From Roseivirga seohaensis (GTDB lineage: Bacteria; Bacteroidota; Bacteroidia; Cytophagales; Cyclobacteriaceae), in the NCBI RefSeq assembly GCF_001592945.1, contig NZ_LRPB01000002.1:1-64000 (forward strand): a DNA stretch of 64,000 bases, in the 5' to 3' direction. The notes beneath the pieces were generated by a model. That model searched no databases and was not told the DNA's origin. It saw only the letters and a program-made list of their open reading frames with translations. Below, piece after piece: positions 1 through 64,000 of the stretch (position 1 is the first letter of the stretch; each line of letters begins with the position of its first letter). The position numbers and the translations under genes were made by a program.

Positions 1-21
1 CTGATTCCTGATTCCTGATTC
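1..21. repeat. Three tandem CTGATTC heptamers
   Basis: The window opens with three perfect copies of the heptamer CTGATTC, followed by a loose ACTAATAACTAAT stretch up to about base 42. It lies just 3' of the DUF4924 gene. The array is cut by the window edge, so its full length is unknown. It looks like simple intergenic repeat DNA; no function can be read from it. Confidence 0.6.
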
Positions 22-41
22 CCCTCATAACTAATAACTAA

Positions 42-563
42 TCAACCCTTAACCTTCACCGATAGATACGAGAGTACATTCCCAAAGTGATCAAGCTGTG
101 CTAAGGTGTCGTCTAGAATTTCTTTTCCATTCATTCTGGCAATCAGTAAACCCAAAATGCCATTAAGGCAAGCTTGAATGGGGTCGTTGACTAAGCCGTT
201 AGACTCAACAATAGAAGCACGAATAGCAGGACGCGCACGATTGAAAATTGCGCGGTAGTTTTCATCATCCACCTGAAGCTGTAAACTAAGGTCAGAAAGA
301 CGTTTTACTTCATCCTGAACAAAGCTCAGATGGCCTTCGCGCTCCAGTTTTTCTTCCTTCATTTGAGCAATGATGCCATTGTACCATTCAGTCAGTTCCG
401 CTTTTCCTTCCGCATTTAAGCTTTCTTCAGGAATATTTTTCACCACATGGTTCTCAATCTTTTGAATATCGAACTCAAAATTCCGAACCAACATTTCGGT
501 TTGGTACATGTAAACGATGTATTCCGATAGGTTCTGTCTCTTTTTCTTGTCTGCCAATAACAT
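42..563 (-). CDS. DUF4924 family protein
   Basis: Encodes a 173-residue soluble, mostly helical and highly charged protein with no signal peptide. The opening (LLADKKKRQNLSEYIVYMYQ) and a later segment around 'QACLNGILGLLIARMNGKEI' match what I recall of the Bacteroidota-restricted DUF4924 family, whose role is unknown. The gene is divergent from lepA. The ATG at 563 sits 4 bases downstream of a good TAATTTTG box, which supports this start and implies a very short leader. Family assignment is by recall; the function is unknown. Confidence 0.8.
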   Translation of the reverse strand: MLLADKKKRQNLSEYIVYMYQTEMLVRNFEFDIQKIENHVVKNIPEESLNAEGKAELTEWYNGIIAQMKEEKLEREGHLSFVQDEVKRLSDLSLQLQVDDENYRAIFNRARPAIRASIVESNGLVNDPIQACLNGILGLLIARMNGKEILDDTLAQLDHFGNVLSYLSVKVKG

Positions 564-567
564 AGTG

Positions 568-597
568 CAAAATTAATGGTTATGCCCACAAAGCAAA
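568..597 (-). promoter_or_regulatory. Bacteroidota-type promoter of the DUF4924 gene
   Basis: On the minus strand a TTTG (594-597) is followed after 18 bases by TAATTTTG (568-575). This matches the Bacteroidota -33/-7 consensus TTTG...TAnnTTTG. The ATG at 563 follows almost at once, so the mRNA would be nearly leaderless. Confidence 0.55.
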
Positions 598-612
598 TGC
601 ATCATAATTTTC

Positions 613-620
613 TATTTTTG
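613..620 (+). promoter_or_regulatory. Candidate -7 box of lepA
   Basis: TATTTTTG matches the Bacteroidota -7 consensus TAnnTTTG and lies 17 bases before the lepA ATG. No convincing TTG -33 element is seen at the usual distance. Confidence 0.45.
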
Positions 621-637
621 CACTTCTTTTAAAAATT

Positions 638-2425
638 ATGGAGAGAATCAGGAATTTCTGCATTATCGCACACATCGACCACGGTAAGAGTACTTTGGCC
701 GATCGTCTACTTCAGTTCACTGGAACCGTTGGCGATCGCGACATGCAGAATCAGTTGTTGGACAACATGGACTTGGAACGTGAACGTGGTATTACTATCA
801 AGAGTCACGCTATCCAAATGAAATATATGCATAAGGGTGAGGAATATACCCTCAACCTTATCGACACCCCCGGACACGTGGATTTTTCATATGAAGTATC
901 TCGATCAATTGCTGCCTGCGAAGGCGCATTGCTTATTGTAGATGCTTCTCAGGGTGTGGAGGCGCAAACTATTTCTAACCTTTATTTGGCTTTGAATCAC
1001 GACCTGGAAATTATTCCAGTGCTCAATAAAATAGATTTACCAGGTGCTATGCCTGAAGAAATGACGGATCAGGTGGTAGAACTAATCGGCTGCGACCCCG
1101 AAGACGTTATCAGAGCCAGTGGAAAAGAAGGGTTGGGTATTGAAGATATTCTAACAGCCATTTGCGAAAAAATTCCAGCGCCAAAAGGTGATCCTACAGC
1201 ACCTTTGAGAGCGATGATCTTCGATTCAGTGTTCAACTCTTTTAGAGGTATCGAAGTAATTTTCCGTGTGTTTGATGGAACCATCAAAAAAGGAGATAAG
1301 ATTAAATTCGTAAATACGGATAGGGTTTATAATGCCGATGAAATTGGTATTCTGAAGCTGAAACAACAACCCGAAAAAGAAATTAGCGCAGGAAACGTGG
1401 GCTACCTCATTTCTGGAATTAAAGTGGCCAAAGAGGTGAAAGTGGGTGACACCATTACACACCCAGATCGTCCAACCACTAATATTATTAAAGGTTTTGA
1501 AGATGTAAAGCCAATGGTTTTTGCAGGTATTTACCCTGTAGAAACTTCTGAATTCGAAGAATTGAGGGCTTCTATGGAGAAACTTCAATTGAATGATGCT
1601 TCCTTAGTTTGGGAGCCTGAAACATCTGCCGCTTTGGGCTTTGGCTTCCGTTGTGGTTTCTTAGGTATGCTTCACCTAGAAATTATTCAGGAAAGGCTAG
1701 AGCGTGAATTTGACATGACGGTAATTACTACCGTTCCTTCGGTTCAGTTTCATGCGGTAAGAACAGATGGATCTATTCTTAAAATTAATGCTCCGTCTGA
1801 AATGCCTGACCCTTCTTCTATTTCGCATTTAGAAGAGCCATTTATTCGCGCTCAAATTATTTCTAAGTCGGAGTATGTAGGCGGAATTATTGGCCTGTGT
1901 ATGGATAAGCGTGGAATCATTAAAAACCAAGTTTACCTCACAAGCGACAGAGTAGAACTAACTTTCGAAATGCCTTTGGCCGAAATCGTTTTCGATTTCT
2001 TTGATAAGCTAAAAACCATCTCTCGTGGTTATGCATCGCTCGATTATGAGTTGATTGGCTTCCGTCAGTCTACCATGGTGAAATTAGATATTCAATTGAA
2101 TGGTGAAAAAGTAGATGCACTTTCGGCCATTGTTCACCGCGATAAAGCCTACGAATGGGGAAAGAGGCTATGCGAGAAATTGCAGGAGCTTATTCCACGT
2201 CAAATGTTTGAAATCGCAATTCAGGCTTCGATTGGGACGAAAATTATTGCCAGAGAAACCGTGAAAGCTTTGCGTAAAAACGTTTTGGCGAAATGTTATG
2301 GTGGTGATATTTCGAGAAAAAGAAAATTACTCGAAAAACAGAAAAAAGGTAAGAAAAGAATGCGTCAGGTAGGTAATGTGGAAATTCCACAAGAAGCATT
2401 TATGGCGGTTCTTAAGTTAGATTAA
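638..2425 (+). CDS. lepA: Elongation factor 4 (LepA GTPase)
   Basis: Ribosome-associated GTPase that acts on stalled or mis-translocated ribosomes. At 595 residues it is the usual family length. G-domain motifs are visible: the P-loop AHIDHGKS (about residues 11-18), DTPGH (76-80) and NKID (130-133). These are followed by domain II, EF-G-like domains and the LepA C-terminal region with [20 protein letters not shown] and a lysine-rich end. The ATG at 638 is the only reasonable start. folD begins 10 bases after the stop, so the two genes are probably cotranscribed. Confidence 0.98.
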
Positions 2426-2435
2426 AGCATAAACA

Positions 2436-3317
2436 ATGGCATATCAATTATTGGATGGAAAAGGCACAGCTCAATCCATAAAAGATGAGTTGAAAAATAA
2501 AGTAGCACAGATAAAAGCTGAAGGAGGAAAAACCCCTCATTTGGCTGCTGTTTTGGTGGGTAATGATGGCGCAAGTCAAACCTATGTGAACGCCAAAGTA
2601 AAAGCCTGCGAGCAAATCGGATTTGGCTCTACCTTGATTCATCTACCTGAAGAAACTTCTGAAGTTGAGGTGTTGGCCACTGTTCAGAAATTGAATGATG
2701 ACCCTGAAATTGATGGCTTTATCGTTCAAGTGCCGCTTCCTAAACAAATTGACGAGCAAAAAGTAGTGGAGGCCATTCTTCCAAATAAAGATGTAGACGG
2801 ATTCCACCCAGTGAATTTGGGTAAAATGCTTTTAGGATTGCCTACACTTTTACCTGCTACGCCAAAAGGAATGATGCTTTTGTTAGAGCGCAATGGTATT
2901 GAAACTTCTGGTAAACATTGCGTGGTTATTGGTCGAAGCAATACAGTGGGTACACCAATTAGTGTTTTAATGTCGAGAAACGGCAACCCAGGAAATGCAA
3001 CGGTAACTCTTTGCCACAGCCGAACCAAAAACTTAGCTGAAATTACAAAGCAAGCCGATATTCTTATCGTTGCTATTGGTAAGGAAGGTTTCGTTTCTGC
3101 CGATATGGTAAAAGAAGGTGCAACTGTAATTGATGTTGGAATCCATAGAGTTCCGTCTGATCAAACCAAGTCGGGCTTTAAGTTAAAAGGCGATGTGAAG
3201 TTTGATGAAGTAGCACCAAAGTGTGAGTTCATTACGCCTGTACCGGGTGGTGTTGGTCCAATGACGATCGCTTCATTACTCTGGAATACTTTCCTTACTT
3301 CACAGAAATTAGTTTAA
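2436..3317 (+). CDS. folD: Bifunctional methylenetetrahydrofolate dehydrogenase / methenyltetrahydrofolate cyclohydrolase
   Basis: Cytosolic one-carbon enzyme that interconverts 5,10-methylene-, 5,10-methenyl- and 10-formyl-tetrahydrofolate with NADP. The 293-residue product is of typical length. It has the FolD signature around [13 protein letters not shown], the Q-V-P-L-P loop, [13 protein letters not shown], and the dinucleotide motif [12 protein letters not shown]. The end carries [16 protein letters not shown], also diagnostic. It follows lepA by 10 bases. Confidence 0.97.
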
Positions 3318-3327
3318 CCGCTTTAAA

Positions 3328-3366
3328 GTCATCCTGTCCCGAGAATTCGGGATGTTTCAGGATCTG
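3328..3366. repeat. REP-like palindromic element
   Basis: Between folD and queE lie nested inverted repeats: an inner TCCCGA/TCGGGA pair around GAAT and an outer ATCCTG/CAGGAT pair (3331-3362). The sequence resembles short 'catcctg...caggatct' palindromes that I recall as dispersed in many Bacteroidota intergenic regions. It could also act as a terminator for folD, although no T-run follows. No second copy is present in this window. Confidence 0.45.
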
Positions 3367-3411
3367 TCAAATAGAACCCGCAGTTTCAACACCCTGCTTT
3401 AAAAAATTGAG

Positions 3412-4029
3412 ATGTCAAAAACGATGAAAACCACACAGCTTCCTGTAATGGAAGCTTTTTATACCATTCAAGGAGAAGGTCATTTCTCTGGAAATTCAGC
3501 ATATTTTATTCGATTGGGCGGTTGCGATGTGGGCTGCGTTTGGTGCGATGTGAAAGATTCTTGGGATGCCAGTCAATGGCCAAAAGAATCTGTGGAGGAA
3601 ATCGTTGCTAATGCTTCGGTACATCCGGGGCGTTTGGCCGTAGTGACAGGCGGTGAGCCTTTGATGTACGATATGACCGACCTAACGAACCAACTTCACG
3701 CAGCAGGGTTTCAAACGAATATTGAAACTTCTGGTGCGCATCCGCTTTCAGGCAATTGGGATTGGTTGTGTTTTTCGCCCAAGAAATTTAAAGCTCCAAA
3801 AGAAGAGTTTTATGCTGCTGCCGATGAGCTCAAAGTCATTATTTTCAATAAAAGCGACTTTAAATGGGCCGAAGCACATGCTGCAAAAATGAATGAAAAC
3901 AGTTTGCTGTACATGCAGCCGGAATGGGATCAGTCGGAAAAAATGCTGCCCGAAATTATTGAGTATGTAAAAAATAACCCCAAGTGGAAAATATCCTTAC
4001 AAACTCATAAGTTTATGAATATACCGTAG
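3412..4029 (+). CDS. queE: 7-carboxy-7-deazaguanine synthase (radical SAM)
   Basis: Radical-SAM enzyme converting 6-carboxytetrahydropterin to 7-carboxy-7-deazaguanine in queuosine synthesis. The cluster-binding cysteines are visible as C38-x3-C42-x2-C45, preceded by the family opening YTIQGEGHFSG and followed by VVTGGEPLM, the SAM-binding segment. At 205 residues it fits the compact QueE class. No other queuosine genes (queC, queD) are in the window. The next gene starts 9 bases after the stop. Confidence 0.93.
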   Translation: MSKTMKTTQLPVMEAFYTIQGEGHFSGNSAYFIRLGGCDVGCVWCDVKDSWDASQWPKESVEEIVANASVHPGRLAVVTGGEPLMYDMTDLTNQLHAAGFQTNIETSGAHPLSGNWDWLCFSPKKFKAPKEEFYAAADELKVIIFNKSDFKWAEAHAAKMNENSLLYMQPEWDQSEKMLPEIIEYVKNNPKWKISLQTHKFMNIP

Positions 4030-4038
4030 TTTAGCTAT

Positions 4039-5916
4039 TTGAGGTTTTTCATTACCATATCCTTTCTCTTTTGTGTTCTTCTGGCCAACGGCCAAGAAGT
4101 AGATAAACTTCATACCCGAAATAAGAAGGCGATTGAGCTTTACAAAGAGGCACAATCGCTCGATCACGTTGGCAATTACTACAAGTCATATAACCTTTTG
4201 CTCGAAGCCTTAAAGCGTGATGATAGTTTTGATGAAGCCATTTTGCTGACACATCAGATTTTGATCAAGAGGGGAGAGCTTGAAAAAGCGCTTCAGCTTT
4301 ACGATGAATATGTGGAAGAGGTGGATCAACAGTTCAAAAACAGAATGCTGGCCGATGCCGCTTATGCCTTATTTTCTGAAGGAAAATATGAGCAAGCCAA
4401 AAACCTGAAAGATCAAATCGAAGGGCGTGTTTTGGGCTTAGATGCTGCATTGTTTGAAATCGTTACTTCCTCCATTGATTATGCCCTTGAAGGAAGTGCT
4501 AACCCACGAAATATTGACTTTGAAAAACTTCCAGCCCCACTCAATAATCGATCGCAACAGTATTTCCCTTCCATTACGGCTTCGGGTCTTTTGGTTTACA
4601 CCGTTCGTTATAATCAGGGCAGAGGTGATGAAAACCTATTCTTTAGCCAGAGGGATGGTGAAGCTTGGAGCCAACCGCTAGAGATTTCTGAAAAAATTAA
4701 TACCGATAGAAACGAAGGAACGGCCTCTATTTCGGCTGACGGAAATACTTTGGTGTACACTGGTTGCAATGCGCCAGATGGCCTTGGAAGTTGCGATTTG
4801 TACATCAGCTATAGAGAAGGAAGTGATTGGTCGAAGCCCAGAAATTTAGGGGAGGCAGTGAACACAATTCATTGGGAATCTCAGCCTTCGCTTTCTCAAG
4901 ATGGCCGTGAGCTTTACTTTGTCAGTGCCCGGCCTAATGGTGAAGGCGGACAAGACATTTATAAATCAACAAAACAGAATGGGAAATGGATGGAGGCCGT
5001 GAATTTAGGGCCAAGCATCAACACTCGTTTCGATGATTGCTCTCCGTACATTCATCCCAATGGGGTTAATTTATTCTTTGCCTCACGCGGCAGATTGGGC
5101 TTTGGAGGCTATGATTTATACGAAACAGAACAGCTTGGCCAAGGCGAATGGTCGGAGCCAAGAAACTTGGGTTATCCTATCAATAACCACAGAAATCAGG
5201 TGGGTTACACCATCAGCATTGACGGCTGGGCCTATTACAGCGACAACCATTTCGATGGCTCTTCGAGCTTGTATCGGTTTAAATTGCCAGACGATTTAAT
5301 TCCGAAACAGTTGGTGGATTACAAGCAAGGCTTGGTGCTCAGTGCTGCCGATAGCACTCCGCTTTTTTCTGAAATCTATGTGGCCGATATCGCTAAAGAC
5401 TCCATTCGTTCACGCACTTATTCTGACTTTGAAGGTGGCCGGTTTAATTTGGTGCTGCCCAAAGTAGAAGATGCCAACCTGTATGTAAAAAAGCGAGGTT
5501 ATTTGCTGTATAAAGAAGAAGTTGATGTTTTGTGGGAAAACGGGAATGAAGCCACCATTTACCTTCAGCCCATTAAGAAAGGCGAAAAGTTGATTTTAAA
5601 CGATATTCTTTTCGAATTGAATAGTGCCGAACTCAGCAAAAAGGCCACTAAGGAACTGGATATTGTGGTTGATTTTCTCAAAGATAATCCCGAACTACTC
5701 ATTGAAATTGGCGGCCATACCGACACTTCTGGAGAGGAAGCCTATAACTTGAACCTCTCTACCGAAAGGGCAAAATCAGTGCTTAACTACTTTGTCAATA
5801 AAGGCTTACCAAAAGAGACTTTTGTTTATAAAGGCTATGGTGAAACTATGCCGATTGAAGAAGGCATTTCTCCAAAAAACAGAAGAATCGAAGTGTCTAT
5901 TCTAGACATTAAGTAG
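4039..5916 (+). CDS. PorE-like OmpA-family protein (TPR, PD40 propeller, OmpA domain)
   Basis: Envelope protein of 625 residues. In order: an N-terminal hydrophobic signal segment (first ~18 residues, ending ANGQ), TPR-like helices (~20-140), a PD40/WD40-like propeller with repeated 'SADGNTLVYTG', 'SQDGRELYFVS' and 'HPNGVNLFFAS' blades (~160-430), a carboxypeptidase-regulatory-like beta domain (~430-515), and a C-terminal OmpA peptidoglycan-binding domain (GGHTDTSGEEAYNLNLSTER, KGYGE, NRRIEV). This order matches PorE, the peptidoglycan-anchoring component of the type IX secretion system. The same layout also occurs in paralogues of unknown role, so the T9SS assignment is inference. The start is TTG, directly before the signal segment. 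Confidence 0.8.
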   Translation: MRFFITISFLFCVLLANGQEVDKLHTRNKKAIELYKEAQSLDHVGNYYKSYNLLLEALKRDDSFDEAILLTHQILIKRGELEKALQLYDEYVEEVDQQFKNRMLADAAYALFSEGKYEQAKNLKDQIEGRVLGLDAALFEIVTSSIDYALEGSANPRNIDFEKLPAPLNNRSQQYFPSITASGLLVYTVRYNQGRGDENLFFSQRDGEAWSQPLEISEKINTDRNEGTASISADGNTLVYTGCNAPDGLGSCDLYISYREGSDWSKPRNLGEAVNTIHWESQPSLSQDGRELYFVSARPNGEGGQDIYKSTKQNGKWMEAVNLGPSINTRFDDCSPYIHPNGVNLFFASRGRLGFGGYDLYETEQLGQGEWSEPRNLGYPINNHRNQVGYTISIDGWAYYSDNHFDGSSSLYRFKLPDDLIPKQLVDYKQGLVLSAADSTPLFSEIYVADIAKDSIRSRTYSDFEGGRFNLVLPKVEDANLYVKKRGYLLYKEEVDVLWENGNEATIYLQPIKKGEKLILNDILFELNSAELSKKATKELDIVVDFLKDNPELLIEIGGHTDTSGEEAYNLNLSTERAKSVLNYFVNKGLPKETFVYKGYGETMPIEEGISPKNRRIEVSILDIK

Positions 5917-5986
5917 TTCAGGCTGAGTAAGCGACTTTTCGTAAAATAAGTCCGCTATTTACTATTTTGAACCTTCAGCTTATTAT

Positions 5987-5994
5987 TAACTTTG
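5987..5994 (+). promoter_or_regulatory. TAACTTTG box just upstream of the lysine/alanine dehydrogenase gene
   Basis: TAACTTTG matches TAnnTTTG and ends 4 bases before the ATG at 5998. If used, the transcript would begin at or next to the start codon. No -33 motif is evident. Confidence 0.35.
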
Positions 5995-5997
5995 AAC

Positions 5998-7212
5998 ATG
6001 CAAGAATTGAAAATCGGAATCATTAAAGAAGGTAAAGTGCCGGTAGACAGGCGCGTACCGGTTACTCCAACTCAAGTTGAAACGCTGTTGAATACTTATG
6101 ATAATGTGACTGTACATTGTCAGCGAAGCGATATTCGTTGTTTCGAAGATTCGGAATATCAACAAGCAGGAGCCATTTTGGTGGATGATGTATCTGATTG
6201 CGATATTATTTTGGGTGTAAAAGAAGTGCCCATTAATATGTTGGCCGATGGAAAAACCCATTTCTTTTTCTCGCATACCATAAAAAAACAAGAGTATAAT
6301 CGAGGCTTGCTTCAAACCATTCTTGAAAAACAAATCCGATTGGTTGACTGGGAATGCCTGACCAATCTGCAACATCAAAGGTTAATCGCTTTTGGTCGTT
6401 ACGCGGGTATTGTTGGGGCTTATAACGGAATTCTGACTTACGGAAAACGCTATAACCTTTTCCACTTGCGTCCTGCCAACAAATGCTTTGATATGGAGGA
6501 TATGCAGAAGGAATACAGCAAGGTAAAACTGCCAGCCATTAAAATTGCGCTTACTGGTGGTGGCCGTGTTTCTAAAGGTGCTATGGAAGTGCTTACTGGT
6601 ATGAAAATCAGAAAAGTGAGTCCTGTTGAATTCTTGACCGAATACTTCAATGAGCCTGTATATACCCAACTCAATACCAGAGATTATAACCAGCGCATTG
6701 GTGGCGGTTCTTTTAGCCGAGATGAATTCTATCAGAATCCAGCGAATTACGAATCGAGCTTTGGGCAGTATGCTAAAAAGGCTGATATACTGATTGCTGG
6801 GGCTTTTTGGGACCCAAAAGCACCTGTACTTTTTACCAAGGAAGATGCCAACAGAAGCGAATTTAAGATTCGTGTAATTGCAGATATTACCTGTGATATC
6901 GAAGGTTCAATTCCTTCTACCATTCGCCCAAGTACAATTGCAGACCCTGTTTACGATTATAACCCAAGCGATAATAAAGAAGAATCTGCCTTTGCTGATG
7001 AGGGAAATATTACCGTGATGGCGGTAGATAATTTGCCTTGCGAATTGCCTAGAAATGCTTCTGAAGATTTTGGGAAGGAATTTCTCAAACACATTTTGCC
7101 AAACCTTGTGGGCGAAGATAAAGATAGAATTATTGAAAGGGCTACCATTTGTCAGAATGGTAAACTGATGCCCGATTACGCTTACCTCCAAGATTTTGTA
7201 GATGAACATTAA
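5998..7212 (+). CDS. NAD(P)-dependent alanine dehydrogenase / saccharopine dehydrogenase family enzyme
   Basis: Amino-acid dehydrogenase of the AlaDH/PNT and lysine-forming saccharopine dehydrogenase superfamily. The N-terminus KIGIIKEGKVPVDRRVPVTP is the hallmark of this fold. The mid-protein segment KIALTGGGRVSKGAMEVL is the nucleotide-binding turn. The 404-residue length from the ATG at 5998 fits. An upstream in-frame TTG (5992) is less likely because the conserved motif begins right after the ATG. The C-terminus overlaps deoC by 11 bases. The exact substrate (saccharopine, alanine or another amino acid) cannot be decided by eye. Confidence 0.82.
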   Translation: MQELKIGIIKEGKVPVDRRVPVTPTQVETLLNTYDNVTVHCQRSDIRCFEDSEYQQAGAILVDDVSDCDIILGVKEVPINMLADGKTHFFFSHTIKKQEYNRGLLQTILEKQIRLVDWECLTNLQHQRLIAFGRYAGIVGAYNGILTYGKRYNLFHLRPANKCFDMEDMQKEYSKVKLPAIKIALTGGGRVSKGAMEVLTGMKIRKVSPVEFLTEYFNEPVYTQLNTRDYNQRIGGGSFSRDEFYQNPANYESSFGQYAKKADILIAGAFWDPKAPVLFTKEDANRSEFKIRVIADITCDIEGSIPSTIRPSTIADPVYDYNPSDNKEESAFADEGNITVMAVDNLPCELPRNASEDFGKEFLKHILPNLVGEDKDRIIERATICQNGKLMPDYAYLQDFVDEH

Positions 7213-7867
7213 TCATTACCTAGAGCACACCAACCTTAAGCCAACCATTACCGCAAACGACATTGATCGATTGGTGGCTGAGGCCAAAGAACACCAGTTG
7301 TTTGGGATTTGTGTTCCTCCGTTTTGGGTGAAGAAGGCCGCTAGAGAAATTGGTACTGCCGACATTCAGTTGGTAACGGTGATTGGTTTTCCTTTAGGTT
7401 ACCAAATGACAGAAACCAAAGTAACCGAGATTGAAAAAGCCATTGAAAACGGTGCCAATGAACTGGATATTGTCATGAACATTTCGGCTTTTAAAACAGG
7501 CTTGCCTTGGACGAAAATAGAACTCGCCAAGTGTGCTAAAATTATCCACGAGGCCGATTGCCTGATGAAGGTGATTATTGAAACATCTTATTTGACCAAT
7601 GAAGAAATTGTATTGGCCTCTAAACTCTGTGCCGATGCTGGAACCGACTTTGTAAAAACCTCTACGGGTTTTTCTAATGCTGGCGCAAAAGTAGAACACA
7701 TCAAACTGATGCGTAGAAGTTTACCCTCGAACGTAGGCTTAAAAGCTTCTGGAGGCATTAAAACCTTGGCAGATGCTCAAGCCCTTATTAATGCCGGAGC
7801 CGATAGATTAGGCGTTTCCTCCGCAGTTGCCATTATGGAAGAATACTATGCAAGCCAAAAGAATTAA
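7202..7867 (+). CDS. deoC: Deoxyribose-phosphate aldolase
   Basis: Class I aldolase that cleaves 2-deoxyribose-5-phosphate to glyceraldehyde-3-phosphate and acetaldehyde in deoxynucleoside salvage. The 221-residue TIM barrel shows ANELDIVMNISAFK, the Schiff-base strand LMKVIIETSYL, FVKTSTGFSNAGAKVEH and GLKASGGIKTL with its conserved lysine. It overlaps the preceding gene by 11 bases and the following acyP by 20 bases, so the three form a tight operon. Confidence 0.96.
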   Translation: MNINHYLEHTNLKPTITANDIDRLVAEAKEHQLFGICVPPFWVKKAAREIGTADIQLVTVIGFPLGYQMTETKVTEIEKAIENGANELDIVMNISAFKTGLPWTKIELAKCAKIIHEADCLMKVIIETSYLTNEEIVLASKLCADAGTDFVKTSTGFSNAGAKVEHIKLMRRSLPSNVGLKASGGIKTLADAQALINAGADRLGVSSAVAIMEEYYASQKN

Positions 7868-8117
7868 GGTAACAGGTAAAGTTCAAGGTGTCTATTTTCG
7901 AGCTTCAACCCAAGAGCAAGCAAAGCAACTTGGCATCAAAGGTTGGTGTAAGAATGAATCAGACGGATCTGTTTTAATTATAGCCGAGGGTTCTGAAGAA
8001 AACTTAAATGCTTTGGTGAGCTGGTGCCATCATGGCCCCTCCAATGCCAGCGTTGAAAATGTACTCGTAGAAAGTATTGTAGTGAGTGGATTTGAGGGGT
8101 TCGAAATAAAGCGATAA
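7848..8117 (+). CDS. acyP: Acylphosphatase
   Basis: Small enzyme (89 residues) hydrolysing acyl-phosphates. The signature KVQGVYFR places the catalytic arginine at residue 18, and GWCKNESDGSV places the catalytic asparagine at residue 36. The ATG at 7848 inside deoC is preferred over the earlier in-frame ATG at 7827, because family members start directly before the first beta strand. Its last 16 bases (8102-8117) recur exactly at 10790-10805 on the far side of an accessory block, so acyP appears to have been the insertion point. Confidence 0.95.
   Translation: MQAKRIKVTGKVQGVYFRASTQEQAKQLGIKGWCKNESDGSVLIIAEGSEENLNALVSWCHHGPSNASVENVLVESIVVSGFEGFEIKR
8102..8117. repeat. Left copy of a 16-bp direct repeat bounding an accessory block
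   Basis: CGAAATAAAGCGATAA, the last codons of acyP including its stop, is repeated without mismatch at 10790-10805. Just downstream both copies also run into CGCGC (8126-8130 and 10812-10816). This is the left boundary, attL-like or duplication-like, of the 8.1-10.8 kb insert. Confidence 0.75.
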
Positions 8118-8140
8118 ACTTCCTCCGCGCACTAGTCGTG

Positions 8141-8234
8141 GCGCCTCATTGCGCCTCTTTGAAATTCAAACTCTTTTGTCTAGCGTTGAGGTAAGCACCA
8201 GTTACCGCAGTGGGAAGTGAGTGCTAGTGGGAAA
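8141..8234 (-). repeat. Cassette-like repeat, copy 1
   Basis: This 94-base segment aligns with 9625-9719 at roughly three quarters identity by eye. The best-preserved part is TTTGTCTAGCGTTGAGG, preceded by a TTTGAA/TTCAAA inverted pair. It lies 3 bases beyond the stop of the minus-strand PIN-like gene. A 7-mer direct repeat GCGCCTC-att-GCGCCTC is at its left edge. The position (immediately 3' of a gene, same orientation as copy 2) is what a recombination site attached to a gene cassette would show. Confidence 0.7.
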
Positions 8235-8237
8235 TAA

Positions 8238-9083
8238 CTAAGTAAGCCGATTAGGCTTAGAGCCTGTTATGAGCAGATTATTTAACTCCTCTTTCAGTTT
8301 GCCTATATTCTTTCTCTTGCAAGTTCTTATTAGCGTTGATTTAGAACCAAAGTAATCAAATAAGAATTTTGATTTGTTGTAGCACTTATTGTCATTTGTT
8401 ATAAAGGCATGGCACAAGGAACCGTAAGCCGAATGGTTAGCATCATTTTTTAGGTTCTCAAAATTGCCTTTCTCCTTCATCGAATCTGGATAAAAGGAAA
8501 TCAGATCTAGGGCTGTGTATGCGGTATAGTAGTAATCTATATATGATAACTTATCATATCGACTACCACGTAGTTCCAATCCTTTCTTCAGGAAATTTTC
8601 TAGAGAGTCAGAGAGCTTTGCCTCCCTAATCATCTTGTCTAAATCAAGTACTTTATAGTTACATATTTTCGTCACATCTATGTTGAGGTGAGGTTGAATT
8701 ACGCCATCTCTAATTTGTCCATATCTGTTCGTAACAAGTTTTCTTAACCACTCGAAGAATCCCAGAACGAATCCCGAGTTGTTTTTAAGGTTAGAATGGA
8801 AAAATTCGGTTGGATCACGATTATCCAAGATGACTTTTTCTGACCCCCAATAACTTACGATACAAATGTTATTAGTCATTCGAGACAAGTGCAGAAGATC
8901 TTTTTGCAATTCGATTCTTTTACCACTACTTGTTTCACTCAGATCATCCAAGTGAGAGGAAGAATAAACCAACTGAATTTTATCTGAGTTAGCTTGGAGA
9001 AATGAATTTAATATCAAATGCGGCTCCAACTTTGGTTGTTTAAGAATCGAGTAGAGATTCCAATCTAAATAAACCCTAATCAT
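8238..9083 (-). CDS. PIN-like domain nuclease, putative toxin
   Basis: 281 residues, no signal peptide. The N-terminus VYLDWNLYSIL places an acidic residue at D7. A second acidic patch HLDDLSE lies near 46-50. The end of the domain has NDANHSAYGSLCHAFITND (D214, H217, D231). This spacing of acidic residues on hydrophobic strands is typical of PIN-like metal-dependent ribonucleases, and the DANH/ITND block is the clearest part. Its start overlaps the end of the 124-residue upstream gene by 4 bases (ATGA), indicating translational coupling. A toxin role is inferred from fold, pairing and location in an accessory block. Confidence 0.62.
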   Translation of the reverse strand: MIRVYLDWNLYSILKQPKLEPHLILNSFLQANSDKIQLVYSSSHLDDLSETSSGKRIELQKDLLHLSRMTNNICIVSYWGSEKVILDNRDPTEFFHSNLKNNSGFVLGFFEWLRKLVTNRYGQIRDGVIQPHLNIDVTKICNYKVLDLDKMIREAKLSDSLENFLKKGLELRGSRYDKLSYIDYYYTAYTALDLISFYPDSMKEKGNFENLKNDANHSAYGSLCHAFITNDNKCYNKSKFLFDYFGSKSTLIRTCKRKNIGKLKEELNNLLITGSKPNRLT

Positions 9084-9454
9084 TCATTTAGCGGTTGAGG
9101 TGGCCCTGCATTACCTATCAAATTACCTCCATGTTTCACTAGTGAAAATAGTCGTTCAACCGTCCAGCTGAGCTCGTCTTGGTTGCAATGATATTCACTA
9201 ATCACTCCGTAAACACTGTAAGTTGAAATGTTAAAGCCTTCTTCAATATCGTTGTACCAAATAATGTATTTACCACAAATAGCAACTACCCAAAATCCAC
9301 TACCCTCAATTCCATAAATCGGTTCTTTCCACTTGGACGGACTTACTTTAATCAACTCCCAGAAGTTCGAAAGTTCACCGTTTAGATCAAGTTCGGTTTT
9401 CTGTATCTCATTATAAAGTTCAACTTCAGATATTGGTGTCCAATCTATATTCAT
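9080..9454 (-). CDS. Small acidic protein paired with the PIN-like gene
   Basis: 124 residues with tryptophan- and glycine-rich strands (EGSGFWVVAICGKYIIWYND, HCNQDELSW). I recall similar orphan proteins of unknown role scattered through Bacteroidota accessory regions, but I cannot name a family. It precedes the PIN-like gene with a 4-base overlap, the usual order for an antitoxin or immunity partner. It shows no DNA-binding motif that I can see. Function unknown. Confidence 0.6.
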   Translation of the reverse strand: MNIDWTPISEVELYNEIQKTELDLNGELSNFWELIKVSPSKWKEPIYGIEGSGFWVVAICGKYIIWYNDIEEGFNISTYSVYGVISEYHCNQDELSWTVERLFSLVKHGGNLIGNAGPPQPLNE

Positions 9455-9479
9455 TGCAGTATTTGCTCATAACGTTATG

Positions 9480-9535
9480 TAACGCGCACTTTTATGCACG
9501 ATATATTTTCAATAGTTTATTGAAAGTGCGCGTTA
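9480..9535. repeat. attC-like 13-bp inverted repeat with 30-base loop
   Basis: TAACGCGCACTTT (9480-9492) and AAAGTGCGCGTTA (9523-9535) are perfect inverted copies. Their outer ends read GTAAC and GTTAG, as the outer core sites of integron attC sites do in form. The loop holds a second possible stem, TTTCAAT/ATTGAAA. The right core GTTAGCA departs from the GTTRRRY consensus at its last two bases, so it is not a classical attC. It lies between copy 2 of the cassette repeat and the 124-residue gene. Confidence 0.5.
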
Positions 9536-9624
9536 GCAATTATCCTATGGACATGATAACGTGGACTCCTAAGTTACATATTCAGTTTTTATCTTGTTTA
9601 TTGGTGACTGTATTTTTCAGGCGG

Positions 9625-9719
9625 GCGTCTCGTTGCGACTCTTTGAGATTCAAACTCTTTGTCTAGCGTTGAGGCAAACGTTAGTTAAGGTGGTGTGCAA
9701 GTTAATGCTAAGGGAAATT
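9625..9719 (-). repeat. Cassette-like repeat, copy 2
   Basis: Related to 8141-8234, sharing the CTCTTTGA.ATTCAAACTC palindrome-like start and TTTGTCTAGCGTTGAGG. It ends 18 bases beyond the stop of the minus-strand lipoprotein gene, the same gene-to-repeat arrangement as copy 1. The half nearest the gene is more diverged than the distal half. Confidence 0.7.
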
Positions 9720-9737
9720 GTACATTGCTACTTGCGG

Positions 9738-10427
9738 TTATTTACTCTTAAATTTCACCAATTCTGGTCTTATTACAATTGTTTCTTTTTTTCGAGGAAA
9801 TCTGCCGTGTTCAAAAATCAGTTCAACACTACTGTCGTACTTTTTCAATGATTTCACATCAACATCATAAAAGTCGGAAACCACAAATGTCTTATTTTTA
9901 TAACCCAATTCTGTTGGTTGAATTAATATATGTATATCAGTTTTAGAGTTTTCTGTTTCCAGAGGCAAACGTTGTCCGTTATAAAAAGTCATTACTCTAA
10001 CATAAAAGTTGTCACCATATTCTGATTCAACTTGATCAAAATCCCGAAGAATTGATTCAAATTCTGAATCTGTGGTTTGTGTGATTTCTGATGTATGTTG
10101 ATAAACAAAAAAATTATCAGAGATATCTAAAGTGTCTGTAAAATCCTTTTTATCAATTAATTTTCGTTCTCCACTTTTTAATCTTTCAGCAACGTTGATC
10201 TCAGAACCTGAGCTTTCAACAAAAAGATAATAGTCTGATGATTGCTGATTTGTTGGGGTTGGTTTTAATTCTTTTTCTAGTTGTTTAACTTGGTTTTGCA
10301 ATTCAACAACTTGCTTTTGTTTGTCAGCAAGTTCTTCGCTCATTTTCTCTAATTCCGATGAAGTTTGCTCTGAATTACAACTTGTGATTAAAATCAATGT
10401 TAATATGAGTAATGCAATGCTTTTCAT
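9738..10427 (-). CDS. Small lipoprotein with N-terminal coiled coil
   Basis: 229 residues from the ATG at 10427. This start is chosen over the more distal ATG at 10478 because it begins a clean lipoprotein signal, MKSIALLILTLILITSC, with a lipobox cysteine at residue 17. A heptad-rich coiled coil follows (about 24-55, EELADKQKQVVELQNQ), then a beta-rich region without a recognised domain. Likely outer-membrane or periplasm-facing. Part of the inserted block, with its own cassette-like repeat 3' of it. Function unknown. Confidence 0.65.
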   Translation of the reverse strand: MKSIALLILTLILITSCNSEQTSSELEKMSEELADKQKQVVELQNQVKQLEKELKPTPTNQQSSDYYLFVESSGSEINVAERLKSGERKLIDKKDFTDTLDISDNFFVYQHTSEITQTTDSEFESILRDFDQVESEYGDNFYVRVMTFYNGQRLPLETENSKTDIHILIQPTELGYKNKTFVVSDFYDVDVKSLKKYDSSVELIFEHGRFPRKKETIVIRPELVKFKSK

Positions 10428-10577
10428 GATTGTAGTAAACATTATGTATGCGTCATCTCGGTGGTGTATGTATCTCATGTAATTTATAAAAACTTCGATA
10501 TAGAATGCATATAATAATGTTTATGAAGTTGGTTGGTGGTATATTTTCAATAATCTGCTGTCAATTGCAGAATTATA

Positions 10578-10677
10578 AACCGTTAAAACGGTTCTGAGCG
10601 AGCAGTCCAAAACATAGCCCACGGTTTAAACCGTGGGCTATGTGTGAGAATGTTTATCTGTAATGGTTTTAACCATT
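10578..10677. repeat. Cluster of three REP-type palindromes
   Basis: Three palindromes in 100 bases: 10578-10593 (7-bp arms AACCGTT/AACGGTT, 2-base centre), 10612-10643 (a perfect 32-bp palindrome, arms ACATAGCCCACGGTTT and its complement with no spacer), and 10662-10677 (7-bp arms AATGGTT/AACCATT, 2-base centre). The layout resembles repetitive extragenic palindromes mobilised by IS200-like (RAYT) transposases in Bacteroidota; none is encoded here. Confidence 0.65.
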
Positions 10678-10789
10678 TTCCGCCAGAAGGAGGTATTAAA
10701 TCCTCTATGAAATTCAAAGCCCTAAGGCTGCTAAAAGCTAATGTTAGCCACTGGTTCAGTACTTAGGAATAGTAATGGATTAAATTCAG

Positions 10790-10805
10790 CGAAATAAAGC
10801 GATAA
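10790..10805. repeat. Right copy of the 16-bp boundary repeat
   Basis: Identical to the last 16 bases of acyP (8102-8117). It lies 4 bases from the stop of the minus-strand gene beginning at 10810 and marks the right edge of the inserted block. Confidence 0.75.
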
Positions 10806-10809
10806 GTCT

Positions 10810-11259
10810 TTACGCGCTTTTACTCTCGTATTTTTGAATGCCTTTGTATTTGTAAATTTTAAGGCCGAAGTGTTCGTAGATACAAACCTTCATTCTGTTT
10901 TGGGCCAGTTCCAATCTTCGCTCTGGCGAATGTAAAACGGTCAATTCTAAACCTGCTAAAATAAAGTTTTTCTTAAGGCATAGTTCAGTCAAATAAGCCT
11001 GAAAGCCTGCTTTCCAGTCATCCAAATATTTGTCGTAATGGCTTCTTCCGTCAAACAGTAACTCTAACTGATTTCCTTCAGCCTGATAGCGGTAAATACC
11101 AGCTAAGTTGGTGTATAATTCATCAAAAAAGGAAAGGTCGGAGGGTTCAAAATTCTCGACTTTTTCAGAGAGGTCGTCTATCAGCCTTAAGGGATTAAAC
11201 AAGTTGAAATAACCTTGCTTAATCTGAGTCACAAGTTCTACCTGAAGGCTATGCTTCAT
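10810..11259 (-). CDS. Unrecognised soluble protein
   Basis: 149 residues from the ATG at 11259 (MKHSLQVELVTQIKQGYF), preceded by AAGAAG 4 bases upstream. The frame stays open back to 11400, but that longer form would read through the terminator hairpin of the upstream peptidase gene, and a TATTTTTG box sits at 11335-11342, so the shorter form is preferred. The protein is helical with many charged and aromatic residues and has no signal peptide. I do not recognise the family. Before the accessory insertion it would have been convergent with acyP. Confidence 0.6.
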   Translation of the reverse strand: MKHSLQVELVTQIKQGYFNLFNPLRLIDDLSEKVENFEPSDLSFFDELYTNLAGIYRYQAEGNQLELLFDGRSHYDKYLDDWKAGFQAYLTELCLKKNFILAGLELTVLHSPERRLELAQNRMKVCIYEHFGLKIYKYKGIQKYESKSA

Positions 11260-11374
11260 GTCTTCTTGTACCTGTTTAAGGATGTAGTTTTTGTCGAGAA
11301 GAAAAAGTCTCTGGTTCAAAGGGAGTAATTTTGACAAAAATAATACTTTTTCTAAAATGATTGTCGGAAAACTT

Positions 11375-11407
11375 AAATAAGGTGGCTTTGTTGAGGCCAC
11401 CTTATTT
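11375..11407 (-). terminator. Terminator of the M14 peptidase gene
   Basis: Perfect 12-bp stem AAATAAGGTGGC/GCCACCTTATTT with a 9-base loop, starting 19 bases beyond the stop of the peptidase gene. On the minus strand it continues into a T-rich TTATTTAAGTTTT tract. Confidence 0.7.
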
Positions 11408-11425
11408 GAGTAGTATACTGGTTAA

Positions 11426-13990
11426 TTATTTTGCCGCAGACGAGTTTACGATTCTACCAAAGAAAATAGCGTTCATCATCAGTTTGTTTGTGCCATACCA
11501 AAAAGCCCTGAAATTAGGGTTGTCTACCAATGAGACAATTCGCCCTTGACCAAAAGCGCCTACTCTAATGGTAGAAGTGCCTTTTAAAGCTTCAAGATTT
11601 GGCTTGTTAATCCAGCCACTACGTAGCGGGTCTTCCGTATATAACCCAGGGTTTGAAAATTTATCTTCAGACGCCTCAATCATTAGGTTGCCTCTTCGCA
11701 TGGTGGGGAGTTCCTTATTGTAATAACCATAAGCCATTGGGTGCGATAATTCGAGTTCGCTCATGTAAACCCCTCCAGGGATAGATTGCCCACGTTGAAA
11801 GTTGGAGATTTGATCGTAAGTGATTTTTTCTCCTGTGTATTGTTCTACGTCTACAAATTTGAGTTGCGTCAGTTTGTTTCTGGCTGCCCATGCCGTGGCA
11901 CTACTGTTGCTGGCTACTAATGTGCCTCCATTTCTGATCCATTGTTTGAGGTTTTCCATGCCTGATTCAGATAAATTAACCCCTCCTGTAATCACAATCG
12001 TATTGTAACGGCTAATGGCCGAAGAACCAAGTCTGTCGGCAGGTAATTTGGTAACCCTCATGTTCATTCGGGTATCTAATAAGTGCCAAATCTCACCGGC
12101 ATCAGCACTGCTTCCTGACTCTACTACTAGCGCTACTTCTGGCTTATCTATATTTATAAAAGCATTGCTACCTAATGAAACACCTTCTGTGAGCCCGGTA
12201 TTCATGGCATAAACGTCAATGCCGTCTGTATTGGCAATGGTTTGCATTTGGATATATAGCTCGCTTGCAGAAAGTTTTTGGTTGCTTACGGGCACTAAAA
12301 TGGTTCCATAGTCAAAATTTAGATCTTTACCATCGCCAAATTTGCTGGTGGCTACTTTAATTCTAATCCCTTTTTCCAGTAAACGGTTGGCTGCTCGCGG
12401 AGCATAATAGCCATGCCATTCAAAAGCATAGGCATAATTGCTTTGTCCGCCAATAACGCTTCCCTTAGGGAACTGAGGCTTCATTACTTTATCGCCCAAT
12501 TGGTTTCGGCCATAATCTCGGCTGCTCAGCTCGCTATACTCAAGGTCAAAAGCGAGCGGGTACGTCCACCCAGAAATATCATAAAAGAGGCTATCTTCAA
12601 AAGTGGTTCTTTTTTCAAACATGCCTTTAATTAGCTTGTAATTGCGCTGTTTTAAAGGAATGATGTAACTGTTTTCTGGCGTGTATTCTTCATTGTTGAA
12701 TTTTAATTTTCTGGATGGTCTATAAAAATCAACTTCTTGCTGGTCTAATATATCCGCCAAATGGTACGACCGTGCAGGGTCTTTTTCTGCCTTGAAAATG
12801 TATGCTTTAATGTCATCATTATCGGCATCTCGCAACACACGTTTATAGAAATCTCTTTGATAATCAAGAAGCTCCACGCGCATGTCTACTGCGGCTTTCC
12901 AGGTGGAAAGTGCAGTGGTGAACTGGTTTTTTATGGTGAAAGGGAATTCCAAAATGCCATTGTCACTTTCTTGAGCATGGCCTCTAGAGCTTGCTTGCTC
13001 AAACAAAATACCTATTCCCCCATTGATGTCAGGAAAAGTTGAGCCTTTTCCGTAATAGAAGTCATCATAACCCTCTTTGGTAAAATAGAGGGAGCCAATA
13101 TTATCTAAAGCCTCAGCATGAAACTGGCCAATTTTCTCAGTCAATTCTTGATTTCCTTTTGGAGTAAGCGGGTGTGTTCTGGCGGGAACACCCGGCTGGA
13201 AAAAAAATGTAGAATTGGTTCCCATTTCATGATGATCTGTGAATACGTTAGGTTTCCAAAGATGATATTTTGCGACTCTGTTTTGCGACTCGGGTTGTTG
13301 TACCGGAAGCCAGTCGCGGTTCAGGTCGAACCAATAGTGGTTGGTTCTAGCGCCTGGCCAAACCTCGTTGTATTCCCTGTCATTTGGGTCGGGATTAATG
13401 TTTTTTGATTTATGAATGTTAGCCCAAGTGGAAAATCGGTTTAGTCCATCGGGGTTAAGCGAAGGGTCCAGAAGAACTACGGTATTTCTAAGGGCATTTT
13501 CAATTTCTGGGCCTTGCGCTGCTGCCATATAATAGGCCACTAGCATAGCCGCATTAGAACCAGAAGACTCATTTCCATGAATACTGAAGCCCATAGAAAT
13601 AACAGCGGGCATTTTTTTGATATCGAACTTGTCCGATTCGTTTGGGTAAGTAAGCCACACATGGTCCGTTCTTATCTTTTCTATCCCTGCCTGATTATTA
13701 GGATGGGTTATAGTAAGCATTAATTGCGGACGCCCCTCGTGTGTAAGGCCAATTTCTTCAATAGTAATTCGGTCTGAAGCTTCAGCGAGGGTACGCATGT
13801 ATAACACCAGTTTATCATGGGTTATATGCCATTCACCTACCTCATGCCCAATTACAGATTTAGGCGTAGGAATGCTTTGGTTATAAATAACATTGGCAGG
13901 TAAATAATAACTTAAATCCTTTTGTGCATTAGCAGAAAAAGAAAGGCTCAGTAAGGCCAACAGGGAAAATAGAGGAGCAAAAACCTTCAT
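11426..13990 (-). CDS. Secreted M14-family zinc carboxypeptidase
   Basis: 854 residues. A signal peptide (first ~22 residues, ending SANA/Q) is followed by a peptidase M14 domain. Zinc-binding HxxE is at H138-E141 (SIHGNESSG), a histidine-rich DHHEMG lies near residue 255, and a catalytic glutamate region ILFEQASSRGH follows. The long C-terminal half contains a glutamine-amidotransferase-like or beta-rich region (VVITGGVNLSESG) seen in large Bacteroidota M14 proteins. Likely digests peptides in the periplasm or outside the cell. Divergent from the TonB receptor across a 460-bp gap and followed by a strong terminator. Confidence 0.9.
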   Translation of the reverse strand: MKVFAPLFSLLALLSLSFSANAQKDLSYYLPANVIYNQSIPTPKSVIGHEVGEWHITHDKLVLYMRTLAEASDRITIEEIGLTHEGRPQLMLTITHPNNQAGIEKIRTDHVWLTYPNESDKFDIKKMPAVISMGFSIHGNESSGSNAAMLVAYYMAAAQGPEIENALRNTVVLLDPSLNPDGLNRFSTWANIHKSKNINPDPNDREYNEVWPGARTNHYWFDLNRDWLPVQQPESQNRVAKYHLWKPNVFTDHHEMGTNSTFFFQPGVPARTHPLTPKGNQELTEKIGQFHAEALDNIGSLYFTKEGYDDFYYGKGSTFPDINGGIGILFEQASSRGHAQESDNGILEFPFTIKNQFTTALSTWKAAVDMRVELLDYQRDFYKRVLRDADNDDIKAYIFKAEKDPARSYHLADILDQQEVDFYRPSRKLKFNNEEYTPENSYIIPLKQRNYKLIKGMFEKRTTFEDSLFYDISGWTYPLAFDLEYSELSSRDYGRNQLGDKVMKPQFPKGSVIGGQSNYAYAFEWHGYYAPRAANRLLEKGIRIKVATSKFGDGKDLNFDYGTILVPVSNQKLSASELYIQMQTIANTDGIDVYAMNTGLTEGVSLGSNAFINIDKPEVALVVESGSSADAGEIWHLLDTRMNMRVTKLPADRLGSSAISRYNTIVITGGVNLSESGMENLKQWIRNGGTLVASNSSATAWAARNKLTQLKFVDVEQYTGEKITYDQISNFQRGQSIPGGVYMSELELSHPMAYGYYNKELPTMRRGNLMIEASEDKFSNPGLYTEDPLRSGWINKPNLEALKGTSTIRVGAFGQGRIVSLVDNPNFRAFWYGTNKLMMNAIFFGRIVNSSAAK

Positions 13991-14450
13991 AATTCACTTT
14001 GTAGTGTCATTTTAATCGAATATAGTGATCGGATTGTGGAAGAAAAAATAGACCAATCTTTTTTAGTTTCTTTCTGCTAGTACGCTTCATTTTTTTGAAC
14101 GGTTATAAATAATTATGAAAGGAAAATTTACTTTACATTTTTTAACATTTAACTTTGTATCGCAAAACAATAAAGTATGGTTTTGGATCCTGATTTATCA
14201 AATGCAGATTTTGGTGTTTTGTATAGAATAAATGGTTGGTGTAAAAGCTTTTAACCTAATTTTGTTTGGTGAAACTGCTTAAAGGTAGAATCTAAAAATG
14301 AATATTAAGTTAACGTTAAGTATGGTTGTCATTCATAGCGAAACGTTAACATTTGTTAAAAAGCCGCAGCGTTTCTAATATGTTACTTTTGCCTTGAAAA
14401 ACAAGTACGATTTCTAATATCTAATCTAATCTATATTTAAAATTTCGTTT
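13991..14450. other. 460-bp divergent regulatory region
   Basis: Separates the M14 peptidase from the TonB receptor. It holds two TAnnTTTG boxes on the plus strand: TAACTTTG at 14150-14157 and TACTTTTG at 14384-14391. It also contains the palindrome TTAACGTTAA (14310-14319), with the related AACGTTAAC at 14342-14350. A 25-codon frame starts at 14177, 19 bases after the first box; it is too short to call a gene. Confidence 0.5.
14384..14391 (+). promoter_or_regulatory. -7 box of the TonB receptor gene
   Basis: TACTTTTG fits TAnnTTTG, 59 bases before the ATG. The upstream TTAACGTTAA and AACGTTAAC motifs, about three helical turns apart, are plausible operator halves. This is inference from symmetry only. 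Confidence 0.45.
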
Positions 14451-17171
14451 ATGAGACAATTTTTACTAAGTGTGGTGCTTATACTGGCATCTCAAGCAGC
14501 ATTCGCTCAGATAACCGGAAAGGTTATTGACGCGGAATCTAAAGACCCATTACAGGGTGCTACAATAGTTATTAAGGGGACTCAAACAGGAACTATTTCT
14601 GGTTTTGATGGCTCTTTTAAATTACAAGGTGCTAAGGCAGGAGAAACCTTACAGATATCATTTATTGGCTTTGAGACCATGGAAATGGTAGCAGCAGAAG
14701 GAATGGTAGTAGCGCTTGTTCCTAAAGCTAACCTTTTAGGTGAAATTGTTATTACTTCTAACGTGATTGACGTTGCGAAAGAAAGAGAAACACCTGTAGC
14801 AATTACTACTATTGCTCCTTCTGAAATTACTTTGAAGGTAGGTAACATGGAGTTTCCTGAGATTATGAACAGAACTCCAGGTGTATATACTACAAAAGAA
14901 GGTGGAGGATACGGTGACTCAAGATTGTCTTTGAGAGGTTTTACTCAAAGCAATACTTCTTTCTTGATCAACGGTCAACCAGTAAACGACATGGAGAATG
15001 GTTGGGTTTATTGGAGTAACTGGCAAGGAATGACTGACGTTGCTTCAGGTATCCAAATCCAAAGAGGTCTTGGTGCTTCAAGATTAGCTGTCCCATCTGT
15101 AGGAGGAACGGTTTCTATCTTCACTAAAGCTGCTGAAGTTGAAGAAGGAGGAACGCTTACTCAAGGTATTGGTAATGATGGTTATGTGAAAACTTCAGTG
15201 TCTTACAACACTGGTAAAAATGATAACGGATGGGCAAGCTCATTCTTATTGAGCAGATGGTCTGGTAACGGTTATGTGAACGGAACTTCTGGTGAAGGTT
15301 GGAATTACTTTGCAGCTGTTGGTTATGCTCCAGAAGGATCTAATCATGCTCTTAACCTTTCAGTTTTAGGAGCTGGTCAGTGGCACAACCAAAGAAGCAG
15401 CTGGGTGTCTATCCGTGATTACATCAATTTTGGTGAGTCAGGTGTTGACAGAAAATGGAATACTGATGCTGGTGAGCTAGGTGGTGAAGAATTCAACATG
15501 AGAAGAAACTTCTACAACAAACCATTAGCAACTTTTAACTGGGATTGGGAGATTTCTAATGACGTAAAATTAGCAACATCACTTTATGGTTCTGCCGGTA
15601 GAGGTGGAGGAACAGGCCCAAGAGGTGGTAACTTCCGTAACTCAGATATCGACCTATACCCTTTCAATATTGATTTAACCAAACATTTACTCGAAGATGG
15701 CAAAGGTGCTGCTTCAAGAAACCCTGACGGTTCTATCGACTTTGATAACGTAATCGCAGTAAATAGAGGAACAACATCTCCATATACAGGTTCAATCTCT
15801 GGTTTCCAAGGTCAGTTAATTGGTTCTAATGGTTTTAGAAATGATGGAGTAAATAGAGCTGTACTAGTAAGAAGAGCTTCAATGAACTCACATAACTGGG
15901 TAGGTGGTATTTCTACTTTAGATATAACAAAAGACAAATGGAGATATTCTGTAGGTGTTGATTTAAGAAGTTACACTGGTTTCCATTACAGAGCTTTAGA
16001 AAACCTAATGGGGCTTGATGGATATTATTCAACTGGTAACGCCAACTCTGCTGGTCAAATCCAAAACGTAACTATCTCTGCTTCTCCGTTTAGAAACACT
16101 GGTTTAGAAAGAGAGAAAATAGATTACTTCAACACTGGTATTGTTGGATGGCAAGGTGTTAACGGTTTGATCGAGTATAACAATGAGTCTTCTGTTACTG
16201 CTGTATTACAAGCAGGTTACTCAAACCAATCATTCAAAAGAGAAGATTTCTTTGATCAACCAGCAAACCCAATTTCTGAAAAGAAAAACATTGGTGGTGG
16301 ATATGTTAAAGGTGGTGCGAACTACAACCTTGATGAAAGATCTAACTTCTTCTTTAATGCAGGTTATATCTCTAGACAACCATTGTTCGATGCAGTGTTC
16401 CCTGGTTTTGCTAATGACGTAAATACTGATCTTCAAAATGAGGAGATTACTTCTCTTGAGTTGGGTTATGGTTTTGTGAATAATAACTTGAAAGTTAATG
16501 TTAACGCTTATTCTACTAACTGGGGTAACAGATTCATTTCACAAGGAGTGTCACTTCCAGGTGGTATTGACGGAACTGCTCAATTCAAAGATGTTGATGT
16601 TCGTCACATGGGTCTAGAATTAGAAGTAGACTACAGATATAACAGCCAATTGAAATTCAAAGGTATGGTGTCTGCAGGTGATTGGAAATACACAAAAGAC
16701 TTTAACGCTACAGTATTCAACGATCAAAACCAGTCAGTTGGTAACGCTACACTTTATGTTAAAGATGCTAAAGTTGGTGATGCTGCTCAGTTTACTTCAT
16801 ACTTCGAGGCTGAATACAAAATTGGAAAATTGAACTTTGATTTAGCTTACCGTTTTGTTGATGGTCTTTATGCTGACTACTCAATTAACAATACTGACTT
16901 CTTACAGCCGAACAACAAAGGAGCACTTAAGTTGCCTTCTTACGGATTAGTAGATTTAGGTAGTACAGTAAGATTTGACTTGTTAGGTAACTCATCTTCT
17001 TTCAGAGTGAACGTTAACAACTTATTCAACACACTTTACATCTCTGAATCAAACACTAACATTCATAGAGCTAACGAATCTGCTCCTGCATGGAAAGGTA
17101 TCGACTACGCAAACTCAGTATGGTTTGGTTTCGGAACAACTTGGAATGCTACTTTGAGAATTAACTTCTAA
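14451..17171 (+). CDS. TonB-dependent outer-membrane receptor with carboxypeptidase-like N-domain
   Basis: 906 residues. The signal peptide is MRQFLLSVVLILASQAAFAQ. A carboxypeptidase-regulatory-like domain follows (ITGKVIDAESKDPLQGATI, ~21-95), then the plug (NRTPGVYTTKEGGGYGDSRL, SFLINGQPVNDMENGWVYW, ~110-230) and a beta barrel ending in the aromatic-terminated LRINF. The protein imports an unknown ligand using TonB energy. No SusD partner is adjacent, so a polysaccharide SusCD role is not supported. Codon choice is strikingly uniform compared with neighbours (AAC for Asn, GGT for Gly, AGA for Arg), suggesting very high expression. It has its own promoter region and terminator, so it is probably monocistronic. 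Confidence 0.93.
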   Translation: MRQFLLSVVLILASQAAFAQITGKVIDAESKDPLQGATIVIKGTQTGTISGFDGSFKLQGAKAGETLQISFIGFETMEMVAAEGMVVALVPKANLLGEIVITSNVIDVAKERETPVAITTIAPSEITLKVGNMEFPEIMNRTPGVYTTKEGGGYGDSRLSLRGFTQSNTSFLINGQPVNDMENGWVYWSNWQGMTDVASGIQIQRGLGASRLAVPSVGGTVSIFTKAAEVEEGGTLTQGIGNDGYVKTSVSYNTGKNDNGWASSFLLSRWSGNGYVNGTSGEGWNYFAAVGYAPEGSNHALNLSVLGAGQWHNQRSSWVSIRDYINFGESGVDRKWNTDAGELGGEEFNMRRNFYNKPLATFNWDWEISNDVKLATSLYGSAGRGGGTGPRGGNFRNSDIDLYPFNIDLTKHLLEDGKGAASRNPDGSIDFDNVIAVNRGTTSPYTGSISGFQGQLIGSNGFRNDGVNRAVLVRRASMNSHNWVGGISTLDITKDKWRYSVGVDLRSYTGFHYRALENLMGLDGYYSTGNANSAGQIQNVTISASPFRNTGLEREKIDYFNTGIVGWQGVNGLIEYNNESSVTAVLQAGYSNQSFKREDFFDQPANPISEKKNIGGGYVKGGANYNLDERSNFFFNAGYISRQPLFDAVFPGFANDVNTDLQNEEITSLELGYGFVNNNLKVNVNAYSTNWGNRFISQGVSLPGGIDGTAQFKDVDVRHMGLELEVDYRYNSQLKFKGMVSAGDWKYTKDFNATVFNDQNQSVGNATLYVKDAKVGDAAQFTSYFEAEYKIGKLNFDLAYRFVDGLYADYSINNTDFLQPNNKGALKLPSYGLVDLGSTVRFDLLGNSSSFRVNVNNLFNTLYISESNTNIHRANESAPAWKGIDYANSVWFGFGTTWNATLRINF

Positions 17172-17198
17172 GAGTAAATTTCTAACAATATTAAAGAG

Positions 17199-17230
17199 GC
17201 CATCTTGGGGTAACCTAAGATGGCTTTTTT
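17199..17230 (+). terminator. Rho-independent terminator of the TonB receptor
   Basis: Stem GCCATCTT/AAGATGGC with a small inner GG/CC pairing, followed directly by six Ts, 27 bases after the stop codon. Confidence 0.88.
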
Positions 17231-17362
17231 GTTTACTGAAAATGGGAGTGTTTGCTCACTTATTCGATAAAACTAACCGGCCTAAAGATGCTTTAAACTG
17301 GTTATTTTAGGTTTGAACCTTTAAGTTTTTCAAACGGTTAAACAAAAATTAAACCTTTAAGT

Positions 17363-17370
17363 TAGTTTTG
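17363..17370 (+). promoter_or_regulatory. -7 box of the alpha/beta hydrolase-RND operon
   Basis: TAGTTTTG matches TAnnTTTG and lies 17 bases before the TTG start at 17388, giving a very short leader. Confidence 0.45.
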
Positions 17371-17387
17371 CCTCTAACTGCGAAGCC

Positions 17388-18176
17388 TTGCTATATTATA
17401 AAACATATCGAAATAATCAATCTGATGAATGGGTAGCTTTTATCCATGGTGCCGGGGGAAGTTCTTCCATTTGGTTTCGTCAGATAAAAAGCTTTAAAAG
17501 CGAATTTAATGTACTCTTGATCGATTTAAGGGGGCATGGTAAATCTCAAGAAGCTTTTCAGCGCTACTTTACCAACGACCACAACTTTGAGAATATTAGT
17601 AAAGATATTATTGAAGTATTAGATCACCTCAAGATTAAAAGCGCCCACTTTGTGGGTATATCACTAGGTACAATAATTATTCGAACACTTTGCGAGATTG
17701 CTCCCGAGCGAGTGAAATCTCTTGTTTTAGGAGGGGCTGTTACTCGTTTAAATGTTAGGTCTAAATTTTTGGTGGGGGTAGGCAACGCACTAAAAAGGTT
17801 TGTGCCTTTTATTTGGCTCTACAAACTTTTTGCTTGGATTATAATGCCAAGAAAGCGAAATGCTGAATCGAGAGATTTGTTTATTGGTCAGGCCAAAAGA
17901 CTGTGTCAGCATGAATTTATGAAATGGTTTAAGTTGACAAATAACATTAATCCATTACTAAAATATTTTAACGAGAAGGAAACAATAGCCCCAACCCTAT
18001 ATTTAATGGGTGATGAAGACTATATGTTCCTTCCACAAGTGCTCAAGTTAGTTTCACATCATAAAAATGCGTGGTTAAATATATTGAATAACTGCGGCCA
18101 TGTATGCAACGTTGAGCAACCCGATGAATTTAACAAGCTTTCAATAGCATTTATAAGAACACATTCCTTATCCTAA
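17388..18176 (+). CDS. Alpha/beta hydrolase
   Basis: 262-residue cytoplasmic serine hydrolase. The oxyanion loop FIHGAGGSSSIW is near residue 18-29. The nucleophile elbow FVGISLGT gives the catalytic serine near 93. The acid lies around LMGDEDYMF and the histidine in NNCGHVCNVEQPDEF. The start is TTG, chosen because it directly precedes the first beta strand and follows a -7 box. The stop is 12 bases before the efflux adaptor gene, so it probably shares that transcript. Substrate unknown. Confidence 0.88.
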   Translation: MLYYKTYRNNQSDEWVAFIHGAGGSSSIWFRQIKSFKSEFNVLLIDLRGHGKSQEAFQRYFTNDHNFENISKDIIEVLDHLKIKSAHFVGISLGTIIIRTLCEIAPERVKSLVLGGAVTRLNVRSKFLVGVGNALKRFVPFIWLYKLFAWIIMPRKRNAESRDLFIGQAKRLCQHEFMKWFKLTNNINPLLKYFNEKETIAPTLYLMGDEDYMFLPQVLKLVSHHKNAWLNILNNCGHVCNVEQPDEFNKLSIAFIRTHSLS

Positions 18177-18188
18177 CTATTTATTACA

Positions 18189-19274
18189 ATGAGTAAAACA
18201 TCAAGAATAATTCTAGTCTTGATAATCATTTTGGCGGTTGCAGCATGGGCGGTATACCCTCGATTTGATGAAATTACTGGCAGTAGCGCAAATACCGAAG
18301 CCTCAGCGCAAAACACGTCAAGGGCTAAATCGGCACTTCCAGTGAGTGGTGTAGTGGTTACACCAAAGCTTTTAGAAAATAAAATTAAGGTTACAGGTTC
18401 AATTTTGCCTAACGAATCTATTGAACTTAAAAGTGAAGTTTCGGGCTTAGTCACCAAGGTTCATTTTAAGGAAGGGCAAAAGGTAAAAAAGGGCACCTTA
18501 CTAGTGAGTCTGAAAGACGATGAACTTCAAGCGCAATTAGAAAAACTACGTTTTAGTAAAAAGTTGGCCGTAGACAGTGAAAATAGGCAAAAGCTGCTAC
18601 TCGACAAAGAAGCCATTAGCCAAGAGGAATACGATATTTCATTAACCAATCTAAATACACTCGAAGCCGACATTAAGGTGATAGAAGCACAATTGGCGAA
18701 AACATCTATTGTTGCTCCTTTTGACGGAATATTAGGTTTAAGAGAAATCAGTGAGGGTGCCTATATTACTAATAGCACTATTATCACCAATTTTTACAGT
18801 ATCGATCCTGTTAAGATTGACTTTGCCATACCTGGGAAATACGCCTCTATTGTAAGTGTGGGCGATGTAATCCAATTTGAAACCGAAACATCAACAGAAA
18901 TTTTTAAAGGGACAGTTTACGCTTTCGAACCGCAAATCGATCAGAACACCCGAACCCTAAGAATGAGGGCTATTTCCAGTAATGAAGATGGAAAGCTTTT
19001 GCCAGGGCAGTTTGCTAAAATTGAATTGATTATGTCGTCTGTAAATGACGCTCTAATGGTTCCTGCAATTTCCGTAATTCCTGAATTGAATGGCCACATG
19101 CTATTTGTAGCTAAGGGAGGAAAAGCGCAGTCGGTGCCAGTGAAAATTGGCCTTAGAACTGAAAGTTCTGTTCAGATTCTAGAAGGACTTAGCCCACAGG
19201 ATACGGTAATTACCTCTGGATTATTAGAGATAAGACAAGGCTCTTCGATTTCTATTTCATCTTTAACACAATAA
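18189..19274 (+). CDS. RND efflux periplasmic adaptor (membrane fusion protein)
   Basis: 361 residues. An N-terminal membrane anchor (~6-24) is followed by a barrel-sandwich lipoyl domain (SIELKSEVSGLVTKVHFKEG), a short alpha-hairpin (~110-150), a second lipoyl half (SIVAPFDGILGLREISEGAYI) and beta-barrel/membrane-proximal domains. This is the HlyD/AcrA family of adaptors linking the inner-membrane pump to the outer-membrane channel. The pump gene starts 3 bases after its stop. Confidence 0.94.
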   Translation: MSKTSRIILVLIIILAVAAWAVYPRFDEITGSSANTEASAQNTSRAKSALPVSGVVVTPKLLENKIKVTGSILPNESIELKSEVSGLVTKVHFKEGQKVKKGTLLVSLKDDELQAQLEKLRFSKKLAVDSENRQKLLLDKEAISQEEYDISLTNLNTLEADIKVIEAQLAKTSIVAPFDGILGLREISEGAYITNSTIITNFYSIDPVKIDFAIPGKYASIVSVGDVIQFETETSTEIFKGTVYAFEPQIDQNTRTLRMRAISSNEDGKLLPGQFAKIELIMSSVNDALMVPAISVIPELNGHMLFVAKGGKAQSVPVKIGLRTESSVQILEGLSPQDTVITSGLLEIRQGSSISISSLTQ

Positions 19275-19277
19275 AGT

Positions 19278-22200
19278 ATGTCTAGTTTATCAACCATCAG
19301 TATCAAGCGCCCCGTACTTGCTATGGTGATGAATATCATCATCGTGATTTTTGGGGTAATTGGTTTTAGCTATTTGGGAGTACGTGAGTTTCCTAGTGTG
19401 GATCCTCCTGTAATTTCCGTTTCTACAAGTTATGCTGGCGCGAACGCTCAAATTATTGAAGCTCAAATTACCGAGCCAATTGAAGAAGCGCTCAACAGTA
19501 TTGCGGGTATTAAAACCTTAACTTCAACAAGTCGTGATGGTGGAAGTTCAATTTCTGCGGAGTTCGATTTAGGTGTTGATTTAGAAGCGGCAACCAACGA
19601 TGTAAGGGATAAAGTAGCTGGAGTAGTAAGGCGATTGCCCCCCGATGTAGAGCCGCCAACGGTACGAAAGGCAGATGCAGATGCCAGCCCAATTATCTTT
19701 TTGAATATATCGAGTAAAGAGCGAAACCTGCTCGACCTTACACTTCTGGCAGAAAACATTTTTAAAGAACGAGTTCAGACCATTCAGGGTATTAGTTCAG
19801 TTCAAGTTTGGGGCTCAAAGCGCTATTCAATGCGCTTATGGATGGATCCAGATAAATTGGCCGCCTACCAACTTACGCCATTAGATGTTCAAAATGCCGT
19901 AGGCCGTGATAACGTAGAGTTACCTTCAGGGGCGGTAGAAGGCAACAGCACCGAAATCGCAGTTCGAACCATTGGTAGAATTAACTCTCCTGAGGAATTT
20001 AACAACCTAATTGTAAAAGAAGATGGCGGAACCATTGTTCGCTTTAGAGATATTGGCCGGGCTGAACTTGCCCCAGAAAATGATAGAACAATTCTGAAGA
20101 GAAATGGTGTGCCAATGGTGGGGATTGCAGTAGTAACCCAGCCAGGCTCTAACAGTATCGAGATTGCAGATAACTTTTACGAAAGAATTGAATTAATTAA
20201 GAAGGACCTTCCTGCAGATATTGAACTAGGGATAGGTTTTGACAATACCGAATATATTCGAGAGTCGATTAGCGAAGTACAACAAACCATCATTGTTGCC
20301 TTTGCGCTGGTGGTGGTTATTATCTTCCTCTTTTTACGAGATTGGAGAACAACCCTGATTCCTGTATTGACCATCCCCATTTCATTGATTGGAGCCTTTT
20401 TCGTAATGTACATTTTTGGGTTCTCCATTAATGTTCTTACCCTTTTAGGAATCGTTTTGGCCATTGGATTAGTGGTAGATGATACTATTGTAGTGCTCGA
20501 AAATATTTACTCCAAAATTGAAGGAGGAATGGAGCCAGAAGAGGCTGGTATTAAAGGAACGAACGAGATTTTCTTTGCTGTAATTTCTACTACCGTGGCC
20601 TTGGTAGCGGTGTTTATGCCTGTGATTTTCCTTCAGGGCCTCACTGGTCGACTCTTTAGAGAATTCGGACTGGTAGTAGCAGGGGCAGTGGTGATTTCAT
20701 CATTTGTGGCGCTCACGCTTACTCCAATGATGAGTTCTAAGCTTCTGAGAAAATCAGAGAAAAAGAATTGGTTCTACCGTAAAACCGAGCCATTCTTTAT
20801 AAGCCTCAATCGAGCTTACAATAATTCACTGGATGGCTTTATGAATATGAGGTGGATGGCATTCGTAATTATTTTGCTCTCTGCAGGAATGATTGTTTTC
20901 TTTTTGTCTGGAAATAGAATACCGGAAGAGATTGCACCTTTAGAAGATAGAAGCTCGTTAAGTGCCAATGCAACAGGACCAGAAGGAGCCACTTTTGAGT
21001 ACATGGATAGATATGTTGATAGCATTATCAGTGCTGTAGACAAACATATTCCAGAAAAGGAAGCCTTAATTACGATTACTTCGCCTGGTTTTGGAAACAG
21101 CTCTATGAACTCTGCTAGAATTACCATTATGCTGAAAGATCCTTCGGAACGAGAAAGGAGTCAGCAGGAAATTTTAGATGACTTTACCCCAATTTTAGCT
21201 CAGTATACCGAAGCCCGAACTTCACTTTCTCAGCCAGCGACTATTGGTGGTAGAAGAAGTAGCGGATTCCCCGTGCAGTACGTAATACAAGCTCCAAATT
21301 TGGAAAAGCTGAAGGAAGTACTGCCAGAATTTATGGCTAAGGCGCAAGATTCTCCTGAGTTTACTTTTGTGAACTTGAATTTGAAATTTACTAAACCAGA
21401 AATCACTATCGAAATTGATAGAGAAAAGGCTCGAACGCTAGGGATTTCAGTAAGAGATGTAGCTCAAACTTTACAATTAGGTTTGGCAGGCCAAAGGTTT
21501 GGTTTCTTTATTTTAGACGGAAAGCAATATCAAATTATTGGGCAAGTAGATAGAGACAACCGAAACGATCCTTTAGATTTAAAGGCCTTGTACGTTAGGT
21601 CATCTGATGGAAGATTGATTCAGTTGGATAACCTTGTAAGCCTTGAAGAAAATAGTTCGCCACCGCAACTATATCGTTTCAATAGATTTGCTGCAGCAAC
21701 AATCTCGGCCAGTTTGGCGCCAAAGGTAACCACAGGGCAAGGAATTGATGTAATGGATGCCATTGCTAAGGAGGTATTAGATGAATCTTTTACTACGGAT
21801 TTGGCAGGAACATCTCGTGAATTTAGAGATAGCGCCAACAGCCTTTACTTTGCATTCGGATTTGCCTTGATTTTGATTTACTTGGTATTGTCTGCTCAGT
21901 TCGAAAGCTTTGTGGACCCTCTGATCATCATGTTTACGGTGCCTCTCGCTTTAGCTGGAGCCTTGCTTGTAATCTGGAGGTACGAAGAGTCACTAAACAT
22001 CTTTAGCCAAATTGGTATCATTATGTTGGTGGGGCTCGTGTCAAAAAACGGAATCCTGATTGTAGAATTTGCCAATCAAAGAAAAGCCGATGGATTAAGT
22101 GTTCGTGATGCTGTTTTGGATGCCGCAAAATCACGTTTCCGACCTATTTTGATGACTTCTCTTTCTACCATTTTAGGAATTTTACCAATAGCTCTAGCGC

Positions 22201-22349
22201 TTGGCGCTGGTGCCGAAAGTAGGGTTTCTATGGGCGTGGCCATTGTTGGTGGGTTGATTTTCTCTACGGTATTAACACTCTATGTGATTCCAGCGATCTA
22301 TACCTATTTCACCAGTAAAAAAAGTAGACTTTCAAGAACGACTGCCTAA
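19278..22349 (+). CDS. RND multidrug efflux transporter (AcrB/HAE1 family)
   Basis: 1023-residue inner-membrane proton antiporter. The N-terminal helix (KRPVLAMVMNIIIVIFGVIG), porter domains, and a second half beginning around residue 520 reflect the duplicated 12-helix layout. TM4 carries GIVLAIGLVVDDTIVVLENI, whose tandem aspartates form the proton relay. The end has PIFLQ-like and GIVGGLIFSTVLTLYVIPA-like segments. Substrates are probably hydrophobic or amphipathic compounds, and cannot be predicted further. Middle gene of a complete adaptor-pump-channel operon. Confidence 0.96.
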   Translation: MSSLSTISIKRPVLAMVMNIIIVIFGVIGFSYLGVREFPSVDPPVISVSTSYAGANAQIIEAQITEPIEEALNSIAGIKTLTSTSRDGGSSISAEFDLGVDLEAATNDVRDKVAGVVRRLPPDVEPPTVRKADADASPIIFLNISSKERNLLDLTLLAENIFKERVQTIQGISSVQVWGSKRYSMRLWMDPDKLAAYQLTPLDVQNAVGRDNVELPSGAVEGNSTEIAVRTIGRINSPEEFNNLIVKEDGGTIVRFRDIGRAELAPENDRTILKRNGVPMVGIAVVTQPGSNSIEIADNFYERIELIKKDLPADIELGIGFDNTEYIRESISEVQQTIIVAFALVVVIIFLFLRDWRTTLIPVLTIPISLIGAFFVMYIFGFSINVLTLLGIVLAIGLVVDDTIVVLENIYSKIEGGMEPEEAGIKGTNEIFFAVISTTVALVAVFMPVIFLQGLTGRLFREFGLVVAGAVVISSFVALTLTPMMSSKLLRKSEKKNWFYRKTEPFFISLNRAYNNSLDGFMNMRWMAFVIILLSAGMIVFFLSGNRIPEEIAPLEDRSSLSANATGPEGATFEYMDRYVDSIISAVDKHIPEKEALITITSPGFGNSSMNSARITIMLKDPSERERSQQEILDDFTPILAQYTEARTSLSQPATIGGRRSSGFPVQYVIQAPNLEKLKEVLPEFMAKAQDSPEFTFVNLNLKFTKPEITIEIDREKARTLGISVRDVAQTLQLGLAGQRFGFFILDGKQYQIIGQVDRDNRNDPLDLKALYVRSSDGRLIQLDNLVSLEENSSPPQLYRFNRFAAATISASLAPKVTTGQGIDVMDAIAKEVLDESFTTDLAGTSREFRDSANSLYFAFGFALILIYLVLSAQFESFVDPLIIMFTVPLALAGALLVIWRYEESLNIFSQIGIIMLVGLVSKNGILIVEFANQRKADGLSVRDAVLDAAKSRFRPILMTSLSTILGILPIALALGAGAESRVSMGVAIVGGLIFSTVLTLYVIPAIYTYFTSKKSRLSRTTA

Positions 22350-22351
22350 TT

Positions 22352-23662
22352 ATGAAATTGAAAATAGCTTTAGCACTACTCTTTTTCGCTTTAGTAAAAG
22401 TAAGTGCGCAAGAACCGCTAACCATTACCGAGGCCGTACATTTGGGGCTTGAACATAACTTATCGATTAAAATTTCAAAGAAATCGGCAGAAACAAGTGC
22501 CAACAACTCCGATATGAGCTATGGTGCATTGTTGCCTACTTTCGGAATTTCTGCGAATAAATCGTATAGTAATACAGATGTAACCCAGCAATTGGCGAAC
22601 AGTAACGAAACCAGAGAGATTAAGGACGCCAAGACCAATAACTTGAATATTTCTCCGACCCTAAACTGGACAGTTTTTGATGGTTTAGGAATGTTTCATA
22701 CCCGAGATAGATTGAAAGCACAAGCCCAATTAGGGGAAGATGATTTACAAATTCAGATAGAAAATAACATTGCGCTTATCTCTAACGCATATTACAGAGT
22801 AGTGTTAGAACAAGAAAGAGCGCGTGTTTTTCAAGATGCCTTAGATTTAAGTAAACAGCGTTTAGAGTTGGCTAATACCCGATACGAAGTGGGTAAGGCT
22901 TCAAAACTAGTTTATCTTCAGGCACAAGTAGATTATAATTCCGACTCATCTAGCTTTCTGATTCAGCAAGAATTAATTAATAATGTGAAATTAGAACTGA
23001 ACAGATTATTGGGGCAAGATTTAGAAAGCGAGTTTGAAATCACTTCTGGCTTTTCTTTTGATAGCTCTATTCAGTTAGAAGATGTACTGGCTGAGGCCAA
23101 CCTTAATAGCCCTGCTGTGGTAAGAGCACAGAGAAATCGTGAGGTAAATTATTTACAGATTAAAGAACTGAATGCTGAAAAATACCCTACGATTAGCCTC
23201 AATTTTGGGTATACTTATAACGATAGAAACTCCGATGCCGGAGCTGTTTTAAGTAACCTTTCCACCGGTTTTAATTATGGTGCTGGCCTCAACTTCAATA
23301 TTTTCAATGGCTTTGATTTAAAGCGTAGAGAACAGAATGCCAAGATTCAGTTGGAGGTAGCTGAACTTCAAATCCGAGATCTAACGCAGTCATTAGAATC
23401 TGATGTGCGTAAAGTTTATGGAAACTACAGAAACAACATTCGCTTGTATCAGCTTGAGGAATTGAACTTAGAAGTAGCCAAAGAGAACTATGATATTGCC
23501 CTTGAAAGATTCAAAGTAGGAAACTCAACTGCAATTGAATTACGCGAAGCCCAGATTAATTTAGTTCAGGCAGAAATCAGAAAAATTACCACTCAGTACA
23601 ACGTTAAGCTATCAGAAATTGAGCTTAAAAGGCTTTCTGGCGGAAATGTAAATAGACAATAA
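22352..23662 (+). CDS. TolC-like outer-membrane efflux channel
   Basis: 436 residues with a signal peptide (MKLKIALALLFFALVKVSAQ). Two homologous outer-membrane-efflux repeats follow, each a long coiled-coil pair with strands (ALDLSKQRLELANTRYEVGK and EELNLEVAKENYDIALERFK). The gene begins 2 bases after the pump stop and completes the tripartite system. Confidence 0.93.
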   Translation: MKLKIALALLFFALVKVSAQEPLTITEAVHLGLEHNLSIKISKKSAETSANNSDMSYGALLPTFGISANKSYSNTDVTQQLANSNETREIKDAKTNNLNISPTLNWTVFDGLGMFHTRDRLKAQAQLGEDDLQIQIENNIALISNAYYRVVLEQERARVFQDALDLSKQRLELANTRYEVGKASKLVYLQAQVDYNSDSSSFLIQQELINNVKLELNRLLGQDLESEFEITSGFSFDSSIQLEDVLAEANLNSPAVVRAQRNREVNYLQIKELNAEKYPTISLNFGYTYNDRNSDAGAVLSNLSTGFNYGAGLNFNIFNGFDLKRREQNAKIQLEVAELQIRDLTQSLESDVRKVYGNYRNNIRLYQLEELNLEVAKENYDIALERFKVGNSTAIELREAQINLVQAEIRKITTQYNVKLSEIELKRLSGGNVNRQ

Positions 23663-23771
23663 GGTTCCGCTTATTTTGATCTGTAAGATTTGTTGACTAT
23701 TTTATCTAATTGAATTTGAACGATTTGCCCCTTTGGCTAGTTTAAGTTCTTGCTCACCATCAGGAGAGAAT

Positions 23772-25277
23772 ATGATAAAAAGAAAGTCGTTTGTGATTTT
23801 TATAGCCCTGTGTTCAGGGCTCCTTCTATTTTCATCGTGCCGAAAAAGCGCTACCACAAGCAATAGTCAACAAACTAAGCCTGAGTTACGCGCTGAACCA
23901 GTTAAGATTGGATTTGACGATATTAAAGAGCGCGGCACACTAACCGCGGTAGTCGACAATAGCTCTACCGGATATTTTATTTACAGAGGTCAGCCTATGG
24001 GCTATGAATATGACCTATTGTCGCGAATGGCCTCAAATTTAGGGCTGTCTCTTAAAATTAAGCTTACATCAGATATTGAAGAAGCATTCTTTATGCTCAA
24101 TACGGGAGCAGCCGATGTAATGGCCTACCATTTAACAGTAACCAAAGAACGAACAGAAAGGGTAGCGTTTACAGAGAGTCATACCGAGGTAAGACAAGTG
24201 TTGGTGCAGCGCAAACCCGAAGGCTGGAGAAACATGAAGCTTCATGATATAGAAGAAAGTATGATCAGAAACCCGCTGGAATTAGGAGGGAAAGAGGTGC
24301 ATACGCGAAAGGGCTCTTCTTTCTCCGAAAGACTCAAAAACTTATCGAATGAAATTGGTGAAGACATAATAATCCTTGAGGATGTTGGTGTCATGGATAC
24401 CGAAGCGTTGATTAAAAAGGTGGCAGAAGGAGAAATTGAATATACAATTGCCGATGAAGATATCGCGATGATTAATGCTACTTACTATCCAGATTTGGAT
24501 GTGGAAACGGCCATTAGTTTTCCTCAGAAAATTGCTTGGGCAGTGCGTAAAAATGCGCCTATTTTAAAAGATACAATCGATCATTGGCTGGGTGAAGTAA
24601 AAGCAACACCAGATTTTAACATGATCTACGACCGATATTTTAAATATAGAAAGTCGCAGAACTTAAGAGCACAAAGTGATTTTAGTTCGGTAGGAGGTAC
24701 AATGATTTCGCCTTATGACGACTTGTTTAAATTGGCAGCTAAAAACCTTTCTGTCGACTGGGTAATGTTGGCTTCTTTGGCCTATCAAGAATCAAAGTTT
24801 GATCCGGAAGTGGAGTCGTGGGCCGGAGCAAAAGGTCTCTTACAGCTTACAGATATTTCTATTGAACGGTTCAACGTGAAGGATCCTTTTGACCCCGAGG
24901 AAAGCATAGAGGCAGGAACCGAGTTTTTAGAATGGCTGGAAGGTTATTGGGCTGATAAAGTGTCAGATCCTAAGGAGCGATTGAAGTTCGTTCTAGGTTC
25001 ATATAATGTAGGGCAAGGCCATGTAATGGATGCTGTAAAGTTGACCAAAAAGTATGGGGGTAACCCCGAAGTTTGGGACGGTAATGTAGCGGATTATTTG
25101 ATCTCTAAATCAACCGAAAAATATTACACCGACCCAGTAGTACAATTTGGTTATTGTAGAGGTGATGAACCCGTGAACTACGTCAAGAAAATTTTTGAGC
25201 GATACGACCAATACAAAACTTTGTTTGCCAAGAACCTAGAAGCACAGTCAGACTCTACTTTGGTTACCTCGCGTTAA
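23772..25277 (+). CDS. MltF-like lytic transglycosylase lipoprotein
   Basis: 501 residues from the ATG at 23772, which is preceded by an AGGAGA Shine-Dalgarno; an in-frame TTG at 23733 is rejected for that reason. The lipoprotein signal ends in LLLFSSC. Next comes a periplasmic solute-binding-like domain (RGTLTAVVDNSSTGYFIYRG, ~60-290), then an SLT domain with catalytic glutamate in SLAYQESKFDPEVESW and the GAKGLLQLT motif. This order is MltF's. It cleaves peptidoglycan glycan strands, releasing anhydro-muropeptides. The stop abuts the convergent desaturase stop with no spacer. Confidence 0.9.
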   Translation: MIKRKSFVIFIALCSGLLLFSSCRKSATTSNSQQTKPELRAEPVKIGFDDIKERGTLTAVVDNSSTGYFIYRGQPMGYEYDLLSRMASNLGLSLKIKLTSDIEEAFFMLNTGAADVMAYHLTVTKERTERVAFTESHTEVRQVLVQRKPEGWRNMKLHDIEESMIRNPLELGGKEVHTRKGSSFSERLKNLSNEIGEDIIILEDVGVMDTEALIKKVAEGEIEYTIADEDIAMINATYYPDLDVETAISFPQKIAWAVRKNAPILKDTIDHWLGEVKATPDFNMIYDRYFKYRKSQNLRAQSDFSSVGGTMISPYDDLFKLAAKNLSVDWVMLASLAYQESKFDPEVESWAGAKGLLQLTDISIERFNVKDPFDPEESIEAGTEFLEWLEGYWADKVSDPKERLKFVLGSYNVGQGHVMDAVKLTKKYGGNPEVWDGNVADYLISKSTEKYYTDPVVQFGYCRGDEPVNYVKKIFERYDQYKTLFAKNLEAQSDSTLVTSR

Positions 25278-26741
25278 CTACTCAAAATTATCGGCTACAA
25301 TCTTTGCCGATAATAGGCATAACGGAATTCCACCACCAGGATGAACGCTTCCACCACAGAAATACAAGCCCTTTATTCTGCTTGAAAAATTTGGGTGCCT
25401 TAAAAAAGCAGCATACTTGTTATTTGAACTGTTTCCATAAAGAGCACCTTGGGTAGATGAGGTTCTAACCTCAATTTTAATAGGGTCTAAAATGTCTTCT
25501 ACCTCAATCAACGGCTCAATAGCTTCACCCAATTGCTTGGAGAGTTTTGCTAAAATATTTTTTCTAGCTTCTTTAATTATCACATCCCAATCTTGCCCCT
25601 GGTTGTTAGGCACATTAATCATAGTAAACCAGTTTTGGCATCCTTCTGGGGCATCGTCTGGTTTTTGAGTAGAAGTAATGTTGATATAAACCGTTGGGTC
25701 TTCGTAAATGCTTCCTTTTTTGAAAATGTGTTTAAACTCCGTTTCATAGTCATTAGAAAAGAAAATGTTATGAAGGTCGAGTTGCTGAAAATCTTTCTTT
25801 ATTCCCCAATAAAAAATGAGGGCAGAACTTGATTTCGGTTGATTAATGAGTTTAGTGGGCTTCCGTTCACCTTTCAGTAGCCTTTCATAAGTTCCAACAA
25901 TATCCATGTTGCTAACTATTCTATCCGTTTTGTGAAAGCCGTATTTGGTTACTATCCCCTTGGCTCTGCCTTCGTGTAATGTGATTTTGCTCACCGAGGT
26001 ATTGAAGTGAAACTTGACACCTACTTTCAACGCAAGTTGATACAAACTTTGGGTGATGTCATGCATTCCTTTGGTAGGAAAATAGGCACCTATTCCAAAC
26101 TCTAAATGTGGAATGATATTCATTGTACCCGGTGCTTGATATGGGTCTGAGCCATTATAGGTAGCGTACCTGTCGAAAAGTTGCACAACTTTTTCGTTTT
26201 CAAATCGTGCCTGATTGACCTGATGCATGCTTCGATTAAAATTGAACTTGGATAGTTTTCCGTACGATCGGAAGGCATTTATACTCACCCATGTACTTAA
26301 CTTATGCAGTGATTTGTGCATAAATAATGGTGAGAGGAACTCGTATAGGAACGAACTTTTTCTTAAAGCCTTTTCAATATTCTTTTTTGGTTCTCCTGTT
26401 TTTTGATGGACTTCTTCTTTAAACGCTTCTATATCAGCTGCCGCATTAATTTCAGTGCCATCGGGGTAAAAATATTTACAGGTAGAATCAAGTTTTTTGT
26501 AATCAAAATAAGCTTTTGCATCTAAACCATGTAACTCATAAAGTGCTTCAACCTCTTCTGGTAAAGTAAATAATGAGGGGCCGGCATCAAAGCGGTAGTC
26601 GCCCAATTTAATTTCTGTTAGTTTTCCTCCAGGGTAGGAGTTTGCTTCAAATACGGTTACAATATGCCCTTTCTTGGCCAAGCGAATAGCACAAGCCAAA
26701 CCAGCCACACCAGAGCCAATAATTGCTACGGTTTTTCCCAT
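25278..26741 (-). CDS. CrtI/CrtD-type carotenoid desaturase family oxidoreductase
   Basis: 487-residue FAD enzyme. The dinucleotide fold AIIGSGVAGLACAIRLAKKG at the N-terminus and YPGGKL nearby are typical, as is the C-terminal LYFCGGSVHPGGGIPLCLLS, which closes the FAD site. The length fits phytoene desaturase (CrtI) and hydroxycarotenoid desaturase (CrtD); I lean to CrtD because no phytoene synthase or cyclase gene is adjacent, but this is inference. Yellow-orange carotenoid pigments are common in this lineage. Followed upstream by a 396-bp gap. Confidence 0.82.
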   Translation of the reverse strand: MGKTVAIIGSGVAGLACAIRLAKKGHIVTVFEANSYPGGKLTEIKLGDYRFDAGPSLFTLPEEVEALYELHGLDAKAYFDYKKLDSTCKYFYPDGTEINAAADIEAFKEEVHQKTGEPKKNIEKALRKSSFLYEFLSPLFMHKSLHKLSTWVSINAFRSYGKLSKFNFNRSMHQVNQARFENEKVVQLFDRYATYNGSDPYQAPGTMNIIPHLEFGIGAYFPTKGMHDITQSLYQLALKVGVKFHFNTSVSKITLHEGRAKGIVTKYGFHKTDRIVSNMDIVGTYERLLKGERKPTKLINQPKSSSALIFYWGIKKDFQQLDLHNIFFSNDYETEFKHIFKKGSIYEDPTVYINITSTQKPDDAPEGCQNWFTMINVPNNQGQDWDVIIKEARKNILAKLSKQLGEAIEPLIEVEDILDPIKIEVRTSSTQGALYGNSSNNKYAAFLRHPNFSSRIKGLYFCGGSVHPGGGIPLCLLSAKIVADNFE

Positions 26742-27137
26742 AGGTTTCTCTTTAAAAATGGAATACTATGATGGCTACTAAATGTTTTGAGGAGGTGATT
26801 TGTTGTACTTAAATAAATGCGGGGTGAAACAATAGACTTTTCATCATAATTCCAAATATATTCATTTGAAAGGCTATTTTTTTAGTGATATATTCTTATT
26901 TCAGTGATGGTTATTTAGTGTTCAACCAGTTGATTATCAGTGCTCAATCTGTGTTATGGGTTTCTATCCTGAACTCCTTAACATCGGAGTGAAGGGCTAT
27001 AATAAGAATTTAGCCCTTCGTAAACTCAAGGATGAAACTATTCATAGATGCCTGATTTCTAAAAAAATCTCCATGGTCAATTTTTAGGAAATTCGGGCCA
27101 TCTACTTAAGAAACACATCTTCTTTTAGTGGTTTGTA
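26742..27137. other. 396-bp intergenic stretch with one hairpin
   Basis: AT-rich and without a convincing gene on either strand. GAAGGGCTA (26991-26999) and TAGCCCTTC (27011-27019) form a perfect 9-bp stem with an 11-base loop. No T-run follows on either side. It may end the hydroxyproline operon transcript, or be a gene remnant. Confidence 0.4.
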
Positions 27138-28391
27138 TTAGGCAAAGCGCTCAACTTCCAGAAGTGGAGAAACAATAGAGGGTTTATGATTCAAAATTTC
27201 TTCGGAAAGCATTTGGCCCGTAATTGGCCCTAAAGTAAAACCAAGCATGGCGTGGCCTGTGCCTACCAGTAGGTTTTTGTACTTTTTTGTTCGGCCAATA
27301 TAGGGAAGACCATCTGGTGTGCATGGACGCAATCCAGCCCAAGTTTCAATTTGAGAGAAATCTTGTGCTTCAAACTGAGGCATAAACTCTTTTACGGATT
27401 TGATGATGCCTTGCACCCTCCGCTCATTAATGTTCAATCCCGTACCTGCAATTTCCATCGTGCCAGCTATTCTTAGCCCGTGCATCATTGGGGTGGTGGC
27501 TACTCTTCCTTCCACCAAAATAGAAGGGAGTTTTGGCATAGCAACGGGGGTTGGGAGGGTGAAACTATATCCTTTTCCAGCTTGTAAAGGAATGTCTACC
27601 TTTAGTTGCTTCATCAATATTGGCGACCATGAGCCAGCAGCTAATACATATTCATCGGCAGAAAACTCTCCTTGTGAAGTGATTATTTTATCGATCTGGC
27701 CAGCTTTGTGAATAATTCGGTCGAGTTGTGTATTGTACTGAAATTTGACCCCAATTTGCTCTAGCTTTTGCTTGAATTCACGCATAAACACGTTGGGTGT
27801 CATCCATGCATCGCAACCAAAATACACCGAACCTGCCATATTGTATTGCACATTTGGCTCCATGGTTTCGGTTTCAGTACGACTCAAAACCTCGGCTTCT
27901 AGCCCAAAAGATTTGGCCAGTTCTACCAGTTCAATTTCGTGGTGAAGGGCACTTTCGGTTTTGCAGATCATTAAAAGCCCAGGCTTTTTATAACCTGCCT
28001 CGATACCTTCTTCCCCCATGATTTTTTCATAGAGCGATTGGCTTTGAACAGTAAGGTCGTAAAGCACTTTTGCAGCGGCATCTACTTTGCTAGGAGTAGC
28101 TGATTTCTTAAAAAGAAGTCCCCATTTTATCAGGTCACGATTGAGACGAGGTTTAATATAAAAAGGACTTTCTGAATTGAGCATCCATTTGAGGCCTTGG
28201 CTAATAATGCCCGGTGAAGCAAGCGGAATGAGGTGACTGGGAGAAACGTATCCAGCATTTCCGGTAGAGCAGTTGCTACTACCATCGGTATTGTCGATTA
28301 CGGTGACTTCCACCCCTTGTTTACGAAGGAAATAAGCAGTGCTCAGGCCCACAATGCCAGCACCAATCACAATTACTTTTTTTGTTTCCAT
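27138..28391 (-). CDS. DadA-type FAD oxidoreductase, probable D-hydroxyproline dehydrogenase
   Basis: 417 residues. N-terminal FAD motif VIGAGIVGLSTAYFLRKQG, then GNAGYVSPSHLIPLASPG, and a C-terminal TWAGLRPCTPDGLPYIGRT block with GTGHAMLGFTLGP, all typical of DadA-like D-amino-acid dehydrogenases. In this cluster the expected reaction is oxidation of cis-4-hydroxy-D-proline to pyrroline-4-hydroxy-2-carboxylate. It begins 3 bases after the epimerase stop. The substrate is inferred from neighbours. Confidence 0.87.
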   Translation of the reverse strand: METKKVIVIGAGIVGLSTAYFLRKQGVEVTVIDNTDGSSNCSTGNAGYVSPSHLIPLASPGIISQGLKWMLNSESPFYIKPRLNRDLIKWGLLFKKSATPSKVDAAAKVLYDLTVQSQSLYEKIMGEEGIEAGYKKPGLLMICKTESALHHEIELVELAKSFGLEAEVLSRTETETMEPNVQYNMAGSVYFGCDAWMTPNVFMREFKQKLEQIGVKFQYNTQLDRIIHKAGQIDKIITSQGEFSADEYVLAAGSWSPILMKQLKVDIPLQAGKGYSFTLPTPVAMPKLPSILVEGRVATTPMMHGLRIAGTMEIAGTGLNINERRVQGIIKSVKEFMPQFEAQDFSQIETWAGLRPCTPDGLPYIGRTKKYKNLLVGTGHAMLGFTLGPITGQMLSEEILNHKPSIVSPLLEVERFA

Positions 28392-28394
28392 TGT

Positions 28395-29393
28395 CTAAAT
28401 CATCTGAAAACCATAGGCGTATGGATCTTCGTCATCAATTACTATTGTATTGTATCCCGTAATTCTAGCCCAGCCTTCAATGCTCGGAATAATACCCGAA
28501 TACGCGCCTAATTTAACTACATCTTCGACTTTTCCAGTAAACTGACTGCCAATAATACTTTCGTGAACGAACTGATCGCCTTTTTGAAGTTTTCCTTTGG
28601 CCGCCCATTGCGCCATTCGTGCCGAAGTGCCTGTGCCACAAGGAGATCGGTCGATAGCTTTGTCTCCATAAAATACTGCGTTTCTCGCTGTAGAGTTCGG
28701 TTGAAGCGTTGCTCCCGTCCAAAGTACATGGCTTAGGCCGCCTATGGTGTCATTTTCTGGGTGACTGAAGCTGTGTTCAGCGTTGATGCGTTCTCTAATC
28801 TTCAAACTCCAACCAATCAATTGCATGGCGGTATAATCGGCCATGTCTCGGTAATTTTCTTGGGGGTCGACAATGGCGTAATAATTTCCACCATAGGCCA
28901 CATCTACCTTGAGTATTCCTAGATCAGGGCATTCAACTTCGATGTTTTCTTTCGCCAAATAAGCGGGTACGTTGGTCAGCTTTACCGAAGTTACCCTTTT
29001 CCCTTCTTGCTGATATTCAATTTTCACCAGACCTGCTGGAGTTTCTAACCTCAAGTGCCCAGGTATTTTAGGTTGAACCAAACCCTCTTCAATCATAATC
29101 GTCACCGTACCTATAGTGCCATGACCGCACATGGGCAAGCAACCACTGGTTTCGATGAACAGTACTCCTATGTCATTTGAAGGGTCAGATGGCGGATAAA
29201 GAATACTCCCGGACATCATATCGTGTCCGCGTGGCTCAAACATTAAGCCTTTGCGAATCCAGTCGAATTCTCTGAGGAAATGCTGTCGCTTTTCACTCAT
29301 ATTGGCACCGTCTAGAATTGGGCCGCCCCCAGCTACCAGTCTAACTGGATTACCGCAAGTATGGGCATCGATGCAGAAAAAACGCTTGTTCAT
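28395..29393 (-). CDS. 4-hydroxyproline 2-epimerase (proline racemase family)
   Basis: 332 residues. Both catalytic cysteines are present: C89 in PMCGHGTIG and C252 in DRSPCGTGTSAR. Having both argues for epimerase or racemase activity rather than the dehydratases of this family, which replace the first cysteine. It converts trans-4-hydroxy-L-proline to cis-4-hydroxy-D-proline, the first step of the pathway encoded here. It lies 3 bases before the D-hydroxyproline dehydrogenase gene. Confidence 0.92.
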   Translation of the reverse strand: MNKRFFCIDAHTCGNPVRLVAGGGPILDGANMSEKRQHFLREFDWIRKGLMFEPRGHDMMSGSILYPPSDPSNDIGVLFIETSGCLPMCGHGTIGTVTIMIEEGLVQPKIPGHLRLETPAGLVKIEYQQEGKRVTSVKLTNVPAYLAKENIEVECPDLGILKVDVAYGGNYYAIVDPQENYRDMADYTAMQLIGWSLKIRERINAEHSFSHPENDTIGGLSHVLWTGATLQPNSTARNAVFYGDKAIDRSPCGTGTSARMAQWAAKGKLQKGDQFVHESIIGSQFTGKVEDVVKLGAYSGIIPSIEGWARITGYNTIVIDDEDPYAYGFQMI

Positions 29394-29449
29394 ATTAGTT
29401 TAATGAAATAAGGAATGAATGGATTAGTGAAAGAATAGTAAGGTTGGTT

Positions 29450-30592
29450 TTATTTAAATTTTGGAAGTTCATATCTAAAAATGGAATTCTCTTTCTCTGG
29501 GTGAGAGAAGTATAGATAACTCGAATTTGGGGTTACGGCAAATTGTCGCATCCAGTCATCGAGTTTAAGTTTAGCCAAGGCATTTCCTTGAAAATCAAAT
29601 ACGTGAATTTCATTTCCCGAATGATTAATATGCTGAGGCTCGTTATTTTCACTATAAGAAATTTCCTTTTTATGATAGCCAGCAAATATATATTCATTAC
29701 TAATTTCCATATCGTAGTAATAAATAATCCCATTGGTTTTTATCGGACGGCCTTCTGAATCCACAATTAAATCTGCTATTGGGGCTTCTTCAGTTTTCAT
29801 AAGTACTTCGGTACTTTGATATTCTTTTAGATCAATGACCCTAATAAGCGGAATCTTTTCGTAAGCAATCGCTATTTTGGAATGATCTCTGGATATTTTC
29901 ATATAAGAGTTCAACCAATGTGCCATTTCAAAAGGAGTAGCTTCAATATTGATGGGTGGAAATTGATGAGCGTAATCAATTTTTTTATTTACGAAATCAA
30001 ACGTGATAAACTGGCTGTCTTCAGAGGTTTGATTTAAGCCAATTACCGTAGAGTCATTAAGAAGAGAGCCTTCATTTAACGGCATCATCACGCCAGCCAA
30101 CTGATGACGCTGAGTTTCATCCAATGTAGATGTTGCTACCCTTTTGTTATTACTGTCCTTTTGAATCGAAACTTGGATGGTTCTGATGCTTTTTCTGTCC
30201 ACCATAGACAGAACATTGCCTTCGTAAACTCGAAATCCATTTTGATAGGGGTAGAAAAACTCATTTGGGCCCTCTCCTTCACTTCCAAACCCACCTAAAT
30301 ATTCTAAAGTCTGGTTGTCGAATATTTTCACCACCTCATCTCCCTTATATAAAAGAGTAAATAAAAGACTGTCGGTAGCAGCCATTTCAGTAACAATAAA
30401 TAGATCGACTTCAATAGGGATTTCCTCTAAGTCATTGGCTACAATGAACTCATTTGGGAAGGTTTGGTATTCCGCAATATCTTCTCTTTTGTTACACGAA
30501 AATGTAGTTAACAAGATTATTGCAATGAAGAATTTTTCTAGTATGCTCCTAATTGCTGAATGGCTTATCAAGCTACGAATTGTCCCTTTCAT
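29450..30592 (-). CDS. 6-bladed beta-propeller lipoprotein
   Basis: 380 residues with an N-terminal hydrophobic segment ending LLTTFSC, a lipobox. Propeller-like repeats include TLEYLGGFGSEGEGPNEFFY, the GxGPGEF-like hallmark of Bacteroidota 6-bladed propeller proteins (DUF4934-like), and a terminal blade KLKLDDWMRQFAVTPN. Cell-envelope location is likely; the role is unknown. It is embedded in the hydroxyproline operon between the semialdehyde dehydrogenase and the epimerase. A relative sits at 59015-60181. Confidence 0.75.
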   Translation of the reverse strand: MKGTIRSLISHSAIRSILEKFFIAIILLTTFSCNKREDIAEYQTFPNEFIVANDLEEIPIEVDLFIVTEMAATDSLLFTLLYKGDEVVKIFDNQTLEYLGGFGSEGEGPNEFFYPYQNGFRVYEGNVLSMVDRKSIRTIQVSIQKDSNNKRVATSTLDETQRHQLAGVMMPLNEGSLLNDSTVIGLNQTSEDSQFITFDFVNKKIDYAHQFPPINIEATPFEMAHWLNSYMKISRDHSKIAIAYEKIPLIRVIDLKEYQSTEVLMKTEEAPIADLIVDSEGRPIKTNGIIYYYDMEISNEYIFAGYHKKEISYSENNEPQHINHSGNEIHVFDFQGNALAKLKLDDWMRQFAVTPNSSYLYFSHPEKENSIFRYELPKFK

Positions 30593-30615
30593 ATGGTCAT
30601 GAATAAATCAGCTCA

Positions 30616-32184
30616 TTATCTCCTTAATTCTTTATCTACCTTTCTCCAAATCCCCATCGGATTCCCTACTTTCAATTCGGCAGGCAACATTTGATCTGGC
30701 CAGTTTTGGTAACAAATAGATCGGGTAAAACGGTAAATGGCATCCGTACCCACCGAAGTATACTTTCCATTGGTGCTGGCAGGGAATGGGCCTCCGTGAT
30801 GCATGGCTGGACAAACTTCAACCCCAGTTGGCATTCCATTAAAGAGGATTCTGCCTACTTTTTGAGCAAGCATGTCTATGGTTTCAGCATTTTCCGTCAT
30901 GTCACTTTTGGTGGCCAATAATGTGCCCGTCAATTGCCCTTGAAGTGATTGAGCTACTTGCTTCATTTCACTTTCATTTTCGCAGACGACTAGTAATGTA
31001 AATGGCCCAAAAATCTCTTCGTGTAGTTTTGTGTTTTTTAGAAATTCAGAAGCAGGAACACTCGCAGTTAAACCTTGCCCACGATTGTCTTCAGTTTCTA
31101 TAGCATTACCGCTTAATGTCACTCCTTTTTGTTCCAACAGCGCTTTTCTATTCGCATAATAGCTTTTTGCGATACCCTCATTCAACATTGTGGAAGGCGC
31201 GGTTTCGGCCAATGCTTGTGAAAGTGCAGATGAAAAAGCTTCTAATTCTGGCGATTGAATTCCCACCAATAAACCAGGATTGGTACAGAACTGGCCTACG
31301 CCCATGGTTACCGACCCAGCCACCATTTTCCCCAAATCGGCTGGACTTTCTTTTAGTTTGTTCGGGAAAATAAATGTTGGGTTGATGCTCCCCATTTCTG
31401 CATAAACTGGAATCGGTTCGTCTCTGCGGTTGGCCAAATCGAAAAGGGCTTTTCCTCCTCTAAACGAACCCGTAAAACCTACCGCCTTGATTTGCGGATG
31501 TTTTACCAATTGTTGCCCCACAGGAATTCCACCATTTACCATAGAGAAAACTCCCTCGGGCATTCCTGTTTTTTGCGCAGCTTTCAAAATCGCTTGCGAC
31601 ACCATTTCGTTGGTGCCCAAATGTGATTCGTGTGCTTTTACAATTACTGGGTTTCCAGCGGCCAAAGCAGAAGCGGTATCTCCACCAGCCGTTGAAAAGG
31701 CCAACGGAAAATTACTCGCGCCAAAAATGGCGACAGGGCCAATGGCGACTTCCATTTTTCGCAAATCAGGCTTTGGCACTGGTGCTCTGTCTGGAATTGC
31801 AGTATCGATGGTGGCATTTACCCATGAGCCTTCGCGCACCAAATTGGCAAACATCTTCAACTGATTACAGGTACGACCTCTTTCTCCTTGAATTCTACCT
31901 TCTGGCAAACCTGATTCTCCGCAAGCGCGCTCTACTAAAGCATCGCCTAAAGCCATGATTTCATCCGCTATTGCATCAAGGAAATCGGCTTTTTTGCTCG
32001 GTGCTATGCTTTTGTAAACTTGAAAAGCTTGTGTTGCTTTGGCTACCGCGTCATCAATTTCGGAGCTGGTAGCCACCGAAAACGATTCAGGGAAAGCCTC
32101 GCCATTGGCAGGGTTGTGTGCAAAGAGTTGTTCTGTGCCTTCTTTCGAAGAGGTTGATCCTATAAAATTTGTTCCTTTAATCAT
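30616..32184 (-). CDS. Alpha-ketoglutarate semialdehyde (2,5-dioxovalerate) dehydrogenase
   Basis: 522-residue aldehyde dehydrogenase. VAIFGASNFPLAFSTAGGD is the NAD(P)-site strand, the EMGSINPTF block holds the catalytic glutamate, and the nucleophile cysteine lies in GVGQFCTNPGLL. The glycine-rich FC(T)NPG context is the form typical of 2,5-dioxopentanoate dehydrogenases rather than general ALDHs. It makes alpha-ketoglutarate, the last step of hydroxyproline breakdown. Part of the minus-strand operon, 36 bases after the deaminase gene. Confidence 0.9.
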   Translation of the reverse strand: MIKGTNFIGSTSSKEGTEQLFAHNPANGEAFPESFSVATSSEIDDAVAKATQAFQVYKSIAPSKKADFLDAIADEIMALGDALVERACGESGLPEGRIQGERGRTCNQLKMFANLVREGSWVNATIDTAIPDRAPVPKPDLRKMEVAIGPVAIFGASNFPLAFSTAGGDTASALAAGNPVIVKAHESHLGTNEMVSQAILKAAQKTGMPEGVFSMVNGGIPVGQQLVKHPQIKAVGFTGSFRGGKALFDLANRRDEPIPVYAEMGSINPTFIFPNKLKESPADLGKMVAGSVTMGVGQFCTNPGLLVGIQSPELEAFSSALSQALAETAPSTMLNEGIAKSYYANRKALLEQKGVTLSGNAIETEDNRGQGLTASVPASEFLKNTKLHEEIFGPFTLLVVCENESEMKQVAQSLQGQLTGTLLATKSDMTENAETIDMLAQKVGRILFNGMPTGVEVCPAMHHGGPFPASTNGKYTSVGTDAIYRFTRSICYQNWPDQMLPAELKVGNPMGIWRKVDKELRR

Positions 32185-32220
32185 GTTGTGTTTTTTGCTG
32201 CGCGAATAATTGACTTCAAT

Positions 32221-33135
32221 TTACAAATTCAAATAGTCAGGCAATTCAGGACGGGTTTTAATTCCTGTTTCGATAATCTGTAGTACGTGCTTTCTTTCTG
32301 CGCCTGAAAGGGCAAGTCTTGGCGCACGAACATTTTCGGTACCAATACCAGTGGCTACTTCTGCCAGCTTAATGTTTTGCACCAATTTAGCATTAATGTC
32401 GAGCTCTAATAGCGGCAAGAACCAACGGTAGATTTTCAAAGCTTCTTCATGCCTTCCAGCTTTCTGAAGTCTGTAAATGGCCACGGTTTCTTTTGGGAAA
32501 GCGCAAACCAAGCCTGCTACCCATCCATTGGCACCCATAAATATGCTTTCTAATGCTAAGGTGTCCACGCCAGAAAGAATTTTGAAACGATCGCCAAAAC
32601 GATTGATCATTCTGGTGATGTTTGAAATATCGCGGGTGGATTCTTTTACGGCTTGAATGTTTTCGCACTCGGCCAGTTGCTCGAACATGTCTAAAGTCAC
32701 CTCGATTTTATAATCTATCGGGTTGTTATACACCATAATAGGCAAATCGGTAGATTTGGCGACTGCTTTATAATAAGTAACCGTTTCGTGATCGTCAGCT
32801 TTGTAGCGCATCGGAGGCAGCATCATTAAGCCGCTAGCTCCGTTCTGTTGGGCTTTTTCCGCAGCAATAATGGCGGCTTTCGTGGTTTGTTCCGCAATGT
32901 TCATAATCACAGGGACTTTGCCTGCTACCATGTCCACAGTGGAGCTTACCAAAGTATCCTTTTCGTCTTCCATGAGTGAACTGGCTTCGCCCAATGTGCC
33001 ACCTAAAATAATGCCGTCAACACCAGCGGCCAATTGCGCTTGGATGTTGGTTTCAAACATTTTTAAATCAAGTTTATCGTCATCTGTAAACTTTGTGGTT
33101 ACCGCTGGGTAAACGCCTTGCCATGCTACTTTCAT
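32221..33135 (-). CDS. DapA-family enzyme, probable pyrroline-4-hydroxy-2-carboxylate deaminase
   Basis: 304-residue Schiff-base aldolase-type TIM barrel from the ATG at 33135 (MKVAWQGVYPAVTTKF). A longer in-frame start at 33180 adds an uncharacteristic leader and is rejected. GGTLGEASSLMEDEK is the substrate loop, MVYNNP carries the catalytic tyrosine, and AVKESTRD the Schiff-base lysine. Neighbouring genes point to deamination of the hydroxyproline-derived pyrroline to ketoglutarate semialdehyde rather than lysine biosynthesis. First gene of the operon, divergent from the AraC regulator. Confidence 0.86.
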   Translation of the reverse strand: MKVAWQGVYPAVTTKFTDDDKLDLKMFETNIQAQLAAGVDGIILGGTLGEASSLMEDEKDTLVSSTVDMVAGKVPVIMNIAEQTTKAAIIAAEKAQQNGASGLMMLPPMRYKADDHETVTYYKAVAKSTDLPIMVYNNPIDYKIEVTLDMFEQLAECENIQAVKESTRDISNITRMINRFGDRFKILSGVDTLALESIFMGANGWVAGLVCAFPKETVAIYRLQKAGRHEEALKIYRWFLPLLELDINAKLVQNIKLAEVATGIGTENVRAPRLALSGAERKHVLQIIETGIKTRPELPDYLNL

Positions 33136-33181
33136 CGTGTTGTTTTTTTTGGCTAAGGTAAGGGCTTGGCTTATGGTCAAC

Positions 33182-33216
33182 TTTGCGGAAATTCACCAAT
33201 ACTAATATTATATTTG
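33182..33216 (+). promoter_or_regulatory. Promoter of the AraC regulator gene
   Basis: TTTG at 33182-33185, then a 23-base spacer and TATATTTG at 33209-33216, fitting the Bacteroidota consensus at the long end of its spacing. It lies in the 125-bp gap shared with the divergent hydroxyproline operon, so a regulator bound here could affect both. Confidence 0.45.
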
Positions 33217-33260
33217 CTAGATAATGAATAGTAGTTTTTTATTCGGCTTAAATCATACAG

Positions 33261-34109
33261 GTGAAAGTACTTCCTTTTAAAATTCCTAAAACCGAAGCGT
33301 CATCCATCTACTTACAAATTGATGAAGAACAGTATTTCTATGATATGCTGCACCAGCATCCTGAAATACAGATTACATGGATTATTTCAGGGGAAGGAAC
33401 GCTGATTCATGGCGATCATTTGGGGAGTTTTAAAGCGGGGCAAGTCTTTGTGATGGGCTCCAATGTGCCTCACGTTTTTCGTTGCGACAAAAAGTATTAC
33501 GAACAGGAAATGCGGGTTTTGTCGAAGTCTATTTTCTTTCGTGCCGAACATTTGAGAGAAACTTCAAAGCTATTTCCAGAAATCAGAGAATTGCTCCAGT
33601 TTATTCAGAATGCGGAAAGAGGCATTCGGGTGAAGGATGATTTTTCAACCCAGATGATAAACGCTTTTGAAAAGGTATTTGAAACGAATGGCTTAAAGCG
33701 ATTGAATTCATTTTTTGAACTGCTCCATTTGTTTGGGAACGAAGAAAGCATTGCCTACCTGAACGAGTTGCCTCAAAAATCAGTGAAAGAGGCAGAAGGA
33801 AGGCGACTGGATGATATCTTCCGCTTTACCCTAGAAAACTTTGGTAGACGCATTACTCTGGAAGAAGTAGCTGAAGTGGCCAATATGAACAAGGCCTCTT
33901 TTTGCCGCTATTTCAAGCAGCACACCCGTAAAACCTATATTGATTTTCTAAATGATTACCGGATTGGTCAAGCCTGCAAACTCCTGCTTAATAAGGACAA
34001 TACCGTTTCTCAAGTCTGCTACGAATCAGGCTTTAGCAACCTCTCCAACTTCAATCGAAAATTTAAAGAAGTAATAGGGAAAACGCCAAGGGAGCATAGG
34101 GGGAGTTGA
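33261..34109 (+). CDS. AraC-family transcriptional regulator
   Basis: 282 residues with a GTG start. The N-terminal cupin ligand-sensing domain (HQHPEIQITWIISGEGTLIH, ~32-75) is followed by two C-terminal helix-turn-helix motifs (ITLEEVAEVANMNKASFCRY and NTVSQVCYESGFSNLSNFNR) and PREH at the end. Divergent position suggests it controls the hydroxyproline operon, probably as a hydroxyproline- or metabolite-responsive activator. This is inference. Its stop is 7 bases from the stop of the convergent DUF4365 gene. Confidence 0.9.
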   Translation: MKVLPFKIPKTEASSIYLQIDEEQYFYDMLHQHPEIQITWIISGEGTLIHGDHLGSFKAGQVFVMGSNVPHVFRCDKKYYEQEMRVLSKSIFFRAEHLRETSKLFPEIRELLQFIQNAERGIRVKDDFSTQMINAFEKVFETNGLKRLNSFFELLHLFGNEESIAYLNELPQKSVKEAEGRRLDDIFRFTLENFGRRITLEEVAEVANMNKASFCRYFKQHTRKTYIDFLNDYRIGQACKLLLNKDNTVSQVCYESGFSNLSNFNRKFKEVIGKTPREHRGS

Positions 34110-34116
34110 TTTCTAC

Positions 34117-35670
34117 TTATGTGATTAACATAATAGATTTCTCTTCGAAACGGATAAGACTCTTGTTTTCTGCTTTTAATTCATTTTCTGTGTCGTTAAT
34201 AAACTTCTCAATGATTGATGTTGAAACTGTTTGTTCATTAAATAATACGGCTTCGTGAATCTGACTCTCATTAACATTAAGACGAAACGTTTTTTCATTT
34301 TGATGAATGCAATTGCCAGAGGCAGAAATTAAAACCCCGAGCTTAGTTAAACCAATCGTTACCCCCAAGAATATTACTATTGTGTACTCCTTATCCTTAG
34401 GGATTATTTGTTCTGAGGTAAAATCAAAAACAAACAGTGCATGATTCGTACTTTGAAGATTAGGGATTTTCAAAACTTGATTTCTATGACTATAAATAGA
34501 TTTAAGAGAAAAAGTATGGCTTGTAGGTAAATGTGTACGATCAAAAATCTCGGTAAGAGATTGTGTTGCATTTACAAATTCATTAACATCTTCTCCCCAG
34601 ACAATGCTGGGGCTAGGAATAACCAGATTAAAAGGTTTTTTGCCTTCAATTGTAAATAGTACATCATTAGTTGTACCGAGTATTGTGATTAGATTAGCGA
34701 GATTTTGAATCTGAAATAATGGCAATAGGTCTTCATTGTTTAATAAGGGCTCGAATTTTAGTGTATAGTCTTTCAGATAGATGTACAAATCAAACAATGC
34801 ACAACTAACTTTCATTTTACCAGAATCATTGATATCAGAAAATACTGATGTCATAACTTCAATATCAAACCAGATCTTTTGTTTGCCAGATTTAAAACAA
34901 GCTTGATACTTTTTTTTCGGCAGGTGCTTGAACTTTAGTACAGTTTGATCTTTATTTCTTTCATACTTTAATATTGGGATGCCAAAGCGTTCATCCCAAA
35001 CTTTCATTTTGAAAAAATCTACTTCATATTCTTTGGAAAGAGATATGTCTTCTAGTTTTTTAATGGCCTTTTTTTCAATTGTTATGTCCATACGGTGGCC
35101 ATATTTCTCATACCCGAGAGTATTTATTAATCCATCTTTCCATTTTCTATATTCCTTCATCCCCTTAGGGATATACTTATGAATGGCTACATTTAAACCA
35201 ACTGAATTAGCCGGTTCTATAATTTCTTTGATACTGTATCTCACAGAAATTTTAGTTTTATGCAGTTTGACCAGAGGTTTTAGCGAGAGTTTTCTTAATT
35301 TTTTTAAAGTTTTCTCGATTAAGGGTCTACCAAAATGGACTACATATATTTCTTGGACGTTTTCTTTTCCGTTATAATGCATAAAAACGAAAAAGGCTGG
35401 ATCTGGAAATTCAAGGAATCTCTTTAGGTTAGAAACTTTTACTTGACAGTTTTTTTCGTTTAGGTCGGTAGATTTGACTTGAACAAGACACCTGGTTGTA
35501 ATTGGGGCTTGATCATGAGGAGCTTCATATTGAGTGTTGAAAGGGAATTCCAATAAGAAATCCCATCCAGTTTTATCATATTTGGCTTTGTTAGGGCTAA
35601 CTCCTAAATGATGGCATAGTCTTTCTAGCTCCGATTCGCCTAGTTGTCCTAAGTCTCTATCAGTTTTCAT
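34117..35670 (-). CDS. DUF4365-type protein with PD-(D/E)XK nuclease-like N-domain
   Basis: 517 residues. The first ~150 carry GQLGESELERLC (E12), TGWDFLLEF (D37) and CLVQVKSTD (Q64-x-K66), the E...D...QxK pattern of the PD-(D/E)XK fold found in DUF4365. The remaining ~350 residues are beta-rich and unrecognised. It starts 12 bases after the KMO stop in the same direction, so it can be read as the tail gene of the kynurenine operon, although it has no obvious metabolic link. DUF4365 proteins often lie in defence-related or mobile contexts; a defence role here is inference. Its AT-richness is higher than its neighbours. Confidence 0.7.
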   Translation of the reverse strand: MKTDRDLGQLGESELERLCHHLGVSPNKAKYDKTGWDFLLEFPFNTQYEAPHDQAPITTRCLVQVKSTDLNEKNCQVKVSNLKRFLEFPDPAFFVFMHYNGKENVQEIYVVHFGRPLIEKTLKKLRKLSLKPLVKLHKTKISVRYSIKEIIEPANSVGLNVAIHKYIPKGMKEYRKWKDGLINTLGYEKYGHRMDITIEKKAIKKLEDISLSKEYEVDFFKMKVWDERFGIPILKYERNKDQTVLKFKHLPKKKYQACFKSGKQKIWFDIEVMTSVFSDINDSGKMKVSCALFDLYIYLKDYTLKFEPLLNNEDLLPLFQIQNLANLITILGTTNDVLFTIEGKKPFNLVIPSPSIVWGEDVNEFVNATQSLTEIFDRTHLPTSHTFSLKSIYSHRNQVLKIPNLQSTNHALFVFDFTSEQIIPKDKEYTIVIFLGVTIGLTKLGVLISASGNCIHQNEKTFRLNVNESQIHEAVLFNEQTVSTSIIEKFINDTENELKAENKSLIRFEEKSIMLIT

Positions 35671-35682
35671 TGGTTGAATTTT

Positions 35683-37011
35683 TCATAAAAACTTCAACCT
35701 CCCCACAATCTCCTCAAAATCCAGTTTTTCCCAAACCTCTTCAATATTCAGTTGGGCTAAAACTTGGTCCATAATGGCTTGTTGCTTTTTGCCTAGGGCA
35801 TGAGCTTCTGAATAACGGAAATCGCTAAAAGTAACCATGGTATAGAGCGGTATCCATTTTTCTGGATAAAGTTCGTTCAGGCGCTTTTCAATTTTCTTTT
35901 GCAGCACAAACATTGGGTCGGCTACTTTGTCGCGCATTTCTATAAAGTTATAGAGCGCCAAATCGGCAATGGCGTTCCCGTCAGGAATTCGTAAAGCCTC
36001 ATATTCCGCGAGTAGAGTAGCATTGATTGCTCCGTGCTTCTCTAGTAATTCATTAAAAACAAAGCAATCTTCAAAACCAGCATTCATGCCTTGGCCATAA
36101 AATGGCACTAGCGCATGGGCGGCATCGCCAATCAAAGCCGTATTTCCTTTTACCCAAGGTTTGCACCTCACGGTAATCAAGCTGGAAGTAGGGTTTTCGA
36201 AAAACTCGGTTTTCAATTCAGGAAGAAATGGAAGCGCATCTTTGAATTTACTTTCGAAGAATTGCTGAACATCCTCTTCTGTTTTTAGGGCTTCAAAAGA
36301 TACTTTTCCTTCAAAAGGAAAGAAAAGGGTACAGGTAAAACTCTTGTCCAAATTTGGCAATGCAATGAGCATATATTCGCCTCGCGGCCAAATATGAAGT
36401 GCATTCGGGTCTAAAGCGAAATCGCCATTATTGGGCGGCATGGTCAGTTCTTTGTAACCAGCCGAAATATATTCTTGGGAGTAATTGAATCGATCCGTTT
36501 TTTGCATGGCCGAACGTAAAGCGGAAAATGCGCCATCAGCCCCGAAGAGAAAATCGGCACTTACCTTTTCGCCATTTTCAAAATGAGCGGTGGCAGTATC
36601 AAAATCTACTTCCTCACATTTATGATTGAAGCGAATTTCAACCCCATGCGCTTCAGCTTCGCTCATCAATAACTCATTCAAACCACCTCTGGAAACCGAA
36701 TTAATAAACTGGCCTTCTTTTCCGTAAGGTTGAAAACTGAGGTTTCCTTCCAAATCATGAATCATTCTTCCGGGCATCGGAATGCAGCTTTCCTGTACTC
36801 TTTCTTTCAATCCAACGGCTTCCAGAGCTTTTAATCCACGTCTGCTTAAGGCGAGGTTGATGGAGCGTCCGCCTATGGTGCCCGCTTTGCGCATATCGCT
36901 TCTGCGTTCAAAAATGGTAACAGAATAGCCCTTCTTCGCTAAGAAAATGGAAAGCAATGAGCCTACAAGGCCGGCTCCCAAAATTGATACTTTTTGATTC
37001 TGGCTATTCAT
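35683..37011 (-). CDS. kmo: Kynurenine 3-monooxygenase
   Basis: 442-residue FAD hydroxylase converting L-kynurenine to 3-hydroxykynurenine. The N-terminal GAGLVGSLLSIFLAKKGYSV binds FAD, DFLFGADGAFSALR is the DG motif, and LIGDAAHALVPFYGQGMNAG is the GD motif typical of KMO. The position after kynureninase in a kynurenine cluster supports the specific assignment. It ends 12 bases before the DUF4365 gene. Confidence 0.94.
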   Translation of the reverse strand: MNSQNQKVSILGAGLVGSLLSIFLAKKGYSVTIFERRSDMRKAGTIGGRSINLALSRRGLKALEAVGLKERVQESCIPMPGRMIHDLEGNLSFQPYGKEGQFINSVSRGGLNELLMSEAEAHGVEIRFNHKCEEVDFDTATAHFENGEKVSADFLFGADGAFSALRSAMQKTDRFNYSQEYISAGYKELTMPPNNGDFALDPNALHIWPRGEYMLIALPNLDKSFTCTLFFPFEGKVSFEALKTEEDVQQFFESKFKDALPFLPELKTEFFENPTSSLITVRCKPWVKGNTALIGDAAHALVPFYGQGMNAGFEDCFVFNELLEKHGAINATLLAEYEALRIPDGNAIADLALYNFIEMRDKVADPMFVLQKKIEKRLNELYPEKWIPLYTMVTFSDFRYSEAHALGKKQQAIMDQVLAQLNIEEVWEKLDFEEIVGRLKFL

Positions 37012-37022
37012 GTTTACATCAT

Positions 37023-38291
37023 TTAGAGGTTTTTCTTTAGAATATGAGCAAACTGATACACGTCTTCATAACGGTTGTAAAGCGGAACTGGTGCAATGCG
37101 GATTACATTGGGTTCGCGCCAATCTGCAATCACTCCAGCGGCAGCAAGTGCATCAAAAAGCCTGCGGCCATCTTTGTGGAAGAAAATAGAGAGCTGACAT
37201 CCGCGTTGCTCGGGGTCTGAAGGCGTGATGATTTCGAAAATACCAGAATCACCCGCAATGTCTTTGATCAAAAATTCAAGATAGCCCGTGAGTTTCAGGC
37301 TTTTCTTCCTTAGTTTTTCTATGCCTACTTCATCAAACAATTCTAAGGCGGCCAAATGAGATGCGGTAGAAATTACGTTTACATTGCTCAGTTGCCAACC
37401 GTCTGCACCAGGCATGGGCTGGAAACCCTTCTTCATTTTAAATCTTTCCTTTTCATTGTGACCCCACCAGCCCGCAAATCGGTCGAGTGAACTGTCGTTG
37501 GCGTATCGTTCGTGGACGAAAATTCCTGAAACGTTTCCTGGGCCAGAGTTTAAGTATTTGTAGGAACACCAAGTGGCGAAATCTACATTCCAGTCGTGCA
37601 ATTGCAAAGGCACATTCCCAAAAGCATGCGCCAAGTCAAACCCAACTTTAGCACCCACTTTTTGACCTGCTTCAGTAATTGCCTTCATGTCGAATAACTG
37701 ACCCGTGTAATATTGAATGCCACCAATAAGCACCAAGGCCAATTCATCACCCACTTCAGCTATTTTGCTTAAAATGTCTTCATTGCGCAGCGTATGCTCA
37801 CCCATTCTCGGTTTGAGCTCAATCAGCGCTTCATCAGGGTTGAGTCCATGAAATTTAAGCTGTGTTTCAAACATGTATTGATCGGAAGGAAAAGCACCTG
37901 CTTCGCAAATGACCTTGTAGCGCGTTTTGGTAGGCTTGAAAAACGAAACCATCAGCAAATGGAGATTCACCGAAAGGTTATTCATAGAAACTACTTCGAT
38001 GGGGTTTGCCCCAACAATTCTGGCCAAAGCATCTTTGCTGAATTTATGGTATTCCATCCAAGGCCTTTTGCTCGATGCAAAATGCCCTTCTACGCCCAAG
38101 GTTTCCCAACCTTTCATTTCTTCTTCAATATAAGTTCTGGCGGTTTTGGGCTGAAGGCCAAGTGAGTTTCCTGTAAAGTAATAGCTGTCTTTGCCATTCA
38201 CTTTTGGAATATGAAAACGATTGCGGTAATCTCTTAACGGATCGTTTTTGTCTAAATACTGAGCGTATGCTAAAGTGTTTTCGAAATTCAT
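37023..38291 (-). CDS. kynU: Kynureninase
   Basis: 422-residue PLP enzyme cleaving 3-hydroxykynurenine to 3-hydroxyanthranilate and alanine. The Schiff-base lysine lies in CSYKYLNSGPG, GFDLAHAFGN carries the PLP aspartate, and FAGWWGHN and the terminal RIAPVPLYN are family features. The start is the ATG at 38291 (MNFENTLAYAQY), overlapping the methyltransferase stop as TAATG. A longer frame into that gene is not used. KMO follows 11 bases later. Confidence 0.95.
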   Translation of the reverse strand: MNFENTLAYAQYLDKNDPLRDYRNRFHIPKVNGKDSYYFTGNSLGLQPKTARTYIEEEMKGWETLGVEGHFASSKRPWMEYHKFSKDALARIVGANPIEVVSMNNLSVNLHLLMVSFFKPTKTRYKVICEAGAFPSDQYMFETQLKFHGLNPDEALIELKPRMGEHTLRNEDILSKIAEVGDELALVLIGGIQYYTGQLFDMKAITEAGQKVGAKVGFDLAHAFGNVPLQLHDWNVDFATWCSYKYLNSGPGNVSGIFVHERYANDSSLDRFAGWWGHNEKERFKMKKGFQPMPGADGWQLSNVNVISTASHLAALELFDEVGIEKLRKKSLKLTGYLEFLIKDIAGDSGIFEIITPSDPEQRGCQLSIFFHKDGRRLFDALAAAGVIADWREPNVIRIAPVPLYNRYEDVYQFAHILKKNL

Positions 38292-38785
38292 TAAAATAAA
38301 CTGGTTTGTGCCATTCCGGGCATGCTTTTTTCGTGTTTTAATAGCCAAGCTTTTTTGTCGAGGCCGCCTGCGTAGCCCGTCAAACTTCCATCTGAACCGA
38401 TGACTCTGTGGCAAGGAATAATAATAGCAATTGGGTTTTTTCCATTGGCGGTTCCTACGGCCCTGATCTTTTTAATATCACCCAATTTAACAGCTTGCTT
38501 TGCATAAGTGCTCGTTACTCCAAAAGGAATGTCTTGCAAATTTTGCCAAACTTGTTGTTGGAAATCGGTGCCTTCTGGCGCTACAGGAATGTTGAATTGC
38601 TTGCGCTGCCCAACGAAATATTCGTGAAGCTGCTTTTTGCATTTACGCACGACCAATGGAATAATCCCTTCATTCTCTTCTCCTATTTCACCCACAAAAA
38701 CCACCATCTTAATGGCGTTTGCGTCTCCCACTATTTTGATGGCGCCCAAGGGCGAATCCATGTACGTGATTGCTGTATTTTTCAA
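38291..38785 (-). CDS. ogt: Methylated-DNA-protein cysteine methyltransferase
   Basis: 164-residue suicide repair protein that moves alkyl groups from O6-alkylguanine to its own cysteine. The active-site PCHR motif is at residues 124-127 (IIPCHRVIGSDG), followed by GYAGGLDKKAWLLKHE. It is embedded in the kynurenine operon: 3 bases after the ACMSD stop and overlapping kynureninase by one base. The placement suggests cotranscription, with no clear metabolic reason. Confidence 0.94.
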   Translation of the reverse strand: MKNTAITYMDSPLGAIKIVGDANAIKMVVFVGEIGEENEGIIPLVVRKCKKQLHEYFVGQRKQFNIPVAPEGTDFQQQVWQNLQDIPFGVTSTYAKQAVKLGDIKKIRAVGTANGKNPIAIIIPCHRVIGSDGSLTGYAGGLDKKAWLLKHEKSMPGMAQTSLF

Positions 38786-38788
38786 TGC

Positions 38789-39802
38789 TTAGTTTAAAAA
38801 TTGTTCTTTAGATAAATTTAACCACTCCAAAGTGGCGTTGCAGAAGATGTCTTCCACCACTTCATTTGACAGCCCCATTTCTTCAATAAAGGCACCAATT
38901 TCAAGGTCGCCTAAAGGGAAAGGGTAATCAGAACCAAGGGTGATTTTTTTAGAGCCCTGCATCTCTAAAATGTATTTCATCATTAATGGGTCGTGGGTGA
39001 TGGAATCGACCCAAAACTTCCCAATGTATTCCCGAGGGTTTACGGTATTGTCAATCGCTACTAAATCTGGGCGGCAGTTAAAACCGTGCTCAATTCGTCC
39101 GATGGTTGGCAAGAATGAACCGCCTGCATGGGAAAAATTGAATCTGAGGTTAGGAAGTCGCTCCATTACGCCTCCAAAAATAAGTGAGCAAGCGGCTCTT
39201 GAGGTTTCAGCAGGCATACCCACCAACCAAGGCAGCCAGTAACGTTCAATGCTATGAAAGCCCATCATGTTCCAAGGGTGAATCATTACGGCCATGTCCA
39301 ATTCTTCACAAGCTTTGAAGATTTGGAAGAAGCGTTCGCTGCTTAAGTTTTTGTCATTAATGTTCGACCCAATCTGAATGCCCGGCAGGTTCAATTCATG
39401 CTTACAACGGTGTAATTCCTGAATGGCCAAATCTTCATCCTGCATCGGGATAGTGGCCAGTCCGATGTAATTCTTAGGATATTCTCGACAGATATTGGCA
39501 ATATGGTCATTCAAAAACCGACTGATTTCCAGACCGTCATGCGGCTGGGCATCATAAGAAAACATAACGGGAATAGTAGAAATGACCTGCACTTGTGTTC
39601 CAAACTGCGCGTATTCTTCCATTCTGATTTTTGGGTCCCAACAATTGGATTGGATTTCACGGAAGAATTTACTGCCTTTCATCATCATGGCGGCCCCCTC
39701 TTTGTGGTGGTGCAGATGAATGAAATCACCATAGCCAAACTTCTCTGTCCATTTGGGCAGATGTTCCGGAATGATGTGGGTGTGCATGTCTATCTTCAAC
39801 AT
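38789..39802 (-). CDS. 2-amino-3-carboxymuconate-6-semialdehyde decarboxylase (ACMSD)
   Basis: 337-residue amidohydrolase-fold metal enzyme. The N-terminal H7-x-H9 pair (IDMHTHIIPEHLP), a metal-ligand histidine in VMIHPWNMMG, a further histidine in NFSHAGGSF and the ligand aspartate in TLGSDYPFPLGD are all in place. It removes the carboxyl group of ACMS, steering 3-hydroxyanthranilate to catabolism rather than NAD synthesis. Part of the kynurenine operon. Confidence 0.93.
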   Translation of the reverse strand: MLKIDMHTHIIPEHLPKWTEKFGYGDFIHLHHHKEGAAMMMKGSKFFREIQSNCWDPKIRMEEYAQFGTQVQVISTIPVMFSYDAQPHDGLEISRFLNDHIANICREYPKNYIGLATIPMQDEDLAIQELHRCKHELNLPGIQIGSNINDKNLSSERFFQIFKACEELDMAVMIHPWNMMGFHSIERYWLPWLVGMPAETSRAACSLIFGGVMERLPNLRFNFSHAGGSFLPTIGRIEHGFNCRPDLVAIDNTVNPREYIGKFWVDSITHDPLMMKYILEMQGSKKITLGSDYPFPLGDLEIGAFIEEMGLSNEVVEDIFCNATLEWLNLSKEQFLN

Positions 39803-39864
39803 AAAGTGTATTGGTTATTAGTAATTAGTTATCAGGAGCCTGATCACTCTTAACTCATTTCCTC

Positions 39865-40398
39865 TTAACTATTTACGAACCTAGGATCCGTTTCCATTAC
39901 ATGGCCACAATTGTTGCAAGTTCTAAGCTCTTCAGAACCGTAGAACTCGCGGAAGCGCGGAAGAAAGTCTTTTTCAATATTGGTAAGTTTAAAATAGGTG
40001 TCGTGAAGTTTGTTGTTGCAGTTATCACAAAACCACATCAGTCCATCAGTATGCTCTGATTTTCTCACCCGTTCGATGACCAAGCCAATAGAACCTTCTG
40101 AACGCATAGGAGAATGAGGTACTTTGGCTGGATGTAAATACATGTCGCCAGCTTTCAAAGGAATGTCTACCGCTTTTCCATCTTCTTGAATTCTCACCGT
40201 AATTTCGCCTTCCAGCTGATAAAAAAGCTCTTCAGTTTCGTTGTAGTGGTAATCTTTTCGGGCATTTGGGCCGCCAACAATCATCACAATATAGTCGGTG
40301 CCTTCGGGGTAAAGGTTTTTATTTCCAACGGGTGGCTTTAGCAAGTCACGGTTTTCATCAATCCATTTTTGCAAGTTGAAAGGTCGTTTTACTCCCAT
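39865..40398 (-). CDS. 3-Hydroxyanthranilate 3,4-dioxygenase
   Basis: 177-residue cupin that opens the ring of 3-hydroxyanthranilate to ACMS. Iron ligands lie in RKDYHYNETEELFYQLEG and YLHPAKVPHSP. The C-terminus carries two CxxC pairs (CDNCNNKLHD and CNNCGHV), a rubredoxin-like iron site found in the bacterial form. First gene of the minus-strand kynurenine operon, divergent from the SDR gene. Confidence 0.95.
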   Translation of the reverse strand: MGVKRPFNLQKWIDENRDLLKPPVGNKNLYPEGTDYIVMIVGGPNARKDYHYNETEELFYQLEGEITVRIQEDGKAVDIPLKAGDMYLHPAKVPHSPMRSEGSIGLVIERVRKSEHTDGLMWFCDNCNNKLHDTYFKLTNIEKDFLPRFREFYGSEELRTCNNCGHVMETDPRFVNS

Positions 40399-40486
40399 GG
40401 TCAGTTCAATTTAGTTCTTGGCGAATTTAACGAAATTCGGGAAAGGCTAATTCCAATTTTGTAACTTTACTCAATACACAATTGCT

Positions 40487-41275
40487 ATGAATTTAAATTT
40501 AAAAGGAAAACGAGCATTGGTTTGCGGAAGCACCCAAGGAATAGGTAAGGCCGTGGCCATAGAATTGGCAAATTTGGGCGCTAACGTTACCTTGCTAGCT
40601 AGAAATACTGAAAAACTCAATGAGGTAAAAGAGTCCCTCTTTTCCTCTGGTGGGCAGAATCATCAAACCCTTACTGCTGATTTTACTCAAGTTGATGCAC
40701 TCAAAAAGATTATTGACGCCCATATAGCAGAGGGGAATGTATATCATATTCTGATCAATAACACGGGCGGCCCTGCTGGTGGCCCAGCTTTGAATGCTGA
40801 TGTAGATGAATTTAGAAATGCCTTTGAGCAGCATTTGGTGTGTAATCACATATTGACCCAAGCTTTGGTGGATGGAATGAAACATCAGACTTACGGACGA
40901 ATTATCAATATTATTTCTACCTCTGTAAAAATGCCGATTCCTGGTTTAGGTGTGTCGAATACCATTCGAGGTGCTGTGGCCAATTGGTCTAAAACTTTGG
41001 CGGGTGAGTTGGGTAAATATGGCATTACCGTAAATAATGTTTTACCAGGCGCCACTGCCACACAACGGCTTTCCTCTATTATTGAAAATAAAGCTAAAAA
41101 ACTCGGAAAGAGTACTGAGGAAGTGGAAGAAGAAATGAAACGAGAAATCCCTGCACATCGTTTTGCAGATGCTTCAGAAATAGCGGCAGCAGTGGCCTTT
41201 TTAGCTACTCCAGCAGCAGGTTATATCAATGGAATTAATGTGCCAGTAGATGGTGGAAGAACAGGCTGCCTTTAA
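40487..41275 (+). CDS. Short-chain dehydrogenase/reductase
   Basis: 262-residue Rossmann enzyme. TGxxxGxG appears as GSTQGIGKAVAIELA, with NNTGG in place of the usual NNAG and a C-terminal PVDGGRTGCL. The usual catalytic Tyr-x3-Lys is not evident: the segment reads SVKMPIPGLGVSNTIRGAV, with Ser in the Tyr position. That also occurs in some divergent SDRs. It begins a plus-strand pair with the semialdehyde dehydrogenase, divergent from the kynurenine operon, so a role in aminomuconate degradation is likely but unproven. Confidence 0.82.
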   Translation: MNLNLKGKRALVCGSTQGIGKAVAIELANLGANVTLLARNTEKLNEVKESLFSSGGQNHQTLTADFTQVDALKKIIDAHIAEGNVYHILINNTGGPAGGPALNADVDEFRNAFEQHLVCNHILTQALVDGMKHQTYGRIINIISTSVKMPIPGLGVSNTIRGAVANWSKTLAGELGKYGITVNNVLPGATATQRLSSIIENKAKKLGKSTEEVEEEMKREIPAHRFADASEIAAAVAFLATPAAGYINGINVPVDGGRTGCL

Positions 41276-41284
41276 GTAGAAGCA

Positions 41285-42730
41285 ATGGAAAGAATTCTGA
41301 ATTATATCAATGGCGAATTGGTAGAGCCAATTTCTAAAAACTATTTAGATAACATCGATCCCTCCCGAGGAAAGGTGTATGGTGAAATTCCGGACTCCGA
41401 TGAGCGTGATGTGCAATTGGCGACTCAAGCGGCTAAGGATGTCTTTCCAACATGGGCAGCAACTCCGCGAGAAGAGCGCTCACGTTTGATGCTCAAAGTA
41501 GCTGATTTGATTGATGCTAATTTAGAAAAGTTGGCCAAGGCAGAATCAAAAGACAATGGGAAGCCAGTGAAATTGGCTACTCGAGTAGATATTCCACGCG
41601 CTTCATCGAATTTTAGGTTTTTCGCCACTGCTATTCTTCATGAAAGTACTGAGGCCCATCAAACAGATGGACTTGCCTTTAATTATACAGAAAGGTCACC
41701 TTTAGGGGTTGCGGGCTGTATTTCGCCTTGGAACTTGCCTTTGTATTTGTTTACCTGGAAGATTGCTCCGGCCTTGGCTGCTGGTAATACGGTGGTGGCA
41801 AAGCCTTCGGAAATTACACCCATGACTGCCTTTTTGCTTTCAGAATTATGCATTGAAGCAGGCTTGCCTAAAGGGGTTTTAAATATTGTTCATGGTTTAG
41901 GGCCAAAAGTAGGGCAAGCCATTTCAGAACATCCCGATATTCCTTTGATTTCGTTTACCGGTGGAACAGCCACGGGAAAGCAAATTGCCGCCACAGCAGC
42001 TCCAATGTTTAAAAAACTATCGCTGGAACTAGGAGGGAAGAATCCTAATATCATCTTTGCCGATTGCAACTTTGAAGAAGCGCTTAAAACTACGGTTCAT
42101 TCGAGCTTTGCCAACCAAGGTCAAATTTGCCTTTGCGGTTCTAGGGTCTTTATAGAACGGCCTATTTATGAAAAATTTAAACAGGCTTTAATTGCAAAAA
42201 CGAACGCATTAAAAGTAGGCGATCCTGCTGATGAGTCTACTAACCTTGGGGCAGTAGTTTCAGAAGGCCATATGAAGAAAGTGCTTTCCTATATTGAATT
42301 GGCCAAGTCGGAAGGTGGAACTGTTTTAGCAGGAGGTAAACAAGTGGTTCTCGAAGGTGAACTTGCAGAAGGTTATTATATTCAACCTACTATTATCGAA
42401 GGGTTAAGTTTTGATTGTAGAACCAATCAAGAGGAAATTTTTGGTCCTGTAATTACCCTTACTCCTTTCGATACCGAAGAAGAAGTTTTAGCCATGGCCA
42501 ATAGTACTCAGTATGGTTTGGCAGCTACCCTGTGGACAAGCAATTTGAACCGAGCGCATTCGGTATCTTCTCAACTCAATTCTGGTATTGTTTGGGTCAA
42601 CTGTTGGCTGCTTCGCGACCTCAGAACACCCTTTGGAGGAGTCAAAAATAGTGGTGTTGGCAGAGAGGGCGGATGGGATGCATTGCAATTCTTCTCACAA
42701 AAGAAAAATGTATGTATTAAACTTCCGTAA
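41285..42730 (+). CDS. Aldehyde dehydrogenase, probable 2-aminomuconate semialdehyde dehydrogenase
   Basis: 481 residues. AGCISPWNLPLYLFTWKIAPAL is the NAD site, LELGGKNPNIIF holds the catalytic glutamate, and NQGQICLCGSRVFIERP the nucleophile cysteine. The order and divergent position next to 3-HAO and ACMSD make 2-aminomuconate semialdehyde, the ACMSD product, the best substrate guess. Nine bases separate it from the SDR gene. Structural RNA and terminator sequence follow rather than another gene. Confidence 0.86.
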   Translation: MERILNYINGELVEPISKNYLDNIDPSRGKVYGEIPDSDERDVQLATQAAKDVFPTWAATPREERSRLMLKVADLIDANLEKLAKAESKDNGKPVKLATRVDIPRASSNFRFFATAILHESTEAHQTDGLAFNYTERSPLGVAGCISPWNLPLYLFTWKIAPALAAGNTVVAKPSEITPMTAFLLSELCIEAGLPKGVLNIVHGLGPKVGQAISEHPDIPLISFTGGTATGKQIAATAAPMFKKLSLELGGKNPNIIFADCNFEEALKTTVHSSFANQGQICLCGSRVFIERPIYEKFKQALIAKTNALKVGDPADESTNLGAVVSEGHMKKVLSYIELAKSEGGTVLAGGKQVVLEGELAEGYYIQPTIIEGLSFDCRTNQEEIFGPVITLTPFDTEEEVLAMANSTQYGLAATLWTSNLNRAHSVSSQLNSGIVWVNCWLLRDLRTPFGGVKNSGVGREGGWDALQFFSQKKNVCIKLP

Positions 42731-42843
42731 TAATGTATAGTGCAAAAGCTTGTATTTGAACAGCATTTCGCGATTGTTGATAAAATGTGCATAAGTTTTT
42801 GCCTTTATGTATAAGTTAAATTTTAATTAACAAAAAATCCTAT

Positions 42844-42851
42844 TATGTTTG
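42844..42851 (+). promoter_or_regulatory. -7 box of the structured RNA candidate
   Basis: TATGTTTG matches TAnnTTTG, 114 bases past the ALDH stop. It would start transcription close to the first hairpin at 42860. No clear TTG -33 element. Confidence 0.4.
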
Positions 42852-43077
42852 TTTAACTGTTGAGCAATTATAAGTGCTCAAAGTTTTGGTCGAGGAGAGG
42901 TTCAATCTTCTGTGGTTCGAATAAAATTCAAGAAGATATTAAGAAGAAACTATGTCTGCCTAAAGGTAGATTAAAGATAAGTCTGGGTATAGGAATCGTG
43001 AGATTCGCTATGAGTAGTTAGTTACCCAGGTGTTTAGGTGAAAGGGAGTCGCTCCAACGGGGGTGACTCTTTTTTTT
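42852..43077 (+). ncRNA. Structured small-RNA candidate (~220 nt)
   Basis: No coding frame. Successive perfect stems are TTGAGCA (42860-42866)/TGCTCAA (42875-42881); ATCTTCT (42905-42911)/AGAAGAT (42931-42937); TCTGCC-taaa-GGTAGA (42955-42970, one G-U); and CTGGGTA (42983-42989)/TACCCAG (43023-43029) enclosing GAATC-gtga-GATTC (42993-43006). It ends in a strong terminator. The next gene is on the other strand, so this is not a 5' leader. It might be a 6S-like or 6S-Flavo-like RNA or an undescribed sRNA; I cannot assign a family. Confidence 0.55.
43046..43077 (+). terminator. Intrinsic terminator of the RNA candidate
   Basis: Stem GAGTC (43046-43050)/GACTC (43065-43069), extended inward by five further pairs including two G-U to an AACG loop, then eight Ts. 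It lies 316 bases after the ALDH stop, which is why a separate RNA is proposed. Confidence 0.88.
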
Positions 43078-43100
43078 GTGCCTATTCAAATAGTTTCGCG

Positions 43101-43832
43101 CTAGAATAGATGATGTTTTTCTGCAGTTTGACTGGCAGTATCAAAAATCAACAGACCTACATTTATATTATCCAGTTCACCTATTATGCCCCCTTCTTTG
43201 TTCCATACAGCGGTTTTGCCTGCGCATTCTGCTCCATCCGCCATTCCAATACAATTCGCCATTAATACACTCATGGAATAGCGCCTAGCTATATTGGCTA
43301 ATTCAGTTTTAGCTTTGTTAATTCCGCTCTTGAATTTAGCTACGCTGGCTATGTAAATCTCAGATCCATTTTGAAAAGCCTTTTCAGCATGCTCAGGAAT
43401 TGAAATTTCATAACAAATGGCCAATGCGATTTTTTGGCTATTAATCTGGAGTATCAATGAGTTATCGCCAGAAACGAAATAAGGCATTTCGTCTACATGC
43501 AAAAATCCTTTAGAGTAAACTTGAACGGATTGATTCGGTTGGAATAGAATCATACTAATAGTGATGCCTTGGCTAGTTTTAATCGGTGCGCCAACTCCAA
43601 TGGTAATGTTTTTTTCGCTGCTGGCTTCTTGAAAGACAGTCAGTCGAGCATCGTCTTTTGAAATTGCTAGAGTATTGGCTAGGGTGGGTTCGTAACCTGT
43701 GAGTGAAAGCTCGGGAAATATGATAAGTTCTACGCCTTGTTCAATGGCCAATTGAATCAATTCAAGGTGCTGCTCAATATTCTTTACTATACTGCCTGTG
43801 AAGGGCTTTGTTTGGGCTAAACAAATTTTCAT
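43101..43832 (-). CDS. Nitrilase/carbon-nitrogen hydrolase family protein
   Basis: 243 residues. The Glu-Lys-Cys triad is visible: E in IFPELSLTGYEP, K in YSKGFLHVDEM and C in IALAICYEISIP. This amidase family hydrolyses carbon-nitrogen bonds in small amides; the substrate is unknown. Position near the kynurenine genes could hint at an aromatic amide, but no operon link exists because it points the other way. Confidence 0.88.
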   Translation of the reverse strand: MKICLAQTKPFTGSIVKNIEQHLELIQLAIEQGVELIIFPELSLTGYEPTLANTLAISKDDARLTVFQEASSEKNITIGVGAPIKTSQGITISMILFQPNQSVQVYSKGFLHVDEMPYFVSGDNSLILQINSQKIALAICYEISIPEHAEKAFQNGSEIYIASVAKFKSGINKAKTELANIARRYSMSVLMANCIGMADGAECAGKTAVWNKEGGIIGELDNINVGLLIFDTASQTAEKHHLF

Positions 43833-43952
43833 TTGGAGGAGTGAGTTTTTAAACCTGCTTCAATATAATGTTTCAGATCGTTCTTTCAGTACTTGGCCAG
43901 GGAACAAATCTTCAGAAAGAGGGGTTTTGAACATGGCAAAGGAAGCAATGTT

Positions 43953-44252
43953 ATGAAAGGGAAGTTTGAAAGTTTAGTATCACAAGAAACTCCAGTATTG
44001 GTAGATTTTTATGCAGATTGGTGTGGGCCTTGTCAAGCTATGGCGCCAGTTTTGAAAGAGGTAGCAAAGGCTCACGAGGGGAAAGTTAAAATCATTAAAA
44101 TTGATGTAGACAAAAACCAGCCTTTAGCACAAAAATTTGGAGTTAGGAGTATTCCCACTTTTATTCTTTTTAAAAACGGGGAAATGATCTGGCGAAAAGG
44201 GGGTATGATGACAAGTAGAGAGCTTTCCAACCTTATTTTGAAGGAAACTTAA
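43953..44252 (+). CDS. Thioredoxin
   Basis: 99 residues from the ATG at 43953, preceded by GGAAG; a longer frame from 43893 adds an unlikely basic leader and is rejected. The active site WCGPC is at residues 23-27, with FKNG and the cis-proline in SIPTFILF. A cytoplasmic dithiol-disulphide carrier. Confidence 0.95.
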   Translation: MKGKFESLVSQETPVLVDFYADWCGPCQAMAPVLKEVAKAHEGKVKIIKIDVDKNQPLAQKFGVRSIPTFILFKNGEMIWRKGGMMTSRELSNLILKET

Positions 44253-44293
44253 ACCTGAATCTTCTATCAATTTAGGTGTTTTAAACAATAAAG

Positions 44294-44301
44294 TAGTTTT
44301 G
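44294..44301 (+). promoter_or_regulatory. -7 box of the desaturase gene
   Basis: TAGTTTTG matches TAnnTTTG and implies a leader of about 265 bases before the desaturase ATG. Confidence 0.4.
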
Positions 44302-44570
44302 CTTAATTGTAAACGAAATCTAGTATAAACGCGATTATCTTAGTTTTAAATAAATATGTCGTTTTTAAGTGTATTTATTTTGAGCTGTATCCAATATTAA
44401 TAATAGGGCTATTAGTCAGTTTTCATAAACGTGAACATGTTTTAATGTCTGTCATATGGTAGCTGACTGGTGAAAAATTCGTAGCTTAGGCGATAACCGT
44501 TGCTTCGGGAACTTAACTAACTATATTGTCCGACAACTCTCCCGTCCAGCCTAGAGATTAGAATTAGCCT
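44302..44570 (+). promoter_or_regulatory. Long structured leader upstream of the desaturase
   Basis: Non-coding. Its last 90 bases nest three stems in order: TTAGGC (44486-44491) with GCCTAG (44549-44554), CGGGA (44506-44510) with TCCCG (44540-44544), and TTGTC-c-GACAA (44526-44536). The outer stem closes 16 bases before the ATG, so folding could mask or expose ribosome entry. Whether it senses a ligand, temperature or nothing is unknown. Confidence 0.4.
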
Positions 44571-45728
44571 ATGAATCCAAATGCCTCAGAGCACAATACT
44601 GCCCATTCAAAAAAAAAGTTCCAGAAAGTAATCTTTGATAAATTTACCCAAGACGGTTTTCAAAAGGATGTCATTCAGAGAGTAGATCAGTATTTTACCT
44701 CAAACAATATATCTAAAACAGCTAATAGCCAAATGGTTTTTAAAACCATTTGGATTTTAATAGGCTGGATAGCTACCTATGCTTTAGTGATTTCAGGCTT
44801 GATAAGCCCAATTGGTATGTTCTTTTTGGCATTGGCACATGGCTTCTTTTCGGCCATGATCGGCTTAAACATAGCTCACGATGCAATTCATGGGTCTTAT
44901 ACCAAAAACCAAAAACTGAATGAGCGTTTGGGGCTAACATTTAACTTTATGGGAGCTAACGATTATGTATGGAAAATTAGCCACAACCTAGTGCACCATA
45001 CATACACTAACATTCCCGATCACGATGGAGACATAGATCAACCGCCTATTTTGAGGCTTCAACCCAACCAAGATTTATGGTGGGTACACCGTTTTCAACA
45101 TATTTATGCTTATTTCTTATACAGTCTGGCTACAGTATCGTGGGTGTTTGTAAAGGACTATGTCAAATTTTTTCAGCACCAATTAGGCGGACATTACCGA
45201 AAGACGTTCCCGAGAAAAGAGATTTTCCGTTTGTTTTTTTACAAAGCATTGTATTACACTGTGTTTTTGGTAATCCCTATTATCGTAATTGATTTGCCTT
45301 GGTACTGGGTTGTTTTTGGCTTTATCGCTGGTCATTTGTTAGAAGGCTTTACCGTGGCGGTAATTTTTATGTTGGCGCATATTATTGAAGGAACTTCTTT
45401 TCCAGAACCGAAGAAGGATGGGAAAATTGGAATGCCGTGGGCAGATTTGCAAATGCATACAACGGCAAATTTTGCCATTAAGAACAAAGTTGTAAACTAC
45501 CTTTTCGGAGGTTTGAACTTCCAAATTGAACATCACCTCTTCCCCAAAATCTGTCACGTGCATTATCCTAAAATTGCTCAGATAGTGAAAGAGACAGCAA
45601 AGGAACATGACCTTCCTTATGTAGAGCACGAGACCTTCTTTGGTGCTGTAGCTTCTCATACGCGTTTTTTAAAGCAATTTGGCACCACCCCAAAGGGTGT
45701 TTTAGTGCCTAGAGTAGTGAATGCCTAA
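44571..45728 (+). CDS. Membrane fatty-acid desaturase
   Basis: 385 residues with two hydrophobic helical hairpins. The three histidine boxes are HDAIHGS (~105), HNLVHHTYTN (~140) and QIEHHLFPKICHVHY (~315), plus NHD-like IPDHDGDID. The QxxHH third box is the type seen in front-end or linoleoyl-CoA-type desaturases, which insert double bonds into lipid acyl chains with di-iron. Cold or membrane-fluidity response is a reasonable inference. It is followed by a terminator and preceded by a long leader. Confidence 0.92.
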   Translation: MNPNASEHNTAHSKKKFQKVIFDKFTQDGFQKDVIQRVDQYFTSNNISKTANSQMVFKTIWILIGWIATYALVISGLISPIGMFFLALAHGFFSAMIGLNIAHDAIHGSYTKNQKLNERLGLTFNFMGANDYVWKISHNLVHHTYTNIPDHDGDIDQPPILRLQPNQDLWWVHRFQHIYAYFLYSLATVSWVFVKDYVKFFQHQLGGHYRKTFPRKEIFRLFFYKALYYTVFLVIPIIVIDLPWYWVVFGFIAGHLLEGFTVAVIFMLAHIIEGTSFPEPKKDGKIGMPWADLQMHTTANFAIKNKVVNYLFGGLNFQIEHHLFPKICHVHYPKIAQIVKETAKEHDLPYVEHETFFGAVASHTRFLKQFGTTPKGVLVPRVVNA

Positions 45729-45750
45729 GCTTTAGATTAAAGAATTTTTG

Positions 45751-45786
45751 AACCCCGTTAGTCATTTTGGCTATCGGGTTTTTTTG
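45751..45786 (+). terminator. Terminator of the desaturase gene
   Basis: AACCC and CGGGTT arms (with TAG/CTA inner pairing) close around an ATTTT loop, followed by a run of seven or more Ts, 23 bases after the stop. Confidence 0.8.
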
Positions 45787-45873
45787 TTTTCAATCAATGA
45801 TTATCGATTCATTGAAAATTGATTTTGCTGGTCTACATTTGCTAAAATTATAATCCAATTAGCTCATTTTATT

Positions 45874-46362
45874 GTGGCCGAAGAATCCCCTAAACCAACT
45901 GCAGAAATCATTGATATTTCTGATGCCCCAGAGTTATTTTTTGAAATGCTTCCCGATGATTGGAAGTTAGAATTAGAATCGAACTGGGAAGAGTTTAGGC
46001 TATCGGTGAAGCTGTATGGAATTAAATTGAACGAAGAGCTAATTGGTGGGGGCTTGGTTTTTTCTGCCAATACCTCAGAAACAGATAGCTACCGTCCAAT
46101 AGCTGAATACTATTTCGATAATGGATATTTATACATTGGTTACCTTTGGATAGCTGAGAATTTCAGAGGGAGAAACCTAGGTGATCTGTGGTTGAAATCC
46201 ATTTTCGAAATGTATCCTAACAATCCATTTTGGCTCTCGATTGAAGATGCTGGGCTGGCTAAATTCTATTTGAAAAACGGATTCACGCTTGAAAGAGAAG
46301 TGATCTTTTCAGGAGGAAAGGATTGGATCTACATAAGGAAATCTGCTTCTGAAGTGATTTAA
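45874..46362 (+). CDS. GNAT-family N-acetyltransferase
   Basis: 162 residues with a GTG start. A core YLYIGYLWIAENFRGRNLGDLW is the acetyl-CoA binding motif (RGRNLG), with IEDAGLAKFYLKNGF as the closing helix-strand. Substrate unknown. Stands alone between the desaturase and the small-protein accessory zone. Confidence 0.82.
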   Translation: MAEESPKPTAEIIDISDAPELFFEMLPDDWKLELESNWEEFRLSVKLYGIKLNEELIGGGLVFSANTSETDSYRPIAEYYFDNGYLYIGYLWIAENFRGRNLGDLWLKSIFEMYPNNPFWLSIEDAGLAKFYLKNGFTLEREVIFSGGKDWIYIRKSASEVI

Positions 46363-46472
46363 TATCTTGTCCAAAAGCAGGAATCTCCAGCCTTTGTTGG
46401 AGTTGTGAGGCTGACCGAGAATGATTTTGATTCATAGAAAACTCAAACTGCTTCTCATACCTTAGGTATTCG

Positions 46473-46985
46473 GTGGATTTGTTTTGGGGTAGGAAAGAGA
46501 TAAATTGGAGATTAAATGGTGCTATGATTTACTTATTGAATTACCATAGATATAAACCGGTAATGATTGTTGATGCGTCTAATAATTTTTTGGAACTAAT
46601 TGACGACAGGAATTGGATTGATGATAATTATTTGTCGAATGAAAATAGGGGATGGTTTGGTTACTATTTTGGTAGAAGAGTTAGTTTCTATCGGGTAGAT
46701 AGGAAGCTTTTTTTCTGTGCTAAGAATAAGATATTTGAATTAAATGACAGGTGTTTCTTCCTTCTGAAAGAGAGTAAAATCATTCCTAGATTGGTTAGAC
46801 TTACCATTGGGGTTGAGGGCGAGTCGGATTTTCATTTCAACTTTTTGCCTAAGCGAAACCCATTTAAGTCGTTTGATAATACTATGGCTCAAGAACCTGA
46901 AGACTTAGATATTATACATCTTGTGAGATACATTTTATCAGACCAAGCTCGGAGGCATAGGTTTTCAAAAACAGGTTATTATTAG
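46473..46985 (+). CDS. Unrecognised 170-residue protein
   Basis: Starts at GTG; an in-frame ATG at 46524 (MIYLLNYHRYKP) is an alternative that would give 153 residues. Rich in Arg, Phe and Trp, with no signal peptide and only weak hydrophobic stretches. I recognise no family. It opens the accessory zone of orphan small proteins. Coding status is moderate: long frame, ordinary composition. Confidence 0.55.
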   Translation: MDLFWGRKEINWRLNGAMIYLLNYHRYKPVMIVDASNNFLELIDDRNWIDDNYLSNENRGWFGYYFGRRVSFYRVDRKLFFCAKNKIFELNDRCFFLLKESKIIPRLVRLTIGVEGESDFHFNFLPKRNPFKSFDNTMAQEPEDLDIIHLVRYILSDQARRHRFSKTGYY

Positions 46986-47056
46986 CGAATCACTTTTCAA
47001 GGTGCTCTATTGGCTAATATGAGTAAAGCAGTAATTATAGTTTTGAGTCGAATGTT

Positions 47057-47387
47057 ATGGATAAGGCGAAAACATTTATAATTGTTTTTCTAATGATCTT
47101 TTTGATTGGGACTACTTTAACTTCAATTGATAAGAGAAAATTTAGAAGGGAGTTTTATAGAGCTGAATTCAGCGGGATAGTTTCATCTATTGAAATGGGT
47201 GATAGAGGGTCAGTTTTATTCCTTGAGAGACACTGTTGTGGGCTTGAATAAGGTTTCTTTTAATGAAACTGTGGATATTCAAGTAAATGACTCAATAGTC
47301 AAGTTGAAAGAAAAAATGACCGTGATAGTTTTTAAAAAGAAGTTGGGGCAATATTTTCTAAATCAAGAACTGGAGTTTAGTTACTAA
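47057..47387 (+). pseudogene. Frameshifted small membrane-protein gene, copy 1
   Basis: The first frame (from ATG 47057) gives an N-terminal membrane segment FIIVFLMIFLIG and the motif REFYRAEFSGIVSSIEMGDRG, then quickly stops. The continuation is in the next frame (GQFYSLRDTVVGLNKVSFNE, DIQVNDSIVK, ending YFLNQELEFSY). A +1 shift near 47205-47220 joins them. The joined product aligns with the copy at 47840-48176 along its whole length, which supports a broken gene rather than two overlapping genes. Confidence 0.65.
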
Positions 47388-47451
47388 GCTCTTTAGACCT
47401 TTTTAGGTAGGTAAATTAAAGGCTCAAAAATTATAGTACAGAAAGTCAACA

Positions 47452-47688
47452 ATGGAAGCTTTAATACCAGAATTGGTGAAATATTTGGGAGCATTTGTGA
47501 AGTGGTTGATTTTGAAGGTTTTGTATTTTTTTAAGAGAGATAGTAGGTCGACTCCTACTATTAAAGAGCTGGTTAAGGATGCTAAGATGAAGAATGTATC
47601 TCCAAAATGGCTTGTGAATAGTTCTAATGTTTGGGTAGGGGTTTTAGTTATTGCACTCTTTATAATGATGGGTTTGACAATGGGTTAG
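47452..47688 (+). CDS. Small membrane protein
   Basis: 78 residues: an N-terminal amphipathic or membrane-facing part (LVKYLGAFVKWLILKVLYFF), a charged middle (KRDSRSTPTIKELVKDAKMK) and a C-terminal transmembrane helix (VWVGVLVIALFIMMGLTMG). It sits between the two frameshifted paralogues. No family recognised. Confidence 0.55.
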   Translation: MEALIPELVKYLGAFVKWLILKVLYFFKRDSRSTPTIKELVKDAKMKNVSPKWLVNSSNVWVGVLVIALFIMMGLTMG

Positions 47689-47839
47689 TGTGGTCTTTCT
47701 TGCCTTTGTTCCAATAGGCAGTTGAAGTAAAAAGTTAGTACTTAAAAAGCCGAATGCTTTGTTGACAAAAACCTGATGTGGGTATTAGATGGAAGGCGGC
47801 TGATACATGAGAGAGTAGTCTATGGAACAATTATAATCT

Positions 47840-48176
47840 ATGAGACGAATAAGGCTGTATATTTTCGCAATATTAATGGTATCCTCTGTACTGGTGATAT
47901 GGCTTAACTCCCCGAATGATAGAGATCAAAGGGATGAGTTCTTTGAGTCGACTTTCCAAGGAGTAGTAATGGGGTTAGATGTAATGGGAAGAGGAGATTT
48001 GAAATGCTATTTTGAAGACACCTCCATTGTGGTCAATAGTATGTATTTTAATTCATATTTGGATATTCAGGCTGGAGATTCAATGGTTAAAAAATAGTAA
48101 AAGCCTTGTTTTATATGTGTATAGATTTGATGACTCAAGTTATGTTCTGATTCAAGAGCATATCTATGCGTGGTGA
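47840..48176 (+). pseudogene. Frameshifted small membrane-protein gene, copy 2
   Basis: The frame from ATG 47840 has a membrane segment and DEFFESTFQGVVMGLDVMGRG, NSYLDIQAGDSMVKK, then stops after a run of six As (48089-48094). Skipping one base there opens SKSLVLYVYRFDDSSYVLIQ to a stop at 48174-48176, matching the end of copy 1 (YVLIQEHIYAW against YFLNQELEFSY). A homopolymer deletion, a sequencing error or programmed +1 frameshifting could explain it. A hairpin-ended repeat starts 13 bases later. Confidence 0.6.
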
Positions 48177-48188
48177 TAGTTATCCGTA

Positions 48189-48315
48189 CTTGTTGGAGTT
48201 GTCTCCAACAAGCTGAATAAGCTTAATGACAGCCTTTTCTTATCAACAGATAGCGTCCTTTAGTGTCAAAAGGGCAATGTCCTTGTGGTTTGTGGGTGAA
48301 AACACCCACAAAGGC
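48189..48315. repeat. Hairpin-ended repeat, copy A
   Basis: About 80% identical by eye to 49001-49130. The left end is a perfect 9-bp hairpin CTTGTTGGA/TCCAACAAG (48189-48212). The right end is a perfect 10-bp hairpin TTTGTGGGTG-aaaa-CACCCACAAA (48289-48312). Subterminal hairpins at both ends of a non-coding ~130-bp unit suggest a non-autonomous element mobilised by an IS200/IS605-like transposase encoded elsewhere. Confidence 0.7.
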
Positions 48316-48342
48316 AGTAAGACAAGACGGATGCGTGACGCA

Positions 48343-48855
48343 TTAGTTTTTCTCGCCTTTGTTTTTCCACTTATTTGTTATCTCAACATCTAAATAAATT
48401 AGAGCAACATATAATTCAGAACAGATATTTAAGACTCTTTTAACTTCTTTCTCTTCTATAATATACTCTTTAGCATTAACCTTTTTGCTTCTATTAAACC
48501 CGTGCCATTGAAGCTTCGAAAAGTCTCTATTGTTAATATCATACCTTTTGTGGGCGACTCTATTACGAATAGAAATCACCTCTTCTAATTGCGTGAAGAA
48601 GTTAGGAAACTGTTCTAAAATTTGAGGATAGTATGAGTTCAGTATATATGATAAATATAATTGCTTTGTATGAAGCATTCCTTGAGAAACATCGAACATT
48701 TTTATGACATCTATAACCTTGTCTATTTCTTTTGTTGAGAAGAAACGACCAATACAAACATCAATTCTTAATTCAACTTCAATTACTTCTTGGATTATCT
48801 TACCTCTGAAATAAGCAGATATTTCATCAGGTTCTTTTAAGGTTATCTCTTTCAT
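48343..48855 (-). CDS. HEPN-like protein
   Basis: 170 helical residues. The motif ISIRNRVAHKRY gives R97-x4-H102, the Rx4-6H signature of HEPN-domain ribonucleases and nucleotide-binding proteins. A conserved acidic or aromatic face precedes it (FFTQLEEVISIRN). It lies between the two ~130-bp repeats and has no nucleotidyltransferase (MNT) partner next to it. Toxin or abortive-infection activity is possible but inferred only from the motif and location. Confidence 0.6.
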   Translation of the reverse strand: MKEITLKEPDEISAYFRGKIIQEVIEVELRIDVCIGRFFSTKEIDKVIDVIKMFDVSQGMLHTKQLYLSYILNSYYPQILEQFPNFFTQLEEVISIRNRVAHKRYDINNRDFSKLQWHGFNRSKKVNAKEYIIEEKEVKRVLNICSELYVALIYLDVEITNKWKNKGEKN

Positions 48856-49212
48856 GTGTTGTTTGTTTAACCATGAAAGATAGAAACTTAGATCATATTA
48901 ATATAATCTCACTTTATGAATTGAGTAGACCCCAAACTCGACCACAGATTCTTTCTTTCTTGTCTATGTCCAGTAGCTAGGAAAGTCAGGGTCTTCCGCC
49001 CTTGTTGGAGTTGTTTCCAACAAGCAGATGAGGCTTAATGACAGCCTTTTCTTACCCACAAATAGCGTCCTGGCTAGTGCTAAACGTTCACTATCCTAGG
49101 TGGTTTGCGGGTGACAACACCCACAAAGGCGAAAATAAAAGTAGCAACTCACTCGTGGGTTTGTTTTAGGTCAGGAATGAGATAAATTAGGAGTGTTTAA
49201 CATGCGCTGAAT
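48856..49212. other. 357-bp gap, mostly repeat copy B
   Basis: No gene seen on either strand. The main content is repeat copy B (49001-49130). The rest (48856-49000 and 49131-49212) is AT-rich spacer without recognised motifs. Confidence 0.5.
49001..49130. repeat. Hairpin-ended repeat, copy B
   Basis: Direct-repeat relative of 48189-48315. The left 9-bp hairpin is identical (49001-49024). The right hairpin TTTGCGGGTG/CACCCACAAA keeps nine of ten pairs. The middle (CTTAATGACAGCCTTTTCTTA) is nearly unchanged. Same orientation as copy A, so the HEPN-like gene is bracketed by direct repeats. Confidence 0.7.
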
Positions 49213-49635
49213 ATGACTTCAAAACCGACATGGGCTTTAATTATATCGGTTATCGTACTCTATGTTTTTGTCTACCTCACAGCCGATAGAAGTTCTCGGT
49301 TTTATCTAAATAATGTACTCTTTAGTGAGGATACAGTTCATGTTCAACTTTATGCGAATGGAGAGATGATTTTGGATGAGAACATTAAGCAAAACCATAT
49401 TTCACACCGATTTAGCTATTCCTTCAAACAGTATTTGAATAAGACTAATGGGATTTCCTTAGAGGTTGTGCTACCAAAGTTAAACCAAAGGCAAAAATTT
49501 GAATTTAAGTCAGAGGAAAGTGATTTTGTGTTTATCACCTTTTCGGATGTAATCGAACCTTACAATGTTGATATGATTGTAGCACAAGGCCTTTCAAGTG
49601 AATCAGTAAAAAAGAGTATGATACCGGGGCTTTGA
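49213..49635 (+). CDS. Small membrane-anchored protein of unknown function
   Basis: 140 residues. A single N-terminal transmembrane helix (WALIISVIVLYVFVYLTA) is followed by a beta-rich outer part (VHVQLYANGEMILDENIKQN). No family recognised. Ends the accessory zone, convergent with the methyltransferase gene 19 bases away. Confidence 0.6.
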   Translation: MTSKPTWALIISVIVLYVFVYLTADRSSRFYLNNVLFSEDTVHVQLYANGEMILDENIKQNHISHRFSYSFKQYLNKTNGISLEVVLPKLNQRQKFEFKSEESDFVFITFSDVIEPYNVDMIVAQGLSSESVKKSMIPGL

Positions 49636-49654
49636 ATGCCTCAGATTATTATGT

Positions 49655-51274
49655 CTAACCTTCCCCTTTAAAAAGATTTACCGTTACTGTCGCCAAGTTG
49701 GAGTTCGGGAATTTCCTGAATTTAGTAGGGTCTTGGTGTAAGCCCGCTTCGGCTAGTATTTTAACAAACACATCAACCTCAACGATGTATTGGTCAGAAA
49801 AACCATGTGTAGCATCATAGGCCGTGGCAGAAGTTCGGCCCAAGTTTTTCGCTACCAAATCAGGCGCAACCGTATGTAATTCGATCAATAACAAACCAAA
49901 TTTTTCTACATAAGGTGTCCATTTGGTGAAGTGCTCTAATAGTGAGTCTTCCACCAAATTATTGTTGATGCGTTTTCCTACAAAAGCAAAAGCTCCTGTC
50001 GAATTACTGACCCTGTTTTTGTTAATGTGGGTTGGCATTTCCCAAATTCTGTTGTGGTCTAAGAAGGTTCTTACATTCAAAAGTTCACTAAGCTCAACTC
50101 CGTAATTTTCTTTTAGGTCTTTGGCCAATAATGCCGGTTGACCAATATCTCCCCAAATTACTTTTGCCCAGATATCCGCTTGAATTAGGTTGGCTTTGGT
50201 GATTTTTAATGCCGCTTCATTATAATCTACCCCAACCAAAATCAGTGGGTGTTCATCAAGCATTTTACCCCTTAGGGTTTGTTGCTCAATTACATCAAAT
50301 AAGTGCTGAAGGAAGGCGCCATTTCCACAGCCCATGTCTAGAATTCCCTTTGGTTGCTGCTCAATAGGCTTGTTAAAAAGCTCGACAATGATTTCGTCAA
50401 CCACTTTGAAATAACCCGAATGCGCGCCACCACTTCCCCATACATTCATGGCGCGGTCTACATGGTTTTCAGGCTCGCCTGGTTTGATTTCTTTGAGTAT
50501 TTTTGGGTTACCGAAAATCAGGTCTTCTAACTTTCTGAACGTAGGAATGTAGGATACGGTAACGCCATAGGCACTTGCCCTTTTGGCATAAAAGAGACCT
50601 GTTTCGGTGAATTCGTAATTACCATTGACTTCTGTAAACCAGCCTAAATAGGTGAAAATATCTAGAAGTTTCTTAAAGTTTTTAGTGTCTTTATGAAATT
50701 CTTCAGGTCTGAATTTGGCCTCCATAAAGTACTTATGGAACATGCCGTTCATGCTCATGTGAACAATACTTGGCCCGATCAAAATACCTTCAATATGAAC
50801 AAGTATTTGTTCTTGAACAGCTTTTTCTGTTGCGTTCTCAGAAAAGCTGATGTCGTAATTCTGCTTAAAATTGTCGAAAATCTTCTCCAGCAATCGGAAT
50901 GGTTCTACCTCAAATTTTCTAGGATGAAAGTTCTCTGAAAACTTCAAAAGCTCAACCACTTCTTTGTATAGGTCGATATATGGAAATGCTAAAACTCCTT
51001 TTTCGGTAATGGAGTAGCTGATTTCATCTTTGGCATTATTCACCGTTTGGGTTAACCAGCCTTGCGAAGCTAAAAGCCGAAGCCCAACATTCAAATAGCC
51101 TTCGTTTGCTTTGAACTCTTGGGTGAGTTTTTCCAGCGATGCTTCTTTATGCTCCAGTAGATATTGAAGAACTCCTTTTTGCTTTAAAGCATAAGCCGTT
51201 GGAGCAGTGCCAATACCATCTAAATGTTGAAATAATCTGCTGCGTAGTTGATTCTGAGATTCTTTAGAGAGCAT
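49655..51274 (-). CDS. Class I SAM-dependent methyltransferase
   Basis: 539 residues from the ATG at 51274; a TTG at 51301 is less likely. The N-terminal ~280 residues are winged-helix-like (YALKQKGVLQYLLEHKEASL, LLASQGWLTQ). SAM binding is shown by GILDMGCGNGAFLQHLFD near residue 330, LVGVDYNEAAL and VIWGDIGQPA. A C-terminal helix bundle follows. The helix-turn-helix-plus-methyltransferase layout resembles small-molecule O- or C-methyltransferases; substrate unknown. Confidence 0.8.
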   Translation of the reverse strand: MLSKESQNQLRSRLFQHLDGIGTAPTAYALKQKGVLQYLLEHKEASLEKLTQEFKANEGYLNVGLRLLASQGWLTQTVNNAKDEISYSITEKGVLAFPYIDLYKEVVELLKFSENFHPRKFEVEPFRLLEKIFDNFKQNYDISFSENATEKAVQEQILVHIEGILIGPSIVHMSMNGMFHKYFMEAKFRPEEFHKDTKNFKKLLDIFTYLGWFTEVNGNYEFTETGLFYAKRASAYGVTVSYIPTFRKLEDLIFGNPKILKEIKPGEPENHVDRAMNVWGSGGAHSGYFKVVDEIIVELFNKPIEQQPKGILDMGCGNGAFLQHLFDVIEQQTLRGKMLDEHPLILVGVDYNEAALKITKANLIQADIWAKVIWGDIGQPALLAKDLKENYGVELSELLNVRTFLDHNRIWEMPTHINKNRVSNSTGAFAFVGKRINNNLVEDSLLEHFTKWTPYVEKFGLLLIELHTVAPDLVAKNLGRTSATAYDATHGFSDQYIVEVDVFVKILAEAGLHQDPTKFRKFPNSNLATVTVNLFKGEG

Positions 51275-51361
51275 AGTTGAAGCGTTTTTTGCGTAAGCCA
51301 AGATACATTTCTATCTGTATTTTGTGTGCTTTGATAAAACTTTATTTCTATCGTTCAGGTC

Positions 51362-51425
51362 TGACAGGTTTCCGAAACTTGCCAGCAGTTTTAAATCTTT
51401 CCAAAAGTTCTAAACTTTTGGAAAG
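51362..51425. repeat. Two adjacent palindromes between methyltransferase and haemoglobin genes
   Basis: An imperfect CTGACAGGTTTC/GAAACTTGCCAG palindrome (51361-51385) is followed by a perfect 13-bp stem CTTTCCAAAAGTT-cta-AACTTTTGGAAAG (51397-51425). It lies 3' of the minus-strand haemoglobin operon and could terminate it, but no T-run follows. Similar palindromes are common in Bacteroidota intergenic DNA. Confidence 0.5.
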
Positions 51426-51447
51426 TTAGGTTCAGTAGAGATCTACC

Positions 51448-51822
51448 TTACTTATTCACCATATGCTGAGCGGCACCGTACACATATTCCCAGAAAGCGT
51501 CTTTTTCAGGTTCGGGGAAGGTGGCTTTTTCCAAGGCCGCATGCATGTGCTTGAGCCAGTGTGTTGCTTCCTCGGTGCCAATTTCCCACTGAAAATGTCT
51601 GCGCCTCAGCATCGGATGTCCGCGTTCATCAGTATAGGTTTGTCTGCCGCCCAGGGCTTGAATAAAAAACAACTTGAGTCGGTTTTTGGCAGGCAATAGA
51701 TCTTCAGGATACATCTTTCTGATGAGTTCATCCTGCTCCAACATAGCATAGAAATCATCCACGAGTTTAAGAATGTTTTCTTCGCCAATGCGTTCGTAAA
51801 GCGTTTGACCTTTTTCTGACAT
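51448..51822 (-). CDS. Group II truncated haemoglobin
   Basis: 124-residue 2-over-2 globin. The proximal haem histidine is H76 in PMLRRRH, preceded by the group II pattern YPEDLLPAKNRL and ALGGRQTYTDERGHP. Group II members bind O2, NO or sulphide. It overlaps the PLP-lyase stop as TAATG, so translation is coupled to the lyase. Confidence 0.93.
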   Translation of the reverse strand: MSEKGQTLYERIGEENILKLVDDFYAMLEQDELIRKMYPEDLLPAKNRLKLFFIQALGGRQTYTDERGHPMLRRRHFQWEIGTEEATHWLKHMHAALEKATFPEPEKDAFWEYVYGAAQHMVNK

Positions 51823-53075
51823 TATACTTTTTCAAAAGCTTGTGCGAAATCTTTTAAAAGGTCGTCTGGGTTTTCAATCCCTGTCGAAATTCTAACCATA
51901 CTTGGCGTAATGCCCACGGCCTCACGGTCGGCTAAACTCATATTAGAACTGCTCATTGTGAATGGATGAGAGGTTAGTGTTTCTGTGCTGCCCAAACTCA
52001 CGGCCAACTTGGCTAATTTTACGGCATTCAAAAAACGGAAAGCTTCAGCTTCGCCACCGACTACATCGAAGGCCAGCATGGCACCACCAGAAGTCATTTG
52101 TTTTTTTGCCAGTTCATATTGTTTATGCCCCTCGGCAACATGCCCTACATAATATACCTTGTCCACTTTAGGGTGGTCGCGTAAGAAATCCGCCAATTTC
52201 GCTGCGTTCGAAGCTTGTTTTTCCATGCGTAAAGAAATCGTTTCTAAGCTTCGGCTGATGAGCCAAGAGGTCCAAGGAGAAGCCATACAGCCCAAACCGC
52301 TGCGCACTTTTTTGATTCTTGAAACCAGTGCACTGCTTCCAGAAATGGCACCAGCAATCAAGTCGCTATGGCCGCCAATGTATTTTGTAGCCGAATACAT
52401 GATTAGATCGGCTCCATGATTGATTGGTTTTTGCCAAAGCGGCCCCATATAAGTATTGTCTACCGCTACAATGGTTTTCTTGTCTTGATTTGAAAAACGA
52501 GCCGCAATGCGCACTGTCATTTCAATATCAATTAAGGTATTGGTGGGGTTGGCAGGTGTTTCTACATAAATACAAGCCAGTCTGTTTTTTCTTGGGTGGG
52601 CCTCGATTAAGCCTACGATTTCTTCTTCCGTCATGTCCGGACTAAAAGCTAGCGACTGGATATCGAATTTTGGAAGGAAGTTTTTGATGAAAGCATCGGT
52701 GCCACCGTAAATAGGGAAAGACATCAGTACCAAATCACCCGCTTTACAAATTTCTAAAAGCGAAGTAGTAATAGCGGCCATTCCGCTTTCAAAAAATGCC
52801 GATTCTTCTGCTTCATCCAATAAAGAAAGTCGTTTTTCAGCGGTGACTAAATTAGGGTGATTAAGCCGAGTGTAAATCAAACTTTTGCTCGATTCGTCTG
52901 CGCCAGCACCACCATATACTTTTTCGAAATAGGCTTTTCCTTCTTCGGCAGTGGCAAACTCAAAAGTTGAGGTTTGAAATATTGGGTTTTTGATTGAATT
53001 TCTAACCAATGAAGGTTCATGTCCGAAGCTCATCATTAAACTTTCGGGACTAAATTCAGCGTGATTGTCGCTCAT
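51822..53075 (-). CDS. Cys/Met-metabolism PLP enzyme, methionine gamma-lyase-like
   Basis: 417 residues. The Schiff-base lysine is in MYSATKYIGGHSDLIAG. ESGMAAITTSLLE and DNTYMGPLW are family features, as is the terminal RISTGIEN. It could act as methionine gamma-lyase, cystathionine gamma-lyase or gamma-synthase; the aligned sequence feels closest to methionine gamma-lyase. It overlaps nfeD by 4 bases and the globin by 1, so the three form one transcript. Confidence 0.88.
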   Translation of the reverse strand: MSDNHAEFSPESLMMSFGHEPSLVRNSIKNPIFQTSTFEFATAEEGKAYFEKVYGGAGADESSKSLIYTRLNHPNLVTAEKRLSLLDEAEESAFFESGMAAITTSLLEICKAGDLVLMSFPIYGGTDAFIKNFLPKFDIQSLAFSPDMTEEEIVGLIEAHPRKNRLACIYVETPANPTNTLIDIEMTVRIAARFSNQDKKTIVAVDNTYMGPLWQKPINHGADLIMYSATKYIGGHSDLIAGAISGSSALVSRIKKVRSGLGCMASPWTSWLISRSLETISLRMEKQASNAAKLADFLRDHPKVDKVYYVGHVAEGHKQYELAKKQMTSGGAMLAFDVVGGEAEAFRFLNAVKLAKLAVSLGSTETLTSHPFTMSSSNMSLADREAVGITPSMVRISTGIENPDDLLKDFAQAFEKV

Positions 53076-54442
53076 ACTTTTTTCGATCTAACTTTTAAGG
53101 AGGTTCCTTCTTGGCTAATTACCGTTATTTTTTCGCCCTTTTCAACATATTCTCCACGAGTGTAGGCATCATATATTTCACCATCGATTTCTACCCTACC
53201 GCTAGGTCTTAAAGTGGAGAAGACAACTCCTTCTTTCCCCATTAAATCCGCAGTGTAAAAAGACGAAGTATAGCCATCTGATTTGCGCTGTTCACCCATC
53301 AAGGCCACTTTGCTAAACATTTTGGATTCTGTAAATCGGTAGCCGAGACTGAATATCAGCACCATGGCTCCGAGCATTCCTGCAAAAACCACCACCGCTG
53401 CGGTGCCTAGTTCACCAGAAGGTACATAATCAAAGTTGAAGAAGTCGTTATCGATCATCACGAAAATGAGCGCCATGACTACACAGGAGATACCAGCGAT
53501 ACCCGCCACACCAAAACCGGGAATCACAAAGACTTCTAATGCTATTAAAACAATCCCGATAAATAGCACTGCAATTTCCCAATTGGCCGCAAGCCCATTA
53601 AGGTAGTAAGGGGTAAGGTAGAAAACTAAAGCGATACCCGCTGCTGCCAATGGAAAACCCACGCCCGGTGTTTGAAGCTCAAAATACAGCCCGCCTACTA
53701 TTACCAAGATTAAAATTCCACTCACAAATGGGTTGAGGAAAAAAGCAATGATCTTTTCAGAAGCGGCCAATTCGTAATTGATAAGTTCATAATTATCAAT
53801 GTTGTTTTTGGCAAGTATGTCTTCAATGCTGGTGACCTGCATTTCGCAAAAACCATTTTTAATGGCTTCGGAAGTAGTAAACGTAATGGTTTTGCCTGCT
53901 TCGGTAACGCCTTCAATTTCGATTCGGTCGTCCACCATGCCTTCTGCAATATTAGGGTCACGATTCGTTTGTTCGGCTGTAGAACGCATAATCGATCGCA
54001 TGTAAGATTGATATTTGTCTGGCGCTTGGCTTCCATCTTCTCCATTGACCACCGTAGCTGCTCCAATGTTGGCGCCTGGTACCATGTAAATGCTGTCGCA
54101 GGCAATTGAAATCAGCGCACCAGCCGAGGCTGCATCGTTATTGATAAATACCCAAACCGGCTTTTCGTATTCTAAAATTCGGGTGCGAATATCGTTAGCA
54201 TCGTTTACCGCTCCGCCATAAGTGTCCATATCAATAATCACGATATCCGCATTTTCTTCAGTAGCTTGGTCAAGTGCCAAATCCACATAACGGTTCATCC
54301 GCGGATCAATATCATTACGGATTTCCATCACGAAAATCCTTTTCTTGGTGGGGTCTTGGAAAGGATTCCATTCCGCAAAAAGCCCTGCGCAAAACAAAAT
54401 GGCGAGGAAAATCAACCCTATTCTTCTTACAAATTTCAACAT
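53072..54442 (-). CDS. NfeD family membrane serine protease
   Basis: 456 residues. An N-terminal signal or anchor (LIFLAILFCAGLFAEW) precedes a ClpP-like protease domain (VIIDMDTYGGAVNDANDI, nucleophile serine in NDAASAGALIS, ~60-210). Several transmembrane helices follow (~235-375), and a C-terminal OB-fold NfeD domain (GKEGVVFSTLRPSGRVEIDG). Cleaves stomatin-like partners or membrane proteins. No SPFH/stomatin gene is adjacent, which is unusual. First gene of the operon, divergent from the DUF4905 gene. Confidence 0.9.
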   Translation of the reverse strand: MLKFVRRIGLIFLAILFCAGLFAEWNPFQDPTKKRIFVMEIRNDIDPRMNRYVDLALDQATEENADIVIIDMDTYGGAVNDANDIRTRILEYEKPVWVFINNDAASAGALISIACDSIYMVPGANIGAATVVNGEDGSQAPDKYQSYMRSIMRSTAEQTNRDPNIAEGMVDDRIEIEGVTEAGKTITFTTSEAIKNGFCEMQVTSIEDILAKNNIDNYELINYELAASEKIIAFFLNPFVSGILILVIVGGLYFELQTPGVGFPLAAAGIALVFYLTPYYLNGLAANWEIAVLFIGIVLIALEVFVIPGFGVAGIAGISCVVMALIFVMIDNDFFNFDYVPSGELGTAAVVVFAGMLGAMVLIFSLGYRFTESKMFSKVALMGEQRKSDGYTSSFYTADLMGKEGVVFSTLRPSGRVEIDGEIYDAYTRGEYVEKGEKITVISQEGTSLKVRSKKV

Positions 54443-54445
54443 CGC

Positions 54446-54475
54446 TTTGATAGGCCTTTGAATAGGCTATTTTTG
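54446..54475 (+). promoter_or_regulatory. Promoter of the DUF4905 gene
   Basis: TTTG at 54446-54449, an 18-base spacer, then TATTTTTG at 54468-54475: a near-ideal Bacteroidota promoter. The TTG start at 54498 is 22 bases further. Confidence 0.6.
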
Positions 54476-54497
54476 TGTCAAAATACAAAGAAACGCA

Positions 54498-55289
54498 TTG
54501 CCAAAGCAACTTCACTTACAGTTTTCGGAAGTATTCCCTACAGATATTTGGGAAACCGCCCTTTCCAGCGATCGGTTGCTGATTAGTTGCCGAAATGGAG
54601 ATGCCATGGAAGCTACTTTTTCACTCTTCAACCTAAATAACCATCAGTTTGAATTGAAGGCTTTGGGTTTTGATGAAAATTGGTGGGTAACGGTCTATGC
54701 TTTTGTGGGTGAAATAATCGTTTTTCAGATTTTTAATGACTCCCAAAACATAGATGAACGCTCTGTTTTTGGCTTTGATGTTAATGCCCAAGAAGCTGTT
54801 TGGTCGGTAGATAATATTAATGTTCGGGGTTTGAATGGTTATGCGCTTTCTTTAAAAGTAAATGAAGAAGAAGCTGAAGTTTTTACGATTGATATTCGCT
54901 CAGGTAACGAAATTTTAGAAACGGAAGAAGATTTTTCCGTCAAATCTATGTCGGGAAACCTAATTCTTCCGTTCCATTACACGGGCGACAGTAATTACTT
55001 TACTACGGTGGTTCGTTTTTTAAAGGAATTTGCAGAGGTAGATTTGGTGGGGGCTTGCGATTATTTAGAGTACGAAGGCCTGATTTTTATTTCAGCACAC
55101 GAAAAGCTGGAACAGAATTTGACCAATAGGCTTTATGTTTTTAATGCAAATGGCGAACTTGTTTTGACGGAAGTTTTAGCGCAACATAGTAAAGGACTGG
55201 CCTCAGATACTTTTTATATCGTTAATGAACAGCTTATATTTGTCAAAGAAAAGCGTGAGGTCAAATGCTATTTAATCAAGGATTTATGA
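54498..55289 (+). CDS. DUF4905 family protein
   Basis: 263 residues, beta-rich, without a signal peptide. I recall similar Bacteroidota proteins as DUF4905, function unknown; the strand-rich pattern (LLISCRNGDAMEATFSLF, WWVTVYAFVGEIIVFQIF) suggests a propeller-like fold. The TTG start is supported by the strong promoter just upstream. It overlaps the LysM gene by 4 bases (ATGA), so the two are coupled. Confidence 0.72.
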   Translation: MPKQLHLQFSEVFPTDIWETALSSDRLLISCRNGDAMEATFSLFNLNNHQFELKALGFDENWWVTVYAFVGEIIVFQIFNDSQNIDERSVFGFDVNAQEAVWSVDNINVRGLNGYALSLKVNEEEAEVFTIDIRSGNEILETEEDFSVKSMSGNLILPFHYTGDSNYFTTVVRFLKEFAEVDLVGACDYLEYEGLIFISAHEKLEQNLTNRLYVFNANGELVLTEVLAQHSKGLASDTFYIVNEQLIFVKEKREVKCYLIKDL

Positions 55290-56161
55290 GAAAGTTTTTG
55301 TTGAGTTTGATGGTGTTAGTATTGGCGGCAACGTCAAGCTTTAGTCAAGCAGACTCGCTAGGAATAAAAAAAGAAGGTGATAAATACTTTGTAATCCATA
55401 AAGTGATGTCTGGTCAAACACTTTATTCATTGGCGCGCAGGTATGGAACCACCGTAACCGAAATAAAGGCAAAGAATGCCGAACTGGTGAATGATTTGAA
55501 AGTAGGGCAAACCATTAATATTCCTTACGGAAAACCTATGGGGCAAGCAGAAATTCCAACCAAAAATTCTGCTCAAGCTGCTAAAAATCATACGGTTGCA
55601 GCTGGTGAAACACTTTTTGCCATTTCACAGAAATATGGTGTGGATGTAAACGAAATAAAAAAACTGAATGGTCTAACTTCTAATGCCTTGGCGGTAGGTC
55701 AAACGCTAAAAATATCTGTAGCTGCCAAAACTACCCAAGAAGTAACATCGCCAACAACCACTACTACGGAAAAGCCTGTTGCAAAGCCAATTGAGAAACC
55801 AAAAGTGACGGACACCACTCAGAAAGTTACCAACCCTGTAAGTACTGGTGTGGAAGAAATAGCCAATGAGTCGTACAATGGTAGTCCTTTCAATGAAATT
55901 GTTGAAGAAGGTCAGGCTGAGCTAATCATTGAAGATGAATCGTCTACTAAATTTTTAGCGCTACATAAAACGGCTAAAGTAGGTACTGTAATTAAGGTGA
56001 AAAACCGCATGAATAACCTTACGGTGTATGTGCGTGTGGTGGGTGAAATTCCTGATACAGCCGACAATCAAAATATTTTGATCAAACTCAATAAGCGTGC
56101 TTACGATCAGCTAAAAGCTTTAGATAACCGTTTTCTAGTAGAACTGAGTTATTTCCAATAG
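55286..56161 (+). CDS. LysM and double-psi beta-barrel (RlpA-like) secreted protein
   Basis: 291 residues from the ATG at 55286, which overlaps the previous stop. Signal peptide MRKFLLSLMVLVLAATSSFSQ, two LysM domains (MSGQTLYSLARRYGTTVTEI ~38-80, AAGETLFAISQKYGVDVNEI ~103-150), a Thr/Pro/Lys-rich linker, then a C-terminal RlpA-like barrel (FLALHKTAKVGTVIKVKNRM). It probably binds peptidoglycan in the periplasm; whether the barrel has transglycosylase activity is not certain. Confidence 0.85.
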   Translation: MRKFLLSLMVLVLAATSSFSQADSLGIKKEGDKYFVIHKVMSGQTLYSLARRYGTTVTEIKAKNAELVNDLKVGQTINIPYGKPMGQAEIPTKNSAQAAKNHTVAAGETLFAISQKYGVDVNEIKKLNGLTSNALAVGQTLKISVAAKTTQEVTSPTTTTTEKPVAKPIEKPKVTDTTQKVTNPVSTGVEEIANESYNGSPFNEIVEEGQAELIIEDESSTKFLALHKTAKVGTVIKVKNRMNNLTVYVRVVGEIPDTADNQNILIKLNKRAYDQLKALDNRFLVELSYFQ

Positions 56162-56164
56162 TAT

Positions 56165-58123
56165 ATGAGGAAATTTTATGCCAAAATGATCTTTATCTTT
56201 TTGGCTTTTCTTATCCTGAAAAGTCAGGCTTTTGCTTTTCAAATTCCTACAAACGATACCCGCCAAACTGCTTTTCAACTTCCTTTAGGCCCGAATGGAA
56301 ACTACTTTTCTAAAGAAGGTCAGTTTAGTGCCAATGGCGCATCGGGTGACGGAACTTACTATAGCCGCTGGGGAAGTAGGGCCAGCAGAAGCGTTTGGTT
56401 TAAGTTTAAAGCACCCGCTTCCGATAAAATTATTGTTACCGTTGAAGGACAAGAATCCTACATTCAGCTGGCTTTGGTCAACGCTAAAGATGAAGAATTG
56501 GCGAGTACTGCTTTTGGTTACCCTGTCAAGTCAGACCAACTGTTGTTCACTGGTTTGCGAGAAGGTGAGGAGTATTTCATTGTAGTCGACAATCCTATTG
56601 AGGGAAAGCCAATAGGACAATTCACTCTTAAGTTTCAAAATTATTTAATGACTACCTGTACGCAGCCCTATGTTTTGGCACTGGATGCGAATGGAAAAGG
56701 AAGGGTGAAAATTGATGATTTATTAAGTGAGGATTGTTATTGGCCTTGCGCTGGAGTGGAATGTTCACGAGAATTGACAAAGTCAAATTTCAGTTGTAAT
56801 GACTTGGGTGAAAATTATGTAACGATCAAAGGGGTGGGAGCAAACGGAACCACTTATTATGGAACCACCTTAGTGAAGGTAGTAGATAACATACCTCCGA
56901 CCATCGCAGTCCGAAATATTCGGGCAAATATTACCAATGGGGAATTTGTTAAAGTTGATCCCAAAAACGTAATTCTTTGGCGGTGTGGAAAGATTGATTC
57001 CAGTCCGAGCCCGAACCCTGTGCCTGGAGCGGGTGAAACACAGTTTTTTCAAGAACGCCCTTGTGCAAAAGATAATTGTGGCATTGAACTTTTCGAATTA
57101 AGTAAAACCACCTTTACCTGCAATGACTTGGGTGAGAATGAAGTGATAGCTCGGGTGGTAGATAAAAGCGGTAACGAAGCAACTACAAAAGTAATTATTA
57201 CAATTTATGATTTGACAGCTCCAGTAGCCAAGGCGAAAGATGCTACGGTGTATTTAGCGGCAAACGGTTTGGCAAAGGCAGACGCAAATCTGATGGATGA
57301 TGGCTCTACAGCTGGCTGTGCTGGCTATAACGCATCCCTCAATAAATCTATATTTGATTACAACGATTTGGGGAAAAACGAAGTGGCCTTTATTGTGAAG
57401 GATGACCGTGGTAATTTAGCTTCTACAATGGTGAATATCGCGGTTGAAGATACTTTAAAGCCAGTAATTGTAAGTCAGCCGGCTAAAATGTATTTAAATG
57501 AAAATGGCAAGTTAGAAGTTCGCGATGCTAAGGCATTGGCCAAACTTTGTAGCGATGCCGTGATTGTTGTGAGAGAAAACTGGATGGGTTTTGAACCAGA
57601 CGGAAGCCGTGAAGATGAGTTTTTCCAGATGTTCTCAAAGCAAGAAGGCTGCACAAAGGATAATGCTCAAATTAGCGAGTTTTGGACGGAGCCAAGGGAG
57701 TTTACTTCTGCAAATTTGGGCGAAAATGAAGTAGACCTTTTTGTGTCAGATATGTCTGGGAATTATACTTCTACCAAAGCCAAACTGACGATTCTTCCAT
57801 TTGATACTTCTTGCAAAAAAGAACTTTGGGCGGTTAAATCAGGCGATTGGAACGACCCAAATATTTGGTCGAACAAGGAAAATGGAGAAGCAATTGGTGT
57901 GGTGCCTTGCGAAAGTTCTACCGTGAATATTAAAGGCCAAAAAGTAAATTTTGTGATTGAAGGGGAGGTTGCCGTAAAAACGGTTAACCTTTTAGAAGGT
58001 AGCGAGCCTACAGAATTATATATTCAAGTGGGTAGTTTGAAAGTGAAAGAAGCGATAAGCGAAAAAGGAAACGTGACCCTGAAGCAAAGCGAAATAGGGA
58101 AATTGGAAGTGATAAAGGAGTAG
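56165..58123 (+). CDS. Secreted repetitive beta-sandwich protein
   Basis: 652 residues with a signal peptide ending AFAF. An N-terminal pre-peptidase-like domain (TAFQLPLGPNGNYF ... EYFIVVDNPIEGKPIGQF, ~30-160) is followed by four repeats keyed by NFSCNDLGENYV, TFTCNDLGENEV, IFDYNDLGKNEV and FTSANLGENEVDLF, each with a D.SGN tail, like HYR domains. The C-terminal ~90 residues (LWAVKSGDWNDPNIWSNKEN) resemble a G8/'GDWNDPxIWS' domain. Cell-surface or secreted; role unknown. Confidence 0.75.
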   Translation: MRKFYAKMIFIFLAFLILKSQAFAFQIPTNDTRQTAFQLPLGPNGNYFSKEGQFSANGASGDGTYYSRWGSRASRSVWFKFKAPASDKIIVTVEGQESYIQLALVNAKDEELASTAFGYPVKSDQLLFTGLREGEEYFIVVDNPIEGKPIGQFTLKFQNYLMTTCTQPYVLALDANGKGRVKIDDLLSEDCYWPCAGVECSRELTKSNFSCNDLGENYVTIKGVGANGTTYYGTTLVKVVDNIPPTIAVRNIRANITNGEFVKVDPKNVILWRCGKIDSSPSPNPVPGAGETQFFQERPCAKDNCGIELFELSKTTFTCNDLGENEVIARVVDKSGNEATTKVIITIYDLTAPVAKAKDATVYLAANGLAKADANLMDDGSTAGCAGYNASLNKSIFDYNDLGKNEVAFIVKDDRGNLASTMVNIAVEDTLKPVIVSQPAKMYLNENGKLEVRDAKALAKLCSDAVIVVRENWMGFEPDGSREDEFFQMFSKQEGCTKDNAQISEFWTEPREFTSANLGENEVDLFVSDMSGNYTSTKAKLTILPFDTSCKKELWAVKSGDWNDPNIWSNKENGEAIGVVPCESSTVNIKGQKVNFVIEGEVAVKTVNLLEGSEPTELYIQVGSLKVKEAISEKGNVTLKQSEIGKLEVIKE

Positions 58124-58150
58124 TTTTAAACCACCAGACCCAATACTCAG

Positions 58151-58945
58151 TTGATTTCCGATAAACTCAAAGATTTTTTAGACGCTAAGGTTGAGCAATT
58201 CAATCAACCGAATTTTATTGAAAACGATCCAATCGTAATTCCTCATCAGTTTTCTAAAAAGGAAGACATAGAAATTACTGGTTTTTGGGCTTCTGTATTG
58301 GCTTGGGGTCAGCGTGTTACTATCATTAACAAGTGCAATGAGTTGTTTGGCCTGATGGATAACGCTCCGCATGATTTTATAATGAATCATAAGGATTCTG
58401 ATTTAAAGCGTTTGCTGAATTTCAAGCATCGTACTTTCAATACCACCGATACGCTATATTTTATTGCCTTCTTTAAAGATTTCTACAGCCAACATGATTC
58501 ACTTGAACAAGCTTTTTTGGCAGGAATAAAGCTTGGAGATACAGATATGGCCAACAGCCTTATTCACTTTCATAATACCTTTTTTGCTTTGCCCGATGCC
58601 CCTGAGCGCACCCGGAAACATATAGCCACGCCTGCCAGAAAATCAGCTTGTAAAAGGCTGAATATGTACCTGAGGTGGATGGTACGACAAGACGATAAAG
58701 GTGTTGATTTTGGGATATGGAAGAATATTTCACCAAGCCAATTGGTGTGCCCCTGCGATGTTCATGTAGATAGAATTGCTAGAAAATTAGGGCTAATCAC
58801 CAGAAAGCAAACCGATTGGCGAACCGCCATTGAACTTACCGAGAACCTTAAAACGCTAAACCCGAATGACCCCGTGAAATATGATTTCGCACTTTTTGGT
58901 TTGGGGGTAATAGAAGGTTTTGAGCATGAGGTGATGCCGTTTTAG
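58151..58945 (+). CDS. TIGR02757 (DUF2400) family protein
   Basis: 264 residues. EITGFWASVLAWGQRVTIINK near residue 40-60, an HxFN-type middle (FKHRTFNTTDTLYFI), and CPCDVHVDRIARKLGLITRK near 200 are characteristic of this family of unknown function, related to DNA-glycosylase-like helical folds. The start is TTG, directly before the conserved N-terminus. Confidence 0.85.
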   Translation: MISDKLKDFLDAKVEQFNQPNFIENDPIVIPHQFSKKEDIEITGFWASVLAWGQRVTIINKCNELFGLMDNAPHDFIMNHKDSDLKRLLNFKHRTFNTTDTLYFIAFFKDFYSQHDSLEQAFLAGIKLGDTDMANSLIHFHNTFFALPDAPERTRKHIATPARKSACKRLNMYLRWMVRQDDKGVDFGIWKNISPSQLVCPCDVHVDRIARKLGLITRKQTDWRTAIELTENLKTLNPNDPVKYDFALFGLGVIEGFEHEVMPF

Positions 58946-59014
58946 CCACATGTATTCTAGAGTTCGTACAGAACCTCTGTGTATAATTAAGTTTTCAGTT
59001 TAAATTAACGACTT

Positions 59015-60181
59015 ATGTATGGCCTTAAGCAACTCTTTTTTTTGTGTATAACAATTCTTGGATTCCTTTCTGTTATATCTTGCTCTAAGTCGAATAACCC
59101 TTCGCAAGTGTTAAATACCGTGGAGATAGGGTCACAAGACGTGATCAAGACGTGGGATTTAGATTTTGAAAAAAATGATATTCAATTTTACCCCTTAGTG
59201 AATGATAAGCAATTGCTCATAGGCAATGTTCAGTATATGGATTTTTTAGGGACAAATGTGGTTTTGTTCGACAATCGTATTCACCAAATCCTGATTTTTA
59301 ATTCGTCTTATGAGCTTATAAAAAGAATAGAGTCAAGAGGAGAGGGGCCAGGTGAATTCAAGTTTTTAGAATGCTTTTTTGTTGATAAGGAGAGGGGAGA
59401 AATAGTCATATTTGATTCGAGGCTATTTAAATTTTTGACTTATGATGCTAAAGGTCAGTTCATCAGAGAAAAAAAGGTGGAGTATTTTGCCAGAGACCTG
59501 TTCAAAGTTGGTAAGAAGTGGCTGATTAACAATGCTTGGAGTGATGATAAATCCAATCCTTACCAAATATTTGTCGCAGATGAGGACTTTGAAATCATAG
59601 ATAAGCTTAAGCCTCAAGACAAAAGCATTGTTTCCACTATAGCTAACCCAGCCCCTTTCATAAAGACAGAGTCTAACGATATCATTTTTTACGAACCGCT
59701 TTCTGATACGATATATCAATTAAATTCTTCGTTGGATCAACTTATCCCTCTCCTTGTTTTCGATTTTCAAGGTTTGGAGTACACGGAAGACTTGCTGTAT
59801 TCTAATCGTATTAGAGAATTTATTGACAAGGTAGGAAGCGGCAAATACAAAGGTTGGATCAGGGGTTTGTTGATTAGCGGTGATGATATGCTTTTTCAAT
59901 TTTACGAGACAAACGGATCGAAGAAATTGAAAAACGTAATGGCATTGTATCAAGAAGAGCAACTAAAACTATTTTCTCAATTCACCATTGGTGGAGGCTT
60001 AAAGCTGTTTTATCCTAAACTAATAAAGGACGGTAGATACTTTAGTGTGCTGTCTTCTGAAACGATAGAGAACTTTAAGGAAGAGGATTTAGTAGGGGGT
60101 AATCTTTCCTTTGAGGTTTCTGAACTTCTGAAAAATGCTAAGAATAACGGTTATACATACATTGTTTCATTCAAATTGTGA
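59015..60181 (+). CDS. 6-bladed beta-propeller lipoprotein
   Basis: 388 residues. Lipoprotein signal FLCITILGFLSVISC, then propeller blades including ELIKRIESRGEGPGEFKFLE (the GEGPGEF hallmark). Likely outer-membrane anchored. Relative of 29450-30592, sharing the lipobox and the GxGPxEF motif in the second blade. Role unknown; no operon partner. Confidence 0.78.
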   Translation: MYGLKQLFFLCITILGFLSVISCSKSNNPSQVLNTVEIGSQDVIKTWDLDFEKNDIQFYPLVNDKQLLIGNVQYMDFLGTNVVLFDNRIHQILIFNSSYELIKRIESRGEGPGEFKFLECFFVDKERGEIVIFDSRLFKFLTYDAKGQFIREKKVEYFARDLFKVGKKWLINNAWSDDKSNPYQIFVADEDFEIIDKLKPQDKSIVSTIANPAPFIKTESNDIIFYEPLSDTIYQLNSSLDQLIPLLVFDFQGLEYTEDLLYSNRIREFIDKVGSGKYKGWIRGLLISGDDMLFQFYETNGSKKLKNVMALYQEEQLKLFSQFTIGGGLKLFYPKLIKDGRYFSVLSSETIENFKEEDLVGGNLSFEVSELLKNAKNNGYTYIVSFKL

Positions 60182-60280
60182 TTATTAGGGGGCGTCTTTA
60201 ACTGTAAATTTTGGATATTATAACTTTCCTTTTAAACCCTTATTACACCCTAATTTTAGGATACCGCAATTAATATTTAC

Positions 60281-60288
60281 TATTTTTG
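60281..60288 (+). promoter_or_regulatory. -7 box of the ECF sigma gene
   Basis: TATTTTTG ends 4 bases before the ATG at 60293. If used, the sigma mRNA would be leaderless or nearly so. Confidence 0.45.
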
Positions 60289-60292
60289 CACC

Positions 60293-60901
60293 ATGTCTGA
60301 AGAAGCTGTGAACAAAGAAAATCAGGGGACGCAAAGGCAGAAATACAGCGAGAAAGAAGCCGCTCGTGTTTTTGATCAGGAATTCATGCCACATGTTAAT
60401 TCCATGTACAATTTTGCGTATCGACTTACATTCGATGAGGATGATGCTAAAGACCTAGTACAAGATACTTATTTAAAGGCTTTTAGGTTTATCAACTCAT
60501 TCGAGCAAGGAACTAATGCCAAAGCGTGGTTGTTCCGCATTTTGAAAAACAGCTTTATTAACGAGTTCCGTAAAAAGAGCAAGCAGCCCGCTAAGGTTGA
60601 TTATAATGAAGTTGAGTCATACTACAATTCTGATGATGTAGATGAAAGCATCACCACCGATTTAAGGGTTGAAACTGTTCAACACATGATTGGTGATGAA
60701 ATCACACTGGCAATGAACAGCATTCCAGTAGATTTTAGAACAGTGATTATTCTAAGTGATTTAGAAGGGTTTACCTACGAGGAAATGTCTAAGATTTTGG
60801 ATATTCCAATTGGAACCGTTCGTTCTAGGTTGCATAGGGCAAGAAACATGCTGAAGGAAAAACTTTCTTCGTACGCAAAAGAAATGGGATATAACAAATA
60901 A
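60293..60901 (+). CDS. ECF sigma-70 factor
   Basis: 202 residues. Region 2 (DAKDLVQDTYLKAFRFINSF, KAWLFRILKNSFINEFRKK) and region 4 (DFRTVIILSDLEGFTYEEMS, IPIGTVRSRLHRARNMLKEK) are clear. It carries an extended ~25-residue charged N-terminus before region 2. Directs RNA polymerase to stress or envelope promoters. The putative anti-sigma gene follows 1 base after its stop. Confidence 0.93.
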   Translation: MSEEAVNKENQGTQRQKYSEKEAARVFDQEFMPHVNSMYNFAYRLTFDEDDAKDLVQDTYLKAFRFINSFEQGTNAKAWLFRILKNSFINEFRKKSKQPAKVDYNEVESYYNSDDVDESITTDLRVETVQHMIGDEITLAMNSIPVDFRTVIILSDLEGFTYEEMSKILDIPIGTVRSRLHRARNMLKEKLSSYAKEMGYNK

Positions 60902-60902
60902 A

Positions 60903-61205
60903 ATGATAGCCATGAGTGAGTTCTCAGACTGGTTCAAAAATAGTTTCAAAGAGTGTTATTGTGACAGGGGTAACTTGGTGGATGAAAAGAGATTTTCTGA
61001 AATTATTCAGTTAGTGCTAGATAACGAAGCAGACGAAGAGTCGCGCGCCATCTTTGAAGAAAAAATTAGAACCTGTGTTAAATCAAACGGTAATTACGAA
61101 AGGGAAAAATGTGTGCAAGAAACCATAAAGCAAAAGCTTTGTGAACACAAGCAGGAAATCCCTGAAGACCTTGCCAATACCATAAAAAAGAGCATCGGTC
61201 TGTAA
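60903..61205 (+). CDS. Small anti-sigma-like protein with degenerate zinc motif
   Basis: 100 residues. The layout ([22 protein letters not shown], then RTCVKS, then a helix [20 protein letters not shown]) matches ZAS anti-sigma factors of Bacteroidota. The usual HxxxCxxC is reduced to one cysteine, the histidine and second cysteine replaced (KIRTCVKS). It may therefore bind sigma without zinc. Immediately after the sigma gene. A downstream in-frame ATG at 60912 is a possible alternative start. Confidence 0.65.
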
Positions 61206-61206
61206 C

Positions 61207-61779
61207 ATGGGCAAAGGAAAAGCATTCATCTTCACCGCACCTTCTGGGTCGGGTAAAACTACCATTGTAAAGCACCTACTTGCAACTAACCCACAGCTAG
61301 GTTTCTCAATATCGGCCAGTACACGCGATAAACGCGGCCGTTCCGAAGAAAACGGAAAGGACTATTACTTCCTCAGCAAAGAAGAATTTCGTCAGAAGAT
61401 TGAAGACGATGCTTTTGTGGAATGGGAAGAAGTGTATACCGGCAACTATTACGGCACTTTAAAATCAGAAGTAGAGCGCATTTGGGCCGAAGGTCGTCAT
61501 GTGGTTTTTGATGTTGAAGTGAAAGGAGCCTTAAAGCTGAAGCAATATTTTGGCGATGACGCCCTAGCCGTCTTTGTTAAAGTGCCTTCTATGGAAGAAC
61601 TAAAAAGACGATTAACAGGCAGAGGTACTGAATCGGCCGAAAGTCTTTCGCAGCGGTTTTATCGTGCGGAATTCGAAATGACATTTGAAAACAAATTTGA
61701 TGTTACTTTAGTCAATGAAAACTTAGAAGAATCTTTTGCAAACGCAGAGATTTTAGTTTCTGACTTCCTAAACAAATAA
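61207..61779 (+). CDS. gmk: Guanylate kinase
   Basis: 190 residues. The P-loop [12 protein letters not shown] is at residues 7-18, [20 protein letters not shown] binds GMP, and [13 protein letters not shown] is the LID. Phosphorylates GMP to GDP. One base separates it from the anti-sigma gene; nadD follows 4 bases after its stop. Confidence 0.97.
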
Positions 61780-61783
61780 GATT

Positions 61784-62359
61784 TTGCGCATCGGTCTCTT
61801 TTTTGGTTCATTCAACCCTATTCATATTGGTCATTTGGTAATTGCCGATGTTATGGCCGACCAGACTGATTTGGGTCAGGTGTGGTTTGTGGTAAGCCCG
61901 CAAAACCCTTTCAAAAGCTCCAAAACCCTCCTTCACGAATTCGACCGACTGAAAATGGTAGAATTGGCCGTGGCCGATAACTTTAAATTCCGGGCTTCTG
62001 ATGTGGAGTTTCACATGCCCAAACCTAGCTATACAGCCGATACTCTCGCTTATCTTTCCGACAAACACCCCGAACACGAGTTTGTGTTGATTATTGGAGA
62101 AGACAACTTAGTGCATTTTCACAAGTGGAAAAACTATCAGGCCATTTTAGACAATTATGGCCTTTATGTGTATCCACGTCCGCAAGTAGATCGCTCTAAA
62201 ATTAAAGTAGCGCACGAAAATATTAAGTATGTGGAATCGCCAATGCTAGACATTTCCGCTACATTTATTCGCGATGCCATTCGCAATGAACACTCCGTTC
62301 AATACCTTCTTCCAGAAAACGTAGCCGACTACATTCGCTTCAAAAAATTCTATCAATAA
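61784..62359 (+). CDS. nadD: Nicotinate-nucleotide adenylyltransferase
   Basis: 191 residues with a TTG start that places the family opening RIGLFFGSFNPIHIGHL at the N-terminus. The HxGH motif and the terminal ISATFIRDAI (ISxTxxR) are diagnostic. Makes deamido-NAD from nicotinate mononucleotide and ATP. A hairpin at 62372-62398 follows. Confidence 0.95.
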   Translation: MRIGLFFGSFNPIHIGHLVIADVMADQTDLGQVWFVVSPQNPFKSSKTLLHEFDRLKMVELAVADNFKFRASDVEFHMPKPSYTADTLAYLSDKHPEHEFVLIIGEDNLVHFHKWKNYQAILDNYGLYVYPRPQVDRSKIKVAHENIKYVESPMLDISATFIRDAIRNEHSVQYLLPENVADYIRFKKFYQ

Positions 62360-62371
62360 GAATTAGGGAAA

Positions 62372-62398
62372 TGGGTTTAAGATTTTTTTTCAAACCCA
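62372..62398 (+). terminator. Hairpin after nadD
   Basis: TGGGTTT (62372-62378) and AAACCCA (62392-62398) form a 7-bp stem around a T-rich loop, 12 bases after the nadD stop. It lacks a T-run after the stem, so termination is possible but not certain. Confidence 0.45.
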
Positions 62399-62496
62399 GA
62401 CGCCAAACTTGTTGTTCTTCACGTCTATTAACAAAGCAGATAATGAACCTAAGAAAAAGAGGTACTTTATTTGCAGGTCAACACAAAACTCAAACC

Positions 62497-64000
62497 ATGT
62501 TAAAACAACAATTTTTTGTAGCCTTATTGCTGCTATTTTCATTCCCTTCAATGGCGCAAGGCATTAAAGGAACTATTAAAGACGAGAACGGAGAAGCACT
62601 TCCCTTTGCTTCTATTTATGTGAAAGAAGTCGGTTCGGGCACCTCATCTAACCTCGATGGCTTTTACGAATACCGACTTCAGCCAGGAAATTATCAAGTT
62701 ACATACCAGTTTATGGGCTATGCTACCGTAATCAAGAATATAAAGGTAGGTGCTGGTTTCGAGACGGTCGATATCGTTATGAAGCCACAGGTCATCAATT
62801 TGGCATCGGTTACGGTGGAGGCTAATGCTGAAGACCCTTCTTACACGATTATGCGCAAGGCCATTGCCAAAGCGGAATATCATTTATTGCAAAACGACAG
62901 TTATTCGGCAGAGGTGTATATGAAGGGAACAGGCCAAATCACCAAAGTGCCTTGGCTTTTGAGAAAAACTTTTGAGAAAGAAGGAATTGATACTTCGCAA
63001 GTGTACACGTCCGAATCGGTTAGTGAGATCTATTTCGAAAGGCCGAATACCTTTAAAGAGAAGGTGATCTCGGTAAGAACTACGGGCCAAGAAAGCGATA
63101 ATGCCAACCCAAACGCCTATATCAACAGCAGTTTTTATCTACCAGAAGTTGTGAATGCAGTTTCTCCTTTAAGCCCCCGAGCTTTTTCCTATTACAAGTT
63201 TAAATATGAGGGCAGCTTTAGAGAACGCGGCTATGAAATCAATAAGATTAGAGTAACGCCACGTTCCAAAGGCGATGATTTATTTGAAGGGGTGATTTAT
63301 ATCAGAGAAGACTTTTGGAACATTCACTCCCTCGATTTAACCACCAGCCTAATGGGCTTTCAAATTAGAATTGAGCAGATTTTCGCGCCTATAAAAGGCG
63401 AAATCTGGATGCCCGTTACGCAGAAGTTTGAATTCTCGGGTTCCATTTTTGGCTTGGCTGGCAGCTATAATTACTTGGCTTCGGTAAGTGATTACACCGT
63501 AACCGAAAATGAAGATTTAGACCCTTCGGTAATTCTTATCGATGAGAAAATAGAGGCTGCTCCAGAAGAAATCAAAGCCATTAAATCGGGTAATGTAGAA
63601 GAGGGCGTAAATCAAGTATTCAAAGAAGATCAAGAAGTTTCGCGCAAGCAGTTTAAAAAACTGATGAAGGAATACGACAAGGAAGAACGCAAAGAAGCCG
63701 GTGAAGTAGATGTAGTTTCTGATTACTACTTCAACATCGACTCTTTAGCCACCAAAAAAGATTCGTTGTATTGGGTAACCAGAAGGCCAGTGCCCTTAAC
63801 GAAAAAAGAAATTGTGGGCTATCAGCGCGAAGACAGTACCTATTTTGCAGACAAGGCTAAAGCAGAAGCAGATACACTTCGACTAAAAAATGGAGCGAAA
63901 TTTAAAATTGGAGATGTGCTTTTCGGCAGCTATTACAAATTGGGCGATCGATTGAGGTTTGATTTTGCGGGTTTTGTACCAAGACTTCGCTTTAATACCG
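62497..64000 (+). CDS. DUF5686 / carboxypeptidase-like regulatory domain protein (3' cut by window end)
   Basis: The ATG at 62497 begins a signal peptide MLKQQFFVALLLLFSFPSMA, then a carboxypeptidase-regulatory-like beta sandwich (IKGTIKDENGEALPFASIYV, ~23-105) and a DUF5686-type body (YTIMRKAIAKAEYHL; Lys-rich FKKLMKEYDKEERKE ~385-405). About 501 codons are present without a stop and the frame runs off the window. An in-frame ATG at 62443 would add 18 residues ahead of the signal and is rejected. Likely an outer-membrane protein of the family found widely in Bacteroidota; function unknown. Confidence 0.82.
   Translation, partial: MLKQQFFVALLLLFSFPSMAQGIKGTIKDENGEALPFASIYVKEVGSGTSSNLDGFYEYRLQPGNYQVTYQFMGYATVIKNIKVGAGFETVDIVMKPQVINLASVTVEANAEDPSYTIMRKAIAKAEYHLLQNDSYSAEVYMKGTGQITKVPWLLRKTFEKEGIDTSQVYTSESVSEIYFERPNTFKEKVISVRTTGQESDNANPNAYINSSFYLPEVVNAVSPLSPRAFSYYKFKYEGSFRERGYEINKIRVTPRSKGDDLFEGVIYIREDFWNIHSLDLTTSLMGFQIRIEQIFAPIKGEIWMPVTQKFEFSGSIFGLAGSYNYLASVSDYTVTENEDLDPSVILIDEKIEAAPEEIKAIKSGNVEEGVNQVFKEDQEVSRKQFKKLMKEYDKEERKEAGEVDVVSDYYFNIDSLATKKDSLYWVTRRPVPLTKKEIVGYQREDSTYFADKAKAEADTLRLKNGAKFKIGDVLFGSYYKLGDRLRFDFAGFVPRLRFNT

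Follow-up and report, generated by a model that had tools for sequence, protein, structure and literature searches.

The acyP/dn locus

The window, i.e., the whole stretch of 64,000 nucleotides of Roseivirga seohaensis DNA analysed here, contains an insert between acyP and dn, the gene at 10810 (Table 1). Within the insert are genes for proteins of 281, 124, and 229 aa, the repeats X, Y, and Z, all of which recur elsewhere in the genome, a vestige of an integrase gene and an attachment-like site, P. In a set of 390 genomes from the order that includes this one, the 281-aa protein is present in 13, the 124-aa protein in 15 and the 229-aa lipoprotein in 10. The 281-aa protein has neither a Pfam nor a PADLOC match, and the lipoprotein has a weak, sub-cut-off match to DivIC (coiled-coil) and the only PADLOC match of the window cargo, a weak one to PbeC (E 0.012). 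Structure predictions made without alignments gave mean pLDDT values of 37.3 (281-aa) and 42.9 (124-aa), too low to use. No Pfam family was found for dn, and Rfam gave sub-threshold matches only, to Acido-Lenti-1 over the Z hairpin.

Table 1. Position of genes, repeats and sites at the acyP/dn junction of the window.
Feature	Position	Strand	Evidence or remark
acyP (acylphosphatase), left flank, intact	7851..8117	+	Pfam PF00708, 1.3e-25
Left 16-mer copy, acyP 3' end	8102..8117	+	Exact match
Left-edge DNA common to R. ehrenbergii	8118..8167		81% in last block; unaligned with R. echinicomitans
Dispersed hairpin repeat X, copy 1	8140..8220		On 3' side of the 281-aa gene
281-aa protein	8238..9083	-	PIN-like N-terminus (by reading only)
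124-aa protein, function unassigned	9080..9454	-	Overlaps the 281-aa gene
Attachment-like site P	9463..9573	-	Arms 9480-9492/9523-9535, core AACGTT 9471-9476
Integrase vestige (XerA/IntI-like), last 13 codons and stop	9574..9617	-	38/44 columns identical
Dispersed hairpin repeat X, copy 2	9624..9718
229-aa putative lipoprotein	9738..10427	-	Lipobox by reading
Site Y, immediately 5' of the lipoprotein gene	10435..10502	-
Multicopy REP-like hairpin Z	10574..10680		Inverted repeat 10603-10652
Older-insert remnant	10748..10789		In R. ehrenbergii/R. echinicomitans upstream DNA of a beta-propeller gene, which is absent here
Right 16-mer copy	10790..10805	+	Exact match
Right copy of the duplicated acyP/dn junction	10791..10826	+	36-bp alignment to R. 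echinicomitans left end
dn, conserved 196-aa protein, right flank	10810..11400	-	In 19/19 genus genomes

The insertion slot in related genomes

The acyP/dn junction was compared among 19 Roseivirga genomes. It is filled in three of them, i.e., in the window species, R. ehrenbergii, and R. echinicomitans. In 11 of the 19 there is no gene between acyP and dn, the two genes abutting in ten and being separated by about 185 bp of gene-free DNA in G011, while the remaining five are without acyP and have deoC next to dn. In Fulvivirga sediminis and Shiella, too, acyP and dn are neighbours. The genes adjoining acyP differ in all three filled species; R. ehrenbergii carries a SIR2-like gene, matched by the SIR2 models of PADLOC, and a propeller gene, and R. 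echinicomitans a 260-aa gene and a propeller gene. An earlier sequence-only reading by a model had proposed an accessory insertion that spares acyP, and the uninterrupted junctions of the relatives together with the duplicated acyP end agree with this. The possibility raised there, that all relatives carry the same genes at the same place, does not apply. A recombinant block around dn in R. echinicomitans, where dn is only 76% identical, was considered and rejected, as sliding identity was gradual and revealed no sharp block.

The acyP/dn junction may be regarded as a tolerant slot between two convergent genes. The comparison supports an insertion in the common ancestor of the three filled species, in which approximately 31-36 bp of the junction would have been duplicated, leaving both flanking genes with an intact end. 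The cargo was later replaced, as the differing contents show, with only about 40 bp of the old insert remaining beside dn in the window.

The duplicated junction

The 16-mer CGAAATAAAGCGATAA, which comprises the final 16 bases of acyP including its stop, recurs exactly at the right edge of the insert with a start-to-start distance of 2688 bp. This recurrence had been observed in the sequence-only reading and is borne out, as are the CGCGC reached from both copies (by reading) and the 4 bp that excision would leave between acyP and the end of dn at 10810. The two edge copies are the only exact matches in the window; when up to three mismatches are allowed there are three matches against 1.18 expected, a number that was reached by 10 of 100 shuffles. 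The last 15 bases of the 16-mer, GAAATAAAGCGATAA, match exactly twice in the whole genome with at most one mismatch, both times at the edge copies, and the reversed pattern does not match at all under the same conditions. The right copy is also present in R. ehrenbergii (12/16 relative to its own acyP end, by reading) and in R. echinicomitans (13/16). As these copies are imperfect, the perfect 16/16 match in the window is partly due to luck.

The duplication is longer than the 16-mer and comprises about 36 bp of the whole junction. The left end of R. echinicomitans aligns with the right end of the window over 36 bp, 30 of them identical, spanning both the acyP end and the dn end, and none of 2000 random 100-mer pairs matched this score. 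The score of the window's own left/right pair was reached by 1 of 2000 random pairs. The corresponding pair of R. ehrenbergii is at chance level (150 of 2000), and its right copy is consequently recognised only via the other two species. Sequence comparison indicates that the junction duplication predates the three filled species.

It could be argued that the 36-bp repeats are attL and attR of a site-specific integrative element that used the acyP end, or the acyP/dn junction, as attB and has lost its integrase. The target is spared, both edges are duplicated, the junction contains the dyad AAAGCG/CGCTTT and relatives have empty sites, all of which such an element would explain. We nevertheless consider it improbable. 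A second pair of the repeat was not found in the three filled genomes searched (G000, G004, and G014), where there were only single further matches with one mismatch in G004 and G014, nor was any of the other blocks bounded by the 16-mer that had been suggested as a check. No integrase or excisionase was recognised among the open reading frames of the three inserts, the integrase tail of the window sits mid-insert, away from the edges, and other insertions in these genomes are associated with duplications of 26, 37, 116, and 154 bp at unrelated targets. What stands of the site-specific element originally envisaged is that the insertion spares acyP and that the acyP end is duplicated; since the repeat bounds no other block in the three filled genomes and different genes lie beside acyP, a single element with dedicated ends is not supported.

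A preference for duplicating 3' ends in general is not supported. With tandem paralogues included, such a duplication was scored for 19 of 721 open reading frames, compared to 11 (5' ends), 7 (random partner), and 13 (own upstream) in controls, three of the seven random-partner matches being full-length 100% matches to the same place.

The DNA might also have been put in place by RAYT/REP (HUH transposase) activity, which would then have copied the terminator-like junction as well. A Y1_Tnp gene (Pfam 3.4e-6) of R. ehrenbergii lies between inverted V hairpins, and around it a convergent junction is directly duplicated over about 118 bp. The genome of the window has a second RAYT-like ORF, 34% identical to the first and without a Pfam match, among REP/terminator tandem copies, and the window insert itself holds the REP-like Z and X. 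On the other hand the insert itself has no RAYT ORF, a RAYT query matched only two loci in the stretches searched (L247 and G000 C2 near 90.4 kb), and IS200/IS605 relatives are stated to make no larger target duplications (PMC2817692). This origin of the insert appears improbable.

Integrase tail and site P

It had been claimed that no recombinase lies inside the insert, but the insert does hold a 44-nt integrase tail, with one extra base, and an adjoining hairpin site. Positions 9463-9617 align with the 3' end of an integrase gene of R. echinicomitans and its downstream DNA, 130 of the 155 columns being identical; the score is 102, and 500 block shuffles did not exceed 25.3. Taken by itself, the coding tail, which is the best-scoring 80-bp tile of the window, scores 30.5 against at most 18.0 in 1000 shuffles, and site P is identical in 92 of 111 columns to the sequence that immediately follows this integrase gene. 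The order inside the insert is integrase tail, P and a two-gene cassette, with 16 nt from the core of P to the start of the 124-aa gene. A related integrase gene has decayed in the genome of the window, and R. echinicomitans has one with an open frame.

Three integrases of the genus just pass the NF040815 cut-off of 220, i.e., those of R. echinicomitans (220.6), R. spongicola (220.5), and G006 (225.9), and a fourth is below it (203.7). The three have about 80-95 extra N-terminal residues before the matched part. A canonical integron integrase in the genus was rejected, as the TIGR02249 cut-off of 265 was reached in none of the 19 genomes; whole-protein scores were 194.1-212.5 and the better matches break between approximately model positions 181 and 239. 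Nine integrase genes or remnants could be read on into the DNA downstream. In seven of the nine this DNA has an ACGTT[AG] core, preceded in five of the seven by an exact stem of at least 6; this count omits G006 C63, which is cut by the contig end, and G007 C59. No exact stem is seen at the sites of the G015 and G000 integrases, and downstream of G006 C4 and G007 C61 the core is missing.

Site Y and the cassettes

An open reading frame of at least 60 aa starts between -20 and +120 nt from Y on one side in 24 of 27 copies, and on the other side in 2 of 27. The R. echinicomitans lptD-lysRS slot has five Y within 4.4 kb, all on one strand and each followed by an open reading frame. In slot B the Y core is the left edge of a gene swap, the 200 bp that precede it being 86% identical and the 200 bp that follow it 48%. 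When a Y model was run over 144 kb of integrase loci, the two best matches (E 4.4e-4 and 0.0016) were at or just behind the 3' ends of two decayed integrases. The model R1 uses sequence alone. P shows no likeness to the window's own Y beyond that of shuffles (10.5 vs. 13.8), and the link between the two sites runs via a better-preserved Y (22.0 vs. 17.0). Y was not detected outside the genus, all 3 matching genomes among 390 of the order being Roseivirga (E 1e-4, stricter filters). Isolated cassettes have the upstream site, and no downstream site was found. By reading, the SIR2 and propeller genes of R. ehrenbergii have no Y upstream, and no integron-like site was seen by eye in the inspected stretches upstream of cargo homologues in other genera.

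An ordinary hotspot, in which accessory DNA gathers between convergent genes, could produce much of this pattern, by illegitimate recombination and by homologous recombination between the dispersed hairpin repeats X, Y, and Z, with the integrase tail and P as passengers and Y as a mobile promoter or leader. The recurrence of all three repeats in the genome fits this explanation, as do the position of X, of whose 17 readable copies 16 face a gene 3' end on one side, and the promoter- or leader-like location of Y directly before start codons. If homologous exchange took place within a Y common to both partners, identity would likewise reach as far as Y and stop there. Furthermore, when 1.5 Mb were scanned with the consensus, 4 of 222 AACGTT[AG] sites had a hairpin in front, two of these also with an ORF start, one of which is P; this is hardly enriched over 14 control cores (56 of 5929 with a hairpin, 17 of these also with an ORF start). 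We find the hotspot unlikely, although it deserves more weight than the integrative element or RAYT/REP activity: the best matches to Y in integrase loci lie at or behind decayed integrases, tail and P are collinear over 155 bp with an open integrase and its downstream DNA, and there is a same-strand array in which Y precedes one gene after another.

We lean, with modest confidence, towards an old insertion slot that took up new cargo later, some of it as cassettes of an integron-like system that is divergent and dispersed. Recombination at sites of the P and Y type is inferred; the one observation that bears on exchange of cassettes by the integrase is the slot B breakpoint at the Y core. By homology, the integrase tail, P and the two-gene cassette would represent a decapitated integron-like unit, with a second cassette behind the related site Y. 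The cassettes were most likely inserted in trans by a XerA/IntI-like tyrosine recombinase acting at the site cores. The 36-bp duplication would not be a product of this recombinase; variable-length target duplications, the 36-bp one included, may have been left by illegitimate or template-switching insertion.

It is tempting to speculate further that Roseivirga, and perhaps other Bacteroidota, possess an undescribed integron-like class, made up of a XerA-type integrase without the IntI middle segment, a site of variable hairpin and AACGTT behind it, and accessory genes with a 5' site that insert chromosome-wide, the genome itself serving as cassette array. We hold this to be possible, but rather less probable than its opposite. 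If true, such a class might explain the attC-less integrases of an earlier survey in Bacteroidetes. The duplicated acyP end is in itself a modest scar, left by a single old insertion. It is the integrase tail and its likely site that hint at a little-known system of integron-like type in these marine bacteria. The locus also offers a testable case of cassettes outside arrays, for which orthologous slots in three sequenced species are natural before/after pairs.

Comparison with known systems

Some genomic islands integrate at gene 3' ends. As with these, the target gene is spared here and a short direct repeat is present at both edges, whereas the insert has no integrase of its own, the repeat is not reused and the cargo is swapped between species. 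The integrases resemble XerA-type recombinases (NF040815, "site-specific tyrosine recombinase/integron integrase"), three of the four scanned passing that model, but differ from them in the N-terminal extension and in the adjoining accessory gene and hairpin-type site.

With integrons, chromosomal cassette arrays and CALIN the system shares a tyrosine recombinase gene with a candidate hairpin-type site adjoining it, and accessory genes with related sites. The lptD-lysRS slot is a same-strand array as in integrons, and as in CALIN two genomes have kept cassettes while the integrase decayed. The differences are that the integrase misses the TIGR02249 cut-off and is without the middle segment of that model, that in R. 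echinicomitans, R. ehrenbergii, and G010 it is co-directional with the gene that follows the site, and that the sites lie just upstream of genes, many of them isolated and scattered. Unlike gene-plus-attC cassettes, the isolated ones have a site at the upstream end alone. The attC consensus boxes are RYYYAAC/GTTRRRY, and the core here is AACGTT; cores read by eye (AACGTTGGG, AACGTTAGC, AACGTTGTA, and AACGTTATG) fit these boxes partially.

Integron cassettes are reportedly also inserted outside the platform, at attG sites (Loot et al., 2024). The resemblance is that cassettes are found at many chromosomal places off any platform, and the difference is that insertion here is inferred from a comparison of natural Bacteroidota genomes and would involve a divergent integrase.

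Age of the Insertion and the Duplicated Junction

The gene that bounds the insert on the right, here called dn, was detected in 19/19 genomes of the genus, Roseivirga, the window genome counted. It abuts acyP, the left flank, in 10 of these (junctions were read; in G010 the acyP match ends early and abutment rests on that reading), is separated from acyP by about 185 bp without a gene in G011, and has genes between it and acyP in three, i.e., the window genome, R. ehrenbergii and R. echinicomitans, referred to as filled. The uninterrupted junction that an insertion predicts for relatives, as proposed in the sequence-only reading, is found in the ten abutting genomes. The simplest reading of the comparison is that this junction is ancestral and that a single insertion predates the split of the three filled species. 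In the other five genomes (G001, G002, G008, G013, and G017) deoC adjoins dn and there is no acyP match, which suggests that acyP, too, is gained and lost at the deoC-dn junction; outside the genus acyP was found beside dn in Fulvivirga sediminis and Shiella aurantiaca, among 80 loci of named genomes.

The exact 16-bp repeat reported earlier is present at both edges of the insert and is not a frequent chance word, as the 15-mer GAAATAAAGCGATAA (at most one mismatch) occurs in the 4.15-Mb window genome at these two edges and nowhere else. The right-hand copy is present in all three filled genomes, diverged to differing degrees. In R. echinicomitans the sequence past the acyP stop retains likeness to the end of dn, and its left end aligns with the right end of the window insert over 36 bp (30 identical), a score reached by 0 of 2000 random pairs; the two ends of R. 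ehrenbergii itself are alike at chance level (150 of 2000 random pairs). Because the 36-bp alignment covers the ends of both acyP and dn, the duplicated unit is, on alignment evidence, the entire junction rather than the acyP tail alone, and the perfect 16/16 match in the window is partly fortuitous.

Duplications at Other Insertions

Synteny stretches of the three filled genomes were compared (pairs with 70, 145, 121, and 224 kb aligned, blocks of at least 400 bp; contig C33 of the window genome has no partner in this comparison). In the lptD slot of the window genome a second lptD 3' end lies behind an inserted nucleotidyltransferase/HepT-like pair (102 and 113 aa); the duplication is 116 bp in this comparison, and the second copy spans 152 bp at 87%. 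The lptD 3' end is single-copy in both relatives. Further insertions carry duplications of 154, 37, and 26 bp; other overlaps at insertions measure 3, 11, and 11 bp, overlaps of 12–135 bp adjoin gaps of 154–229 bp, and those of 81–255 bp lie in a row of paralogues and were set aside. Many other insertions lack a duplication, 2–110 bp or more being replaced instead. Separate scans gave single cases, in the window genome at a gene for a 3-hydroxyacyl-CoA dehydrogenase (111 bp, 84%) and in R. echinicomitans at a gene encoding 169 aa (84 bp, 89%). They gave no clear excess of duplication at 3' ends (19 of 721 ORFs vs. 11, 7, and 13 in controls). At the YceI convergent junction of R. ehrenbergii about 118 bp, a terminator-like hairpin among them, are repeated directly on either side of a Y1_Tnp (RAYT-like) gene, which is itself flanked by inverted hairpin repeats (V); such a duplication is unexpected for IS200/IS605 relatives. 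As other insertions carry duplications of other lengths and at other targets, the repeat is unlikely to be a dedicated att site, and we read the acyP scar as one among insertion scars of variable length.

Cargo, Integrase Trace, and Dispersed Sites

The filled genomes differ in the cargo they carry. Because the window insert retains a match to DNA upstream of the propeller gene of the other two species, this gene was probably lost in the window lineage. Among 390 genomes of the order, the window genome counted, the 281-aa, 124-aa, and lipoprotein genes of the window insert occur in 13, 15, and 10, respectively. One side of repeat X points toward a gene 3' end in 16 of 17 readable copies, and the REP-like repeat Z matches at 12 other sites of the window genome.

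Features of the insert and of related loci
Feature	Location	Description
Window insert	8102-10805	281-aa gene, 124-aa gene, lipoprotein gene
R. ehrenbergii cargo		SIR2-like gene (Pfam SIR2_2, 1.1e-6), 6-bladed propeller
R. echinicomitans cargo		260-aa gene, propeller
Dispersed repeats	8140-8220, 9624-9718 (X), 10574-10680 (Z)	Multi-hairpin
Site P	9463-9573	Attachment-like
Inverted repeat	9480-9492/9523-9535	Strong; upstream of 124-aa gene
Integrase tail	9574-9617	Last 13 codons and stop, one extra base
P plus tail	9463-9617	Aligned with R. echinicomitans
Site Y	10435-10502	Upstream of lipoprotein gene
Propeller-upstream match	10748-10789	R. ehrenbergii, R. echinicomitans
lptD-lysRS (L237), R. 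echinicomitans	7126-13400	One-strand accessory gene array; Y and V hairpins separate several genes
lptD slot (L240; contig C6), window genome	6228-7195	Inserted gene pair
YceI junction (L247), R. ehrenbergii	10898-11889	Y1_Tnp gene
L249, window genome	C2, ~89.7-91.2 kb	RAYT-like ORF (177 aa, 34% to L247 ORF, no Pfam match) amid near-identical REP/terminator tandem units, adjoining 475-aa gene
L255, window genome	C33, 2538-3006	Decayed integrase adjoining tex-like gene, then Y-like site
L325, R. ehrenbergii		Slot matching L255; another decayed integrase copy, Y-like site, 263-aa gene

It had been stated that no recombinase lies inside the insert; an integrase gene tail with an adjoining site, P, was however found there. 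The stretch aligns with R. echinicomitans contig C2 over the final 43 nt of an integrase gene and the sequence that follows; 130 of the 155 columns are identical (tail 38/44, site 92/111), and the score of 102 compares with no more than 25.3 among 500 block shuffles. The tail alone scores 30.5, where 1000 shuffles reach no more than 18.0, and gives the best 80-bp tile of the window. The R. echinicomitans gene has an open frame of 355 aa for a tyrosine recombinase (Phage_integrase, 6.2e-41), directly followed by a hairpin and then a same-strand HNH gene. The insert thus contains an integrase gene end with the adjoining site P, behind which come the 124-aa and 281-aa genes.

The dispersed site Y has 8 copies in the window genome, 15 in R. 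echinicomitans, 9 in R. ehrenbergii and 1–3 in each of four other genus genomes (one strong, in G006), and none in 12 of the 19; at a stricter setting only the three filled genomes match among the 390 of the order. Y is polar: of 27 copies counted (from 32 in the filled genomes), 24 have an ORF of at least 60 aa in gene direction whose start falls within -20 to +120 nt of the Y end, and 2 a comparable ORF on the opposite side. The R. echinicomitans lptD-lysRS slot holds five Y in 4.4 kb, each before a same-strand ORF, and its genes differ from those in the window genome and R. ehrenbergii. A sharp breakpoint between the window genome and R. ehrenbergii is seen in the carB-side slot: a flank and Y are common to both (86% identity over 200 bp before the core), and past the Y core identity is 48% and the genes differ (252 vs. 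471 aa); two more slots show the same pattern more weakly (71 vs. 51%, 74 vs. 50%). In 144 kb of integrase loci the Y model has its top two matches at decayed integrases, one covering the 3' end of the R. ehrenbergii copy (E 4.4e-4) and the other immediately past the window-genome copy on C33 (E 0.0016), which by sequence ties Y to the recombinase family of the integrase adjoining P. P and the window's own Y have no direct likeness.

Proposed Mechanism and Known Integrons

Best supported is an old insertion slot refilled later, in part by cassettes of a divergent integron-like system. Its integrase would act at the hairpin and AACGTT core, P and Y would be sites that it recombined, and the cassettes would have arrived by such recombination. 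Genome comparison itself shows the insertion, the duplication, the exchange of cargo, the homology of integrase tail and site, the polarity of Y, and a single sharp breakpoint. Neither the 36-bp duplication nor the presence of X and Z, the REP-like repeats, is explained by this model. Because no integrase in the search exceeded the integron-integrase cut-off (several, including the R. echinicomitans C2 recombinase, matched partially), the system is not classed as an integron. NF040815 is narrowly passed by integrases of R. echinicomitans, R. spongicola, and G006, and not by that of G007 (C61; 203.7). Cassette insertion at attG sites has reportedly been described. Among the titles and abstract openings listed for integrons in Bacteroidetes, Flavobacteria, or Cytophaga, none describes sites like P and Y. 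According to passages in the respective papers, Bacteroidota are among the integron-bearing phyla (PMC8618304), intI genes are listed for the Bacteroidetes/Chlorobi group (PMC2426708), and only In0 was reported in Bacteroidetes before IntegronFinder 2.0, with Salinibacter ruber now added (PMC9024848).
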